The notes below the pieces were generated by a model. The model had not been told where the DNA came from. It worked only from the letters and a program-made list of their open reading frames with translations, and ran no database searches. Both the position numbers and the translations under genes were made by a program. This document shows positions 1-48,050 of a DNA stretch of 48,050 nucleotides, in pieces; the first letter of the stretch is position 1, and every line of letters begins with the position of its first letter. The DNA comes from Chitinophagales bacterium. Lineage in GTDB: Bacteria; Bacteroidota; Bacteroidia; Chitinophagales; CAIOSU01. The stretch lies in NCBI GenBank assembly GCA_040877935.1, contig JBBDNB010000060.1, forward strand, positions 1 to 48,050, in the 5' to 3' direction.

Positions 1-116
1 GAATCTCACTATTTTCTGGCATTCTGAGCAATAAATAATTTCCGAACTCAGGTTTTTAATAATTATTTTGGTTTTTAGGCCATGACGGGTAAATATTGTT
101 GTTAAATTAACAGCCT

Positions 117-482
117 ATGAGTGAAAATGATTTGAAATGGGAAAAACTCCATTTGCCGGAACTGATGTCGCCCGCAGAAATAGAAAACGGACAACTGGTT
201 CAGGCAGAATGTGAAAGTAAGAAATATTGCCTGAGCAAGGTCAATGACAATTGGTATGCCATTCGCGATACCTGTCCACATGCAAGTGCCTCTCTCAGCA
301 AGGGTTTTATGGTAAAAGGTCAGGTAGTGGTTTGTCCTTTGCACCGCGCTAAATTTGATATTTGCAGCGGTAAAAATATCAGTGGCGAAGGTTATGGCAT
401 GCGTTCATATCCTGTGAAGCAGGAAGACGATCAGCTTTACCTTGGCCTCACTGATAAAAATTGGTACGAATTCTGGAAATGA
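117..482 (+). CDS. Rieske-type [2Fe-2S] ferredoxin
   Basis: A 121-residue soluble protein with the Rieske cluster-binding pair C-P-H (Cys53, His55) and C-P-L-H (Cys73, His76). The two Cys and two His would hold a [2Fe-2S] cluster. The size and lack of a signal peptide or membrane segment fit the small cytoplasmic Rieske ferredoxins of the NirD/dioxygenase-ferredoxin type, which pass electrons to a partner enzyme. No oxygenase or reductase partner is in the window, so the partner is unknown. Its stop overlaps the start of murF-alr as ATGA (479-482), so the two are probably cotranscribed and translationally coupled, although no functional link between them is obvious. The family call is firm; the role is not known. 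Confidence 0.88.
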   Translation: MSENDLKWEKLHLPELMSPAEIENGQLVQAECESKKYCLSKVNDNWYAIRDTCPHASASLSKGFMVKGQVVVCPLHRAKFDICSGKNISGEGYGMRSYPVKQEDDQLYLGLTDKNWYEFWK

Positions 483-2998
483 GTCAAAAGAACTATACCC
501 TTCAGGAAATTGCCCGTACTGTTGAAGCAACTTTCTTATGCTGCGCTGATGAGAATGAAAGCATTTCCCATATTTTGTTGGACAGTAGGCAGGTGCATAC
601 AGGCAGTGGGACTTTGTTTTTTGCCATTGAAGGAATTCAGCATGACGGCCACGATTTTATTCCCACATTGATTGAAAGTGGCATTCGCAATTTCGTGGTT
701 TCTAAAAATCTGAAAATCAATAAAAATCTTGGCTCAGTACTCAATGTCCTAAAGGTAGATGATAGTATAAAAGCTCTCCAAAAACTTGCTGCTTTTCATC
801 GCAGTCAATTTACATTTCCGCTAATCGGCATTACGGGCTCCAATGGAAAAACCATTGTGAAAGAGTGGCTTTTTCAATTGCTCGACAAGCGCTATAATAT
901 TGTCAGAAGTCCGAAAAGCTACAATTCGCAAATAGGGGTTCCGCTATCTGTATGGCAAATAAAAGCCGAACACAGCCTGGGGATTATTGAAGCAGGTATT
1001 TCAAAGCCCGGGGAAATGGAGCGGCTCGAAAAAGTGATTCGTCCCGATATCGGGATATTGACCAATATTGGCTATGCCCATGCCGAAGGGTTTCAAAATT
1101 CTAAACAAAAACTTAGGGAAAAACTCCACTTGTTTGCAAATTCAGAAGTTTTGATTTGTCCTGCTGATGATCCCTTGATTCAGGATGTTGTTGAGGAATT
1201 CAAACAGGAACGGAAAAAGTCCTTGAAAAAACCACTGTTAATTTTCAACTGGGGAAAATCCGCAAAGGCAAGCGTTAAAATTGAGCAGATAAAAACAGAA
1301 AATACCCGAACAGCAATTGCACTGAAACACAATGGGAATAACTATCAATTCAATATTCCCTTTAGCGATAAAGCATCTATAGAAAATGCCATTAGCTGTG
1401 CTACTTGTGGCATTTATTTGCAAGCAGCAGATGAGGTTTTTCTCAAATCATTTGAACAATTGAGCACTGTGGCCATGCGCCTGGAGCTAAAAGATGCGGT
1501 GAACCAATGTTCGTTGATCAATGACAGTTACAACTCTGATTTGGGCTCATTAAAAATCGCCCTGGATTTTTTAAAACAACAACAGCAACACAGCAAAAGA
1601 ACACTCATTCTTTCAGATATTTTGCAAAGTGGGATGTCTGACAAAACACTGCTCAATGAAGTAGTGCGTTTGGTGAAAGACAGCGATTTGCAAAAGTTTA
1701 TAGGAATTGGCCCGGTGCTTTATAAAAACCGCGATTTGTTTAAAGAGTTAAAAGCAGCGCAGTTTTTTTACAAAGACACTGAAGCTTTTTTAAATGCCAT
1801 TCAGCAGCTCAGTTTTTACGATGAAAGTATTTTGTTGAAAGGGGCGCGCAATTTTCATTTTGAAAAGATCAGCCGTCTGCTGGAACGGAAATTTCACGAA
1901 ACTGTATTTGAGATCAACCTGAATGCGGTGAGCCATAACCTGGCGGCCGTACGCAATCACCTGGGCGATAAAACTAAAATCATGGCTATGGTGAAAGCAT
2001 TTTCCTATGGCAGCGGTGCTTTCGAAATTGCCAGTATGCTGCAATTCCAGCATGTGGATTATTTGTCGGTAGCTTTTGTAGATGAAGGTATTGCACTGCG
2101 AAATGCGGGAATAACACTACCTGTGATGGTAATGAATCCTGAAGAAAACAGTTTTGAAAGTTTATTGCACTATAAGCTGGAACCCGAGATTTATAGCTTC
2201 AGGCTTTTAAGAAAGTTTTCTGCATTACTGGATGAAAAACTGCCTGCACAAAAACTGCCCATTCATATAAAGATAGACACCGGGATGCACCGGCTTGGAT
2301 TTTTGCCGCATGAAATCGATGTGCTTGCCCGGGAAATTAAAAATCAAAAAAGCTGGAAGGTGGCCAGTGTTTTTTCACATCTCAGCTCCAGTGAAGATCC
2401 AAAAGACGATGCCTTTACTGAACAGCAAATAGAAAAATTCAAAAATGCTGCTGGTCAATTAGAATCCCTTTTGGGGTATTCCACACTGAAACATTTGCTC
2501 AATTCTGCCGGAACTCTGCGTTTTCCCCAGGGGAAATTTGATATGGTTAGAGTGGGTTTGGTGCTTTATGGGATTGATATTACAGGAGTTTTGGCCAATC
2601 AACTGGAACCGGTGGGGCAACTCAAAACAAGTATTTCGCAGATAAAAACACTGGAAAAAGGGGCGAGCATTGGGTACAACAGAAAAGCCAGGGCGGATAA
2701 AAAACTCCGCGTAGCCACTATTGCAATTGGCTATGCCGATGGTTACAGGCGCGCTTTTGGAAACAAAAAAGCCTATGTGCTTGTCAGGGATAAAAAGGCA
2801 GCAGTAATCGGAAATGTGTGCATGGATATGTGTATGATAGACGTGACAAATATACCGGAAGCAAGTGAAGGCGATGAGGTCTTGCTTTTTGGTAAGTCAC
2901 TTCCGGTAGAACATCTGGCCAAATGGGCAGAAACTATACCCTATGAAATTTTAACGGGTATTGGCGAAAGGGTAAAAAGGGTTTATTTTAAGGAGTAG
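479..2998 (+). CDS. murF-alr: Bifunctional UDP-MurNAc-tripeptide:D-Ala-D-Ala ligase / alanine racemase
   Basis: A fusion of two cytoplasmic peptidoglycan enzymes (839 residues). The N-terminal ~450 residues are a Mur ligase: the ATP-binding loop GITGSNGKT lies at residues 117-125, followed by the Mur central and C-terminal domains; this part adds D-Ala-D-Ala to UDP-MurNAc-tripeptide. The C-terminal ~370 residues are a PLP-dependent alanine racemase: the PLP lysine is Lys506 in MAMVKAFSYG, the catalytic tyrosine is probably in IGYNRKA, and the conserved CMDMCMIDVT block follows. One chain thus makes D-Ala and consumes its dimer. Such fusions are common in Bacteroidota. I chose the ATG at 479 over an in-frame start at 461 because it forms the ATGA overlap with the upstream gene. 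The residue after the P-loop Thr is Ile rather than the more usual Thr. Confidence 0.95.
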   Translation: MSQKNYTLQEIARTVEATFLCCADENESISHILLDSRQVHTGSGTLFFAIEGIQHDGHDFIPTLIESGIRNFVVSKNLKINKNLGSVLNVLKVDDSIKALQKLAAFHRSQFTFPLIGITGSNGKTIVKEWLFQLLDKRYNIVRSPKSYNSQIGVPLSVWQIKAEHSLGIIEAGISKPGEMERLEKVIRPDIGILTNIGYAHAEGFQNSKQKLREKLHLFANSEVLICPADDPLIQDVVEEFKQERKKSLKKPLLIFNWGKSAKASVKIEQIKTENTRTAIALKHNGNNYQFNIPFSDKASIENAISCATCGIYLQAADEVFLKSFEQLSTVAMRLELKDAVNQCSLINDSYNSDLGSLKIALDFLKQQQQHSKRTLILSDILQSGMSDKTLLNEVVRLVKDSDLQKFIGIGPVLYKNRDLFKELKAAQFFYKDTEAFLNAIQQLSFYDESILLKGARNFHFEKISRLLERKFHETVFEINLNAVSHNLAAVRNHLGDKTKIMAMVKAFSYGSGAFEIASMLQFQHVDYLSVAFVDEGIALRNAGITLPVMVMNPEENSFESLLHYKLEPEIYSFRLLRKFSALLDEKLPAQKLPIHIKIDTGMHRLGFLPHEIDVLAREIKNQKSWKVASVFSHLSSSEDPKDDAFTEQQIEKFKNAAGQLESLLGYSTLKHLLNSAGTLRFPQGKFDMVRVGLVLYGIDITGVLANQLEPVGQLKTSISQIKTLEKGASIGYNRKARADKKLRVATIAIGYADGYRRAFGNKKAYVLVRDKKAAVIGNVCMDMCMIDVTNIPEASEGDEVLLFGKSLPVEHLAKWAETIPYEILTGIGERVKRVYFKE

Positions 2999-3034
2999 AG
3001 TGGCTCCAAAGTGGAGATGACTTTGGTTCCACTC
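2998..3034. terminator. Hairpin between convergent genes, likely bidirectional terminator
   Basis: GAGTGG-CT-CCAAAG pairs with CTTTGG-TT-CCACTC around a 9-base loop, giving two 6-bp stems separated by a 2x2 internal loop. It begins at the murF-alr stop codon and ends 13 bases before the stop of the convergent globin gene. There is no clear T run on either side. Confidence 0.55.
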
Positions 3035-3047
3035 AAACTCAAACAGC

Positions 3048-3449
3048 CTATTTAGCCATTATCATTCCCTTCAATGACCAAAGAATTGCCAATACCTCAT
3101 TCCTGGAATTTTCATCAATATTGTGCTTTTCCAAAACCGACATTATATCATCAATGGCAGCCATATACTCTTCAGCATTGATGTTCATGCCCCTGTGCGC
3201 ATCTGGCATCTCCTTTCCGTGGTATTCAACCTGGGCACCGCTTCCTGCGCTGAAAAATTGAACCAGGTGTTCTTTGATCTTTTTTAGGTTTTCAGGATCT
3301 TCTTTGTAGGGCAGAAACCGCACTTTTATCACTGGGTTGTTCATGTGCGCTTCTACTGCATCTTTTACAATTTCGGAAACTCCACTATGACCTCCAAGGC
3401 GCTCAAAAAGTGTTGTTTTTTCTTTGATTGTTTCTTGTGCATTTGTCAT
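3048..3449 (-). CDS. Truncated haemoglobin (group 1-like)
   Basis: A 133-residue globin of the truncated 2/2 type. It starts near LFERLGG, as in group 1 truncated haemoglobins, and has the FF pair (65-66) and the F-helix motif DAHRGMNI with the likely proximal haem ligand His85. Members of this family bind O2, NO or CO and are linked to NO detoxification or redox signalling; the particular role here is unknown. A short N-terminal extension (about 12 residues) precedes the globin fold. It lies 121 bases downstream of, and on the same strand as, the DUF4242/AraC regulator gene. Its upstream region carries a TAnnTTTG element and two direct repeats, which suggests it has its own regulated promoter rather than relying on read-through. 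Confidence 0.88.
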   Translation of the reverse strand: MTNAQETIKEKTTLFERLGGHSGVSEIVKDAVEAHMNNPVIKVRFLPYKEDPENLKKIKEHLVQFFSAGSGAQVEYHGKEMPDAHRGMNINAEEYMAAIDDIMSVLEKHNIDENSRNEVLAILWSLKGMIMAK

Positions 3450-3502
3450 AACATGGTTTTTAATTAGTGAATAAATAAGCTTTTAGCCTTTTGCTAATGA
3501 TG

Positions 3503-3510
3503 CAAAAATA
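3503..3510 (-). promoter_or_regulatory. Putative -7 element (TATTTTTG) of the globin gene
   Basis: This matches the Bacteroidota TAnnTTTG consensus perfectly on the minus strand and would leave a leader of about 45-50 bases before the globin ATG. No good -33 TTTG sits at a normal distance, as expected for an activator-dependent promoter. Confidence 0.5.
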
Positions 3511-3532
3511 TAGCTCATCAAATAGAGATTTT

Positions 3533-3567
3533 AGCATATTTGGTTCTAAGAAAAGCACATTTGGTTC
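3533..3567. promoter_or_regulatory. Two 14-bp direct repeats with 21-bp period, probable AraC-type operator
   Basis: AGCATATTTGGTTC at 3533-3546 and AGCACATTTGGTTC at 3554-3567 differ at one base and are exactly 21 bases apart, two helical turns. Two direct half-sites with this period are typical of AraC/XylS-family binding sites. They lie just upstream of the globin -7 element, over the -33 region, and end three bases from the stop codon of the upstream AraC-family gene. The repeat itself is seen; its use as an operator is inferred. Confidence 0.6.
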
Positions 3568-3570
3568 AAA

Positions 3571-4689
3571 TTATACTGTTGCACTTGTCAGTGCGGATTG
3601 ATAGTGGGAGGGGAGAAGGCCAAATCGTTTCTGAAAACATTTGGAAAAATAAGAAGGACTGTTAAAACCGGTATTATAAGCGATTTCAGAAATAGTATTT
3701 TTCTTTGTGTTTATTGATGTCAAAGCATGGTTTAAGCGATATTCTCTTAAAAATTCATTGGGGGATTTGCCTGTGAGTTCCGTTAATTTCCGATAGGTAT
3801 TTGATTTGCTCATGCCCAGGTTTTTATTAAAATCTTCAACTTTTAAATCCGGGTTTGTCCAATTTTTTTCAATGAAATCCATCAATTCTATGAGCAATGC
3901 CTCTTCAGAGGGATTTAAGACAAGTATTGTTTTGTTGTCAAATGAAGCATTTATGTTTTCCCGCTCATACAGATTTTTGACTTCCGTTGTACTTATAATT
4001 TCTGATTTTTCAATGGTACACAGATAATTTACCAGTTTTATACTGCTTTCAAAAAGTGTTTTTTTCTCTGTTACCGGTGAACCTGTGCACATGCCCAATA
4101 TTAAGCCAATGTCTGAAATATGCTCTCCCCTGGAAAATTCACTGAATAGTGCCTGTGCTTCTTTGGCGAAGTTCACAGCATTGCTTACGGATTTAAATGA
4201 GAGCAGAAAACTTTGTTCACCTTGTTTTACAGTGCCGGCTTCAAAGCGCTTGAACAATTTGGCAACAGCATTTATGTACTTGTTGAAAAAAGATGCCAAT
4301 GCTTTTGGCGTCTGTTTTTCCAATGAAAGTATTCGCAAATTGCCCTGCATTATTGTTCTGAAGGCTGGTTCATTGATGATATTTAATGCGTTGTTTTCAG
4401 AACTTACGGGATCTTCCATTCTTCCCAGAAATGATTCCACTAATTGTGGATCCACTTCAATGATTTCATTGGGCACTTCTCCGTGAGCTCGATTGTGCAT
4501 TTTTTGAATGCTTTCTTTATCAGGTGCTTCAATCAAGCAAAAAGCAGTATTTCTATCTCCATCAAACCAATAAGTCAACCCCCGGCAATTGAATTTGTGC
4601 TGAATTTTCAAATCCTGTTGATGCAATTCGGCAACATTTTCAGCAGTTACAGAAGCTGATACATCGTGGCGGTCCATATATAGTGGCAT
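3571..4689 (-). CDS. DUF4242 / degenerate cyclase-like / AraC-type DNA-binding regulator
   Basis: A 372-residue three-domain protein. Residues ~1-90 resemble the DUF4242 (SCO4226-like, nickel-binding) fold, with TYWFDGDRNTAFCLIEAPD and a HGEVPNEIIEV tail. Residues ~115-265 look like a class III nucleotide cyclase homology domain (QSFLLSFKSVSNAVNFA; then DIGLILGMCTGSPV), but the metal-binding Asp pair is not evident, so it is probably a non-catalytic sensing or dimerisation module. Residues ~270-372 are a clear AraC family double helix-turn-helix ending in FNSPSYFSKCFQKRFGLLPS. It is likely a ligand-responsive transcription factor. The next gene downstream is the truncated haemoglobin, with AraC-like half-sites between them, so regulation of the globin is a reasonable inference. 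The AraC part is certain; the other two domains are moderately sure. Confidence 0.85.
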   Translation of the reverse strand: MPLYMDRHDVSASVTAENVAELHQQDLKIQHKFNCRGLTYWFDGDRNTAFCLIEAPDKESIQKMHNRAHGEVPNEIIEVDPQLVESFLGRMEDPVSSENNALNIINEPAFRTIMQGNLRILSLEKQTPKALASFFNKYINAVAKLFKRFEAGTVKQGEQSFLLSFKSVSNAVNFAKEAQALFSEFSRGEHISDIGLILGMCTGSPVTEKKTLFESSIKLVNYLCTIEKSEIISTTEVKNLYERENINASFDNKTILVLNPSEEALLIELMDFIEKNWTNPDLKVEDFNKNLGMSKSNTYRKLTELTGKSPNEFLREYRLNHALTSINTKKNTISEIAYNTGFNSPSYFSKCFQKRFGLLPSHYQSALTSATV

Positions 4690-4734
4690 ACTTCTTCGTT
4701 TTATAAAAAATTACTTGTTTGCACGTAGTATGCG

Positions 4735-4760
4735 AAAACCCAACTATTTGCTGGGTTTTT
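4735..4760. other. Hairpin in the divergent intergenic region
   Basis: AAAACCCA (4735-4742) pairs with TGGGTTTT (4752-4759) around a 9-base loop and is followed by T on the plus strand. It looks like a small intrinsic terminator but lies between two divergently transcribed genes, so it is either part of the regulator's 5' leader or marks the end of an unseen small transcript. Confidence 0.3.
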
Positions 4761-4908
4761 CTCAATATAACAAGAATAGAAAACTTTGCCAATAAGCATA
4801 AGAAATGTAAAGTATGTACTATTTCATTTTAATTCGTGAATTCTTTCGCTTTACTGACTAAAGCTGTTTAAATTTATTAGAGCGGAAAAATTAAAATCAA
4901 TAGGAATT

Positions 4909-5979
4909 TTGAACAAAGACAACTACATAAAAGGCCGTGGGGCACAATTCAATCCGCACAACCGATTTGAGCAATTGGAGCTGTGCAGGGAGCATGAAGA
5001 AGGTATAGACCTCGACCCTGAATATGATACCTATGCTACCCAGGTTTATGTAGAGCATCCCAAAAAAATAGTAAACAAAGTCCCGTCAAAGGATATCTCC
5101 CTGGATTATTCCATGAATCCCTACCAGGGCTGTGAACACGGTTGCATTTATTGTTATGCAAGAAACACCCATGAATACTGGGGCTTTAGCGCAGGAAAGG
5201 ATTTTGAATCAAAAATAATTGTAAAGGAAAATGCGGTTGAACTGTTGAGAAAATTCCTGTCCAGAAAAAAACACATCCCCAAACCCATTATGCTTTCAGG
5301 AAATACGGATTGCTACCAGCCCTTAGAGAAAAAGTACAAACTTACCCGCGGCTTGCTCCAATGCCTGGATGAATTCAGGCATCCGGTTGGCATCATTACC
5401 AAAAATGCTTTGGTGCGCAGGGATATTGATGTGCTACAATCACTGGCAAAAGACGATCTTGTAAAAGTGAATATATCACTGACCACATTGAGCAATGAAC
5501 TGCACAACAAGCTTGAACCCAGAACAGCATCGCCTACATTGCGCTTGAAAACCATAAAAGAACTGAGCAATGCAGGAATTCCGGTAGGAATTATGTGTGC
5601 CCCGGTTATTCCCGGCCTGAATGACAACGAAATACCAAAAATCCTGGAAGCTGCTGCTGCCAATGGAGCTGAAAGCGCAGGATACACCATGCTCCGCTTG
5701 AATGGTGCTGTTGCCGGGCTGTTCAGCGACTGGATCAAAAAGAACTATCCCAACAAAGCAGATAAAGTATTAAACGCTACTGCAGCAGCACATGGAGGGA
5801 AAGTAAGTGACAGTAGAACAGGTAAAAGAATGCGTGGAGAAGGTCAACTGGCTGAAATGATCCGGCATTTGTTTTATACTCAAAGTCAGAAGTATTTTGC
5901 CGGAAAAAATAGCCGTGTACTGAACACCTCAGTTTTTAAAGTGCCTTCAAAAAACGGCCAGTTGAGCTTGTTTGATTGA
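4909..5979 (+). CDS. PA0069-family radical SAM protein
   Basis: A 356-residue radical SAM enzyme. The cluster motif is C-E-H-G-C-I-Y-C (Cys75, Cys79, Cys82), followed by YARNTHEYWGF and the GNTDCYQPLE and ITKNALVRRD segments typical of the PA0069/SPL-like subgroup. These use a [4Fe-4S] cluster to cleave S-adenosylmethionine; the substrate of this subgroup is not established. The N-terminus YIKGRGAQFNPHNRF is the usual family start, so the coding region must begin close to 4909. No ATG is available there: TTG at 4909 is the best start, with ATT at 4906 as an alternative. It is divergent from the AraC-type regulator and has no operon partner. Confidence 0.9.
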   Translation: MNKDNYIKGRGAQFNPHNRFEQLELCREHEEGIDLDPEYDTYATQVYVEHPKKIVNKVPSKDISLDYSMNPYQGCEHGCIYCYARNTHEYWGFSAGKDFESKIIVKENAVELLRKFLSRKKHIPKPIMLSGNTDCYQPLEKKYKLTRGLLQCLDEFRHPVGIITKNALVRRDIDVLQSLAKDDLVKVNISLTTLSNELHNKLEPRTASPTLRLKTIKELSNAGIPVGIMCAPVIPGLNDNEIPKILEAAAANGAESAGYTMLRLNGAVAGLFSDWIKKNYPNKADKVLNATAAAHGGKVSDSRTGKRMRGEGQLAEMIRHLFYTQSQKYFAGKNSRVLNTSVFKVPSKNGQLSLFD

Positions 5980-6007
5980 AAGTAAATTGGATTAAAAGTT
6001 CGTAGGC

Positions 6008-6229
6008 TTAGTCACTTTTTTTAACGGAATCATGGCTGATTAATTGATCGGGATTTAAGCTCTCCTCATAGGATAATAATAAGTCCTTCTTTTCTTCACT
6101 GCTTAATGTATTCCATAAATTTCCTGCTTGATTTTTATTAAGGCTCTGTATTAGCTTAAAATAAGAAAGCAGAACCTCTTCATCATTTATATTGTCAATC
6201 AACTTGTGAAAATCCTCTTTAACTTTCAT
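6008..6229 (-). CDS. Small antitoxin-like protein without a toxin partner
   Basis: A 73-residue charged protein (MKVKEDFHKLIDNINDEEVL; then LSSEEKKDLLLSYEESLNPD). The pattern of a helical N-terminus that would bind DNA or dimerise, followed by an acidic tail with SYEES, resembles the small antitoxins that precede RelE/ParE toxins in Bacteroidota. No toxin reading frame follows: only 28 bases separate its stop from the convergent radical SAM gene. It is therefore an orphan antitoxin or an unrelated small protein. Gene reality is likely; function is a family-level guess. Confidence 0.55.
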   Translation of the reverse strand: MKVKEDFHKLIDNINDEEVLLSYFKLIQSLNKNQAGNLWNTLSSEEKKDLLLSYEESLNPDQLISHDSVKKSD

Positions 6230-6413
6230 TTTTTTAAAATTTTAGTTTTCAATTTAATATTATTTGCTTCAGTAATAAAATCTCTATCCGACTTGTCGAA
6301 TTTTAAAGCTTTTGCCCGAATTTGATATGTAATGAAAACCAAAAGAATAATCTATTATCAAGGGTTATCCAATCCTATTCTTATTTTTATAAAATAATTT
6401 TCAAAGCAGGGGT

Positions 6414-8132
6414 GTGAATTCAGAAAATACAGCTCAAAATAAAACTGCCGAGCAGTTTGATGCAGTAGTAATAGGTGCCGGAATCGGTGGGCTGACGGCT
6501 GCTGCCATGCTGTGCAAGGCAGGGCTGAAAGTTTGTGTGCTGGAAATGGATGTGCGCCCCGGTGGTTATCTTGCTGGGTTTAAGCGCAAAGATTTCAGGT
6601 TCGACAGTGCCATTCACTGGCTGAATCAATGTGGCCCTAAAGGCAGTGTAACACGCGCTTTTGAATTGCTGGGAAATGATTTTCCCAAAGCAAAGGCACA
6701 GCAGCGCATCAAGCGCTATAAGGGGAATGCCTATGATTACCTGCTGACCAATAAGCCCGATGAATGGAAGAAAGAGTTGATTCGCGATTTCCCTCATGAA
6801 GAAAAGGGATTGCACAAATTTTTTGCAGCGGCTAAAAAAATCGGAAAGTCTTTTGACAATGCCAATGATTTCTTCCGTAGCCCGGAGTCGATGACTATAT
6901 TTGGCAAAGCCCTAACCAGTTTGCGTAAGTTGAAATTTGCGCTGCCTTTTATGCGCTACATCCGCTATTCCGGTCCCGGTGGCCTGACAAAGGGATTGAA
7001 TACTTTTTTTAAAGACCCGAAACTTCATGCTGTTTTTTGCTCTGAGCCCGATCTTCTATCCTGCCTTGTGCCTATTGGCTGGGCTTATTACAATGATTAT
7101 CAATTTCCCCCTGTGGGTGGCAGTCAGGTATTTCCCGAATGGTTGAGTTATGTGATTCAACAGACCGGTGGCGAAATTCGCTTCAGAAGCAAGGTTATAG
7201 GGGTTGACGTGAAAAATGGCCGTTGCAAAGGGCTTACAGTACAACATCGCAACCGCGAATATTACATTGCTTCGGATATTATTTTAGCGGCCTGTGACAT
7301 GGATACGCTTTACAATAAAATGTTGCCCCAGGATGCTGTTTCCGGAAAAATGAAAGCAGCACTTGAAAAGGCCGAACTATACAGTTCATCGGTTACCCTA
7401 TCTATTGCGCTGGATTGCCCGGTTGAAGATTTAGGATTTACCGAGGAAATGATCTTTTTATGTGATGAAACATTATCGCGCGATAAATACAGCAATGGAG
7501 ACCCTAAGACCAGTGGTATCAGTATTTTGCCACCATCTTTGCGCGATCCTTCATTGGTTCCGAAAGGCAAGGGCACTTTGACCATTTATGTACCGGCATT
7601 TTTTGATCACAATGAACATTGGAAAACCGAACAAAGGGCTGATGGTTCGCTTATGCGAGGAGAAGCCTATAAAGCCTTTAAAAAAGAATTTGCAGAGGTA
7701 TTGATCAAAAGGGTAGAAGACAGCCTTGCTCCAGAATTGAGTAAACACATTGAATATTTCGATGTGGCAACCCCAATTACCCACTGGCGCTATACGGGCA
7801 ATAAAAACGGCACCATTATGGGTGCACGTCCCGGCAAGGAAAATATGATGGCGGGTGTGGCGCATTACCGTACCCCTGTGAAAGGACTCTATATGAGCGG
7901 ACACTGGGCCGAATTGGGCGGTGGCGTACCTATTGCTGTAAAAGGAGGTGTCAACTCTGCTATTATTGCTTTAAAGGATGCGGGCCATAGGGCTTACAAA
8001 GTTTATGCTGATTATTTTGACGGAAAAATAAAGAAAGATGCGGCCTGGAGTTCTCCGGTTTTAAAACAATATGACAATTCATGGAAGCAAAACCTGACAC
8101 CCGCAGAAAAGAAGGCGGAGGTGGGAGTGTAG
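6414..8132 (+). CDS. FAD-dependent phytoene desaturase/carotenoid isomerase-like oxidoreductase
   Basis: A 572-residue flavoprotein. The dinucleotide-binding motif GAGIGGLTAA (residues 21-30) with the following acidic LEMD and RPGGY is the N-terminal FAD site; the C-terminal block YMSGHWAELGGGVPIAVKGG is the second FAD contact typical of the CrtISO/retinol-saturase branch of the phytoene desaturase superfamily. It probably isomerises, saturates or oxidises a polyene or related lipid. No other carotenoid genes are nearby, so the substrate is open. The start is GTG at 6414, with AGCAGGGG just upstream as a likely ribosome site and TAATTTTC (6395-6402) as a near-consensus -7 element. Confidence 0.85.
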   Translation: MNSENTAQNKTAEQFDAVVIGAGIGGLTAAAMLCKAGLKVCVLEMDVRPGGYLAGFKRKDFRFDSAIHWLNQCGPKGSVTRAFELLGNDFPKAKAQQRIKRYKGNAYDYLLTNKPDEWKKELIRDFPHEEKGLHKFFAAAKKIGKSFDNANDFFRSPESMTIFGKALTSLRKLKFALPFMRYIRYSGPGGLTKGLNTFFKDPKLHAVFCSEPDLLSCLVPIGWAYYNDYQFPPVGGSQVFPEWLSYVIQQTGGEIRFRSKVIGVDVKNGRCKGLTVQHRNREYYIASDIILAACDMDTLYNKMLPQDAVSGKMKAALEKAELYSSSVTLSIALDCPVEDLGFTEEMIFLCDETLSRDKYSNGDPKTSGISILPPSLRDPSLVPKGKGTLTIYVPAFFDHNEHWKTEQRADGSLMRGEAYKAFKKEFAEVLIKRVEDSLAPELSKHIEYFDVATPITHWRYTGNKNGTIMGARPGKENMMAGVAHYRTPVKGLYMSGHWAELGGGVPIAVKGGVNSAIIALKDAGHRAYKVYADYFDGKIKKDAAWSSPVLKQYDNSWKQNLTPAEKKAEVGV

Positions 8133-8170
8133 TTGTGCTGGATTTATCAAAAAGCGGTACTGAGGAAACA

Positions 8171-8404
8171 TTATAATTCATTTAAAAGCTCTTTTGCCGG
8201 ACGGGCTTTTAATTTACCTTCTTCAATCAATTTAAGCTCCTTGACTGCTTCTTTGAGCTCTTCTAAAACTCGCTCTTTTGAAGGCTCTTTATCTTCAAGT
8301 TTTTCTAAATCGAGGTATTGTTTTTTTAAAGCTTTCCATTCGCTAATGGGTATAAAAACACCTGTGGTTTTTCCTTTACCGTCAGAAATATATTGTAAAC
8401 TCAT
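8171..8404 (-). CDS. Small antitoxin-like protein, orphan
   Basis: A 77-residue protein: a short beta-like N-terminus (MSLQYISDGKGKTTGVFIPI) with SEWKALKKQY, then a long charged helix ending KARPAKELLNEL. This layout is common in small Bacteroidota antitoxins of type II systems (a Phd/YefM-like N-terminus and a toxin-neutralising helix). Only 38 bases separate its stop from the convergent oxidoreductase gene, so no toxin follows. It may be a solitary antitoxin left after toxin loss. ATG start at 8404. Confidence 0.55.
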   Translation of the reverse strand: MSLQYISDGKGKTTGVFIPISEWKALKKQYLDLEKLEDKEPSKERVLEELKEAVKELKLIEEGKLKARPAKELLNEL

Positions 8405-8524
8405 AATTTATGTGCTTTAATTTAAAATAATCATGGACACCTAAAGTGATTCAAAAAAGGTTCAAATTTCGGAATGGATAAAATCATCCATATCTGGAGC
8501 TTATTTACTGCAATGCCAATTTAC

Positions 8525-11500
8525 CTAAGCCCCCACCAATGCAAGCTTACTGTAACCCTGTCCACTTGGTATCAGTTGAATTTGGGTGTTGATGCGCTCT
8601 TTCAGTGCTTCTACATGCGAAATAATACCTATCATCCTATTGTCGTTGGCTTGTAGTTTTTCCAATACATCAAGCGTAAGATCCAGTGTTTCCGGATCGA
8701 GTGTTCCGAAACCCTCGTCAATGAACATACTTTCAATTTGGATGTTCTGCGATGCAAGATCAGACAAGGCCAAGGCCAGCGCTAGACTGATCAGAAAAGT
8801 TTCCCCGCCACTCAAAGTTTTTACCGATCTTTCCTGATCGCCCATATCACGATCTACGGCTACCAAATCGCCCTGATCTACGGGCATCGCCAACAGATAG
8901 CGTTTCGACAGACCTTCTAAGCGTTTATTGGCCAGCAATATCAATTGTTCAAGAGTAAGCTGCTGTGCAAAAGTGCTGAATTTATTTCCAGTGGCATCCC
9001 CAATCTGTTGTTCCAGCAATAGCCATTTTTCACCATCTCCAATTATTTTTGCTTTTTCAGTTTTTTTCCGGTCAATAAACTCCAAGTTCTTTTTTTGCCT
9101 ATTTAAATCTGCATATAGGTTTTTGCTTTTCTCATCCAATTGTTCAATTTCACTAGAAACACTATCTAGGCTTGCTTTTAGCGCTTCTTTTGTGTCTTCA
9201 ATATCTTGCGCTTTCTTATTCTTGAATTGCTCTTTAAAATGGTTTAGGTCATTTTTGGTTTTAGCAAGTGCATCCCTTAATCTTTGGGATTTTTCATTCA
9301 AATGTTTTTCGGTAGCGTAGGGCAAAAGCTCTTTGATTGCATCTTCTATCTGCTCGTAATTCAACTTTTGCAGTTCTGGTTTTAAGCTTTTTTCCAGTTG
9401 TATTTGCAGGTTATTGAATTGCTTTTTCTCATTTTCCCTTTGTTCCTTTTCGTGTTCTAATTTGGCTAAAGATGTACGGACTTCCTCCCAATCATGGGTA
9501 ATCGATTCCATTAAATTATGAAGAGGTTCAGAGCCACTGTAGAGTTTTTCTAGTTCTTCTTTTTTGCTTTTCCCTTTCTCTAAAATTTCTTGAAGATCTT
9601 CTGCTTCGGGCAACATTTTATCCGCTTCAGTTATAAATTTTTGAATTTGCTCGGCATTCTGTTGCATTTGTTTGAAGGAGTCCCGCTGCTGTTCTATTTT
9701 TTCAGGGCTTTCCTTCTGTAGTGAAGGAGGCAGTTTTTCTCTTGCAGATATATTTTGTTTTTCAAATGCTGTAAAATCCTTTTTCAATTGGTTTTGCTCA
9801 TTTTCCAAATCGCTTAATAGTTGCTCTAGGTTGTCCTTTTGCGTTTTCAATTTTGCAAGCTTTTCTTTTGAATTTTCCCAGGCACTTTCTTTATCCCTAA
9901 GTTTTTGATTGTCAAATTCCGGAGCCTCTACATTTTCAGCCCAAGGGTGATGTTCAGATCCACAAAGCGGACAGGGCTCGCCATTTACTAAGTTTTGGCG
10001 ATGTTCTTCCAAGCTTGCGCGCAAATGTTTTAGCTCTTTTTCCGTTCTCAATTGTTGAACTTCAGCTTCTAATTTTTCACTGATGAGTTTGGTTTCTTTT
10101 AATGAATCTGGAATGGTTTTCAATTCATCCTGAAATCGTTTTTGTTTGTTTTTATTACTGTCAATTGCACTTTTTAAATGGTCAATTTTTAGCTCGGCAT
10201 TTCTAATTTGTGACAAAATACCCCCTATTTCTACGAGCAGTTTTTCTTGCTGATAAAAAGGATGGGCACTTAAATTTTTATTGGCAATTTCTATTTCTCC
10301 CTGCTTTTTTTCCTTGAATGAAATTAGCTCTTTAATAAATTCTGCGGGTTCATTTACATTGCTTTTCAATTGTTCCTTTAGCTCATATTTCGACAATGAT
10401 TTTTTTATTTGTGAAAATTGATTGGCCAATTCTTCTCTATCGCGAGCCAATTCGGAATATTCTTCATACAGGTTTTTCAGGGTTTTTATAGCATTTTCAG
10501 CATTGCATTTCTTGCCCGTTAGTTTATCAATTTTATCGAGCAATTGCGCTTGCCCATCTTTCGATTTTTGCTGTTCGGTTTCGATTAGATCTATTCTTTG
10601 CTTTGCTTTTTGTTTTTGCTCAATACTGTCTTTCCATTTGTTCAACTTCTCTGCGAATGGCGCAAGTTTTTGATGTTTTTCAAGCGCCAAACCTTCATTG
10701 TTTTTAAATTCCTCCAGTGCATTTTTATTGTTCGTCAATTCAAGTTCGGCCTTATTTTTTTTGCTGTTCAACTGTTCCAATTCCTCTTTTAGGTCAATGG
10801 ATTTTTGCAGCTTTTTTTCTTTGGTTTTCTGTTTTTCCAACTCCGACTTTGCTAATTCATATCCTTTTTCTTTTTCTTCAAATGCTTCATCAGAAAGCAA
10901 TTGTTCTTCGGTTCCCTTTATTTGTTGATCTATTTCCTCTGTTTTTTTACGCAGGGTTTTTGCTTTGTCATAAGCCAATTGTCCCAGCTTTCGGTATATA
11001 AAAGTGCCGGTGATTTTTTCCAGCAATTTGGCGCGTTCTTTTTCCCCGCTTTTTAAAAACTGTGCAAAATCTCCCTGTGCAAGCAATATGGAGCGGACAA
11101 ACTGCTCGTATTCCAGCCCGACCAAAGCAGCGTTTTTAGCTGGTATTTCACTTTTCTTAAGTCCCAATGATTGCCCATTGGCATTGAAAATATTCATTTC
11201 ATAATCGCGCAAATTATTGTTTCGATTATAGCTGATGGTCCATTCACTGGTAAATTTTCCTTCCTTGCATTCGTAGGTAATCGAAGCAGCCGCATGGTCT
11301 GTATTGCGCGTGATTACAGAACCGCTTGATTCTATCGTGCTTTTTGAAATTTTGCCCATTCGGGGAATTTCATTGTACAGGGCCAAGCTGATCACATCCA
11401 AAATGGTGGTTTTACCGCTGCCCGTTGGTCCCGTGATGGCGAATAGCCCGGCATCGCATAGCGGGGACTGATCAAAATTGATTTCGTGTTTGCCCTTTAG

Positions 11501-11539
11501 GGAATTGATGTTTTCAAATTTGATCTGAAGTATTTTCAC
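8525..11539 (-). CDS. sbcC: Exonuclease subunit SbcC (Rad50-like ATPase)
   Basis: A 1004-residue SMC-like ATPase. Walker A GPTGSGKT is at residues 37-44; two very long coiled coils flank a zinc hook, CPLCGSEHHPW, near residue 523; the signature LSGGETFLISLALALA and Walker B MFIDEGFGTLD lie near 905-945. With SbcD it forms the SbcCD (Rad50-Mre11) complex, which opens DNA hairpins and cuts palindromes and blocked DNA ends. The start is GTG and overlaps the sbcD stop as GTGA (11536-11539), so the genes are translationally coupled. Length and layout are normal. Many antisense reading frames across the coiled-coil region are side effects of its Lys/Glu-rich codons. Confidence 0.96.
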   Translation of the reverse strand: MKILQIKFENINSLKGKHEINFDQSPLCDAGLFAITGPTGSGKTTILDVISLALYNEIPRMGKISKSTIESSGSVITRNTDHAAASITYECKEGKFTSEWTISYNRNNNLRDYEMNIFNANGQSLGLKKSEIPAKNAALVGLEYEQFVRSILLAQGDFAQFLKSGEKERAKLLEKITGTFIYRKLGQLAYDKAKTLRKKTEEIDQQIKGTEEQLLSDEAFEEKEKGYELAKSELEKQKTKEKKLQKSIDLKEELEQLNSKKNKAELELTNNKNALEEFKNNEGLALEKHQKLAPFAEKLNKWKDSIEQKQKAKQRIDLIETEQQKSKDGQAQLLDKIDKLTGKKCNAENAIKTLKNLYEEYSELARDREELANQFSQIKKSLSKYELKEQLKSNVNEPAEFIKELISFKEKKQGEIEIANKNLSAHPFYQQEKLLVEIGGILSQIRNAELKIDHLKSAIDSNKNKQKRFQDELKTIPDSLKETKLISEKLEAEVQQLRTEKELKHLRASLEEHRQNLVNGEPCPLCGSEHHPWAENVEAPEFDNQKLRDKESAWENSKEKLAKLKTQKDNLEQLLSDLENEQNQLKKDFTAFEKQNISAREKLPPSLQKESPEKIEQQRDSFKQMQQNAEQIQKFITEADKMLPEAEDLQEILEKGKSKKEELEKLYSGSEPLHNLMESITHDWEEVRTSLAKLEHEKEQRENEKKQFNNLQIQLEKSLKPELQKLNYEQIEDAIKELLPYATEKHLNEKSQRLRDALAKTKNDLNHFKEQFKNKKAQDIEDTKEALKASLDSVSSEIEQLDEKSKNLYADLNRQKKNLEFIDRKKTEKAKIIGDGEKWLLLEQQIGDATGNKFSTFAQQLTLEQLILLANKRLEGLSKRYLLAMPVDQGDLVAVDRDMGDQERSVKTLSGGETFLISLALALALSDLASQNIQIESMFIDEGFGTLDPETLDLTLDVLEKLQANDNRMIGIISHVEALKERINTQIQLIPSGQGYSKLALVGA

Positions 11540-12753
11540 GCCTCTTCATTTTGGTAATATTCCTGTAATATTTCGTCAAAAGCTTCGTGCAAAAGCTTTT
11601 TCGTGCGCTGATCTACTTTCGCTTCTTCTACCCATTTGCTAAATACTTCTCCGGGTTTTAATGCTTCAATTTGTTGCTGCTTAAAAAGTTGCGAGCCCGA
11701 TTTTTGCTGTCCACTGATGGATATAAAATACTTTACAATCGATGCGTTTGTTTCTGATTTATTGAAATCTTCCACAAGTTTTTCCAGTGCTATAATTTCA
11801 GAAGGATTTCTGGTTTTTTCTTGCATTTCCACTTCAATGAAAGCTGGCAGTTGAGTGCTGTTTTTAAAATTTGCAAGAGCCGATTTAATTTTTTCCAGAC
11901 TGCCTGAAAAGCGTATTAATTGCCGCCATTGCGGAACTGGAATGGATTCGATCTTTGAGTTTTCATTTTCAATTACAATGCTTAAAATGCGCTTTTGATC
12001 CGCTTTTTCACTAAAAGACAAGGGAATGGGCGAACCGGAGTAGAGAATATGTTCTGCTCCTGCACTTTGCGGCTTGTGAATATGTCCCAGGGCGATGTAT
12101 TGAAAATCGCTTGGAAATGCCGAAGCTTCAAAACCTGCCAAATTACCCACCTGTATATCTCGCTCGCTATCGCTGGTAGATGCGCCATGTGCAAATAAAT
12201 GCCCCATCGCTATTGGCACTGCATTGGGAAATTGAGCTTTTAGCGATGCCAAAGATTCTTTGAAAATTTCCTGAATGCCTTCGCGTACGGCCTTTTCACG
12301 CTCTTCATAAGACTGACCGGGGGCAAGTCTGCGGAGTTCATTGTCGCGAATGAAAGGAATGGCAGCTACGGCAACTTGGGGCTTGGTTTCAGAACCTAAG
12401 GGGACAATTAATTCAGAGTAATTTTCAGGCAATTCCCCCACGACAGTAATGTTCAATGCCTGCAGTAATTCACGCGGAGCATTTAGCATGGCGGGTGAAT
12501 CGTGATTGCCGCCCGTAAGTACTATTTGTGCGCCAGTGGCAGAAATTTTTTTTAAAGCATTGTAGTAAAGTTTTCTCGCCTCGGAAGAGGGGTTTGCCAG
12601 ATCAAAAATATCTCCCGAAACCAATACTACATCTGTGTTTTCCGCTTTGATGGTATCTACCAGCCAATTGAAAAAAAGATGGTGGTCTTCCTGAAGTTCT
12701 TTTTGATAAAGCCGCTTGCCCAGGTGCCAATCGGAGGTGTGGAGGATTTTCAA
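11536..12753 (-). CDS. sbcD: Exonuclease subunit SbcD (Mre11-like nuclease)
   Basis: A 405-residue metallophosphoesterase. All nuclease motifs are present: DWHLGK (Asp8, His10), SGDIFD, GGNHDS, GHLFAHGA and GHIHKPQ, which bind the two Mn ions. The C-terminal capping region of SbcD follows. It is the catalytic partner of the downstream sbcC, with a 4-base overlap. The 267-base region upstream contains three inverted repeats (12784-12801, 12818-12910, 12991-13011), which is striking because the complex itself cuts palindromes. Confidence 0.96.
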   Translation of the reverse strand: MKILHTSDWHLGKRLYQKELQEDHHLFFNWLVDTIKAENTDVVLVSGDIFDLANPSSEARKLYYNALKKISATGAQIVLTGGNHDSPAMLNAPRELLQALNITVVGELPENYSELIVPLGSETKPQVAVAAIPFIRDNELRRLAPGQSYEEREKAVREGIQEIFKESLASLKAQFPNAVPIAMGHLFAHGASTSDSERDIQVGNLAGFEASAFPSDFQYIALGHIHKPQSAGAEHILYSGSPIPLSFSEKADQKRILSIVIENENSKIESIPVPQWRQLIRFSGSLEKIKSALANFKNSTQLPAFIEVEMQEKTRNPSEIIALEKLVEDFNKSETNASIVKYFISISGQQKSGSQLFKQQQIEALKPGEVFSKWVEEAKVDQRTKKLLHEAFDEILQEYYQNEEA

Positions 12754-12783
12754 GTGTTTGAAATTTTTTCGTTTGAAAAAAGA

Positions 12784-12801
12784 TGCGAAAAAATTTTCGC
12801 A
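12784..12801. repeat. 18-bp palindrome just upstream of sbcD
   Basis: TGCGAAAA-AA-TTTTCGCA has perfect 8-bp arms around two bases. It ends 31 bases before the sbcD start, so it may be an operator or lie in the 5' leader. Confidence 0.6.
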
Positions 12802-12817
12802 CCCTTGTAACCGCTAT

Positions 12818-12910
12818 GCTCTCACATGAAAAATTTTAATCATTCTCATGTGTGAATAAATGATTAAAATTTATTCATGTTCGTTTCATTTTTCTGCTTT
12901 ATATGAGAGC
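12818..12910. repeat. Nested long inverted repeat upstream of sbcDC
   Basis: The inner arms 12824-12844 and 12859-12880 are complementary over 21 bp with a single unpaired A at 12873 and a 14-base loop. Outer arms GCTCTC (12818-12823) and GAGAGC (12905-12910) add a second stem. The right inner arm can instead pair with part of the loop: TGAATAAAT (12853-12861) with ATTTATTCA (12869-12877). These two hairpins exclude each other. The element is intergenic between higA and sbcD; no reading frame or transposase is present. It could be an RNA switch in the sbcD leader, an operator or a small mobile repeat. Confidence 0.65.
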
Positions 12911-12990
12911 TAAACTAATGGTTTTTCCGAAAGGAAATTTGTAGATAGTTTTTTAATGTGTTGAGGTGTAATTGAAGTCATCAATTTAAT

Positions 12991-13011
12991 TGTCCAGACA
13001 CTGTCTGGACA
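12991..13011. terminator. 21-bp palindrome after higA, possible terminator
   Basis: TGTCCAGACA and TGTCTGGACA flank one C, giving perfect 10-bp arms. It starts 9 bases after the higA stop on the minus strand. The downstream minus-strand sequence is AT-rich but lacks a strong T run. The short loop is poor for an RNA hairpin, so an operator or a recombination site is an alternative. Confidence 0.45.
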
Positions 13012-13020
13012 TTACTGCAC

Positions 13021-13326
13021 TCAAGGTAAAAACTGCGCATGTTGAAAAGGTTTGATTCCTTTCAATTCTTTGCTTTTTAACTGACTTTGCTCTTCCAGAT
13101 CATAATCATTTTGAAGGCCCAACCAGAACCTGGCACTTGTTCCAAAATATTTTGACAACCTCAATGCTGTGTCGGCTGTAATTCGCCTTTTGCCTTTGAC
13201 TATTTCACTGATTCGTGTTTGCGGAATAAAAGTGTCTTTGGACAAACGATAGGCAGAAATTTCCATGGGCAATAGAAATTCTTCTTGTAAAATTTCACCG
13301 GGATGTATGTTTTTTAGCATGTTCAT
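13021..13326 (-). CDS. higA: HigA-family antitoxin (XRE helix-turn-helix)
   Basis: A 101-residue protein with the HigA/VapI pattern: HPGEILQEEFLLPMEISAYRL, a helix-turn-helix (QTRISEIVKGKRRITADTAL) and LSKYFGTSARFWLGLQNDYD. It would bind the HigB toxin and repress their shared promoter. It follows higB by 11 bases, the toxin-first order usual for higBA. The start is ATG at 13326, with another in-frame ATG at 13320. The antitoxin is intact, whereas its toxin is frameshifted. Confidence 0.92.
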   Translation of the reverse strand: MNMLKNIHPGEILQEEFLLPMEISAYRLSKDTFIPQTRISEIVKGKRRITADTALRLSKYFGTSARFWLGLQNDYDLEEQSQLKSKELKGIKPFQHAQFLP

Positions 13327-13337
13327 GGTCTTTTGTT

Positions 13338-13618
13338 TTAGTGATAATCTACAATTTGAATTTTATAAGCATTTTCTGTTTTCCATTCAAACATTATCCT
13401 CCATTGTTGATTTACTCGAATGCTGTAATATCCTGAATAATTTCCTGATAATTTTTCAAGCCTATTTGCTGGCGGAACTCTTAAATCATTTATGTTAGCA
13501 GAGCTATTAATCATCCTGAGCTTTCTCCTTGCAGTATTTTGTATTTGAGGAGGAAGTTTTTTGACATTATTCCATGCCAAATCTTTTCGGTTTCTCTGTT
13601 ACCAAATGATTTAATCAA
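13338..13618 (-). pseudogene. higB: HigB-type toxin, frameshifted at an A6 run
   Basis: The C-terminal ~73 residues (KLPPQIQNTARRKL to VDYH) are a typical HigB/RelE-fold mRNA interferase with LRVPPANRLEKLSG and YSIRVNQQWRI. In that frame the first possible start is TTG at 13580, giving only 80 residues, and translation from it would read MAWNNVK in place of the family N-terminus. The expected start is present in another frame: TTG at 13618 encodes MIKSFGNRETEKIWHGIMSK, then the frame is lost at an A6 run (plus-strand T6, 13557-13562). Seven A would restore one 93-residue toxin of normal length. This is either a real inactivating deletion, a slippage-controlled frameshift, or a sequencing error in a homopolymer. 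Confidence 0.8.
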
Positions 13619-13713
13619 AAGAGTTACGTTTAGCGATACTAACGCCAAAGGTTGGTAAATAATTTCTAAAATCAAAAACTAATTGAAGAAAAGTAGTTAA
13701 TGCGTATTTACAG

Positions 13714-15255
13714 TTACTCCGCCAAATCCTTCCAACTCACTTTTTCGGCAACAATTCCGTGTAGTTTCTCAATAGAAATGCGTTCCTGGTTCATGCTGTC
13801 TCTATCGCGAATTGTTACAGTATTGTCCTCCAGCGTTTGGTGATCCACCGTTACACAAAAAGGCGTGCCAATGGCATCCTGTCTGCGGTAGCGTTTGCCA
13901 ATAGAGTCTTTTTCCTCGTAGTAACATTGGGAATCGTATTTGAGACTGTCCATTACTTCACGGGCTTTTTCCGGCAATCCGTCCTTTTTCAGCAATGGCA
14001 AAATAGCCACTTTGATGGGTGCCAAAACCGGAGGGATTCTCAAAACCGTTCGTGTATTGTTTTTGTCGCCCTCAATTTCTTCTTCCTCAAAGGCATTGCA
14101 AAGCACAGCTAGCATCAAGCGGTTGAGACCAATGGAAGTTTCTACCACGTATGGTACATAGCTTTTGTTCAGTTCTGGATCGAAATATTGCAGCTTTTTG
14201 CCAGAGAGGTTCTGGTGCTGTGTCAAATCAAAATCGGTGCGGGAATGAATGCCTTCCACTTCCTTAAATCCAAAGGGGAAATCAAACTCAATATCCACAG
14301 CCGCATTGGCATAGTGCGCGGTTTTCAAATGATCGTGAAAGCGCAATACCTGAGGTCCCAAACCAAGACTTCTGTGCCATTTCATACGCGCTTCCTTCCA
14401 GTGTTCGTACCATTCCTTTTCCTCGCCCGGACGTACGAAAAATTGCATTTCCATTTGCTCAAATTCGCGGGTGCGGAATATAAACTGCCGCGCCACAATC
14501 TCATTTCTAAACGCTTTACCAATTTGCGCGATACCAAAAGGCAGTTTTTGGCGGGTGGTATTCTGTACGTTCAGGTAATTCACAAAAATACCCTGAGCTG
14601 TTTCTGGTCTTAGGTAAATGGTATCTGAATCATCTGCCAGAGAACCCATTTGTGTGGCAAACATCAGGTTGAACTGTCGCACTTCCGTCCAGTTTTTGCT
14701 GCCGCTCACCGGACAGGCAATACCCAGATCATCTATCAAAGCTTTAAGAGCCACTAGGTCATTGGCTTCTAAAGCCGCTTTCATTCTGCCTTCTATCTCA
14801 TCGATTTTTTGCTGATTGCGCTGTACGTTTGGATTGGTAGCCAAAAACTGCTCTTCGTCAAAATCATCACCAAAGCGCTTTTTGCCCTTGGCTACATCTT
14901 TCTCGATTTTTTGCCTGTATTTTTCTACCTGATCTTCAATCAGTACGTCCGCACGGTAGCGTTTTTTAGAGTCTTTATTGTCGATCAAAGGATCGTTGAA
15001 TGCGTCCACATGGCCGGAAGCTTTCCAGGTTTTGGGGTGCATAAAGATGGCGGCATCAATGCCCACAATGTTTTCGTTGAGCTGCACCATGCTTTTCCAC
15101 CAATATTGCTGAAGATTGTTTTTCAGCTCTATGCCGTTTGGCCCATAATCGTAAACAGCCCCTAGGCCATCGTATATTTCAGAGGATTGAAAAATAAACC
15201 CGTACTCTTTGCAGTGGGAAATGATTTTTTTGAAAATATCTTCTTGTTGACTCAT
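13714..15255 (-). CDS. glyQS: Glycyl-tRNA synthetase (homodimeric class II type)
   Basis: A 513-residue enzyme that charges tRNA-Gly. The N-terminal EYGFIFQSSEIYDGLGAVYD and YGPNGIELKNN block is diagnostic of the alpha2-type GlyRS. Class II motif 2 (FRNEIVARQFIFRTREFEQME) and motif 3 (VETSIGLNRLMLAVL) are visible, with the anticodon-binding domain after about residue 415. An in-frame TTG exists at 15264, but I chose ATG at 15255 (MSQQEDIF) because a perfect -7 element lies at 15262-15269, which puts the TTG inside the promoter. Transcription would then start at or just before the ATG. It is a single-gene unit. Confidence 0.95.
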   Translation of the reverse strand: MSQQEDIFKKIISHCKEYGFIFQSSEIYDGLGAVYDYGPNGIELKNNLQQYWWKSMVQLNENIVGIDAAIFMHPKTWKASGHVDAFNDPLIDNKDSKKRYRADVLIEDQVEKYRQKIEKDVAKGKKRFGDDFDEEQFLATNPNVQRNQQKIDEIEGRMKAALEANDLVALKALIDDLGIACPVSGSKNWTEVRQFNLMFATQMGSLADDSDTIYLRPETAQGIFVNYLNVQNTTRQKLPFGIAQIGKAFRNEIVARQFIFRTREFEQMEMQFFVRPGEEKEWYEHWKEARMKWHRSLGLGPQVLRFHDHLKTAHYANAAVDIEFDFPFGFKEVEGIHSRTDFDLTQHQNLSGKKLQYFDPELNKSYVPYVVETSIGLNRLMLAVLCNAFEEEEIEGDKNNTRTVLRIPPVLAPIKVAILPLLKKDGLPEKAREVMDSLKYDSQCYYEEKDSIGKRYRRQDAIGTPFCVTVDHQTLEDNTVTIRDRDSMNQERISIEKLHGIVAEKVSWKDLAE

Positions 15256-15261
15256 AAGGCG

Positions 15262-15269
15262 CAAAAATA
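15262..15269 (-). promoter_or_regulatory. Putative -7 element (TATTTTTG) of glyQS
   Basis: This is a perfect TAnnTTTG match on the minus strand, only 6 bases upstream of the glyQS ATG. It implies a leaderless or nearly leaderless mRNA and decides the start choice. Confidence 0.4.
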
Positions 15270-15356
15270 GAACTTCTGCGCTTGTCGGGCAATGAAATGC
15301 TTGTTTTTGCTAAGTGGATTGTATAATTAGTTGCACTGCAAGCATGCAACCTGTCT

Positions 15357-15422
15357 GTAGCACCCATCCTAAGGTGCCGTATAAAATGTTGTTATTGAAT
15401 TCGTAGCAAGGGTGCTACGAAT
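15357..15422. repeat. Intergenic inverted repeats with competing pairings
   Basis: ATTCGTAGCA (15399-15408) and TGCTACGAAT (15413-15422) form a perfect 10-bp stem with a 4-base AGGG loop. The upstream GTAGCACCC (15357-15365) is also fully complementary to GGGTGCTAC (15410-15418), and GCACC (15360-15364) can pair with GGTGC (15373-15377). The element sits in the 295-base gap between the divergent glyQS and PH-domain genes, so it is not a normal terminator. It looks like a REP/MITE-like remnant or a structured RNA. Confidence 0.5.
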
Positions 15423-15550
15423 AGTTGGTTTCCCTCATGACCAAAAGCCACCAATAAAAATTGGCATTATCTGCTTTTCAGTAGTTTTACTTAACTTTAA
15501 AATTATAAAAGACAGTGAAATATTCATTGTTATAAACAGCAATAAGAACA

Positions 15551-16039
15551 ATGTATTTTGAAGCTTCATTAGATACCTTTTCTATACTACTCACTTCCGT
15601 ATTGACAGGGATTATACTTATAATAGTAATTAGAAATATAATCGCAGGTTTGAATGACCTTGTGATTGTTTTTTTCACCCTCTTAATGGTGATTTTATTG
15701 TTATTACCCCTTTTGTATAAAATCAATGGTTATGAAATCGATTCAGGCAAACTGATCATTGACAGGGTAGCCTATAAAATAGAAATCGATATTGAGGATG
15801 TTAAAAAAGTAGAACTGCTCAACCCTGATGATATGGAGCATAGTAGTAGAACATTTGCAAATGGTGGTCTATTTGGCTACTATGGGAAATATAAAAATCC
15901 TAAAATCGGGGCTTTTAAAATGTACGCTACACAAAGATCAAACAGGGTGCTGGTGGTTTTAGAAAATGAAGATAAAATTGTTATCACACCTGATAATTTG
16001 GAATTATATCATGTTTTAAGAAAAATGGTCGCAATATGA
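15551..16039 (+). CDS. PH-domain-like membrane protein
   Basis: A 162-residue protein with two adjacent hydrophobic segments near residues 12-30 and 36-55 (FSILLTSVLTGIILIIVI; LVIVFFTLLMVILLLLPLL), then a cytoplasmic beta-rich domain. The block NGGLFGYYGKYKNPKIGAFK followed by MYATQRSNRVLVVLENEDKI is characteristic of small bacterial PH-domain membrane proteins. Their molecular role is not defined. The following 58 bases before the nucleotidyltransferase gene are AT-rich, so cotranscription is possible but unproven. Confidence 0.75.
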   Translation: MYFEASLDTFSILLTSVLTGIILIIVIRNIIAGLNDLVIVFFTLLMVILLLLPLLYKINGYEIDSGKLIIDRVAYKIEIDIEDVKKVELLNPDDMEHSSRTFANGGLFGYYGKYKNPKIGAFKMYATQRSNRVLVVLENEDKIVITPDNLELYHVLRKMVAI

Positions 16040-16097
16040 AACGGGAAAGAAAGATCACATTTCAGATAATTTAATTTAATTATAAGTTCCAAACATT

Positions 16098-16403
16098 ATG
16101 GAACAAAAAGATGCTTTAAAATCAGTCAATAAATTTGCAGAAGCTGTTAAATCAAAATATGATTTTGTAAAGGTCTTTCTGTTTGGCTCCTATGCAAAAG
16201 GAAATTTCAATGATGACAGCGATATAGACATTGCGGTAATCTTGAAGGACTACAAAAACTTAATGGAAATACAATTGGATTTAATGCGATTGAGAAGGAA
16301 AATCGATAGCAGGATAGAGCCGCATCCATTTAGGGAAGCTGAGTTTAACTTGACCAATCCAATGGTCAGCGAGATTTTGAAACATGGCCGGGAAATTGAT
16401 TAG
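16098..16403 (+). CDS. MNT-type minimal nucleotidyltransferase
   Basis: A 101-residue protein with the polymerase-beta nucleotidyltransferase motif: VFLFGSYAKGNFNDDSDIDI, where GS and the D-x-D pair bind nucleotide and metal, and a third acidic position probably in RIEPHPF. MNT proteins act as antitoxins that modify a HEPN partner by adding AMP, or stand alone. Normally the HEPN gene is directly adjacent and on the same strand. Here the next gene is an unrelated antitoxin, and the nearest HEPN-like gene (16756-17364) is on the opposite strand, so the usual pairing is not present. Complete-looking; ATG start. Confidence 0.82.
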   Translation: MEQKDALKSVNKFAEAVKSKYDFVKVFLFGSYAKGNFNDDSDIDIAVILKDYKNLMEIQLDLMRLRRKIDSRIEPHPFREAEFNLTNPMVSEILKHGREID

Positions 16404-16464
16404 TTGGCATTAGAAATGAATAATCTAGGTAAAATCTGTAAATTTATTTGACAAACAATTAATC

Positions 16465-16707
16465 ATGGCTTCAATTAACACTTTACGGAATCAACTGATA
16501 GACAAAATCCTTTCCATACAAAATGCTGACTTTTTAAAAGCCTTAGATGTATTAGTTGATAGTAAAACCGACCCTAATCAAAAAGTTAAACTCAGCAAAT
16601 CTCAAATTGAAATGCTCAAGTTGAGTGAAGCAGACATTAAAGCCGGCAGATTAATTGATCAGGATTTAATGGACAAAGCCGATTTAGAATGGCTAAGCGA
16701 AAGGTAG
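16465..16707 (+). CDS. Type II antitoxin-like protein
   Basis: An 80-residue protein of the small Bacteroidota antitoxin pattern: LRNQLIDKILSIQNADFLKALDVL at the start (a dimerising helical region), then KVKLSKSQIEMLKLSEADIK and an acidic C-terminus ending DLEWLSER. In this family the RelE/ParE toxin gene usually overlaps the antitoxin end. Exactly that arrangement starts here: an ATG at 16689 inside this gene opens MAKRKVVWTHTFLDS, but that frame stops after 25 codons. The antitoxin is therefore probably a survivor of a broken toxin-antitoxin pair. Confidence 0.65.
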   Translation: MASINTLRNQLIDKILSIQNADFLKALDVLVDSKTDPNQKVKLSKSQIEMLKLSEADIKAGRLIDQDLMDKADLEWLSER

Positions 16708-16766
16708 TCTGGACACATACTTTTTTGGATAGTGTCCATTTTGGATGTTTATTCTTTAATTTTTAA
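16689..16766 (+). pseudogene. Remnant of a RelE/ParE-like toxin N-terminus
   Basis: A 25-codon frame that overlaps the antitoxin end by 19 bases, in the position where a toxin gene is expected. Only about the first 14-15 residues (MAKRKVVWTHTFLDS) look toxin-like; the rest is low-complexity and stops at 16764-16766. The break falls near the hairpin 16710-16738 and the end of the opposite-strand HEPN-like gene. I found no remaining toxin sequence on the far side of that unit. Confidence 0.45.
16710..16738. terminator. Hairpin at the antitoxin 3' end
   Basis: TGGACAC (16710-16716) pairs with GTGTCCA (16732-16738) around a 15-base loop. It lies between the stops of the convergent antitoxin and HEPN-like genes, so it may terminate either; there is no T run directly after the stem. 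Confidence 0.35.
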
Positions 16767-17364
16767 CCAGTTTTTCTACCTCATCAATAACCTTAGCTGC
16801 CAGTTCAAAAGCCTGATTGATGTCCTTTTTGGTATAGTAATTTTCAACTTTTGTTAATCCTGCCAAGTGAATTTTATTTCTTTTATCTCGTAGCTCATTG
16901 ACTTCCTCTATTAGCTCATCACTGAAAAGCTTCCCTCTTTTATAAGCATCACAGATCGTTTTGAACTGGGTGTTCTTCTTGTATTTTTCATAACCAACAA
17001 TCTTTTTTACACCAAGTATTTCTTCTTTTGAGTTGATCTTATAAAGTCTTTTTCTTTCCCTGAAAACTTCCGCTTTGGGCATGATTTTCTCCTCAATAAC
17101 TAATCCTTCTTTTATTGCAACTTCAAGTCCATAATGCATTACGCCTTCTACAATAGAAGATGTATATTGAATGATATTTTTGTAAATGGAATACTCAATA
17201 GCACCAGTAATATTGAAATCTGCTTCTACTTTCAAAATAAAAACCACATACTGAAGCGCTATGGATAGATTAGTTCGGAGAGTATTGTTTTCAATAAAAT
17301 GAAATCGTTTTTCGAACTTTTCGATTTCAGGAATCTCAATGATATGTGACTTACTTTTTGCCAC
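16756..17364 (-). CDS. HEPN-like protein, possible toxin or RNase
   Basis: A 202-residue, mostly helical protein without signal peptide. Near the C-terminus NELRDKRNKIHLAGL carries an R-x6-H motif (Arg159 to His166, with N163) resembling the HEPN active site of RNA-cutting toxins and abortive-infection proteins. A helical N-terminal part (EKFEKRFHFIENNTLRTNLS) precedes it. The start is GTG at 17364, overlapping the upstream 62-residue gene by 14 bases on the same strand; that tight coupling is typical of toxin-antitoxin or defence pairs. The precise family is not recognised, and the role as toxin is inferred from the motif and the genomic setting. Confidence 0.6.
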   Translation of the reverse strand: MAKSKSHIIEIPEIEKFEKRFHFIENNTLRTNLSIALQYVVFILKVEADFNITGAIEYSIYKNIIQYTSSIVEGVMHYGLEVAIKEGLVIEEKIMPKAEVFRERKRLYKINSKEEILGVKKIVGYEKYKKNTQFKTICDAYKRGKLFSDELIEEVNELRDKRNKIHLAGLTKVENYYTKKDINQAFELAAKVIDEVEKLVKN

Positions 17365-17539
17365 CTTTAAGAAGTTCTGTCAGAGAACTATACCCCTTGT
17401 TTTTGAGGTAGGTTTCCAGATGCATATCTGATCTTACGCCATAATCTTTGCCATATTTTTTTTCAATGGTTCCAATATGCGTGTCCTTTCTCTTTTTGGA
17501 TATTTTACCGTTTTTGGTTTTTGCTCTTGTTTTCGACAT
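17351..17539 (-). CDS. Small basic protein coupled to the HEPN-like gene
   Basis: A 62-residue, very lysine-rich protein (MSKTRAKTKNGKISKKRKDT; then GTIEKKYGKDYGVRSDMHLE). The basic N-terminus suggests DNA or RNA binding, and the second half (LETYLKNKGYSSLTELL) looks like a short helical tail. It is first in a two-gene unit and overlaps the HEPN-like gene by 14 bases. It could be the antitoxin or guide for the HEPN protein. I do not recognise a characterised family. Confidence 0.55.
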   Translation of the reverse strand: MSKTRAKTKNGKISKKRKDTHIGTIEKKYGKDYGVRSDMHLETYLKNKGYSSLTELLKGGKK

Positions 17540-17628
17540 GGTAAAAATTGATGTTCATTAATCTAACTACAGACAAGCTAATTTCATTCACATAAATATA
17601 CCAATATTATTTATTCCCCTGCACACCA

Positions 17629-19026
17629 TCACATCACCCCCAACAACACAATATTCTCAATATGATGGGTCTGCGGGAACATGTCCACAGGCTGTACTTT
17701 TTCAATGCGGTAATTTTCGCAAAGGATTTCCAAATCCCTTGCCTGCGTATTGGGGTTACAACTGATATACAATAATTTTGGTGCAGCAGCTTCCGAAAGT
17801 GCCTTTACCACATCCTTGTGCATCCCCGCCCTTGGTGGGTCGGTAATGATGATATCGGGCTTTCCATATTTTCCTATCAATTCAGTATTGAAAAGATCGC
17901 GCACATCGCCCGTATAGAAATGTGCATTTTCCATTTTATTGAGCTGCGCATTTTCCTTGGCATCTTTTATGGCATCTTCCACCTGTTCAATGCCCACTAC
18001 CTTTTCGCAATGTGCCGCCACACTCAGCGCAATACTGCCAATGCCAGTATAAAGGTCGTAAATCGTTTCGCTGCCTTTCAGTTCCAACATTTCAATGGCC
18101 GTGCTGTAGAGTATTTCCGCCTGTCGGGTATTGGTCTGAAAAAATGATTTTGGGCCAATTTTGAATTGTACCCCGTTCAATTGTTCTGTAATAAATTTTT
18201 CGCCTGCATAATTGACTACCTTGTGCGGATAAATGGCATCATTGGGGGTATTGTTGACAATATAATTTAGCGATTTAATGGCGGGAAATTTCTCCAGCAA
18301 ATGATCATAAAGTGGAAACAGCCCATCCTTGAATGCATTGGCAACAGAAAAAAGCAAAAGGTAATCTCCCTTGGTATTTTTGCGAACAATCACTCCGCGC
18401 AAAAGGCCTTTTCCGGCCCTTAAATCGTAATAATCCAAATGCTGCGCAATGGTAAATGCCCTGATTTCATTCCGAATGGCATCGGACAATTCACTTTGCA
18501 GATAACAGGTTTCAATATCCAGCACTTTGTCAAAAGCCCCGGCCACGTGAAAGCCCAGTGCATGATTGACATCAAAGGTTTTGCCGCTGTCTATTTCCTC
18601 CTTTGTGAGCCACCTTCGATTGGAAAAACTGTACTCCATTTTATTGCGGTATAGGCGATCTTCTTCACAAGCAATAATTGGCTCAATTTCAGGAAAATCC
18701 AATTTTCCGATGTGTTCAAAAGCTTCTTTTACAAACCCCGCTTTATATTCCAATTGTTTGGTGTATGGAATGTTTTGCCATTTGCAACCTCCACAATTTC
18801 CAAAATTAGGACAAAAGGCCTCAATTCTATAGGGCGCAAATTGATTGTATTTTAAAACCCTGCCCTCAGCATATTGCTTCTTGTTTTTCACAATTTTAAT
18901 ATCCACATTATCACCGGGATGTGTAGCGGGAACAAACACTACCTTTCCATCCACCTTAAATAAGCCTTTTCCCTGATGTTCAATCCCGCTGATCTGGGCA
19001 TTTTCAATTATTTTTTTTCTTCTCAT
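17629..19026 (-). CDS. rlmD: 23S rRNA (uracil-C5)-methyltransferase, RlmD/RumA family
   Basis: A 465-residue SAM-dependent RNA methyltransferase. An N-terminal TRAM domain (~1-60) precedes a [4Fe-4S]-binding cluster FCPNFGNCGGCKWQ (Cys72, 78, 81, plus a fourth Cys near 174). The SAM-binding YDLYTGIGSIAL, the motif DPPRAGMHKDV and the nucleophile Cys in YISCNPNTQARDL are all present. It makes 5-methyluridine in 23S rRNA; RlmD, RlmCD and TrmA-type specificities are hard to separate by eye. It is a monocistronic gene divergent from the SpoIIE-type phosphatase. Confidence 0.88.
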   Translation of the reverse strand: MRRKKIIENAQISGIEHQGKGLFKVDGKVVFVPATHPGDNVDIKIVKNKKQYAEGRVLKYNQFAPYRIEAFCPNFGNCGGCKWQNIPYTKQLEYKAGFVKEAFEHIGKLDFPEIEPIIACEEDRLYRNKMEYSFSNRRWLTKEEIDSGKTFDVNHALGFHVAGAFDKVLDIETCYLQSELSDAIRNEIRAFTIAQHLDYYDLRAGKGLLRGVIVRKNTKGDYLLLFSVANAFKDGLFPLYDHLLEKFPAIKSLNYIVNNTPNDAIYPHKVVNYAGEKFITEQLNGVQFKIGPKSFFQTNTRQAEILYSTAIEMLELKGSETIYDLYTGIGSIALSVAAHCEKVVGIEQVEDAIKDAKENAQLNKMENAHFYTGDVRDLFNTELIGKYGKPDIIITDPPRAGMHKDVVKALSEAAAPKLLYISCNPNTQARDLEILCENYRIEKVQPVDMFPQTHHIENIVLLGVM

Positions 19027-19145
19027 TTGCGGTGCTTCATTTTCAAATCTGCAAAGTTCGCATAATTCATTTGCTTTTGTGGAAAAGCTATCCCTTTATT
19101 ATTCAGGCGATAAGTGCTATATTTCAAGTCTAATGCATCAAACTT

Positions 19146-21185
19146 GTGGCCATAAGTATTAAAAATATTGATACCAGAACCATAGTTTCCTTCCTTACTC
19201 TTTGGGCAGGAGTTAACCTGGTACTGGTAAATCGTTTTTTGTTTGAAAATATTATTCAGGATTTCCCGGGTTTTTTGATCTTAAACCTGGGGATAGGTCT
19301 TTTTTTTACCGGAACATTTTTACTTTTTAAAAGATGGACGTATAGGAACAGAAGCCTAAGCGTTTTTGGCAATTTTAAAACTATACTGGCACCAATGTCA
19401 ATTAGCATTATGGTGTTGATTCCATCTATTTTCAGCTACTTCAACCTGTATATAATACCTGAATATTGGTCACCTTTCTATTATTTTTTCTACTCCTTCA
19501 CTATTTCTGCTTATTTAATAAACATATACTACATATATTGTAATTTAATTAAAAATGAAGGCAAAAGTATGCCGATAAGGCTGCTTAAAGCATTTAGCTG
19601 GTTTTTTGCCTTTGGGTTGTTGTTTATGTTTATCCCAAAACAGTATGAGAGCAGCCTGTTTTTTCCGTATATTACTATTGGTATAATCGCAATTCTTTAT
19701 ATAGCTACCCGCTTATCCTGGATAGGGCGAATTCTCCCACATAATAAATGGCGCCTGGTCGGTTTGCTTACTGTAATTAATTTAGTCAATTTTATTGCCT
19801 TTGTACACTACAGCCTGAATATTGACAATTATTTTTTTGAAACGACCTATTATCCATTTGCGCCCTTTTTTCTTTTACTACTATTTGTAAGCGTACTAAG
19901 TTTTACCAGCCTGCTTTCCCTGCTTTTTTATATACCTATATCCGCTACGGTGGAGCGTAAAACCAATGAAATTGACCGCTTGATAAAAATTGGTAATCTT
20001 GGAAGAAATCAATCACAGGATGTAGAGCTCTATCAATATTTGCTAAAAGCAGCGGTAGAAGATACCAAGGCTATGTCGGGGTGGTTTAATTTTAAAAGTG
20101 ATGAAGAGGCATTGGTTCAGGCAAAAAATATCTCTATTGATGCCATAGAAAAAATAGAAAGCAGATTATACCACAGATTGGATCCTGCTTTTTGGAAACT
20201 GAAATATTTTGAGATCAATGCAGCAACACATCCTTATATTTTTGATAAAGAACTTTCAGGAGCAGATAAGATCATATCATTTAACTATAATATAGACTAT
20301 AAGGATGTTGGCCGCCTTTATTTGATTAAGGGTTTGCACAAAAATTTTACTGATGATCAAAAGCATTTTGTGCGGTCCTACCTTAAACAAGCCCGTTTGT
20401 CGTATCAAAGTAAGCTTTTGGTTGACAAACAAGTAGAGTCCAAAAGAGTAGATGAGGAGTTCAGGCAGGCCAGGATCATTCAGCAGAAATTATTGCCACA
20501 GTACAATGTAATGGATGATGCTATTGATTTTGATGCGTTTCTCCATCCATGCCTTGAACTTGGGGGTGATTTTTATGACCTATTTAAAATTGACAATGAC
20601 AGGATTCTTTTTATAATGGGAGATGTGGCAGGAAAGGGTTTGAGTGCTTCTTTGTATATGGCAGAACTCAAAGGGATTTTTCAAACCTTATCAACTTTTG
20701 ATCTTGATCCCAAAGAATTTATTTATAAGATCAATGAAGTGGTAATGTCTTGTTTTGAAGACAAGGTGTTTGTTACGCTTACTTATCTTATGATCAATAA
20801 AAGCGAAAAGACTTTTACCTATTCCAGGGCAGGGCAATCGCCACTACTTTATTATTGCGCTAAAAACAATGAGGTGAAATACTTTGAGGACGAAGGTATG
20901 GGGATTGGAATTATCAGAAATAACAGATTTAAAGAAAAGATTAAAATTTATAAGCACAATTACGAAAAGGGAGATGTTATACTTTTGTTTTCTGATGGTA
21001 TTAGCGAGGCAAGTAATGATGCAGAACAAATGTTTGGACTTAATGGAATAAAAAAGGCCGTTGAGCAGGCTCCCAAAGATAATGCACAAGCAATCAATAA
21101 ATTTATCAATCGAAAAATTAAAGCGCATACTTTGAAAAACCCGTATCAGGATGACCTGACATCATTGGTGATTCAATTTAAATAA
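19146..21185 (+). CDS. Membrane-bound SpoIIE/RsbU-type PP2C phosphatase
   Basis: A 679-residue protein. Residues ~10-275 contain about eight hydrophobic segments; a linker or GAF-like region follows (~285-430); the C-terminal ~240 residues are a PP2C/SpoIIE phosphatase with LELGGDFYD, MGDVAGKGLSASLYMAELKG, LFSDGISEASN and QDDLTSLVI, where the Asp residues bind Mn. Such enzymes dephosphorylate a STAS anti-sigma antagonist in response to a signal. The STAS protein and its kinase follow directly (38-base gap, then an 11-base overlap), so this is the sensor-output arm of a partner-switching module. The start is GTG at 19146; no ATG is available near it. Confidence 0.87.
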   Translation: MAISIKNIDTRTIVSFLTLWAGVNLVLVNRFLFENIIQDFPGFLILNLGIGLFFTGTFLLFKRWTYRNRSLSVFGNFKTILAPMSISIMVLIPSIFSYFNLYIIPEYWSPFYYFFYSFTISAYLINIYYIYCNLIKNEGKSMPIRLLKAFSWFFAFGLLFMFIPKQYESSLFFPYITIGIIAILYIATRLSWIGRILPHNKWRLVGLLTVINLVNFIAFVHYSLNIDNYFFETTYYPFAPFFLLLLFVSVLSFTSLLSLLFYIPISATVERKTNEIDRLIKIGNLGRNQSQDVELYQYLLKAAVEDTKAMSGWFNFKSDEEALVQAKNISIDAIEKIESRLYHRLDPAFWKLKYFEINAATHPYIFDKELSGADKIISFNYNIDYKDVGRLYLIKGLHKNFTDDQKHFVRSYLKQARLSYQSKLLVDKQVESKRVDEEFRQARIIQQKLLPQYNVMDDAIDFDAFLHPCLELGGDFYDLFKIDNDRILFIMGDVAGKGLSASLYMAELKGIFQTLSTFDLDPKEFIYKINEVVMSCFEDKVFVTLTYLMINKSEKTFTYSRAGQSPLLYYCAKNNEVKYFEDEGMGIGIIRNNRFKEKIKIYKHNYEKGDVILLFSDGISEASNDAEQMFGLNGIKKAVEQAPKDNAQAINKFINRKIKAHTLKNPYQDDLTSLVIQFK

Positions 21186-21223
21186 AACCTTTTAAATGCA
21201 TAACCGTATAAACCCCATGAAAG

Positions 21224-21565
21224 ATGGAAATAATTGAAAAGCCGGAAGAGCTGGCTGCAGAGCTGAAAGTGATAGGAGATCTGGATGCAAAATCATCGAT
21301 TCAATTAGATGAATATTTGCAAAAGGCATTTAAGCAGGAACAGTTCAACTTCTATATTGACTGTGCAGAGCTCAGGTATATTTCATCCGCAGGTTTGGGG
21401 GTGTTTATTTCTCATCTGGATTTTTTAAATCAGCATAAAGGCAAGTTTGTATTTTTTAATATGAACGATCAGGTTTTTGAAATCTTCAAAATTCTGGGTC
21501 TGCTCGAAGTAATGCAAATTGCTGAAAACAAAATAAATGCCAGGCGGTTGATGAATGAAAGCTAA
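21224..21565 (+). CDS. STAS-domain anti-sigma factor antagonist (RsbV/SpoIIAA-like)
   Basis: A 113-residue single STAS domain. The phosphorylation site lies in YISSAGLGVFIS, with Ser55 the probable phosphoacceptor by analogy with SpoIIAA. When unphosphorylated it would bind the RsbW-like kinase encoded just downstream and release that kinase's target. It is flanked by its phosphatase and its kinase, a textbook order. ATG at 21224. Confidence 0.92.
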   Translation: MEIIEKPEELAAELKVIGDLDAKSSIQLDEYLQKAFKQEQFNFYIDCAELRYISSAGLGVFISHLDFLNQHKGKFVFFNMNDQVFEIFKILGLLEVMQIAENKINARRLMNES

Positions 21566-21980
21566 TATCAGGACCATATGTTCTCAGAAAGCGTTAAGTA
21601 CTATCAGGGATTTCTTAAATGATTTTCTCCAGAGCTTAGACATTAGCACTTCTGAAATAAATCAGATTGTTCTGGCCATGGACGAGGCTGTATCCAATGC
21701 TATTATTCATGGCAATAATTCAGATGAAAGCAAAATTCTTGAAGTTGATATTAATGTTGTCGACAATAAAATTAAAATAGTGCTCTCGGATATCGGCTTT
21801 CTTGATCTGGCTAAAAGAGATGCAAAAGTTGAAAAAGCACTGGCAGATATTATCAAAGAAAAACAAAAAGGCGGTCTCGGTCTAAAGCTCATTCATTCAA
21901 TAATGGACATCGTTACCTTCTACACAAAAGATGGCCGCAGCTTCCTGATGATGCAGAAGTTTTTAAAAGAACCTGATTAA
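21555..21980 (+). CDS. RsbW-like anti-sigma factor / serine kinase
   Basis: A 141-residue GHKL ATPase. The N box QIVLAMDEAVSNAIIHGN and the G2 region GGLGLKLIHSIMD are clear. The G1 box is shortened (SDIGF rather than D-x-G-x-G), as in several Bacteroidota RsbW-like proteins. It would phosphorylate the STAS protein and hold a sigma factor or other partner. It overlaps the STAS gene by 11 bases. No sigma factor gene is in the cassette, so the final target is elsewhere or the module acts on a non-sigma partner. Confidence 0.87.
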   Translation: MKANIRTICSQKALSTIRDFLNDFLQSLDISTSEINQIVLAMDEAVSNAIIHGNNSDESKILEVDINVVDNKIKIVLSDIGFLDLAKRDAKVEKALADIIKEKQKGGLGLKLIHSIMDIVTFYTKDGRSFLMMQKFLKEPD

Positions 21981-22123
21981 GAATAAACATTACAGCTTTT
22001 CAGTCAATTCTACTTTTCTGAAAATGCCCAAGCGGCATTATAATTAAAATGGTATCAGACCAAAACTGAAGCCCCTATTTCCATTCTCTTTAAATTCCAA
22101 TTGCATAGCTCAGCAACTAATTA

Positions 22124-22154
22124 AAGATTTCTTTTTTTAAGATTTCTTTTTTTT
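22124..22154. repeat. Tandem AAGATTTC(T)n repeat upstream of the TonB-dependent receptor
   Basis: AAGATTTCTTTTTTT (22124-22138) is directly followed by AAGATTTCTTTTTTTT (22139-22154), two units with T7 and T8 tracts. The array ends 42 bases before the receptor ATG and abuts a CTTTG and a TAATTTTA box (22174-22181). Repeats and homopolymers in this position can change length by slippage. Confidence 0.7.
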
Positions 22155-22196
22155 CTTTGGAAGCTGCATAAATTAATTTTATATCAATCTGGAAGA

Positions 22197-25031
22197 ATGG
22201 GGATAATATCTCTGCGAGGCTTAACAATAACTATTTTAGTATTTACAGGCTACTTTACAGTCATTGCACAACAGGTAAATGGGGTAGTAACAGACAAAGA
22301 AACAGGTGAACCACTATTTGGAGCTTCTGTAATTATCAAAGGCACTACCACAGGAATGCAAACAGATTTCGAGGGCGAGTTTGATTTTGATGCCGGACAA
22401 GAACCGCCATTTACACTGGAAATCTCATATTTGGGCTATGAGAAAAAAGAGATAGGACTGAATGCTGATAATATCAAGCGCAAAATAAAAATACAACTTC
22501 AAAGCTCGAGTATAAATGTAGAAGGTGTAGAAGTAGTAGATACCCGACTCACCCAAAAGCTACAAGAGTCCCCGCTTACTGTTGAGTCAATGGGACTGGC
22601 GGCTATCAAACAAACCGCTTCTGCCGATTTCTATTCCGGGCTTGGCGCACTCAAAGGAGTGGATTTAACTACCGCCAGCATGGGCTTCACCATTATCAAT
22701 ACAAGGGGCTTTAACAGCACCAGGCCGGTTCGTTCCTTACAATTGGTTGATGGTGCCGACAACCAGGCGCCCGGACTTAATTTTTCCCTGGGCAATTTTG
22801 CCGGTTCCTCAGAACTGGATATTCAAAAAGTTGACCTGATTGTTGGGGCAAGTTCGGCACTTTACGGCCCCGGTGCCTTTAATGGCGTGATCAACATGAC
22901 CACCAAAAATCCTTTTTACCATCCAGGATTATCGGTGATGGTCAAAGGTGCTGAAAGAAGTTTGTTTGAAAGTGCCGTACGCTATGCACGCGTAATTAAA
23001 AACAAACACGATGTAGATAAATTTGCCTTTAAAATCAACTTCCATTACATGAGGGCCAATGACTGGGAGGCAACAAACATGCAGCCAGCTACAGATTCCC
23101 AGGTAGGGAGAAATAATCCCGGGGGATATGATGCGGTAAACAGATATGGCGATGAAAATCAAAATGAGGAAACCAATAATTTTGAATCTCCCTACGGACT
23201 AAGAATCTACCCTGGCTTGGATATTTTTCACCGTACAGGTTATGAGGAAAAAGCCCTTGTTGATTATAATGTGCGAAACCTGAAAGCTGGAGCCTCTCTA
23301 CATTATAAAGTCAACCGTGATATAGAACTGGTTGCAGCATATAATTTTGGTACCGGTACAACGGTCTATCAAGGAGATAACCGTTACAGCTTGAAAGGAC
23401 TGAAATTTCACCAGCTAAGGCTTGAACTGAGTCAACCCGATAAATTTTTCATACGTGCATACACCACTATGGAAAACGCAGGGGATACCTATGATGCTGT
23501 TTTTACCGCTTTTAAGCTCCAGGATCAGGTGAAAAGCAACGGGGATTGGAGTAAAGATTACACCACTTACTGGATAAGTAATATTCGCAATAAGGTAAAG
23601 AATCTTCCCGGGTTTCCTCCAGAAAGTCGATTGTGGTTTGGTGAAACACGAGATTCCATTTATAACCAGGCAGAAATGGTTTTGAATGAGTACCAGGACT
23701 CACTGGTAGCATGGCACCAACAAGCACGTGAATATGCTGATGGTATAGGAAACCCAAATGCCGGTAATGAAGCAAGATTAGAGCCAGGTACAGAAGAATT
23801 CCAAAAAGAATTCGATAGAATTACACAAAATACCTATCTGACAGATAGTGCGACTGGCGAAGTGACAAGGGGCACCTTATTTTATGATAAATCCAAACTG
23901 TTCCATGTACAGGGGGAGTATAAATTTGAACCCGAATTTATGGATATTATTCTGGGCGCTAACTACAGGATGTATTTACCCAATTCTAACGGCACCATTT
24001 TCAGCGATACCGCAGGAACCACTATACGCAATTGGGAATATGGGCTCTATGGAAGTCTGGAAAAAAAGGTCTTTTATGACAGATTGATTCTTACACTTTC
24101 AGGGCGGATGGACAAAAACCAAAATTTTAAATATTTGTTCTCCCCCGCAGCTTCTGTTGTTTACTCCCAAAACAACCAAACCGTCAGATTGTCTTTTTCT
24201 TCAGCATTAAGAAACCCCACATTACAGGATCAATACCTTTATTATGATTTGGGAAGGGCCATCCTAATTGGAAACATTAATGGTGTTGATTCATTGGTAA
24301 CCGTTGAATCCCTGGAAAATTATATTGCATCCAGTTTTAATTATGACACACTCGATTTTTTTAATGTGCCCCCGGTAAGGCCTGAAAGAGTTCAGTCAAT
24401 TGAAGTTGGAATTCGCAATACCTTATTTAAAAAATTATATTTGGATGCCAGCTTCTACTACAGTTGGTACAAGGATTTTCTGGGCTACAAGATAGGTGTA
24501 ACCCCACCAAGCCGTGATCCCAGTCTGCCAAGCAATTTACAGGCATACCGGATTTCAGCGAATTCACCCGACAGGGTAGAAACCTACGGTTTTTCAATAG
24601 GTCTCAATTATTACTTCTATAAAACCCTGATGTTTGCCGGAAATTATTCCTGGAATGTACTGGACAGAAAAGGTTCTGACGATCCAATTATCCCTGCGTT
24701 CAACACACCGGAGCATAAATTTAACATCGGGGTCAGTGGCAAGGATATAGTCTGGAAAATGGGCTCTAAGCGCATTAAGAATATAGGATTCAATATCAAC
24801 TACAAATGGGTGGAGGGTTTTGAATTTGAAGGATCACCGCAATTTACCGGACATGTCCCCACCTATAGCTTATTAGACGCACAACTTAGCTATACCCATA
24901 AAAAAATCTATACCACCTTTAAACTTGGCTCATCAAACGTGTTGAACAACAAGCAATACCAGACCTATGGCGGCCCTTTTATCGGCAGAATGATTTATTT
25001 CAGTGTCACTTTAGATATGAGCCACTTATAA
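22197..25031 (+). CDS. TonB-dependent outer-membrane receptor
   Basis: A 944-residue receptor. An N-terminal signal peptide (hydrophobic residues ~5-23, then AQQ) is followed by a CarboxypepD_reg-like beta-sandwich (VNGVVTDKETGEPLFGASV), a plug domain (~110-240: TRGFNSTRPVRSLQLVDGAD, then GASSALYGPGAFNGVINM) and a long beta-barrel ending in an aromatic-rich strand. It would import a large nutrient or metal complex with TonB energy. No SusD partner is next to it, so it is not a SusCD pair. The following gene encodes a secreted hydrolase-like protein, 97 bases away. ATG at 22197; a TAATTTTA element and a repeat array lie upstream. Confidence 0.92.
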   Translation: MGIISLRGLTITILVFTGYFTVIAQQVNGVVTDKETGEPLFGASVIIKGTTTGMQTDFEGEFDFDAGQEPPFTLEISYLGYEKKEIGLNADNIKRKIKIQLQSSSINVEGVEVVDTRLTQKLQESPLTVESMGLAAIKQTASADFYSGLGALKGVDLTTASMGFTIINTRGFNSTRPVRSLQLVDGADNQAPGLNFSLGNFAGSSELDIQKVDLIVGASSALYGPGAFNGVINMTTKNPFYHPGLSVMVKGAERSLFESAVRYARVIKNKHDVDKFAFKINFHYMRANDWEATNMQPATDSQVGRNNPGGYDAVNRYGDENQNEETNNFESPYGLRIYPGLDIFHRTGYEEKALVDYNVRNLKAGASLHYKVNRDIELVAAYNFGTGTTVYQGDNRYSLKGLKFHQLRLELSQPDKFFIRAYTTMENAGDTYDAVFTAFKLQDQVKSNGDWSKDYTTYWISNIRNKVKNLPGFPPESRLWFGETRDSIYNQAEMVLNEYQDSLVAWHQQAREYADGIGNPNAGNEARLEPGTEEFQKEFDRITQNTYLTDSATGEVTRGTLFYDKSKLFHVQGEYKFEPEFMDIILGANYRMYLPNSNGTIFSDTAGTTIRNWEYGLYGSLEKKVFYDRLILTLSGRMDKNQNFKYLFSPAASVVYSQNNQTVRLSFSSALRNPTLQDQYLYYDLGRAILIGNINGVDSLVTVESLENYIASSFNYDTLDFFNVPPVRPERVQSIEVGIRNTLFKKLYLDASFYYSWYKDFLGYKIGVTPPSRDPSLPSNLQAYRISANSPDRVETYGFSIGLNYYFYKTLMFAGNYSWNVLDRKGSDDPIIPAFNTPEHKFNIGVSGKDIVWKMGSKRIKNIGFNINYKWVEGFEFEGSPQFTGHVPTYSLLDAQLSYTHKKIYTTFKLGSSNVLNNKQYQTYGGPFIGRMIYFSVTLDMSHL

Positions 25032-25128
25032 GTTTTGAAAAATCCGCAAGCTTTCTTAGAAAATCAGAGAATTCATTATATATTTATGCGAGTTGGAACA
25101 TTTTAATTTAATTCAAAAACCAAAAATC

Positions 25129-26607
25129 ATGAAAAATTTTAAATCAATAACCCTTATTTTATTTCTATTATTTTCATTCGGAAGTATGTCAGCTCAGGTC
25201 ACACTATATGTTGACAGTTTAAAAATGGATGTATATACTCCTGATGGAGACACTTCTACTAACAGACCTTTAATTCTTTTGAGCCATGCCGGTAGTTATT
25301 TACCTCCATCTTTAACTAATGCTCCATTTGGCACAAAAAGTGATAGTTTTTTGGTAGAAATGTGTACTCAATTTGCTAAAAGAGGTTTTGTAGCCGTTGC
25401 ATTTACATACCGTCTTGGTTGGAATCCACAGGCTCCCGATCAGGAAACCCGGGCAAGCACCATTATACAGGCAGTATATAAAGCTTCGCATGATTCAAAA
25501 GCCCTGATCCGATACTTTAGAAAAAATGCCGCTACATATAATGTGGATACAGATAAAATAATTTTGGGCGGTTCCAACTCTGGCGCTTACCATGCACTCT
25601 TGGCAGCGAACCTTAATCGTCCTGAAGAACTAAGTGTATTTAAATTTCTGGACAGTAATGGAGACCCTTATATTGACACTACCTTGTGGGGGAATTTTGA
25701 TGGTGAAAATGGAGCTCTGTCCTATTATAACCACCCAGGATACAGTTCAGAATTTGATATTGTATTGAGTCTTGGAGGTGATGTAGGAGACACCAGTTGG
25801 GTTGATCCCGGAGAAACACCGGTTATCGCATTTCACGGTGTTAATGATGCATCTCCATATGAAACAGCTGTTGTAACTACAGGAGCTAATCAAATTGCAA
25901 TAATTGAAGTAAGTGGTCCTGGCGATTTTATGCCATATGTAAATCAATACGGAAACAATGATGTTTTTTCTGGAGGAGGCTTTTGCCCAGGGCCTCAAAG
26001 TACCGATGGAGTTGTTTATGAAGGCAACTACCCCTTTTATGGTGCAAACGCAGGATTTGAGCCCTACAATTGGTATGCTACCAATCCCCCAAACAACCCA
26101 ACAGCAAGTAAGTCAAGGGCCTTGGCCTATATTGATACAATTATGGATTACTCAATCCCTAGGATTTACAAGGCTTTTTTCGACAATAATTATATGGATG
26201 CCTGTCCCCAAACAGGAGGAGTGTTGACTGAAGATTTCAATAATGTTAATGTACAAAGAAATGTTACATATGCCTGGAATTGGTCAATATTTCCAACAGC
26301 TGAAGATACATCAGGAACAGTAGTTGGAGCTAACGGAATTAACGACCCTATTAATGATCAGACAATCAGTATGAACATTTACCCCAACCCAGCTCATTCC
26401 ACTATAAGAGTCGAGTTAAATGACAATATTCACACTATACAATCAGTAGAATTGTATGATGTTGCAGGCAAACTGCTAAGACAGGAGAATGTTGGCAATC
26501 TCAGTCAATATACCTTAAACAGAAATGGCGAAAGTACAGGTATCTATTTCTTGAGTGTTACCCTTTCAAATGGAAAATCCGGATTTAAACGGGTGGTTTT
26601 TGAATAG
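25129..26607 (+). CDS. Secreted alpha/beta-hydrolase-fold protein with type IX sorting domain
   Basis: A 492-residue exported protein. A signal peptide (residues ~1-23, ending SMSAQ) is followed by an alpha/beta-hydrolase core resembling bacterial carboxylesterases: DVYTPDG, PLILLSHAG, FVAVAFTYRLGW, then DKIILGGSNSGAYHALLAA and VIAFHGVNDASPY. The last ~75 residues (MNIYPNPAHSTIRVEL to KSGFKRVVFE) are a Por secretion C-terminal sorting domain. At the nucleophile elbow the family G-G-x-S-A-G reads G-G-S-N-S-G, so Asn150 replaces the serine, and no obvious late catalytic His is seen. It may be a non-catalytic binding protein. I chose ATG at 25129 over an in-frame TTG at 25093 because it gives a clean signal peptide. 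Confidence 0.85.
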   Translation: MKNFKSITLILFLLFSFGSMSAQVTLYVDSLKMDVYTPDGDTSTNRPLILLSHAGSYLPPSLTNAPFGTKSDSFLVEMCTQFAKRGFVAVAFTYRLGWNPQAPDQETRASTIIQAVYKASHDSKALIRYFRKNAATYNVDTDKIILGGSNSGAYHALLAANLNRPEELSVFKFLDSNGDPYIDTTLWGNFDGENGALSYYNHPGYSSEFDIVLSLGGDVGDTSWVDPGETPVIAFHGVNDASPYETAVVTTGANQIAIIEVSGPGDFMPYVNQYGNNDVFSGGGFCPGPQSTDGVVYEGNYPFYGANAGFEPYNWYATNPPNNPTASKSRALAYIDTIMDYSIPRIYKAFFDNNYMDACPQTGGVLTEDFNNVNVQRNVTYAWNWSIFPTAEDTSGTVVGANGINDPINDQTISMNIYPNPAHSTIRVELNDNIHTIQSVELYDVAGKLLRQENVGNLSQYTLNRNGESTGIYFLSVTLSNGKSGFKRVVFE

Positions 26608-26628
26608 CACTATCTAAACATACTCTTT

Positions 26629-26662
26629 AAAGCCCGGCCATAGCACTATGTCCGGGCTTTTT
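26629..26662 (+). terminator. Strong intrinsic terminator
   Basis: AAAGCCCGG (26629-26637) pairs with CCGGGCTTT (26652-26660), with an inner CATAG/CTATG stem, and is followed by further T. It begins 21 bases after the stop of the secreted hydrolase-like gene and ends that transcript. Confidence 0.9.
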
Positions 26663-26740
26663 GGGTTTGAAATGAATATCCTACTACTGCTTGATATTTT
26701 TTAGTCTGTAACAGTATTTCCCCATCCATTTTTAAATCCC

Positions 26741-26748
26741 TAATTTTG
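26741..26748 (+). promoter_or_regulatory. Putative -7 element (TAATTTTG) of the foldase operon
   Basis: A perfect TAnnTTTG match 34 bases upstream of the first foldase ATG and downstream of a strong terminator. This supports a new transcription unit starting here and running to the MoxR gene. Confidence 0.55.
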
Positions 26749-26782
26749 CTTTTTATTTTTATAAAGGCAAAACACAAACCTG

Positions 26783-28753
26783 ATGAAGCTCAAGGGATTT
26801 TATTTCAGTCTAATATGCTCTTTCTTATGTATCAATGCGACAGCACAGGAAACTAAAAAAGACTATGACCCGGTACTTTTTACGGTAGAAGACCAAACTG
26901 TAAGGCTTTCTGAGTTTGAATATGTTTATAATAAAAACAACCAGAATGATAAGGACAGTTATACTCAAGAATCACTTGAAACCTATCTGAACCTTTATGT
27001 CAATTTCAGATTGAAGGTAAAACAAGCAGAGGAAATGGGGCTTGATACACTTCAGAACCTAAAAAAAGAACTGGAAGGTTACAGAAAACAATTGTCTAAA
27101 TCTTATTTATACGATAGAGAAGTTACCGATAAGTTGATTAAAGAAGCTTATGAAAGAAAAAAACAGGAAGTCCGCGCCAGCCATATTCTAATAAATATTG
27201 CAAACGATGCAGTTCCTTCTGATACATTGAAAGCTTATAAAGAAGCTCTGAGAATAAAAAAAGAACTTGACAGGGGTAAGGATTTTGAAACCCTTGCTAA
27301 AAAATATTCAAGCGACCCCTCTGTTTCTGAAAATGGGGGAGATATAGGATATTTCACTGTTTTTGAAACAGTTTATGCTTTTGAGTCTGCTGCATATAAT
27401 ACGCCTGTTGGTGAAATCAGCGATCCTGTTCGTACTCGTTTTGGTTACCATATTCTCAAAGTCACGGATAAAAGGCCTGCACAGGGAAAAATTAAAGTGG
27501 CACATATTCTTATTAAAGTGCCCGAAAACCCCAGTGAGCAACAAAAAGCATTTAGTAAATCCAGAATTGAAGAAGTCTATAAGCATCTTGAAGCCGGAGC
27601 AGATTTTAAACAAATGGTAAAGGTTTATTCTGAAGATCGTTTTTCTAAGAAAACAAATGGGGAAATCCCGGTTTTTGGCACCGGAAAAATGGTAGAAGCA
27701 TTTGAAACTGCTGCTTTTTCTTTAAAAGAAGATGGGGATTATTCCAAACCCATAAAAACAGATTATGGCTGGCATATTATACAGCGCATTTCAAAAGATA
27801 CTATTCCACCTTTTAATGAAATAAAAGACCAGTTAAGAAAAAGAGTGGAAAGAGATACACGCTCACAAATTGCAAAGAACACTTTAGTCGAACGCATAAA
27901 AGAAGAGTACAACTTTAAGACTTACCCTAAGAATAAGGAAGAAATTTTCGAACGAATTGGAGGTACAATTCTGATGGGTCCTTATAAAATGGAAAACAAA
28001 GAAAACCTCGATAAACCTTTGTTTTCATTGGCAGGTACAAACTTTACACAAAAAGACTTTGTAGAATTTTTAGAGTCCAGGCAAAAACGCAAGAGAAGAG
28101 AAAGGGCTGAAAAATTGCTTCAGGAATATTACAATCAATTCGAGCAAGAGTCCTGCTTTAACTATGAAGAAGCACAGCTCGACCGCAAATATGTGGATTT
28201 TAGAAATTTAATGAAAGAATACCGCGATGGTATTTTACTCTTTGAATTGACAGATAAAAAAGTTTGGAGCAAGGCCGTGAAAGATACTGTCGGGCTTAAG
28301 AATTTCCATGAAGCAAATAAGAACAATTACATGTGGAGCGAAAGAGTTCATGCAAGTACCTTTATAAGCAAAGATGAGAAAACTGCTAAAAAAGCACATA
28401 AACTGGCTGCTAAAGGAAAAAAATCAGTTCAGGAAATAGTAAAAAAACTCAATAAAAAAGAAACTCTGCTTGAAGTAGAAAGCGATATTTACCAGAGAGG
28501 TGATGATAGCAGAGTAGATGCAATGGAATGGACCGAAGGAGTAAACGAACTCAAAAGCAATGAAAACGGGCAATTTTATTTTATCAAAATTAATGAGGTC
28601 ATTCCAGCTCAGCCCAAAACGCTTAATGAAGCCAGGGGATACATTATTTCCGATTACCAGGAGCACCTTGAAAAAGAATGGATCAAAGATTTGCGCGAAA
28701 AATATACCGTTGAAATTAATCGCGAAGTTATAAAGCCACTCATAAAACAGTGA
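26783..28753 (+). CDS. Periplasmic peptidylprolyl isomerase with two parvulin domains
   Basis: A 656-residue exported foldase with a signal peptide ending near ATAQE. After a helical chaperone region it has two parvulin-type rotamase domains: the first from EVRASHILINIA through GGDIGYFTVFETVYAFE to FGYHILKV, the second from IKVAHILIKVPE to YGWHIIQRIS (~residues 130-345). A long lysine-rich C-terminal region follows (~350-656). It would help fold or carry outer-membrane proteins across the periplasm, in the manner of SurA/PpiD. It is the first gene of a unit with two more SurA-like genes and moxR, joined by short overlaps. Confidence 0.9.
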   Translation: MKLKGFYFSLICSFLCINATAQETKKDYDPVLFTVEDQTVRLSEFEYVYNKNNQNDKDSYTQESLETYLNLYVNFRLKVKQAEEMGLDTLQNLKKELEGYRKQLSKSYLYDREVTDKLIKEAYERKKQEVRASHILINIANDAVPSDTLKAYKEALRIKKELDRGKDFETLAKKYSSDPSVSENGGDIGYFTVFETVYAFESAAYNTPVGEISDPVRTRFGYHILKVTDKRPAQGKIKVAHILIKVPENPSEQQKAFSKSRIEEVYKHLEAGADFKQMVKVYSEDRFSKKTNGEIPVFGTGKMVEAFETAAFSLKEDGDYSKPIKTDYGWHIIQRISKDTIPPFNEIKDQLRKRVERDTRSQIAKNTLVERIKEEYNFKTYPKNKEEIFERIGGTILMGPYKMENKENLDKPLFSLAGTNFTQKDFVEFLESRQKRKRRERAEKLLQEYYNQFEQESCFNYEEAQLDRKYVDFRNLMKEYRDGILLFELTDKKVWSKAVKDTVGLKNFHEANKNNYMWSERVHASTFISKDEKTAKKAHKLAAKGKKSVQEIVKKLNKKETLLEVESDIYQRGDDSRVDAMEWTEGVNELKSNENGQFYFIKINEVIPAQPKTLNEARGYIISDYQEHLEKEWIKDLREKYTVEINREVIKPLIKQ

Positions 28754-29730
28754 TCTTAAAATGCTACCTTATTAGTACTTGGAGTAAATTGACTGTCAGC
28801 TTAAGTCAGCTTGATATCGCATTTCAAAAACAATTAGACTTTTCACGTGTAACTGTAATTAATGATTTCACAAATCAAGGAAAACCAATTTTTGCGCTTT
28901 GTTTTGTATTGTTGATGTTGACAGGCTGCAAATTTTTTAATAGCACTGAAATAGATGAAAACCGTATTGCCCTTGCAAGAAGTGGAGAAAAAGTACTATA
29001 CCACGATCAGGTAGTAGGAATAATAAAGGAAGGCAGCTCGAAAAAAGACAGCCTTGATAAATTACAGACAATTACCCGTAACTGGATAAAAAAGCAACTT
29101 ATTTTAGAAAAAGTAGCACTATACCTTCCGGAAGAAAAACAAACTATAGAAAAACAAGTACAAGATTATCGGGAATCATTGCTTACAGCGCTGTATGAAG
29201 AAGAGCTAGTCAGGCAAAAATTGGATACTTTGGTTACTAATGAAGAACTCAGCGCCTTTTATGAAGTAAATCGCTCTAACTTTTTGTTGCGATACCCAGC
29301 TTATCAAATTTATTATATCATTGTGGCACAAGAAGCACCTAAGCTTGATTCTTTGCGGTTTTGGGTCACAAATATAGAACAGCACAAAGAAAAACTCAGT
29401 GCTTATTGCTATACCTTTGCTGAAGATTTTTCGCTGAAAGACAGTATATGGATAGAAAATCAGTTGCTACTAAGCAAATTTCCACTTGAAAATGAAATAA
29501 TTCAACGGCTTAGACGTACAAAACAGACAGAAGAATTGGCAGATTCTGATTACTTTTATTATTTAAAGGTAAATGATTGGAAAGATCAGGGGGAATTGGC
29601 TCCGATAGAATTGGTTAAGAACGATATAAAAAAATTAATTCTCAACAAAAGAAAGCTGAAACTGATTGAACAAGCACACGATCAAATTTATCAGGAAGCT
29701 ATAAAAAAAGGAAAATTTGAAATATATTAA
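28750..29730 (+). CDS. SurA-like periplasmic lipoprotein without rotamase domain
   Basis: A lipoprotein whose mature part begins after the lipobox LMLTGC, followed by ~265 residues of charged helices typical of SurA/PpiC N- and C-terminal chaperone regions (YESLL-like helices, NEELSAFYEVNRSNFLL), with no parvulin core. It probably works with its two neighbouring foldases. The start is uncertain. GTG at 28750 overlaps the previous stop as GTGA but gives an odd ~50-residue stretch before the hydrophobic segment. An ATG at 28862 in another frame encodes MISQIKENQFLRFVLYC, a much better signal-peptide start, but stops at 28913-28915, just before the lipobox. A frameshift near 28905-28915 is possible. 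Confidence 0.75.
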   Translation: MILKCYLISTWSKLTVSLSQLDIAFQKQLDFSRVTVINDFTNQGKPIFALCFVLLMLTGCKFFNSTEIDENRIALARSGEKVLYHDQVVGIIKEGSSKKDSLDKLQTITRNWIKKQLILEKVALYLPEEKQTIEKQVQDYRESLLTALYEEELVRQKLDTLVTNEELSAFYEVNRSNFLLRYPAYQIYYIIVAQEAPKLDSLRFWVTNIEQHKEKLSAYCYTFAEDFSLKDSIWIENQLLLSKFPLENEIIQRLRRTKQTEELADSDYFYYLKVNDWKDQGELAPIELVKNDIKKLILNKRKLKLIEQAHDQIYQEAIKKGKFEIY

Positions 29731-31099
29731 ACATAGTAAATTTTTACTGCTTTTTTTATTGTTGGTTGCAAGCACAAACATATTTGCTCAAAACGACAAA
29801 AAATTAATAGATAAAATTTTGGCAATAGTTGGCGATGGAATTATCTTACTTTCTGATGTAGAATTGCAATACCAGCAAATTAAGCTCGAAAATGAAAATG
29901 TCACAGAAGACATGAAGTGCAATTTGTTGGAAGACCTGATGACTCAAAAAATGTACCTACAGCAGGCTAAACTCGATAGTCTTGTCATTAGTGAAGATGA
30001 AGTAGAAAATGAATTGAATAAAAGGATTCAGTATTTTATCAGTATGATTGGCTCGCAGGAAAGACTCGAAGAATACTATGGCAAATCAATTACTTCTATA
30101 AAAGATGAATTTAGAAAAGACATTAGAGATCAGCTCCTTTCAAGACGAATGCGCGATAAAATATTTGAAGGTGTGAAAGTAACGCCCTCTGAAGTAAAAA
30201 CTTTTTTCAATAAAATACACAAAGACAGTTTGCCTTATTTTAATGCAGAAGTAGAAATAGGCCAAATTGTTTTTAAGCCAAAAGTATCTCCCATGCAGCG
30301 ACAGTTGGCTATAGATAAAATTGAAGGATTGAAAGAGCGCATCGAAAAAGGAGAAGATTTCGGTATGCTTGCACTGATCTACTCGGAAGATCCCGGTTCG
30401 GCTCAAAATAATGGAGACTTGGGTTTTGTAAGCCGCGGGGAAATGGTAAAGGAATTCGAAGCAGCAGCTTTCAGACTTGAACCTGGTGAGGTTTCAGATA
30501 TTGTAGAAACAAAATTTGGTTACCACCTTATCAAAATGACTGAAATGAAAGGGCAACGTGCAAGACTCAGCCATATTCTCGTATCACCCAAGATCACTTC
30601 TTTTGATTTAAAAGATACACGTAAAAGGGCAGATAGTGTGAAAACATTGCTCGATGAAGGAAAGATCGGTTTTCAGGAGGCAGTAAAACTTTATTCAGAA
30701 GACGAAGGAACAAAACACAGTGGCGGAATGCTTGTCAATCAAAACACAGGAAGCAATTCATTTGAAATTTCGCAACTCGATAAGTCTGTTTACTTTGGAA
30801 TTGATAAGCTCAAACCCGGTGAATTTTCAAAACCCATGCTATTTCAAGATGAAAGAAGCCAGGAACAAGCTTATAGGGTATTGTATCTAAAATCACAAAC
30901 AGAGCCGCATGAGGCCAATTTAAAAGATGATTACGACCGAATTAAAAAAGCCGCATTGCAGCAGAAAGAAGATCAGGTATTGCGAAAGTGGCTTAGCATG
31001 CGAATAAAAGAAACCTATATTAGAGTAGATAATTTCTACAATTGTGAGAATATTAAGAAATGGGAAAAACCCGATGTAATTACCAAAAGCTATGAATGA
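29717..31099 (+). CDS. surA: SurA-family periplasmic chaperone / peptidylprolyl isomerase
   Basis: A 460-residue exported protein. Signal peptide (~1-24, ending NIFAQ), then the SurA N-terminal domain beginning KILAIVGDGIILLSDVELQ, a clear parvulin domain (ARLSHIL-type repeats: VEIGQIVFKPKV, NNGDLGFVSRGEMVKEFEAA, FGYHLIKMTE) and a second, more diverged parvulin-like region (RARLSHILVSPK, KHSGGMLVNQNTG). It escorts outer-membrane proteins. The start is TTG at 29717, inside the end of the upstream gene (14-base overlap). This is the most SurA-like of the three foldases and overlaps moxR by 8 bases. Confidence 0.9.
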   Translation: MKYIKHSKFLLLFLLLVASTNIFAQNDKKLIDKILAIVGDGIILLSDVELQYQQIKLENENVTEDMKCNLLEDLMTQKMYLQQAKLDSLVISEDEVENELNKRIQYFISMIGSQERLEEYYGKSITSIKDEFRKDIRDQLLSRRMRDKIFEGVKVTPSEVKTFFNKIHKDSLPYFNAEVEIGQIVFKPKVSPMQRQLAIDKIEGLKERIEKGEDFGMLALIYSEDPGSAQNNGDLGFVSRGEMVKEFEAAAFRLEPGEVSDIVETKFGYHLIKMTEMKGQRARLSHILVSPKITSFDLKDTRKRADSVKTLLDEGKIGFQEAVKLYSEDEGTKHSGGMLVNQNTGSNSFEISQLDKSVYFGIDKLKPGEFSKPMLFQDERSQEQAYRVLYLKSQTEPHEANLKDDYDRIKKAALQQKEDQVLRKWLSMRIKETYIRVDNFYNCENIKKWEKPDVITKSYE

Positions 31100-32060
31100 T
31101 ACTTTTAAGAATGATGTAGAGGCAGTAGATGCCTTGGCAGTGAATTATAAAAAATTAAAAAAAGAAATTGGCAAAGTTATAATTGGCCAGGATGCTGTAG
31201 TAGAAAGCGTTTTGATTTCAATTTTGAGCAATGGCCACAGCCTTTTGGTAGGCGTGCCTGGTCTTGCAAAAACTTTGTTGGTCAATACACTGGCAGATGT
31301 GCTGGACCTCTCCTACAAAAGAATTCAATTCACTCCTGATTTAATGCCCTCTGATATTACAGGTTCTGAAACCTACGAGCAAAACAGTGGCTTTAAATTT
31401 AATAAGGGACCAGTTTTTGCCAATATCATTCTGGCCGATGAAATTAACCGAACGCCTCCAAAGACCCAGGCAGCACTTTTGGAAGCCATGCAGGAAAGAA
31501 CAGTTACTGCAGCTGGGCAAATGTACAGATTGGAAGAACCCTTTTTTGTGCTTGCAACGCAAAATCCTATTGAACAAGAAGGTACTTATCCTTTGCCCGA
31601 AGCTCAGCTCGATCGTTTTATGTTTAATATTGTATTGGATTATCCCAGTTTCAATGAAGAGCTCGACATTGTAAAGAGCACTACCGGAGGTGTGAAAGCC
31701 ACAGTAAATAAATGCTTGAGTGGAGAGGAAATCATAGCATTTCAACAGTTGATTAAAAAAGTGCCGGTTCCCGATAATGTGTTAGAATATGCAGTAAGGC
31801 TTGTGGGCAAAACACGCCCAGACAGTGAAGCGGCAGCAGAAATTGTAAAAGAATACCTCGATTGGGGTGCAGGGCCCAGGGCATCTCAATTTTTGGTTAT
31901 TGGTGCCAAATGCCATGCCGCATTAAAAGGAAAATATTCACCTGATATTGAAGATGTGAAGGCTGTAGCATTGCCAATTTTGCGCCATAGAATTGTAAAG
32001 AACTACAAAGCTGAAGCGGAAAACATCTCAAATGATGATATTATTAGAAAAATTCTTTGA
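31092..32060 (+). CDS. MoxR-family AAA+ ATPase
   Basis: A 322-residue ATPase with Walker A GVPGLAKTLL, Walker B ILADEINRTPPKTQAALLEA and sensor 1 VLATQNPIEQEGTYPLPEAQ; the C-terminal lid follows. MoxR ATPases act as chaperones that activate or assemble protein complexes, often with a DUF58 and a von Willebrand A protein. Those partners are absent here. Instead the gene is coupled to three periplasmic foldase genes (8-base overlap with surA), which suggests a role in envelope maintenance. ATG at 31092. Confidence 0.93.
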   Translation: MNDTFKNDVEAVDALAVNYKKLKKEIGKVIIGQDAVVESVLISILSNGHSLLVGVPGLAKTLLVNTLADVLDLSYKRIQFTPDLMPSDITGSETYEQNSGFKFNKGPVFANIILADEINRTPPKTQAALLEAMQERTVTAAGQMYRLEEPFFVLATQNPIEQEGTYPLPEAQLDRFMFNIVLDYPSFNEELDIVKSTTGGVKATVNKCLSGEEIIAFQQLIKKVPVPDNVLEYAVRLVGKTRPDSEAAAEIVKEYLDWGAGPRASQFLVIGAKCHAALKGKYSPDIEDVKAVALPILRHRIVKNYKAEAENISNDDIIRKIL

Positions 32061-32112
32061 GACATCACCGGATCGCGCATATAGAATCCCTTATTTAATG
32101 GCAGATTATGCC

Positions 32113-32120
32113 TAACTTTG
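32113..32120 (+). promoter_or_regulatory. Putative -7 element (TAACTTTG) of the purF-like gene
   Basis: A perfect TAnnTTTG match, 21 bases upstream of the ATG at 32142. It overlaps an alternative in-frame TTG at 32118 and so argues against that start. Confidence 0.55.
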
Positions 32121-32141
32121 CAACTCAATCAAAAGCCGGGA

Positions 32142-34040
32142 ATGAGCGACCAAATTAAGCATGAATGCGGTATCGCATTAATCCGATTGTTAAAACCCTT
32201 AGATTATTACCAGGAAAAATATGGCTCAGCACTCTACGGCCTAAAAAAACTCTACCTCCTGATGGAAAAGCAGCACAACCGCGGTCAGGATGGAGTTGGT
32301 GTTGCAACCATTAAACTTGACCCTAAGCCTGGCAGTCGCTACATAAGCAGGCGCAGATCCAATGCCGCCAATCCCATTCAGGAAGTTTTTAAAGGTATAT
32401 TCCACGAGTTTAAAAATCTGGAAGAAACAGCACCACACCGCCTGAAAGACCCGCAATGGCTTAAGCACAATATGAAATATCTGGGCGAAGTAATGCTGGG
32501 ACATTTGCGCTACGGAACACATGGGGGAAACAGTATTGAAGCCTGTCATCCCTTTTTGCGTCAAAACAACTGGATGGCCAGAAACCTGGTGCTGGCGGGG
32601 AACTTTAATATGACCAATGTTGCTGAACTCTTCAACCAATTGATAGAATTGGGGCAGCATCCAAAAGAGCTTTCCGATACGGTTACTGTTTTGGAAAAGA
32701 TCGGGCATTTTCTGGACATGGAGAACCAACGTATCTTTGATGAATACAAAAAGCAAGGCTATGAAAATGAGCAAATCTCTCATATAATAGCTGAAAAATT
32801 AGACCTGCAAAGAATATTGAGCAAATCGGTGAAAGACTTTGACGGAGGTTATGTAATGGCCGGATTGATAGGGCACGGAGATGCATTTGTGGTGCGGGAT
32901 CCCAATGGCATTCGACCGGCTTTCTACTATGTAGATGAAGAAGTGGCTGTGGTGGCCAGTGAACGCCCTGCCATTCAGACTGTATTTAATACTCCGCTTG
33001 AGAATGTAAAAGAATTAAAACCAGGGCATGCACTTGTTATTAAGAAAAATGGAAAATTAAATGAAGTACAGTGCCGCGTACCCGAAGAAAAAACTGCTTG
33101 CAGTTTTGAGCGCATCTACTTTTCCAGAGGTACTGATAAGGACATTTACCAGGAACGAAAAGCATTGGGGCGTTTATTGACTGAAAAGGTGGTGAAATCA
33201 ATCAATTATGATTTTGAAAACACGGTTTTCTCTTTTATTCCCAACACAGCTGAAATTTCATTTTACGGGATGATGGAAGGGCTCAATGAGCATTTAAACC
33301 TGCACAAAAAGAAATTGATACTCGAAAAAGGGATTTCAGATCCAGGGGAGATTGACCGCATTATTCATATGCAAGCAAGAGTAGAAAAGCTGGCTATAAA
33401 AGATGCCAAGCTGCGCACTTTTATTACGGAAGATGCATCTCGCGATGAACTGGTATCGCATGTATATGATGTGACCTATGGCCTGGTGCGCAAAAATGTT
33501 GATACGGTGGTTGCCATTGACGACTCAATTGTAAGAGGCACTACTTTGCAAAAAAGCATTCTTTCTATTTTAGACCGGCTGGAGCCCAAAAAGATTGTGA
33601 TTGTTTCTTCTGCACCGCAAATTCGCTTTCCTGACTGTTATGGCATCGATATGTCAAAAATGAAAGATTTTGTGGCATTTAGAGCAGCAATTGAGCTTTT
33701 AAAAGACCGCAAGCAGGAAAGTTTGCTACGCCAGATTTATGAGAAGTGTATAGAGGAGAATAAGAAACCGCTGGAAGAAATTGAAAACAAAGTACAGGAG
33801 CTCTATGAGCAATTTAGCGATGATGAGATTTCGGCTAAAATATCTCAAATTCTCAAACCAAAACATATTTTCTCTGATGTAGAGATCATATACCAAAGTA
33901 TTGAAAATTTGCACGAGGCCTGTCCCAACCATAAAGGCGACTGGTATTTTTCGGGCAATTTCCCGACTAATGGAGGCAACAAAGTAGTCAACAAGGCTTT
34001 TATCAATTACATAGAGGGCAGTTCTGAAAGGGCTTATTGA
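32142..34040 (+). CDS. purF: PurF-family glutamine amidotransferase / amidophosphoribosyltransferase
   Basis: A 632-residue enzyme. The N-terminal Ntn glutaminase begins MSDQIKHECGIALIRL, with Cys9 as the likely catalytic nucleophile after processing, followed by HNRGQDGVGVAT and LGHLRYGTHGG. The phosphoribosyltransferase domain carries the PRPP motif VVAIDDSIVRGTT. It would transfer ammonia from glutamine to PRPP, the first step of purine synthesis. It is about 130-150 residues longer than typical PurF, with inserted and C-terminal helical regions; such long versions occur in Bacteroidota and may coexist with a standard PurF, so the exact role is not certain. ATG at 32142 is preferred. Confidence 0.85.
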   Translation: MSDQIKHECGIALIRLLKPLDYYQEKYGSALYGLKKLYLLMEKQHNRGQDGVGVATIKLDPKPGSRYISRRRSNAANPIQEVFKGIFHEFKNLEETAPHRLKDPQWLKHNMKYLGEVMLGHLRYGTHGGNSIEACHPFLRQNNWMARNLVLAGNFNMTNVAELFNQLIELGQHPKELSDTVTVLEKIGHFLDMENQRIFDEYKKQGYENEQISHIIAEKLDLQRILSKSVKDFDGGYVMAGLIGHGDAFVVRDPNGIRPAFYYVDEEVAVVASERPAIQTVFNTPLENVKELKPGHALVIKKNGKLNEVQCRVPEEKTACSFERIYFSRGTDKDIYQERKALGRLLTEKVVKSINYDFENTVFSFIPNTAEISFYGMMEGLNEHLNLHKKKLILEKGISDPGEIDRIIHMQARVEKLAIKDAKLRTFITEDASRDELVSHVYDVTYGLVRKNVDTVVAIDDSIVRGTTLQKSILSILDRLEPKKIVIVSSAPQIRFPDCYGIDMSKMKDFVAFRAAIELLKDRKQESLLRQIYEKCIEENKKPLEEIENKVQELYEQFSDDEISAKISQILKPKHIFSDVEIIYQSIENLHEACPNHKGDWYFSGNFPTNGGNKVVNKAFINYIEGSSERAY

Positions 34041-34098
34041 TCTGTATCAAATTATACTTCAAAAGCCTTAGTTTCGTTTTTGGATAAAACCTCAACTC

Positions 34099-34437
34099 AT
34101 GTTGCTTGTCAAAAAACAATCACTACTTTTTCTAATCTGCTTGTTTCCCTTTATTTCTGTGTTTTCGCAAGATGGTGAATTGGATTATGACAACTGTACT
34201 TTTGATGGCATTTCGCTTTATGGCAAAGTGCAAATTGTTGAGAGTTTTCCAGATATCCGTGTAGAAATAGTAGATGCCTTCCCAGACTTAAGTGTGCAGA
34301 AGGTAAATGCTTTCCCCGATGAATGTGGTGAGTGGATGTTTGTAGATGCTTTTCCTGATTTCCGCATTCAAATTGTAAAGAACTTTCCTGATGTGCGTAT
34401 TCAGTATGTCAATGCTTTTCCGGGGATGGAGGAATGA
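34099..34437 (+). CDS. Small secreted protein made of FPD repeats
   Basis: A 112-residue protein with a clear signal peptide (~1-24, ending SVFSQ) and an almost wholly repetitive mature part. Six units end in FPD or FPG: VQIVESFPD, IRVEIVDAFPD, LSVQKVNAFPD, a 13-residue unit ECGEWMFVDAFPD, FRIQIVKNFPD and VRIQYVNAFPG. The 11-residue spacing with alternating hydrophobic residues suggests a short beta-solenoid or stacked beta hairpins. The single Cys pair (one near NCTF, one in the odd unit) could form a disulfide. I do not recognise a characterised family. Likely exported to the periplasm or outside. Confidence 0.8.
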   Translation: MLLVKKQSLLFLICLFPFISVFSQDGELDYDNCTFDGISLYGKVQIVESFPDIRVEIVDAFPDLSVQKVNAFPDECGEWMFVDAFPDFRIQIVKNFPDVRIQYVNAFPGMEE

Positions 34438-34473
34438 TAAATTATATTCCCAGTCATTTTAAATTAAAACCAT

Positions 34474-34552
34474 AGCGGTCAGACGGTTTTCTTAAACTGT
34501 AAACCAAGCTCTACCATATCGATAACTTTAATAAATGAACCGTCAGACCGCT
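34474..34552. repeat. 15-bp inverted repeat pair, possible MITE-like element
   Basis: AGCGGTCAGACGGTT (34474-34488) and AACCGTCAGACCGCT (34538-34552) are complementary at 14 of 15 positions and flank 49 bases with no reading frame. It is in the 222-base gap between the convergent FPD-repeat and cca genes. No clear target-site duplication is visible. Confidence 0.5.
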
Positions 34553-34581
34553 TTTCGACTCAAAGTTTTGATGAGGGGGCG

Positions 34582-34633
34582 GAAGGAACAAGGTTTGAAA
34601 TTGAGGTATCGTCCCATTATCGCTTGTTCCTTC
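34582..34633. repeat. Second inverted repeat upstream of the cca stop
   Basis: GAAGGAACAAG (34582-34592) and CTTGTTCCTTC (34623-34633) are perfectly complementary over 11 bp with a 30-base spacer. It lies 27 bases beyond the cca stop on the minus strand and may serve as its terminator, although no T run follows. Confidence 0.5.
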
Positions 34634-34659
34634 ACTCTACTTTACCGACTCTGCGAGAA

Positions 34660-36099
34660 CTATTTTTTAGCCTTCAAGCCCAGCTCCTCTCCTTTTTTCA
34701 GCATATAACCCCAAGCTTCATCGCGTTGATTTTTGATCTCTCCGTCAAGTATTGCTTCTTTGATGCTGTTTTTTATAATCCCTACCGAGCGACCTGGTTT
34801 GATATTAAAACACTTCATAACCTCTTCTCCTGAAATAGGCGGTTGAAAATTCCTGACCTGATCCTTTTCTTCAATTTCTTTGAGCTTGCGTTTTACGATA
34901 TCGAAATTTTTGCGGAAGCGCACTCTTTTTTCCCTGTTTTTAGTCGTGATATCTGCTTCGCAGAGAAGCATTAAGTCTTCCACATCATCTCCGGCTTCAA
35001 AAAGCAGCCTGCGAATAGCCGAGTCGGAAGTAATGCTTTTGTTCAGTCCAATGGGACGCAAATGCAAAGCCACCATTTTCTGAACATACTTCATTTTTTC
35101 ATTCATCGGAAGTTTGAGTCTGCGAAAAATTTTGGGCACCATTTTAGCGCCAATGGCATCGTGTCCGTAAAATGTCCAGCCAGTTTTAGGGTCAAAACGC
35201 TTGCAGACAGGTTTTGCAATGTCGTGAAGTATAGCCGCCCATCTCAACCATAAATCATCACTCTTTTCAGAAAGATTGTCCAGCACCTGAAGGGTATGAT
35301 AAAAATTGTCTTTGTGGCTTTTTCCATCAATGGTTTCCACTCCGTGTAAAGCCTGCATTTCGGGGAAAACTAATTTTAATAATCCAGTTTTAAAAAGGGG
35401 TTTAATACCTTTTGATGGCTTGGGACTTTCAACAATTTTATTGAGCTCAGTTGTAATTCTTTCCTGAGAAACAATGCTTATTCTTTCAGCATTGCGTTCT
35501 ATGGCTTTCATAGTAATAGGATCAATATTAAAGCCAAGTTGAGCTGAAAAACGCAATGCCCGCATCATACGCAGCGGGTCGTCAGAAAAAGTGATATCCG
35601 GGTCGAGGGGTGTTCTGATAATGCGCAGGTCAAGGTCCCTGATACCGTCAAATGGATCTATCAGCTCTCCGTAGTTTTCTTTATCTAGGCTTATAGCCAG
35701 CGCATTGATAGTGAAATCCCTGCGGTTCTGATCGTCTTCGAGACTGCCATCTTCTACAATTGGTTTGCGTGAATTGCGGGTATAGGATTCTTTGCGTGCG
35801 CCCACAAATTCGAGTTCCAGATCGCCAACTTTAAACATAGCTGTCCCAAAACTCTTAAATACGCTTACTTTAGAAGTTTTTGGAAAAAGTGCCGCACTGG
35901 CTTTGGCCAATTTTATTCCGCTTCCAATACAAACAATATCAATATCCTTAGTTGGTCTTTTTAAAATTTTATCGCGCACAAAACCACCTACTGCATAGGC
36001 GGGCATTCCCAACGATTGGGCAGCCTCAGCAATTTTAAAGAGTACCTGCTCCTCATCGGGGCGAATTTGCAACATGTTTTTGGGTTTAATCTGGCTCAC
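34660..36099 (-). CDS. cca: CCA-adding tRNA nucleotidyltransferase with HD domain
   Basis: A 479-residue class II nucleotidyltransferase. AYAVGGFVRDKILKRPTKDI is the catalytic G-G...D-x-D region; RRDFTINALAI and DPLRMMRALRFSAQLGF are the B and C motifs. An HD domain lies near residues 255-330 (LRWAAILHDIAKP). It repairs or builds the CCA end of tRNAs; poly(A) polymerase relatives share the fold. The start is GTG at 36099, overlapping the stop of the upstream 121-residue gene as GTGA; an in-frame ATG occurs 8 codons later (MLQIRPDEE). Confidence 0.9.
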   Translation of the reverse strand: MSQIKPKNMLQIRPDEEQVLFKIAEAAQSLGMPAYAVGGFVRDKILKRPTKDIDIVCIGSGIKLAKASAALFPKTSKVSVFKSFGTAMFKVGDLELEFVGARKESYTRNSRKPIVEDGSLEDDQNRRDFTINALAISLDKENYGELIDPFDGIRDLDLRIIRTPLDPDITFSDDPLRMMRALRFSAQLGFNIDPITMKAIERNAERISIVSQERITTELNKIVESPKPSKGIKPLFKTGLLKLVFPEMQALHGVETIDGKSHKDNFYHTLQVLDNLSEKSDDLWLRWAAILHDIAKPVCKRFDPKTGWTFYGHDAIGAKMVPKIFRRLKLPMNEKMKYVQKMVALHLRPIGLNKSITSDSAIRRLLFEAGDDVEDLMLLCEADITTKNREKRVRFRKNFDIVKRKLKEIEEKDQVRNFQPPISGEEVMKCFNIKPGRSVGIIKNSIKEAILDGEIKNQRDEAWGYMLKKGEELGLKAKK

Positions 36100-36461
36100 T
36101 CTATAAACAAAATATCATCATCCGGAATATCGATACTGGCAATGTGGTTTTCTTTGATGCGGCAAAGCAGCTTAATGTGCTTGTCAATATCGCATAGATC
36201 ATCATCCATTTCACAACAGATAATTTTGATGGTCTTATAAGTATCGAAAAAATTCTTCAATTGTCCTATGCTTCTAATATAAATAGAAGTGTTCTGCGGG
36301 TCTTGGTTCAGCTTAATATCAAGGTTGCCAACCAGTTCTGTATAAATATGTGAATCTACAATGAGTTTGATCAACTGGCACTTGAAAGGCAAAACCAAGC
36401 GGTTGCCAATATAAAAGGCATCGGATTTTTTTTCTAAAGCTTCCTTAATTGTAAGTGCCAT
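36096..36461 (-). CDS. Unknown protein coupled to cca
   Basis: A 121-residue soluble protein with no signal peptide or motif I recognise. It alternates predicted strands and helices (FYIGNRLVLPFKCQLIKLIV; TIKIICCEMDDDLCDIDKHI) and contains a Cys-Cys pair and an acidic stretch. It overlaps cca by 4 bases (GTGA), so the two are probably made together. A regulatory or RNA-related role is possible only by association. Confidence 0.6.
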   Translation of the reverse strand: MALTIKEALEKKSDAFYIGNRLVLPFKCQLIKLIVDSHIYTELVGNLDIKLNQDPQNTSIYIRSIGQLKNFFDTYKTIKIICCEMDDDLCDIDKHIKLLCRIKENHIASIDIPDDDILFIE

Positions 36462-36511
36462 ATCAATTGATTTTATCTGTTTGAAAAATTAGTAGAATTA
36501 CTAAGATAAAC

Positions 36512-37330
36512 TTAAACGGCAACTTCAAAACCTCTCAAACATTCATTCAGGGAGGTTTTTTTATCTGTAGAAGCTTTTCTCTTGCCGATAATCAATGCGC
36601 AGGGCACCTGGTAGTTTCCGGCAGGGAATTTTTTTGTATAACTGCCGGGAATTACAACAGATCGCTCTGGAATCTCAGCTTTGTATTCTACTGTTTCAGC
36701 ACCGCTAACATCCAGTATCTTTGTAGATTGTGTCAATACAACATTGGCACCGAGCACTGCTTCTTTTTTCACGCGCACCCCTTCTACTACTATACAACGC
36801 GAACCGATAAAGCAATTGTCTTCAATAATAACGGGAGCTGCCTGTACAGGTTCTAAAACACCTCCGATACCCACACCTCCGCTCAGATGTACATTTTTGC
36901 CGATTTGCGCACAGGAACCAACCGTTGCCCAAGTATCTACCATTGTCCCACTGTCTACATATGCTCCTATATTCACATAAGAAGGCATCATTACTACACC
37001 ACTGGCAATATATGCACCATATCTGGAAATAGCATGTGGAACAACCCTTATGCCCAGTTTTTGATAATCTTTTTTCAAGGCCATTTTATCGTGAAACTCA
37101 AAAGGACCGACTTCTATCTTTTCCATTTTCCGGATAGGGAAATACAGAATCACTGCTTTTTTCACCCAATCGTTGACTTTCCAGCCATCACCAGAAGGCT
37201 CTGCCACGCGTAACTTTCCTTTGTCAAGGGCTTCTATTACTTCATTGATTGCCTTTTGAGTGGCACTGTCTTCTAAAAGGCTGCGTTCTTCCCATGCCCT
37301 CTCAATAATATTTTTTAATTCTTCGCTCAT
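36512..37330 (-). CDS. dapD: Tetrahydrodipicolinate N-succinyltransferase
   Basis: A 272-residue left-handed beta-helix acyltransferase. The hexapeptide-repeat region includes ASGVVMMPSYVNIGAYVDSG, GSCAQIGKNVHLSGGVGIGG and PVIIEDNCFIGSRCIVVEGV; the N-terminal helical domain and C-terminal GSYTKKFPAGNYQV match DapD. It transfers succinyl from succinyl-CoA in the lysine/diaminopimelate pathway, which supplies peptidoglycan as well as lysine. A -7 element (37367-37374) and a palindrome (37388-37408) lie upstream. ATG at 37330. Confidence 0.96.
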   Translation of the reverse strand: MSEELKNIIERAWEERSLLEDSATQKAINEVIEALDKGKLRVAEPSGDGWKVNDWVKKAVILYFPIRKMEKIEVGPFEFHDKMALKKDYQKLGIRVVPHAISRYGAYIASGVVMMPSYVNIGAYVDSGTMVDTWATVGSCAQIGKNVHLSGGVGIGGVLEPVQAAPVIIEDNCFIGSRCIVVEGVRVKKEAVLGANVVLTQSTKILDVSGAETVEYKAEIPERSVVIPGSYTKKFPAGNYQVPCALIIGKRKASTDKKTSLNECLRGFEVAV

Positions 37331-37366
37331 AAAATTTCCTTAAATTTCTACTCGTTTTCTGTGTTG

Positions 37367-37408
37367 CAAATATACCGATACAGAACAGCTTTGCGAAATT
37401 TGCAAAGC
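37367..37408 (-). promoter_or_regulatory. dapD promoter with operator-like palindrome
   Basis: TATATTTG (minus strand, 37367-37374) is a perfect -7 element about 37 bases before the dapD ATG. A 21-base near-perfect palindrome, GCTTTGC-GAAATTT-GCAAAGC (37388-37408), lies just upstream over the -33 region, well placed for a repressor or activator. Confidence 0.5.
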
Positions 37409-37493
37409 GTTCCTTTGATGGATGGCTTTATTTAAAAGCTTTTTTCGCTTTATAATGACAGACTGATTTAACAGAATTGAAAAATAATAACCT

Positions 37494-38249
37494 ATGTACA
37501 ATTTAAGAATTGCTTATTTCCTGATTTTTTCAATGTTGATTTTTATATCTGCCTGTAAAGAACAGGATCCAGTAAAAGTTGAAAATTGGTACGATGAAGA
37601 TCAAACCCGGCTCAAAGAAACGTATTTTATAAAAGGCGAAGATGAACAAGTTAGAATTGGTGCCTACAAGTCCTATTATTCCGATGGGCAATTAAAAGAA
37701 GAAAAAAACTACAAAGATGGAGACCTTAGTGGAGTTGCCAAGTATTTTGATGAAAATGGTACTTTGATAGAAAAATGCGAATACTCCAAAGGGGAACTGC
37801 ACGGCAAAAGAGTTTTGTACAAGGAGGGTAAAAAAGAGATAGAAGAAACCTACAAGCGGGGCAATTATCATGGTCCATACGCCTCTTATTATCCCAATGG
37901 CAAGCTGCGCGAAAAAGGACAGTTCATCGAAAACAGTATGGAAGGGGAGTGGGAGTTTTTTTATGAAAGTGGTAAACTGAGAGAGTCTGTTCAGTTTGAA
38001 GGCAATAAAGAGCACGGCCCCTACAAACGCTATTATGAAAATGGCGAATTGGAATCGACAGGGCAGTTTGAAAATGAAAAAGAGACCGGATACTGGGAAT
38101 ATTATTATGAAAGTGGCGCTTTAAAAGAGCAGGTGAACTTCAAAGAAGGCTGGGAACAGGGAGTTGTAACTGTCTTTACAGAAGAAGGCGATACCAGTAA
38201 AAGAATTATATACGAAGCTGGCAGAGTAACGGATTACAAAGAGTATTGA
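37494..38249 (+). CDS. MORN-repeat (YwqK-like) lipoprotein
   Basis: A 251-residue lipoprotein with lipobox ISAC (mature Cys near 21) and a signal peptide of about 20 residues. The mature part is 7-8 MORN_2-type repeats of the form Y-x-x-G-x-L-x-x-x-x-x-[YF]-x-x-G-x-x-x-G (for example SYYSDGQLKEEKNYKDGDLS, and YYESGALKEQVNFKEGWEQG). Databases often label this family YwqK antitoxin, but no toxin is adjacent and that label is doubtful here. Likely an envelope-attached beta-hairpin repeat protein. It is divergent from dapD. Confidence 0.82.
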   Translation: MYNLRIAYFLIFSMLIFISACKEQDPVKVENWYDEDQTRLKETYFIKGEDEQVRIGAYKSYYSDGQLKEEKNYKDGDLSGVAKYFDENGTLIEKCEYSKGELHGKRVLYKEGKKEIEETYKRGNYHGPYASYYPNGKLREKGQFIENSMEGEWEFFYESGKLRESVQFEGNKEHGPYKRYYENGELESTGQFENEKETGYWEYYYESGALKEQVNFKEGWEQGVVTVFTEEGDTSKRIIYEAGRVTDYKEY

Positions 38250-38272
38250 CTCCAGTAAATCTATGAAAGAGG

Positions 38273-39898
<1,626 letters not shown>

Positions 39899-39916
39899 CT
39901 AAATATTTTTGGACTG

Positions 39917-39924
39917 CAAAAGTA
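39917..39924 (-). promoter_or_regulatory. Putative -7 element (TACTTTTG) of the ABC-F gene
   Basis: A perfect TAnnTTTG match on the minus strand, 25 bases upstream of the ABC-F ATG; a TTTG (39939-39942) lies 14 bases further upstream, somewhat closer than the usual -33 spacing. Confidence 0.45.
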
Positions 39925-39986
39925 TTGAATTTTTTAGTCAAAGCTTGCAGTTGGGTTTGCTTATCAACAAGTATTTGTGACGATGC

Positions 39987-40007
39987 GGTTTTTTCCGTAA
40001 AAAAACC
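39987..40007 (-). terminator. AT-rich hairpin after the FG-GAP gene
   Basis: GGTTTTTT (39987-39994) pairs with the A-rich right arm ending ACC (39999-40007) around CCGT. It directly follows the stop of the FG-GAP gene on the minus strand and is a plausible weak terminator. Confidence 0.45.
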
Positions 40008-42272
40008 TTAAAACTTTAAGAGCTTCTCGGTGATGCGTTTATTTCCTGTAGAGACCCGAATCAGGTAGAGACCTGAAGGATATGGACTAATGTCAATTTG
40101 ATGGCGGCCATTTGAATCAACAATAGAAATACTGCTGTTGTATATTGCCTTTCCCTGGCTGTCGAAAATTTGCAATTGAGCATTGCTGCCTATTTCTTTA
40201 TCAGGCAAATTCCATTCTACATTCACAAGGTTGTTTGCCGGGTTTGGAAACAGCTTAAGAGAGCCCTTGAGATCGTCTTTTAAGGGTTGGATTGAATTGA
40301 TAATTGAGTCGGGAACTTGGATGCTATCAGTTTGCGAATAAAAGCTAAGTCCACCTCTGTAATTGCCCGTTACCATTTCAAACATCCCGTCATTATCAAG
40401 GTCTGCAATAGTGATATTACTGTTTTCACCTTCTTTAATGCCGGAAAATTCTTCATAGACTAATGAGAATTTTCCTGATAAAAGACTGTCGGGATTAAAA
40501 GCATATACTTTTATTACACCTTGCTGTGAGCCTGAAAGCAGAAAATAATTATTCGTAGAGTCCAGCCTGGAAAATGTAGGGGAGGAGTATCCTCTATAAA
40601 AATTGGGTAAACGTACATCTATTTCGCCTAAAAAGGAATTGTCAGGAATGCTATTGAAAGAAGGACTAGTCGCTGTCCCTTTATTTTCCAGATAATTCAG
40701 ATTGCCATCTTTTTCACCTATGATAAGGTCTAAGAGCCCATTGCCATTCGCATCGAAAAGATGAGGAGTACTATATTCGCCCACATCAATAGCAAAATAA
40801 CGGCCTTGAACGGGGCCCAATTGCATAGGGTTGCCGGGTCCGGCAGTGTTTTCAAAGTAATGAATAAAACCTGATTTATCCCCTGCAATGAGGTCTAAGT
40901 CCCCATCGCCATCCAAATCTCCTACAGTAGGGTGAATTGCTGTAAGTCTATCTTGAGACAAGTTGCCAAAATCCGAATCAACAAGGCGAAAGGCAAAACT
41001 GCTGTCGGTACCAATATTTTCCAGATAGGCCAATGATGTAAAATAGCTCACCGTACTTTCATAATAACCGTAATTGCCCACAAGTATATCCAGCTTTCCA
41101 TCCTGATTTACATCCACAAAAAGAGGACTTGCGCCTTCTCCAAAATCGAGCATTTCATTGGTCAGAAAACTGTCCGTTACAAATTCAAACACATAATTAT
41201 TAGAATCTCCTACATTTTTATAATACCAGGAAGAGGCTATATTTTCAGATTTTTTAGGCTCATTAGGTGCCCCGATCAGGTCTTTTAATCCATCATTATT
41301 GACATCGGCAAGAAATGTGATGCCGAAATTATTGCAATCAAAAGATATATCGTAACTAGGAAACAAAGTGTCTTGAGCTACTACAAAAGCTGTATCACTA
41401 TTACCTCCATTTTCCGCAAAAGTCAAATTCGGATATGAAATATTTCCGCTAAGAATATCAATTGCTTGATCCCCATGTTGGTCAAAAGCAAGCAATGTAG
41501 AACCGGAATGTCTGGGGCCTGTTTTGTTAATAGTGCCGCAACTGGTATCAATATCAAATTCTCGTTTATTGCCTGTTTCCTTTAAATCTGCCCAGCAATC
41601 ATCTACTTGCTCAAAAATGAAATTTTCCTGACACTGCCCAAATGTTTCCATTGATAAATTTTCAAAATAGCTTATAGTGGTACCACCCTGGTTAAAGGTT
41701 AGAATATCGAGATCCCCATCAAAATTAACATCTATAATAGTAGGAATATCCAGTCCGGATATAAAAATATTCACTGAGCCTGGATTGTAGCGCAGATAAT
41801 TCCTGTGTTTAAAAGTCAGCATATCATTCTGGTATATACCCTGATAATAATGTATTCGGCCGGGTTGGGTGCCTGCCAGGGCATCTTCAATACCATCGCA
41901 ATCCATGTCTTTAAGCAAGAGCCAGTTGTCCAGAGCCAGACTATCTGGGCCAATATCGTAAAACCCTGCCTGGTAAGCTGGATCATATACATAATCTATT
42001 TCTCCAGGTGTTCCCTGATTGATAAAAGTGAGTATTTTGTCACCTTTTACTACATAGCTTCTATTATAAACCACCAAATCCAATATGCCATTGTTGTTCA
42101 AGTCAGCTTCTGAAAATTGCGGATTGTTCAATCCACCAGCCCAGGGATATTTTAACTCATGATTATTCTTAACTACAGGTATATTATCAAAGCGATTGAA
42201 AATAAACTGTGCGGAGAGTCCAAGGCTATATAGAATAAAAAACAATAAGGATATGCGTTGATATATATTCAT
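40008..42272 (-). CDS. Secreted FG-GAP/VCBS repeat protein with type IX sorting domain
   Basis: A 754-residue exported protein. A signal peptide (~1-22) is followed by at least eight FG-GAP-like Ca-binding repeats with D-x-[DN]-x-[DN]-G loops (for example DLNNNGILDLVV, DVNFDGDLDILT, DVNNDGLKDLIG, DLDGDGDLDLIA, DANGNGLLDLII), predicting a beta-propeller-like fold. The last ~85 residues (LFPNPANNLVNVEW; IDISPYPSGLYLIRV) are a Por secretion C-terminal domain, so it is probably exported through the type IX system and anchored on the cell surface. Adhesion or substrate binding is likely. ATG at 42272. Confidence 0.9.
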   Translation of the reverse strand: MNIYQRISLLFFILYSLGLSAQFIFNRFDNIPVVKNNHELKYPWAGGLNNPQFSEADLNNNGILDLVVYNRSYVVKGDKILTFINQGTPGEIDYVYDPAYQAGFYDIGPDSLALDNWLLLKDMDCDGIEDALAGTQPGRIHYYQGIYQNDMLTFKHRNYLRYNPGSVNIFISGLDIPTIIDVNFDGDLDILTFNQGGTTISYFENLSMETFGQCQENFIFEQVDDCWADLKETGNKREFDIDTSCGTINKTGPRHSGSTLLAFDQHGDQAIDILSGNISYPNLTFAENGGNSDTAFVVAQDTLFPSYDISFDCNNFGITFLADVNNDGLKDLIGAPNEPKKSENIASSWYYKNVGDSNNYVFEFVTDSFLTNEMLDFGEGASPLFVDVNQDGKLDILVGNYGYYESTVSYFTSLAYLENIGTDSSFAFRLVDSDFGNLSQDRLTAIHPTVGDLDGDGDLDLIAGDKSGFIHYFENTAGPGNPMQLGPVQGRYFAIDVGEYSTPHLFDANGNGLLDLIIGEKDGNLNYLENKGTATSPSFNSIPDNSFLGEIDVRLPNFYRGYSSPTFSRLDSTNNYFLLSGSQQGVIKVYAFNPDSLLSGKFSLVYEEFSGIKEGENSNITIADLDNDGMFEMVTGNYRGGLSFYSQTDSIQVPDSIINSIQPLKDDLKGSLKLFPNPANNLVNVEWNLPDKEIGSNAQLQIFDSQGKAIYNSSISIVDSNGRHQIDISPYPSGLYLIRVSTGNKRITEKLLKF

Positions 42273-42390
42273 GGTAAATCAGTATTTGTGCAAAACAATT
42301 AGCAGGAGCAAAAAGTTGCCTGATCTATTTATCCTCCACCTATTTATTGCACAATTTATAATAGTTTTACGGAACTTTCCAACTTAAGAA

Positions 42391-44322
42391 ATGAATGTGT
42401 TTTCTAAAAGTATAGTCCAAGATTTGTTGTGTTTTTCATTGCTCTGTTTTTCAGCGCTTCAGTTAAGTGCATCTAATATTTCTGATTATCGCGAAATATC
42501 TGGCTTTGAATTTAATGCTGCGGAAGAAGGCGTAAATATAGAATTGAAAAATTCTTCCGGTGAATTGATTGAATTCAATGGTTCGGGAACATTTACTTAT
42601 GGAAAGGAGGAAATTGATTTGTATTTCAAAGCAGGAGTAGCTCTTGTGGAAGTTAACATGCCTGAAAATTTAAACCTTTTTACACTTCACATCAAAGAAA
42701 AGATAGTTCGGGAAATATATCATATCAGTGATAAGGATGCGTATTGGCGCTACAAAAAAATTCCACTATGGTACTCAATACTTCCGCCATTATTAGCCAT
42801 TGTACTTGCATTAATTTTTAAGGAGGTGATTATTTCACTGTTTTCTGCAGTTTGGCTTGGGGTGTATATCGTTAATGGACTCGATGTAGCTCATATTATT
42901 TCGAGCCTGTTGAAAGTAGTAGATACTTATGTAATTACTGTACTGCAAGACAGTGGCCATCTTTCTATAATAATTTTTTCATTGTTGATTGGTGCAATGG
43001 TGGCACTGATCACTAAAAATGGAGGGATGCAGGGCATAGTCAATAAACTTACACCTTTTGCCAAAAACAGCAAGATGGCGCAATTTATTACCTGGCTGCT
43101 TGGTGTACTGATTTTTTTTGATGATTATGCCAATACATTGGTCGTTGGGAATACGATGCGTCCATTGACCGATCGTTTTAAGATTTCCCGTGAAAAACTC
43201 GCCTATATAGTTGACAGCACAGCCGCACCTATTGCTTCTGTAGCATTCATCACTACCTGGATAGGCGCTGAGCTTGGGTATATTGAAAGCGCATTGAAAA
43301 TCATGAAAATTGATGAAAGTCCTTATTCTGTTTTTCTAAACTCCTTGCAATATTCCTATTATCCTTTTTTGACTTTGTTTTTTATACTTCTGCTCATTTT
43401 TATGAAAAAGGATTTCGGCCCTATGAAAAAAGCAGAGGAAAATGCGGCAAATCCTGATACTGCTGAATACCAAATTCCAGAACAAATAGATGAGGAAATG
43501 CAGCCTAAAGAAAATGTTCGCCCGCATTGGTACAATGCCTTTTTTCCTGTATTGATGGTAGTGGGAGGTACCATTGCAGGGTTGATCATAACCGGTCATG
43601 ATTCGGAAATATGGCATAGTAGCGCAGGTTTTTTAAGCAAATTATCTACTACTGTGGGAAATGCTGATTCCTATCAGGCATTGGTCTGGGCTTCATTGCT
43701 GGGCTTATTGACCGCTATGGCACTCAGTATTGGCGGGAAAATATTAAATATTCCTGAAACTGCTGATAGCATAATGATTGGTTTTAAATCTTTGTTGCAG
43801 CCTGTAGTGATTTTGGTAGCGGCCTGGTCACTTGCCATCATTACCGAGGAATTGCATACTTCTACTTTTTTAATCAGTATTACGGAAGGGAAAGTTAGCA
43901 TACTGTATTTTCCCTTAATTACTTTTTTGCTGGCAGCTGTCACTGCTTTTTCTACAGGTTCGAGCTGGAGTACAATGGCTATATTATATCCGATAATTTT
44001 GCCTGCTGCATATGCGCTTGGTGTTTCCGAAGGCCTGCCAACTGAGGATATATTGCCGGTCATCTATCATTTAACAGCGGCAGTTATTGGGGGGTCTGTA
44101 TTGGGCGACCATTGTTCGCCAATTTCTGATACTACTATATTGAGCTCGCTTGCATCGGGCTGTGATCACTTGAGTCATGTAAAGACACAATTGCCATATG
44201 CATTAACAGTGGGTTTTGTTTGTTTGGTTTGCGGGGGGTTGTTTTTTGCTTTGGGCTTACCCTGGTGGTTGGGTTATCCTGTGGGTATTGTAGCACTATA
44301 CTCTGTAGTAAGATTGGCTTAA
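42391..44322 (+). CDS. nhaC: NhaC-family Na+/H+ antiporter with exported N-terminal domain
   Basis: A 643-residue membrane protein. From about residue 125 it is a NhaC-type antiporter with around 11-12 transmembrane segments (FDDYANTLVVGNTMRPLTDR, STAAPIASVAFITTWIGAEL, FSTGSSWSTMAIL and GDHCSPISDTTILSSLASG are characteristic). Before it is an extra part: a signal-peptide-like hydrophobic stretch (~8-28) and a ~90-residue beta-rich domain that would lie in the periplasm. Ordinary NhaC proteins begin directly with the first helix. The substrate may be Na+/H+ or an organic cation. ATG at 42391; TAGTTTTA is a weak -7 candidate. Confidence 0.87.
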   Translation: MNVFSKSIVQDLLCFSLLCFSALQLSASNISDYREISGFEFNAAEEGVNIELKNSSGELIEFNGSGTFTYGKEEIDLYFKAGVALVEVNMPENLNLFTLHIKEKIVREIYHISDKDAYWRYKKIPLWYSILPPLLAIVLALIFKEVIISLFSAVWLGVYIVNGLDVAHIISSLLKVVDTYVITVLQDSGHLSIIIFSLLIGAMVALITKNGGMQGIVNKLTPFAKNSKMAQFITWLLGVLIFFDDYANTLVVGNTMRPLTDRFKISREKLAYIVDSTAAPIASVAFITTWIGAELGYIESALKIMKIDESPYSVFLNSLQYSYYPFLTLFFILLLIFMKKDFGPMKKAEENAANPDTAEYQIPEQIDEEMQPKENVRPHWYNAFFPVLMVVGGTIAGLIITGHDSEIWHSSAGFLSKLSTTVGNADSYQALVWASLLGLLTAMALSIGGKILNIPETADSIMIGFKSLLQPVVILVAAWSLAIITEELHTSTFLISITEGKVSILYFPLITFLLAAVTAFSTGSSWSTMAILYPIILPAAYALGVSEGLPTEDILPVIYHLTAAVIGGSVLGDHCSPISDTTILSSLASGCDHLSHVKTQLPYALTVGFVCLVCGGLFFALGLPWWLGYPVGIVALYSVVRLA

Positions 44323-44327
44323 TAACG

Positions 44328-44357
44328 TGAGCTCGAGGATTATTATTTAAGAGCTCA
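44328..44357 (+). terminator. Hairpin after the antiporter gene
   Basis: TGAGCTC (44328-44334) pairs with GAGCTCA (44351-44357) around a 16-base loop, starting 6 bases after the stop. There is no T run, so termination is uncertain. Confidence 0.35.
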
Positions 44358-44497
44358 GATTAATATTCATATCCTGCCATTTTTTGCGAGAAAATTTTAT
44401 GTTATTCTGAAGTACTTGTTTAAATAATTTTTATTTTGATATTTAGGTTTGTTTAGGATTTACTTTTTTAGCAATTAGGATTTCCGGTTTATCCGGC

Positions 44498-44920
44498 TTA
44501 AGCCACCCATTTTATTTTTTGAGCTTTCAGGGCTTCTTTCAGCACATTGGGATTCAGGGGTTTCTTCAAAATATCAAATACATGTTCATTATCTCTGGCA
44601 CGATTTAGGTCAACGGGATCTATAGTGGAAGAAAGCATGATAATCTTGATGTCTTTTTTAATGTTCTGTTTAATTTTTTTGTAGTGTTCCAAAAATTGAA
44701 AGCCATTGATCTCAGGCATTTTAACATCCAGAAGAATTAGCAGCGGCAGTTTATCAGGATATTTTGCATTTTCTTCAATGTATTGCAGGGCTTCTTTTGC
44801 CGATAGAAAATCAAGGGTATTGGCTGAAATACCTGCTACATTCAGAAATTTTCTGTTGAGGAACAAATCAATTTTGCTGTCGTCAACCAGCATAACGAGT
44901 TGGTTTGTAGTAGTGCTCAT
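44498..44920 (-). CDS. Single-domain response regulator (CheY-like)
   Basis: A 140-residue receiver domain with no output domain. The acidic pocket (VDDSK), the phosphoacceptor Asp in LLDVKMPEING, the conserved Thr/Ser in LSST and the Lys in KKPLNPN are present. It is the last gene of a three-gene signalling operon and overlaps the hybrid kinase gene by 4 bases (ATGA). It is probably phosphorylated by one of the two upstream kinases and acts on a protein partner. Confidence 0.92.
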   Translation of the reverse strand: MSTTTNQLVMLVDDSKIDLFLNRKFLNVAGISANTLDFLSAKEALQYIEENAKYPDKLPLLILLDVKMPEINGFQFLEHYKKIKQNIKKDIKIIMLSSTIDPVDLNRARDNEHVFDILKKPLNPNVLKEALKAQKIKWVA

Positions 44921-46002
44921 TTTTGTCCGGGTATTTTTATGATAAAAGTAGTGCCCTTTCCGGCAGTGCTGTCCACTTCGATAGAACCGGAAAGTTTCTT
45001 GAGGGTATCTTTTACTATATAAAGCCCAATACCGGAACCGGAATTTGCCGATGCCGTAGTATAAAACATATTGTATATATTACGTATGTCCACAGGTTTA
45101 ATGCCGATGCCGTTGTCTTCTACTTTAATTGTAGCCATATTGTGCTCAACTGATACACGGATATCAATGCGCTTATTGCTTTCTTCCGGTCGTTGGTAGC
45201 GAATGGCATTTGAAAGTAGATTGTTGACAATGAGTTTCAAGCGAGACTCATCACATTTAAATATTTCATTTTGCTTTATTTCCATGCTAATATCTATTGC
45301 AGTGGCATTTTCATAATGTTCGAGACTTTGAATTGCATTGCTTATAAGTTCTTCAAAATCGATTTCTGTACTTTGTACTTCAAGTTTCTCACTTCTATAG
45401 TAGGCAATTATGTTTTGAATAAAAATATCCAGTTTATCTATACTGGTTTCGATTTTGTCTAAATAGTCTTCAAAATCGGGGTTTTTGTTTTCCATTTTGG
45501 CCAGCCGCACAATTCCGAGTACCGATGCCAATGGTGCACGCAAATCGTGAGAGGCACTGTAAACAAATTTTTCCAGTTCGTTGTACGCTTTTTCAAGCTC
45601 AATGTTGCGTTGGCGCAGGTCATTTTTGGCCTTGTAAAATTCCAGGGCATTGTCAATGGTCAATTTTAAATCCTGTTCTTCCCAGGGTTTTGTAATGTAG
45701 CGGTAAACATTCCCTTCATTGATGGCTTTAATTACAGATTCAATATCGGAATAGCCGGTGAGCAGCATTCGCACCGGTTGAGGATAATCGTCTTTGATGG
45801 CTTCGAAAAACTCCACCCCCGACATCCCCGGCATACGTTGGTCGCTGATGATCACTTCAAAGTCTTCCTCTTTTAGCAGTTCCATAGCATCCTCTGCAGA
45901 TTCCGCAGTGAAGATTTTGTAATCCCGCCTAAAGGATGCTTTAAAGCCTGTTAAGTTGTTGGGCTCATCATCAACATATAAAATGTTGGGTTTTGTGCTC
46001 AT
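44917..46002 (-). CDS. Receiver domain-histidine kinase hybrid
   Basis: A 361-residue soluble protein. The N-terminal receiver (~1-120) has VDDEPN, the phosphoacceptor in ISDQRMPGMSG and the Lys in ITKPWEE. A coiled coil leads to a HisKA domain with the phosphorylated His in SASHDLRAPLASVLG and an HATPase domain (NLLSNAIRYQRP; DNGIGI; SGSGIGLYIVKDTL). With the receiver first, it is probably controlled by an upstream kinase and then phosphorylates the response regulator encoded after it. 28 bases follow the 7TMR-DISM kinase gene. Confidence 0.93.
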   Translation of the reverse strand: MSTKPNILYVDDEPNNLTGFKASFRRDYKIFTAESAEDAMELLKEEDFEVIISDQRMPGMSGVEFFEAIKDDYPQPVRMLLTGYSDIESVIKAINEGNVYRYITKPWEEQDLKLTIDNALEFYKAKNDLRQRNIELEKAYNELEKFVYSASHDLRAPLASVLGIVRLAKMENKNPDFEDYLDKIETSIDKLDIFIQNIIAYYRSEKLEVQSTEIDFEELISNAIQSLEHYENATAIDISMEIKQNEIFKCDESRLKLIVNNLLSNAIRYQRPEESNKRIDIRVSVEHNMATIKVEDNGIGIKPVDIRNIYNMFYTTASANSGSGIGLYIVKDTLKKLSGSIEVDSTAGKGTTFIIKIPGQK

Positions 46003-46030
46003 AATTATTATCTGTTGCCTTATTCTATTA

Positions 46031-47977
46031 TTATTCTGTTTTTTTTCTCATAGAACTTTGCTTATTAAGCAAATTGCTTCTTCTTTCTTGTTTGTATGTT
46101 TCCAAGTCTTGTTTTTGTGTGTCTTGATTCTTATACCTTTGAATTTTAGGGAGGCGGATGGTAAATTCAGTGCCTTTTCCCAATTCAGTTTTCAGCTCCA
46201 AATGTGCATGGTGTTTCTCAACAATGGTATGTACAATAGACAGTCCCAAACCGGTGCCTTCACCTACATCCTTAGTAGTGAAAAAGGGCTCAAATATACG
46301 ATTGCGCGTAGTTTCATCCATACCGGTACCGTTGTCTTTAATTTTAATAATTACATCCTCTGCTGCATCTTCAGTCACTAATGTAATCAATCCTTTTTCA
46401 TTTTCTGCATATTCTTTCTCACCAATGGCATGTACAGCATTGTTTAATATATTCATAAATAACTGATTTATTTTACCCGGATAGCATTCTATAAGCGGTA
46501 AATCAGCAAAATGCTGTTGAATTTCTACTTTCTCTTTTAGGGCACTATTGAGCAATAAAAGTGTGGACTCCAGGCAATTATTGATATCCGCTTTCTTTAA
46601 ATCAGTTTCATCCAGGCGGGAAAAAGTGCGCAGGCTTTTTACTATTTCTACGGTTCTATTTGCACCTTCATTAATTCCTTTTAAGAGTTGATCTATTTCA
46701 TCCAACGTGAATTGCAAATCGAGCTCTTCTTTTAAAGCTTCTACTTCTGCCAGTTTTTCAGACAGGTTTTCTTCATCTTTAATTTCGGCATATTTTTCCA
46801 GTATCTGTAAAATATCATTGATGTCTCTTTTTAAAGGGTTGATATTGGAAACTACAAAATTGATGGGGTTGTTGATTTCATGCGCAATACCTGCTGTAAG
46901 CTGTCCCAGCGATGCCATTTTTTCAGCATCTACCAGTTGTGACTGTGCCTGCTTAAGGTCGGTTATGGCCTTGCTCAGGTATTCATTGGATTGTTGCAGG
47001 GCCTCTGTTCGCTCTTTTACTTTTGATTCGAGGATTACATTTTGTTGTTCAACTATATTCTTGTTTTCTTGAAGCACATTTAATTCGTTTTGCTGCGCAT
47101 CTTCTTTTTCTTTTTTAAGAATATTAATACGGTCTGCGAGGGCGAAAGATAGAAGAACTAAGCCTATAGTAGTACCTATTTCCAGACAATATACAGTTAT
47201 AAGATTATAGGGGAGTATACCGAAATCCTTTAGTATAAAAACTACAACACTCAATAAAAATATTGTCCATGCTACAAAAAAGAATTTTGCAGAACGGTAA
47301 CCTTTTCGCATAATAGGGATAGAAGTAATTATTATTAAAATAGATATCATTAAAGCGGTTGATTGTAAAAGTTTATAGCTAACCTGAGGGAACCCTATAA
47401 AATATATTATAGTAGAAACTATGTACATGACTATAAATAAATTATATAGTCGATCTAGCTTTTTCACGTATAATTTTGTTCTTAGAAAGTTTCTTATGAA
47501 AAAAATTGTAGCAAAACCTATGATTGCAGGTGAAAGAGCAACACTTAATTCAGCTAGTTGTGGGGATGTTGGCCATAACAATTTATATGTATAACCGTGA
47601 TGACTAACGTGTGTTAGTCCTGCTGCCAATATGTAACCAACGTAGTATATGTAGCTTCCGTCTTTAATTGCTAAATAAAGAGAGAAGTTGAACAAGACCA
47701 TTATTAATATTATGCCTATGTACATACTGGAAAAAACATCTCTATTTGAAATGCTATTATATATTTGTTCTACACTCCCAATTTTTAAAGGCAACATAAT
47801 TTGTTGACCATTACTGATTTTTAGAAATAATGTTCTGGTTTCATTTTTAGGAATATTAATAGAATAAATAAAATTGGGATGTTGATATTTTCTCTCAGAT
47901 ATCGACACATTTTCTCCCATTTTTTGAAGTTCAATATCTCCATTAGGAGAAAGTATATAAAGATCTGCCATGTCCAC
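46031..47977 (-). CDS. 7TMR-DISM sensor histidine kinase, 5' end near window edge
   Basis: A membrane histidine kinase of at least 648 residues. The N-terminus (DMADLYILSPNGDIELQKMG; TRTLFLKISNGQQIMLPLKI) is the end of a 7TMR-DISM extracellular sensing domain; seven hydrophobic segments follow (~75-270); then a coiled coil, HisKA with the phosphoacceptor in GIAHEINNPINFV, and an HATPase (FEPFFTTKDVGEGTGLGLSI). It heads the signalling operon. The coding start is doubtful: GTG at 47977 is inside the sensing domain, and the frame continues upstream as FALLEYAYPIV before a TGA at 48008-48010. The gene is probably longer and either frameshifted there or cut by the window end. Confidence 0.85.
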   Translation of the reverse strand: MDMADLYILSPNGDIELQKMGENVSISERKYQHPNFIYSINIPKNETRTLFLKISNGQQIMLPLKIGSVEQIYNSISNRDVFSSMYIGIILIMVLFNFSLYLAIKDGSYIYYVGYILAAGLTHVSHHGYTYKLLWPTSPQLAELSVALSPAIIGFATIFFIRNFLRTKLYVKKLDRLYNLFIVMYIVSTIIYFIGFPQVSYKLLQSTALMISILIIITSIPIMRKGYRSAKFFFVAWTIFLLSVVVFILKDFGILPYNLITVYCLEIGTTIGLVLLSFALADRINILKKEKEDAQQNELNVLQENKNIVEQQNVILESKVKERTEALQQSNEYLSKAITDLKQAQSQLVDAEKMASLGQLTAGIAHEINNPINFVVSNINPLKRDINDILQILEKYAEIKDEENLSEKLAEVEALKEELDLQFTLDEIDQLLKGINEGANRTVEIVKSLRTFSRLDETDLKKADINNCLESTLLLLNSALKEKVEIQQHFADLPLIECYPGKINQLFMNILNNAVHAIGEKEYAENEKGLITLVTEDAAEDVIIKIKDNGTGMDETTRNRIFEPFFTTKDVGEGTGLGLSIVHTIVEKHHAHLELKTELGKGTEFTIRLPKIQRYKNQDTQKQDLETYKQERRSNLLNKQSSMRKKTE

Positions 47978-48050
47978 TATCGGGTAGGCATATTCTAATA
48001 ATGCGAATCAAGGGTTAAAAAATGAGAGAAACAAAAGCTGCTGCTAATTT

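Follow-up and report, generated by a model that had tools for sequence, protein, structure and literature searches.

The window analysed here, 48,050 nucleotides of a Chitinophagales bacterium (GenBank contig JBBDNB010000060.1), contains a gene for a protein that joins three domains in one chain, and the question it raises is which gene this protein controls and in response to what. The initial annotation described an SCO4226-like (DUF4242) domain, a degenerate class III cyclase homology domain and an AraC-type DNA-binding domain, and proposed a metal- or nucleotide-gated transcription factor linked to the truncated globin gene next to it. The features of the locus are listed in Table 1.

Table 1. 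Features of the regulator-globin locus, numbered as in the window
Feature	Position	Strand	Basis and remarks
Three-domain transcription regulator	3571..4689	-	ATG start, 372 aa; 43-member alignment; model pLDDT 92.5
SCO4226-like (DUF4242) domain, residues 4-79	4453..4680	-	PF14026, E 2.8e-20; fold match to 4oi6
Class III cyclase homology domain without catalytic residues, about residues 106-262	3904..4374	-	Fold matches and residue counts
AraC-type DNA-binding domain (HTH_18), residues 290-364	3598..3822	-	PF12833, E 4.2e-20
Operator half-site 1, TTTGAACCAAA	3560..3570	-	Predicted; directly 3' of the regulator stop codon
Operator half-site 2, TTAGAACCAAA	3539..3549	-	Predicted; 21 bp from half-site 1
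-7 box, TATTTTTG (consensus TAnnTTTG)	3503..3510	-	Start lies 39 bp beyond that of half-site 2
Group 1 truncated haemoglobin gene, 133 aa, presumed target	3048..3449	-	PF01152; 7tt9

The three domains were recovered in one chain, by Pfam at both ends and by fold in the middle. PF14026 matched the window regulator with 72.7 bits (cut-off 28.5) over model positions 1-76 of 76, and the description as a transcription factor was borne out by an AraC-type domain well over the cut-offs (HTH_18, 72.3 bits against 33.6; HTH_AraC, 49.2 against 26.6). None of the Pfam cyclase models reached the middle of the protein. The whole-chain AlphaFold model, built from a 43-row alignment, has a mean pLDDT of 92.5 and a pTM of 0.89, and residues from about 106 to 273 match class III cyclases (Foldseek, VIA) with Z of about 15-16 and VIA rmsd mostly 2.6-4.4 over about 140-160 residues (for example 5d0h_B, Z 16.0, rmsd 3.5 over 150 residues). 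Residues 1-96 modelled alone (37-row alignment, pLDDT 91.4) match SCO4226 chain 4oi6_A with Z 14.4 and rmsd 1.4 over 81 residues, while the next chain has Z 8.2. Weak Foldseek matches for this domain include NIPSNAP, NikR and polyketide cyclase OAC folds. The structure prediction and profile search proposed in the initial annotation for the first two regions hence gave the two folds it had named.

The window regulator can be aligned over its full length with 42 further three-domain proteins (alignment A1, 43 rows), so the arrangement is not a chance one. At E values up to 0.1, PF14026 matches 43/43 aligned members and the cyclase model PF00211 matches 4/43, the best with E 7.3e-07 (L025). The named homologues are nearly all from Bacteroidota. 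L040, which is close to L002, is outside alignment A1. One contig, present in two bins as L041 and L042, has a shortened regulator of 187 aa; both entries count towards the 44 loci used for neighbouring genes and are absent from the alignment and operator counts. This contig was binned as Phycisphaerae and as KSB1, with a regulator 47 % identical to that of the window, and both assignments may be contamination.

The fold of the N-terminal domain is shared with SCO4226 of Streptomyces coelicolor (4oi3/4oi6), which differs in being a stand-alone protein of 82 aa. SCO4226 is reported to bind four Ni per dimer with low affinity (Kd 10 uM) and to be induced by Ni, with D43, S46 and H76 as ligands of Ni-1, H23 and the C-terminus of Ni-2, H3, E38 and H12 of Ni-3, and H20 and E74 of Ni-4 (PMC4186839). 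Common numbering was taken from a phmmer alignment with 4oi3, in which the window regulator has one extra residue after 68. At the Ni-1 positions the window regulator has D43, R46 and I77, and the site is thus mostly lost. Over A1, D43 is present in 39/43, whereas R stands in place of S46 in 37/43 and I in place of H76 in 38/43. The H20 position is A in 39/43 and never H, the E38 position is L in 36/43 and never E, the H3 and H12 positions are not H in any of the 43 proteins, and the E74 position is E in 5/43. H23 is kept in 42/43 and, with D43, makes up the nickel ligands that largely persist in the family. The NCBIfam model of the SCO4226 nickel-binding equivalog, NF033706, scored 51.5 bits, below its cut-off of 125.

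These counts lower the reading of the protein as a nickel sensor, in which the N-terminal domain would bind Ni(II) like SCO4226 and gate DNA binding. Such a regulator would agree with the clear fold and Pfam match and with a relative that itself binds Ni and is Ni-induced (PMC4186839), and the invariant D6, H8, D26, C51 and H65 with the near-invariant H23 and H69 could form another metal site. However, two of the three Ni-1 protein ligands are replaced, most of the other positions have lost the original residue, and no nickel transporter is found among the recurring neighbour clusters identified through Pfam (all but one cluster of three loci). We consider nickel responsiveness improbable, and gating by nickel was not upheld.

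What is conserved instead is a different set of residues. D6, H8, D26, W41, C51 and H65 are invariant (43/43) and, like H23, common to SCO4226 in the 4oi3 alignment. As the dimer core of SCO4226 is made up of M5, W41, Y50 and L52 (PMC4186839), strand alternation implies that D6, H8 and C51 should face the helices. The set D6/H8/H23/D26/C51/H65 is likely to be the functional site of the SCO4226-like domain in the regulator family. It is not universal among related proteins, because a two-domain protein from Azospirillum (L127) has S, Y and R at positions 6, 8 and 23, and the D-x-H motif is absent from the separate SCO4226-like protein of L032.

The second domain keeps the cyclase fold and not the catalytic residues, in agreement with its description as degenerate. 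The roles of the positions are those known for class III cyclases, and their placement depends on the alignment. In the window regulator these positions are occupied by N117, K155, Q159, T211, K218 and Y222, with N117 and Q159 standing at the two metal-binding aspartate positions. Among the AraC-fused proteins, the window regulator included, the first metal aspartate is present in 3/43, the second in 9/43, and both in only 2/43 (L039 and the second copy of L034). The lysine at the purine-selecting position is kept in 23/43, the window regulator among them, and the arginine position in 28/43. The position aligned with the purine-contacting aspartate is D in 2/43, and the transition-state asparagine position is N in 1/43.

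Relatives that apparently retain the enzyme were found on plasmids of alphaproteobacteria, which encode an SCO4226-like domain joined to a cyclase domain, with no DNA-binding domain. Searching plasmids with residues 1-263 gave 24 records, of which 15 cover at least 80 % of the query and the others mostly the first domain. All five of the 15 that were translated (L125, L126, L127, L128 and L131) retain the FTDI and GDG motifs. The adenylyl cyclase Ma1120, of solved structure, is matched by L125 with E 5.7e-26, and the two aspartates, the VKxxGDG lysine and the DLFG aspartate line up in that alignment. In the two-domain proteins of Rhizobiaceae and Azospirillum (WP_057206949.1, for example), the stretch from residue 1 to about 260 aligns over its whole length with the regulators (alignment A2) and there is a similar linker around FLGRIxDP; the differences are the absence of the DNA-binding domain and the retention of the catalytic motifs. 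Where a gene is listed, these proteins are annotated only as 'nickel-binding protein'. The five rhizobial and Azospirillum proteins may be unrecognised adenylyl cyclases, their cyclase domain being apparently intact, and the simplest history would be that catalysis was lost in, or before, the AraC-fused line.

That the regulator is an active cyclase which also binds DNA would be in keeping with the motifs of these relatives, including the match to Ma1120, and with the two AraC-fused proteins that have both aspartates. For the window regulator it was rejected, given the residues at the two metal positions and T211, K218 and Y222 at other catalytic positions, and the prospect of such an enzyme is very slight. 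The domain could instead bind ATP, GTP or a cyclic nucleotide and control DNA binding in this way, a role similar to one proposed for the mycobacterial cyclase-LuxR proteins Mclx2 and Mclx3 (PMC4452763). The retained fold and the frequent purine-selecting lysine, found also in the window regulator, are consistent with nucleotide sensing, but the rarity of the metal aspartates, of the purine-contacting D and of the transition-state N makes it unlikely.

Neighbouring genes were compared in a scan of one genome per species, which yielded 79 loci: 44 regulator loci with the N-terminal domain detected by profile, 34 AraC-only loci used as controls, and L063, in which the regulator frame is broken and which is in neither set. 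Neighbour clusters were identified through Pfam searches of ten representatives. They comprise FAD_binding_4 + BBE oxidases, globins, SnoaL-like, TonB_C/TPR, SCO4226-like and NnrU-like proteins, and a cupin cluster whose Pfam score is below its cut-off. By profiles built from the same 44 named loci, which had been chosen by similarity to the window regulator, the FAD oxidase was found in 28, the globin in 14, the cupin in seven, and the SnoaL-like and TonB proteins in four each. An FAD oxidase and/or a group 1 truncated globin is present in 35/44 named loci versus 0/34 controls, and none of the profiled families was found in the 34 control loci. All 29 FAD oxidase ORFs and all 14 globins are on the strand of the regulator, downstream of it and at most 4.8 kb away.

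The product of the window globin gene matches PF01152 with E 2.9e-06 (27.9 bits, cut-off 21) and, among solved structures, 7tt9 best (E 3.5e-26). H85, which we take to be the proximal ligand, is invariant in 15/15 aligned globins. The window genome has two truncated-globin loci, and a close FAD oxidase was not found in it, the only match being a 128-residue stretch (E 6.6e-6) within a 983-aa frame. Beyond the globin gene, an 845-aa ORF at 461-2998 (+) may encode a MurF-alanine racemase fusion.

The window's phylum was also sampled evenly, with 395 genomes and up to five scored candidates per genome. The regulator is present in at least 18 of them, in at least 16 of 171 genera. Among the 17 loci other than that of the window genome, seven have the FAD oxidase, seven a SnoaL-like gene, none the globin, and ten neither oxidase nor globin; one of the 17, L113, ends at the regulator, and another, L111, is the same DNA as L032 (a Cyclobacteriaceae MAG). 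The association with the globin gene pointed out initially is real, as seen from its position and orientation at 14/44 named loci and from the operator-promoter geometry that globin loci have in common (see below). The count of globin genes beside the fusion which the initial annotation called for is positive in the named loci and zero (0/17) in the even sample. The globin is accordingly not a universal partner, the FAD oxidase being commoner (28/44), and the coupling to it is a feature of some lineages, that of the window included.

In a few loci a separate SCO4226-like protein is the product of the first gene downstream of the regulator. These are L010 (7222-7884, two tandem copies) and L032 (7193-7588), and the same first-gene cluster is found in L030 and L045. 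In L010 and L032 the protein begins with what resembles a signal peptide. A DUF4242 protein may be the target of a DUF4242 regulator.

A common sequence feature precedes these unlike genes. In general layout, a 21-bp direct repeat of TTTGAAYYAAA lies between the regulator and the first gene, and TAnnTTTG follows, with 39 bp from the start of the second half-site to that of the box. In the window, the minus strand from the regulator to the globin gene (3450-3570) contains TTTGAACCAAATGTGC and TTAGAACCAAATATGC 21 bp apart and then TATTTTTG, the full geometry spanning 3570-3503. Searches of 63 downstream regions found 35 half-site pairs at a spacing of 21, compared with a mean of 2.0 and a maximum of six in 50 shuffles and with three in upstream regions. 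The next spacings above the shuffles were 43, 22 and 20 (15, 13 and 12 pairs, with a shuffled maximum at any spacing of 11). On the reverse strand there were 21 pairs at spacing 21, as the core of the half-site is partly its own reverse complement; the direction of a half-site is set by the letters after the core.

A pair is present in 33/63 regions, and TAnnTTTG lies exactly 39 bp on in 20 of these and 40 bp on in two. When only the 40 regulators sharing less than 70 % identity were considered, 24 had a pair, 14 the exact 39-bp step and two a 40-bp step, and 16/40 had no pair by this consensus. In 200 shuffles of this set the mean number of pairs was 2.71 (maximum seven) and the full geometry did not occur. 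The exact geometry was likewise absent from the 40 upstream regions (three pairs) and from the regions downstream of the 34 AraC-only genes (two pairs). As the consensus was derived from regions that were later counted, the 39-bp step and a motif-free count serve as checks; in the latter, repeats of 14 bases with at least 11 identical had a period of 21 in 11/40 regions, and any other period from 14 to 60 in at most two. Fifteen sites were picked for TAnnTTT at the 39-bp step; their half-sites are rich in information, each column of the spacer that separates half-site 2 from the box (columns 40-59) has no more than 0.8 bits, and the box is high by selection. The geometry is rarer in the even sample, where the 19 regulators with usable downstream sequence include five with pairs and one with the exact geometry. 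The operator counts exclude L113, whose sequence stops at the regulator, and L124, in which it is shortened.

The geometry was found before the globin gene (the window, L003-L005, L007, L013, L029 and L038), the FAD oxidase gene (L002, L006, L037 and L040), the cupin gene (L009 and L027), the SnoaL-like gene (L021, L022 and L043), the tandem SCO4226-like gene (L010) and the NnrU-like gene (L020), and it therefore follows the regulator and not one gene family. The flavobacterial sigma-A box TAnnTTTG is reported at -12 to -5 (PMC9723704). With the box so placed, the half-sites start at about -72 and -51, and +1 in the window is near 3498. The I1-I2 sites of AraC have this layout, a direct repeat of 21 bp beside a promoter. 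On comparative grounds, namely an exact geometry that goes with the regulator before unlike genes, the regulator is predicted to bind DNA at the 21-bp repeat.

Evidence for a wide regulon was not seen in pattern searches of the window genome or of seven genomes, though a diverged site could be missed. The two-half-site pattern of the window, with up to three mismatches, occurs once in its genome, with no control hits. A looser pattern with up to one mismatch gave 10 hits in seven genomes versus eight for the reversed control, and five of the 10, in 5/7 genomes, are operators beside the regulator.

We therefore regard the protein as probably a one-component, dimeric AraC-type local activator of the gene immediately downstream. 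The AraC domains would bind the two direct-repeat half-sites of the sigma-A promoter of that gene and recruit RNA polymerase; the SCO4226-like domain would sense a small ligand, a metal or a redox state via D6/H8/H23/D26/C51/H65; and the dead cyclase domain would pair the subunits and pass the signal to the DNA-binding domain. Activation appears more plausible than repression. A predicted site close to the promoter could also be that of a repressor of the downstream gene, but the half-sites precede the -7 box by a fixed distance and are near the place of a -33 element. A site near the -33 element is the usual position for an activator, and repressors rarely need a spacing so exact. Repression is accordingly a rather unlikely role for the 21-bp repeat.

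For an activator of this kind, a gas, redox or metal response is a guess. A truncated globin as the neighbouring target points to O2, NO or an oxidant. As the neighbours are an oxidase, a globin and a cupin, a response to O2, NO, an oxidant or a small molecule is, in our judgement, more likely than nickel homeostasis. For these one-component regulators of Bacteroidota as a class, a tentative and somewhat doubtful proposal is that they arose from an ancestral SCO4226-like/cyclase signalling enzyme whose catalysis was lost and which, with an added AraC domain, turned into a direct transcription switch. The real site of the SCO4226-like domain would then be D6/H8/H23/D26/C51/H65 and not the published nickel site, binding a redox-active small molecule or metal in a function common to most of the DUF4242 family.

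Each of the three domains is well known, and mycobacteria have cyclase-LuxR fusions in which catalysis is partly lost (PMC4452763). In Mclx1-3 (Rv0386, Rv1358 and Rv2488c) a class III cyclase homology domain is likewise joined to a DNA-binding domain, and the catalytic residues are missing from Mclx2 and Mclx3; the output is LuxR instead of AraC, and that account names no SCO4226-like domain for them (PMC4452763). Regulators of the AraC/XylS type share the HTH_18 domain and a 21-bp direct-repeat site upstream of the promoter, but differ from the window regulator, in which the N-terminal module is an SCO4226-like domain with a dead cyclase. In AraC, this module is a cupin. The best whole-chain Foldseek hits are the BLUF photoactivated adenylyl cyclases bPAC and OaPAC, which also join a small alpha/beta sensor to a cyclase domain, although the two domains do not superpose together (rmsd about 16). 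BLUF photoactivated cyclases are active enzymes with a flavin sensor and no DNA-binding domain. A literature search, covering few subscription papers, found no description of the three-domain fusion, its operator or its gene partners. A family whose two-domain relatives bear only the label 'nickel-binding protein' would thus gain a concrete, testable role as a local switch with a predicted operator, promoter and target, and would illustrate how a signalling enzyme can end up as a non-catalytic part of a transcription factor. The conserved residue set could reveal what DUF4242 domains bind.

We note two further arrangements. The Nocardioides plasmid pNOCA01 (L130, 4157-7287) has a stand-alone DUF4242 gene divergent from a BTAD regulator gene, followed by genes for TusA- and DsrE-family sulfur proteins. 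The three-domain regulator is present as two tandem copies about 110-145 bp apart at L116-L119, which belong to four of the 18 sampled genomes that have it, with SnoaL-like and FAD oxidase genes nearby. These four loci and L121 have a different repeat, GNAACAWATG, present twice at a 21-bp period in only these five of 64 regions.
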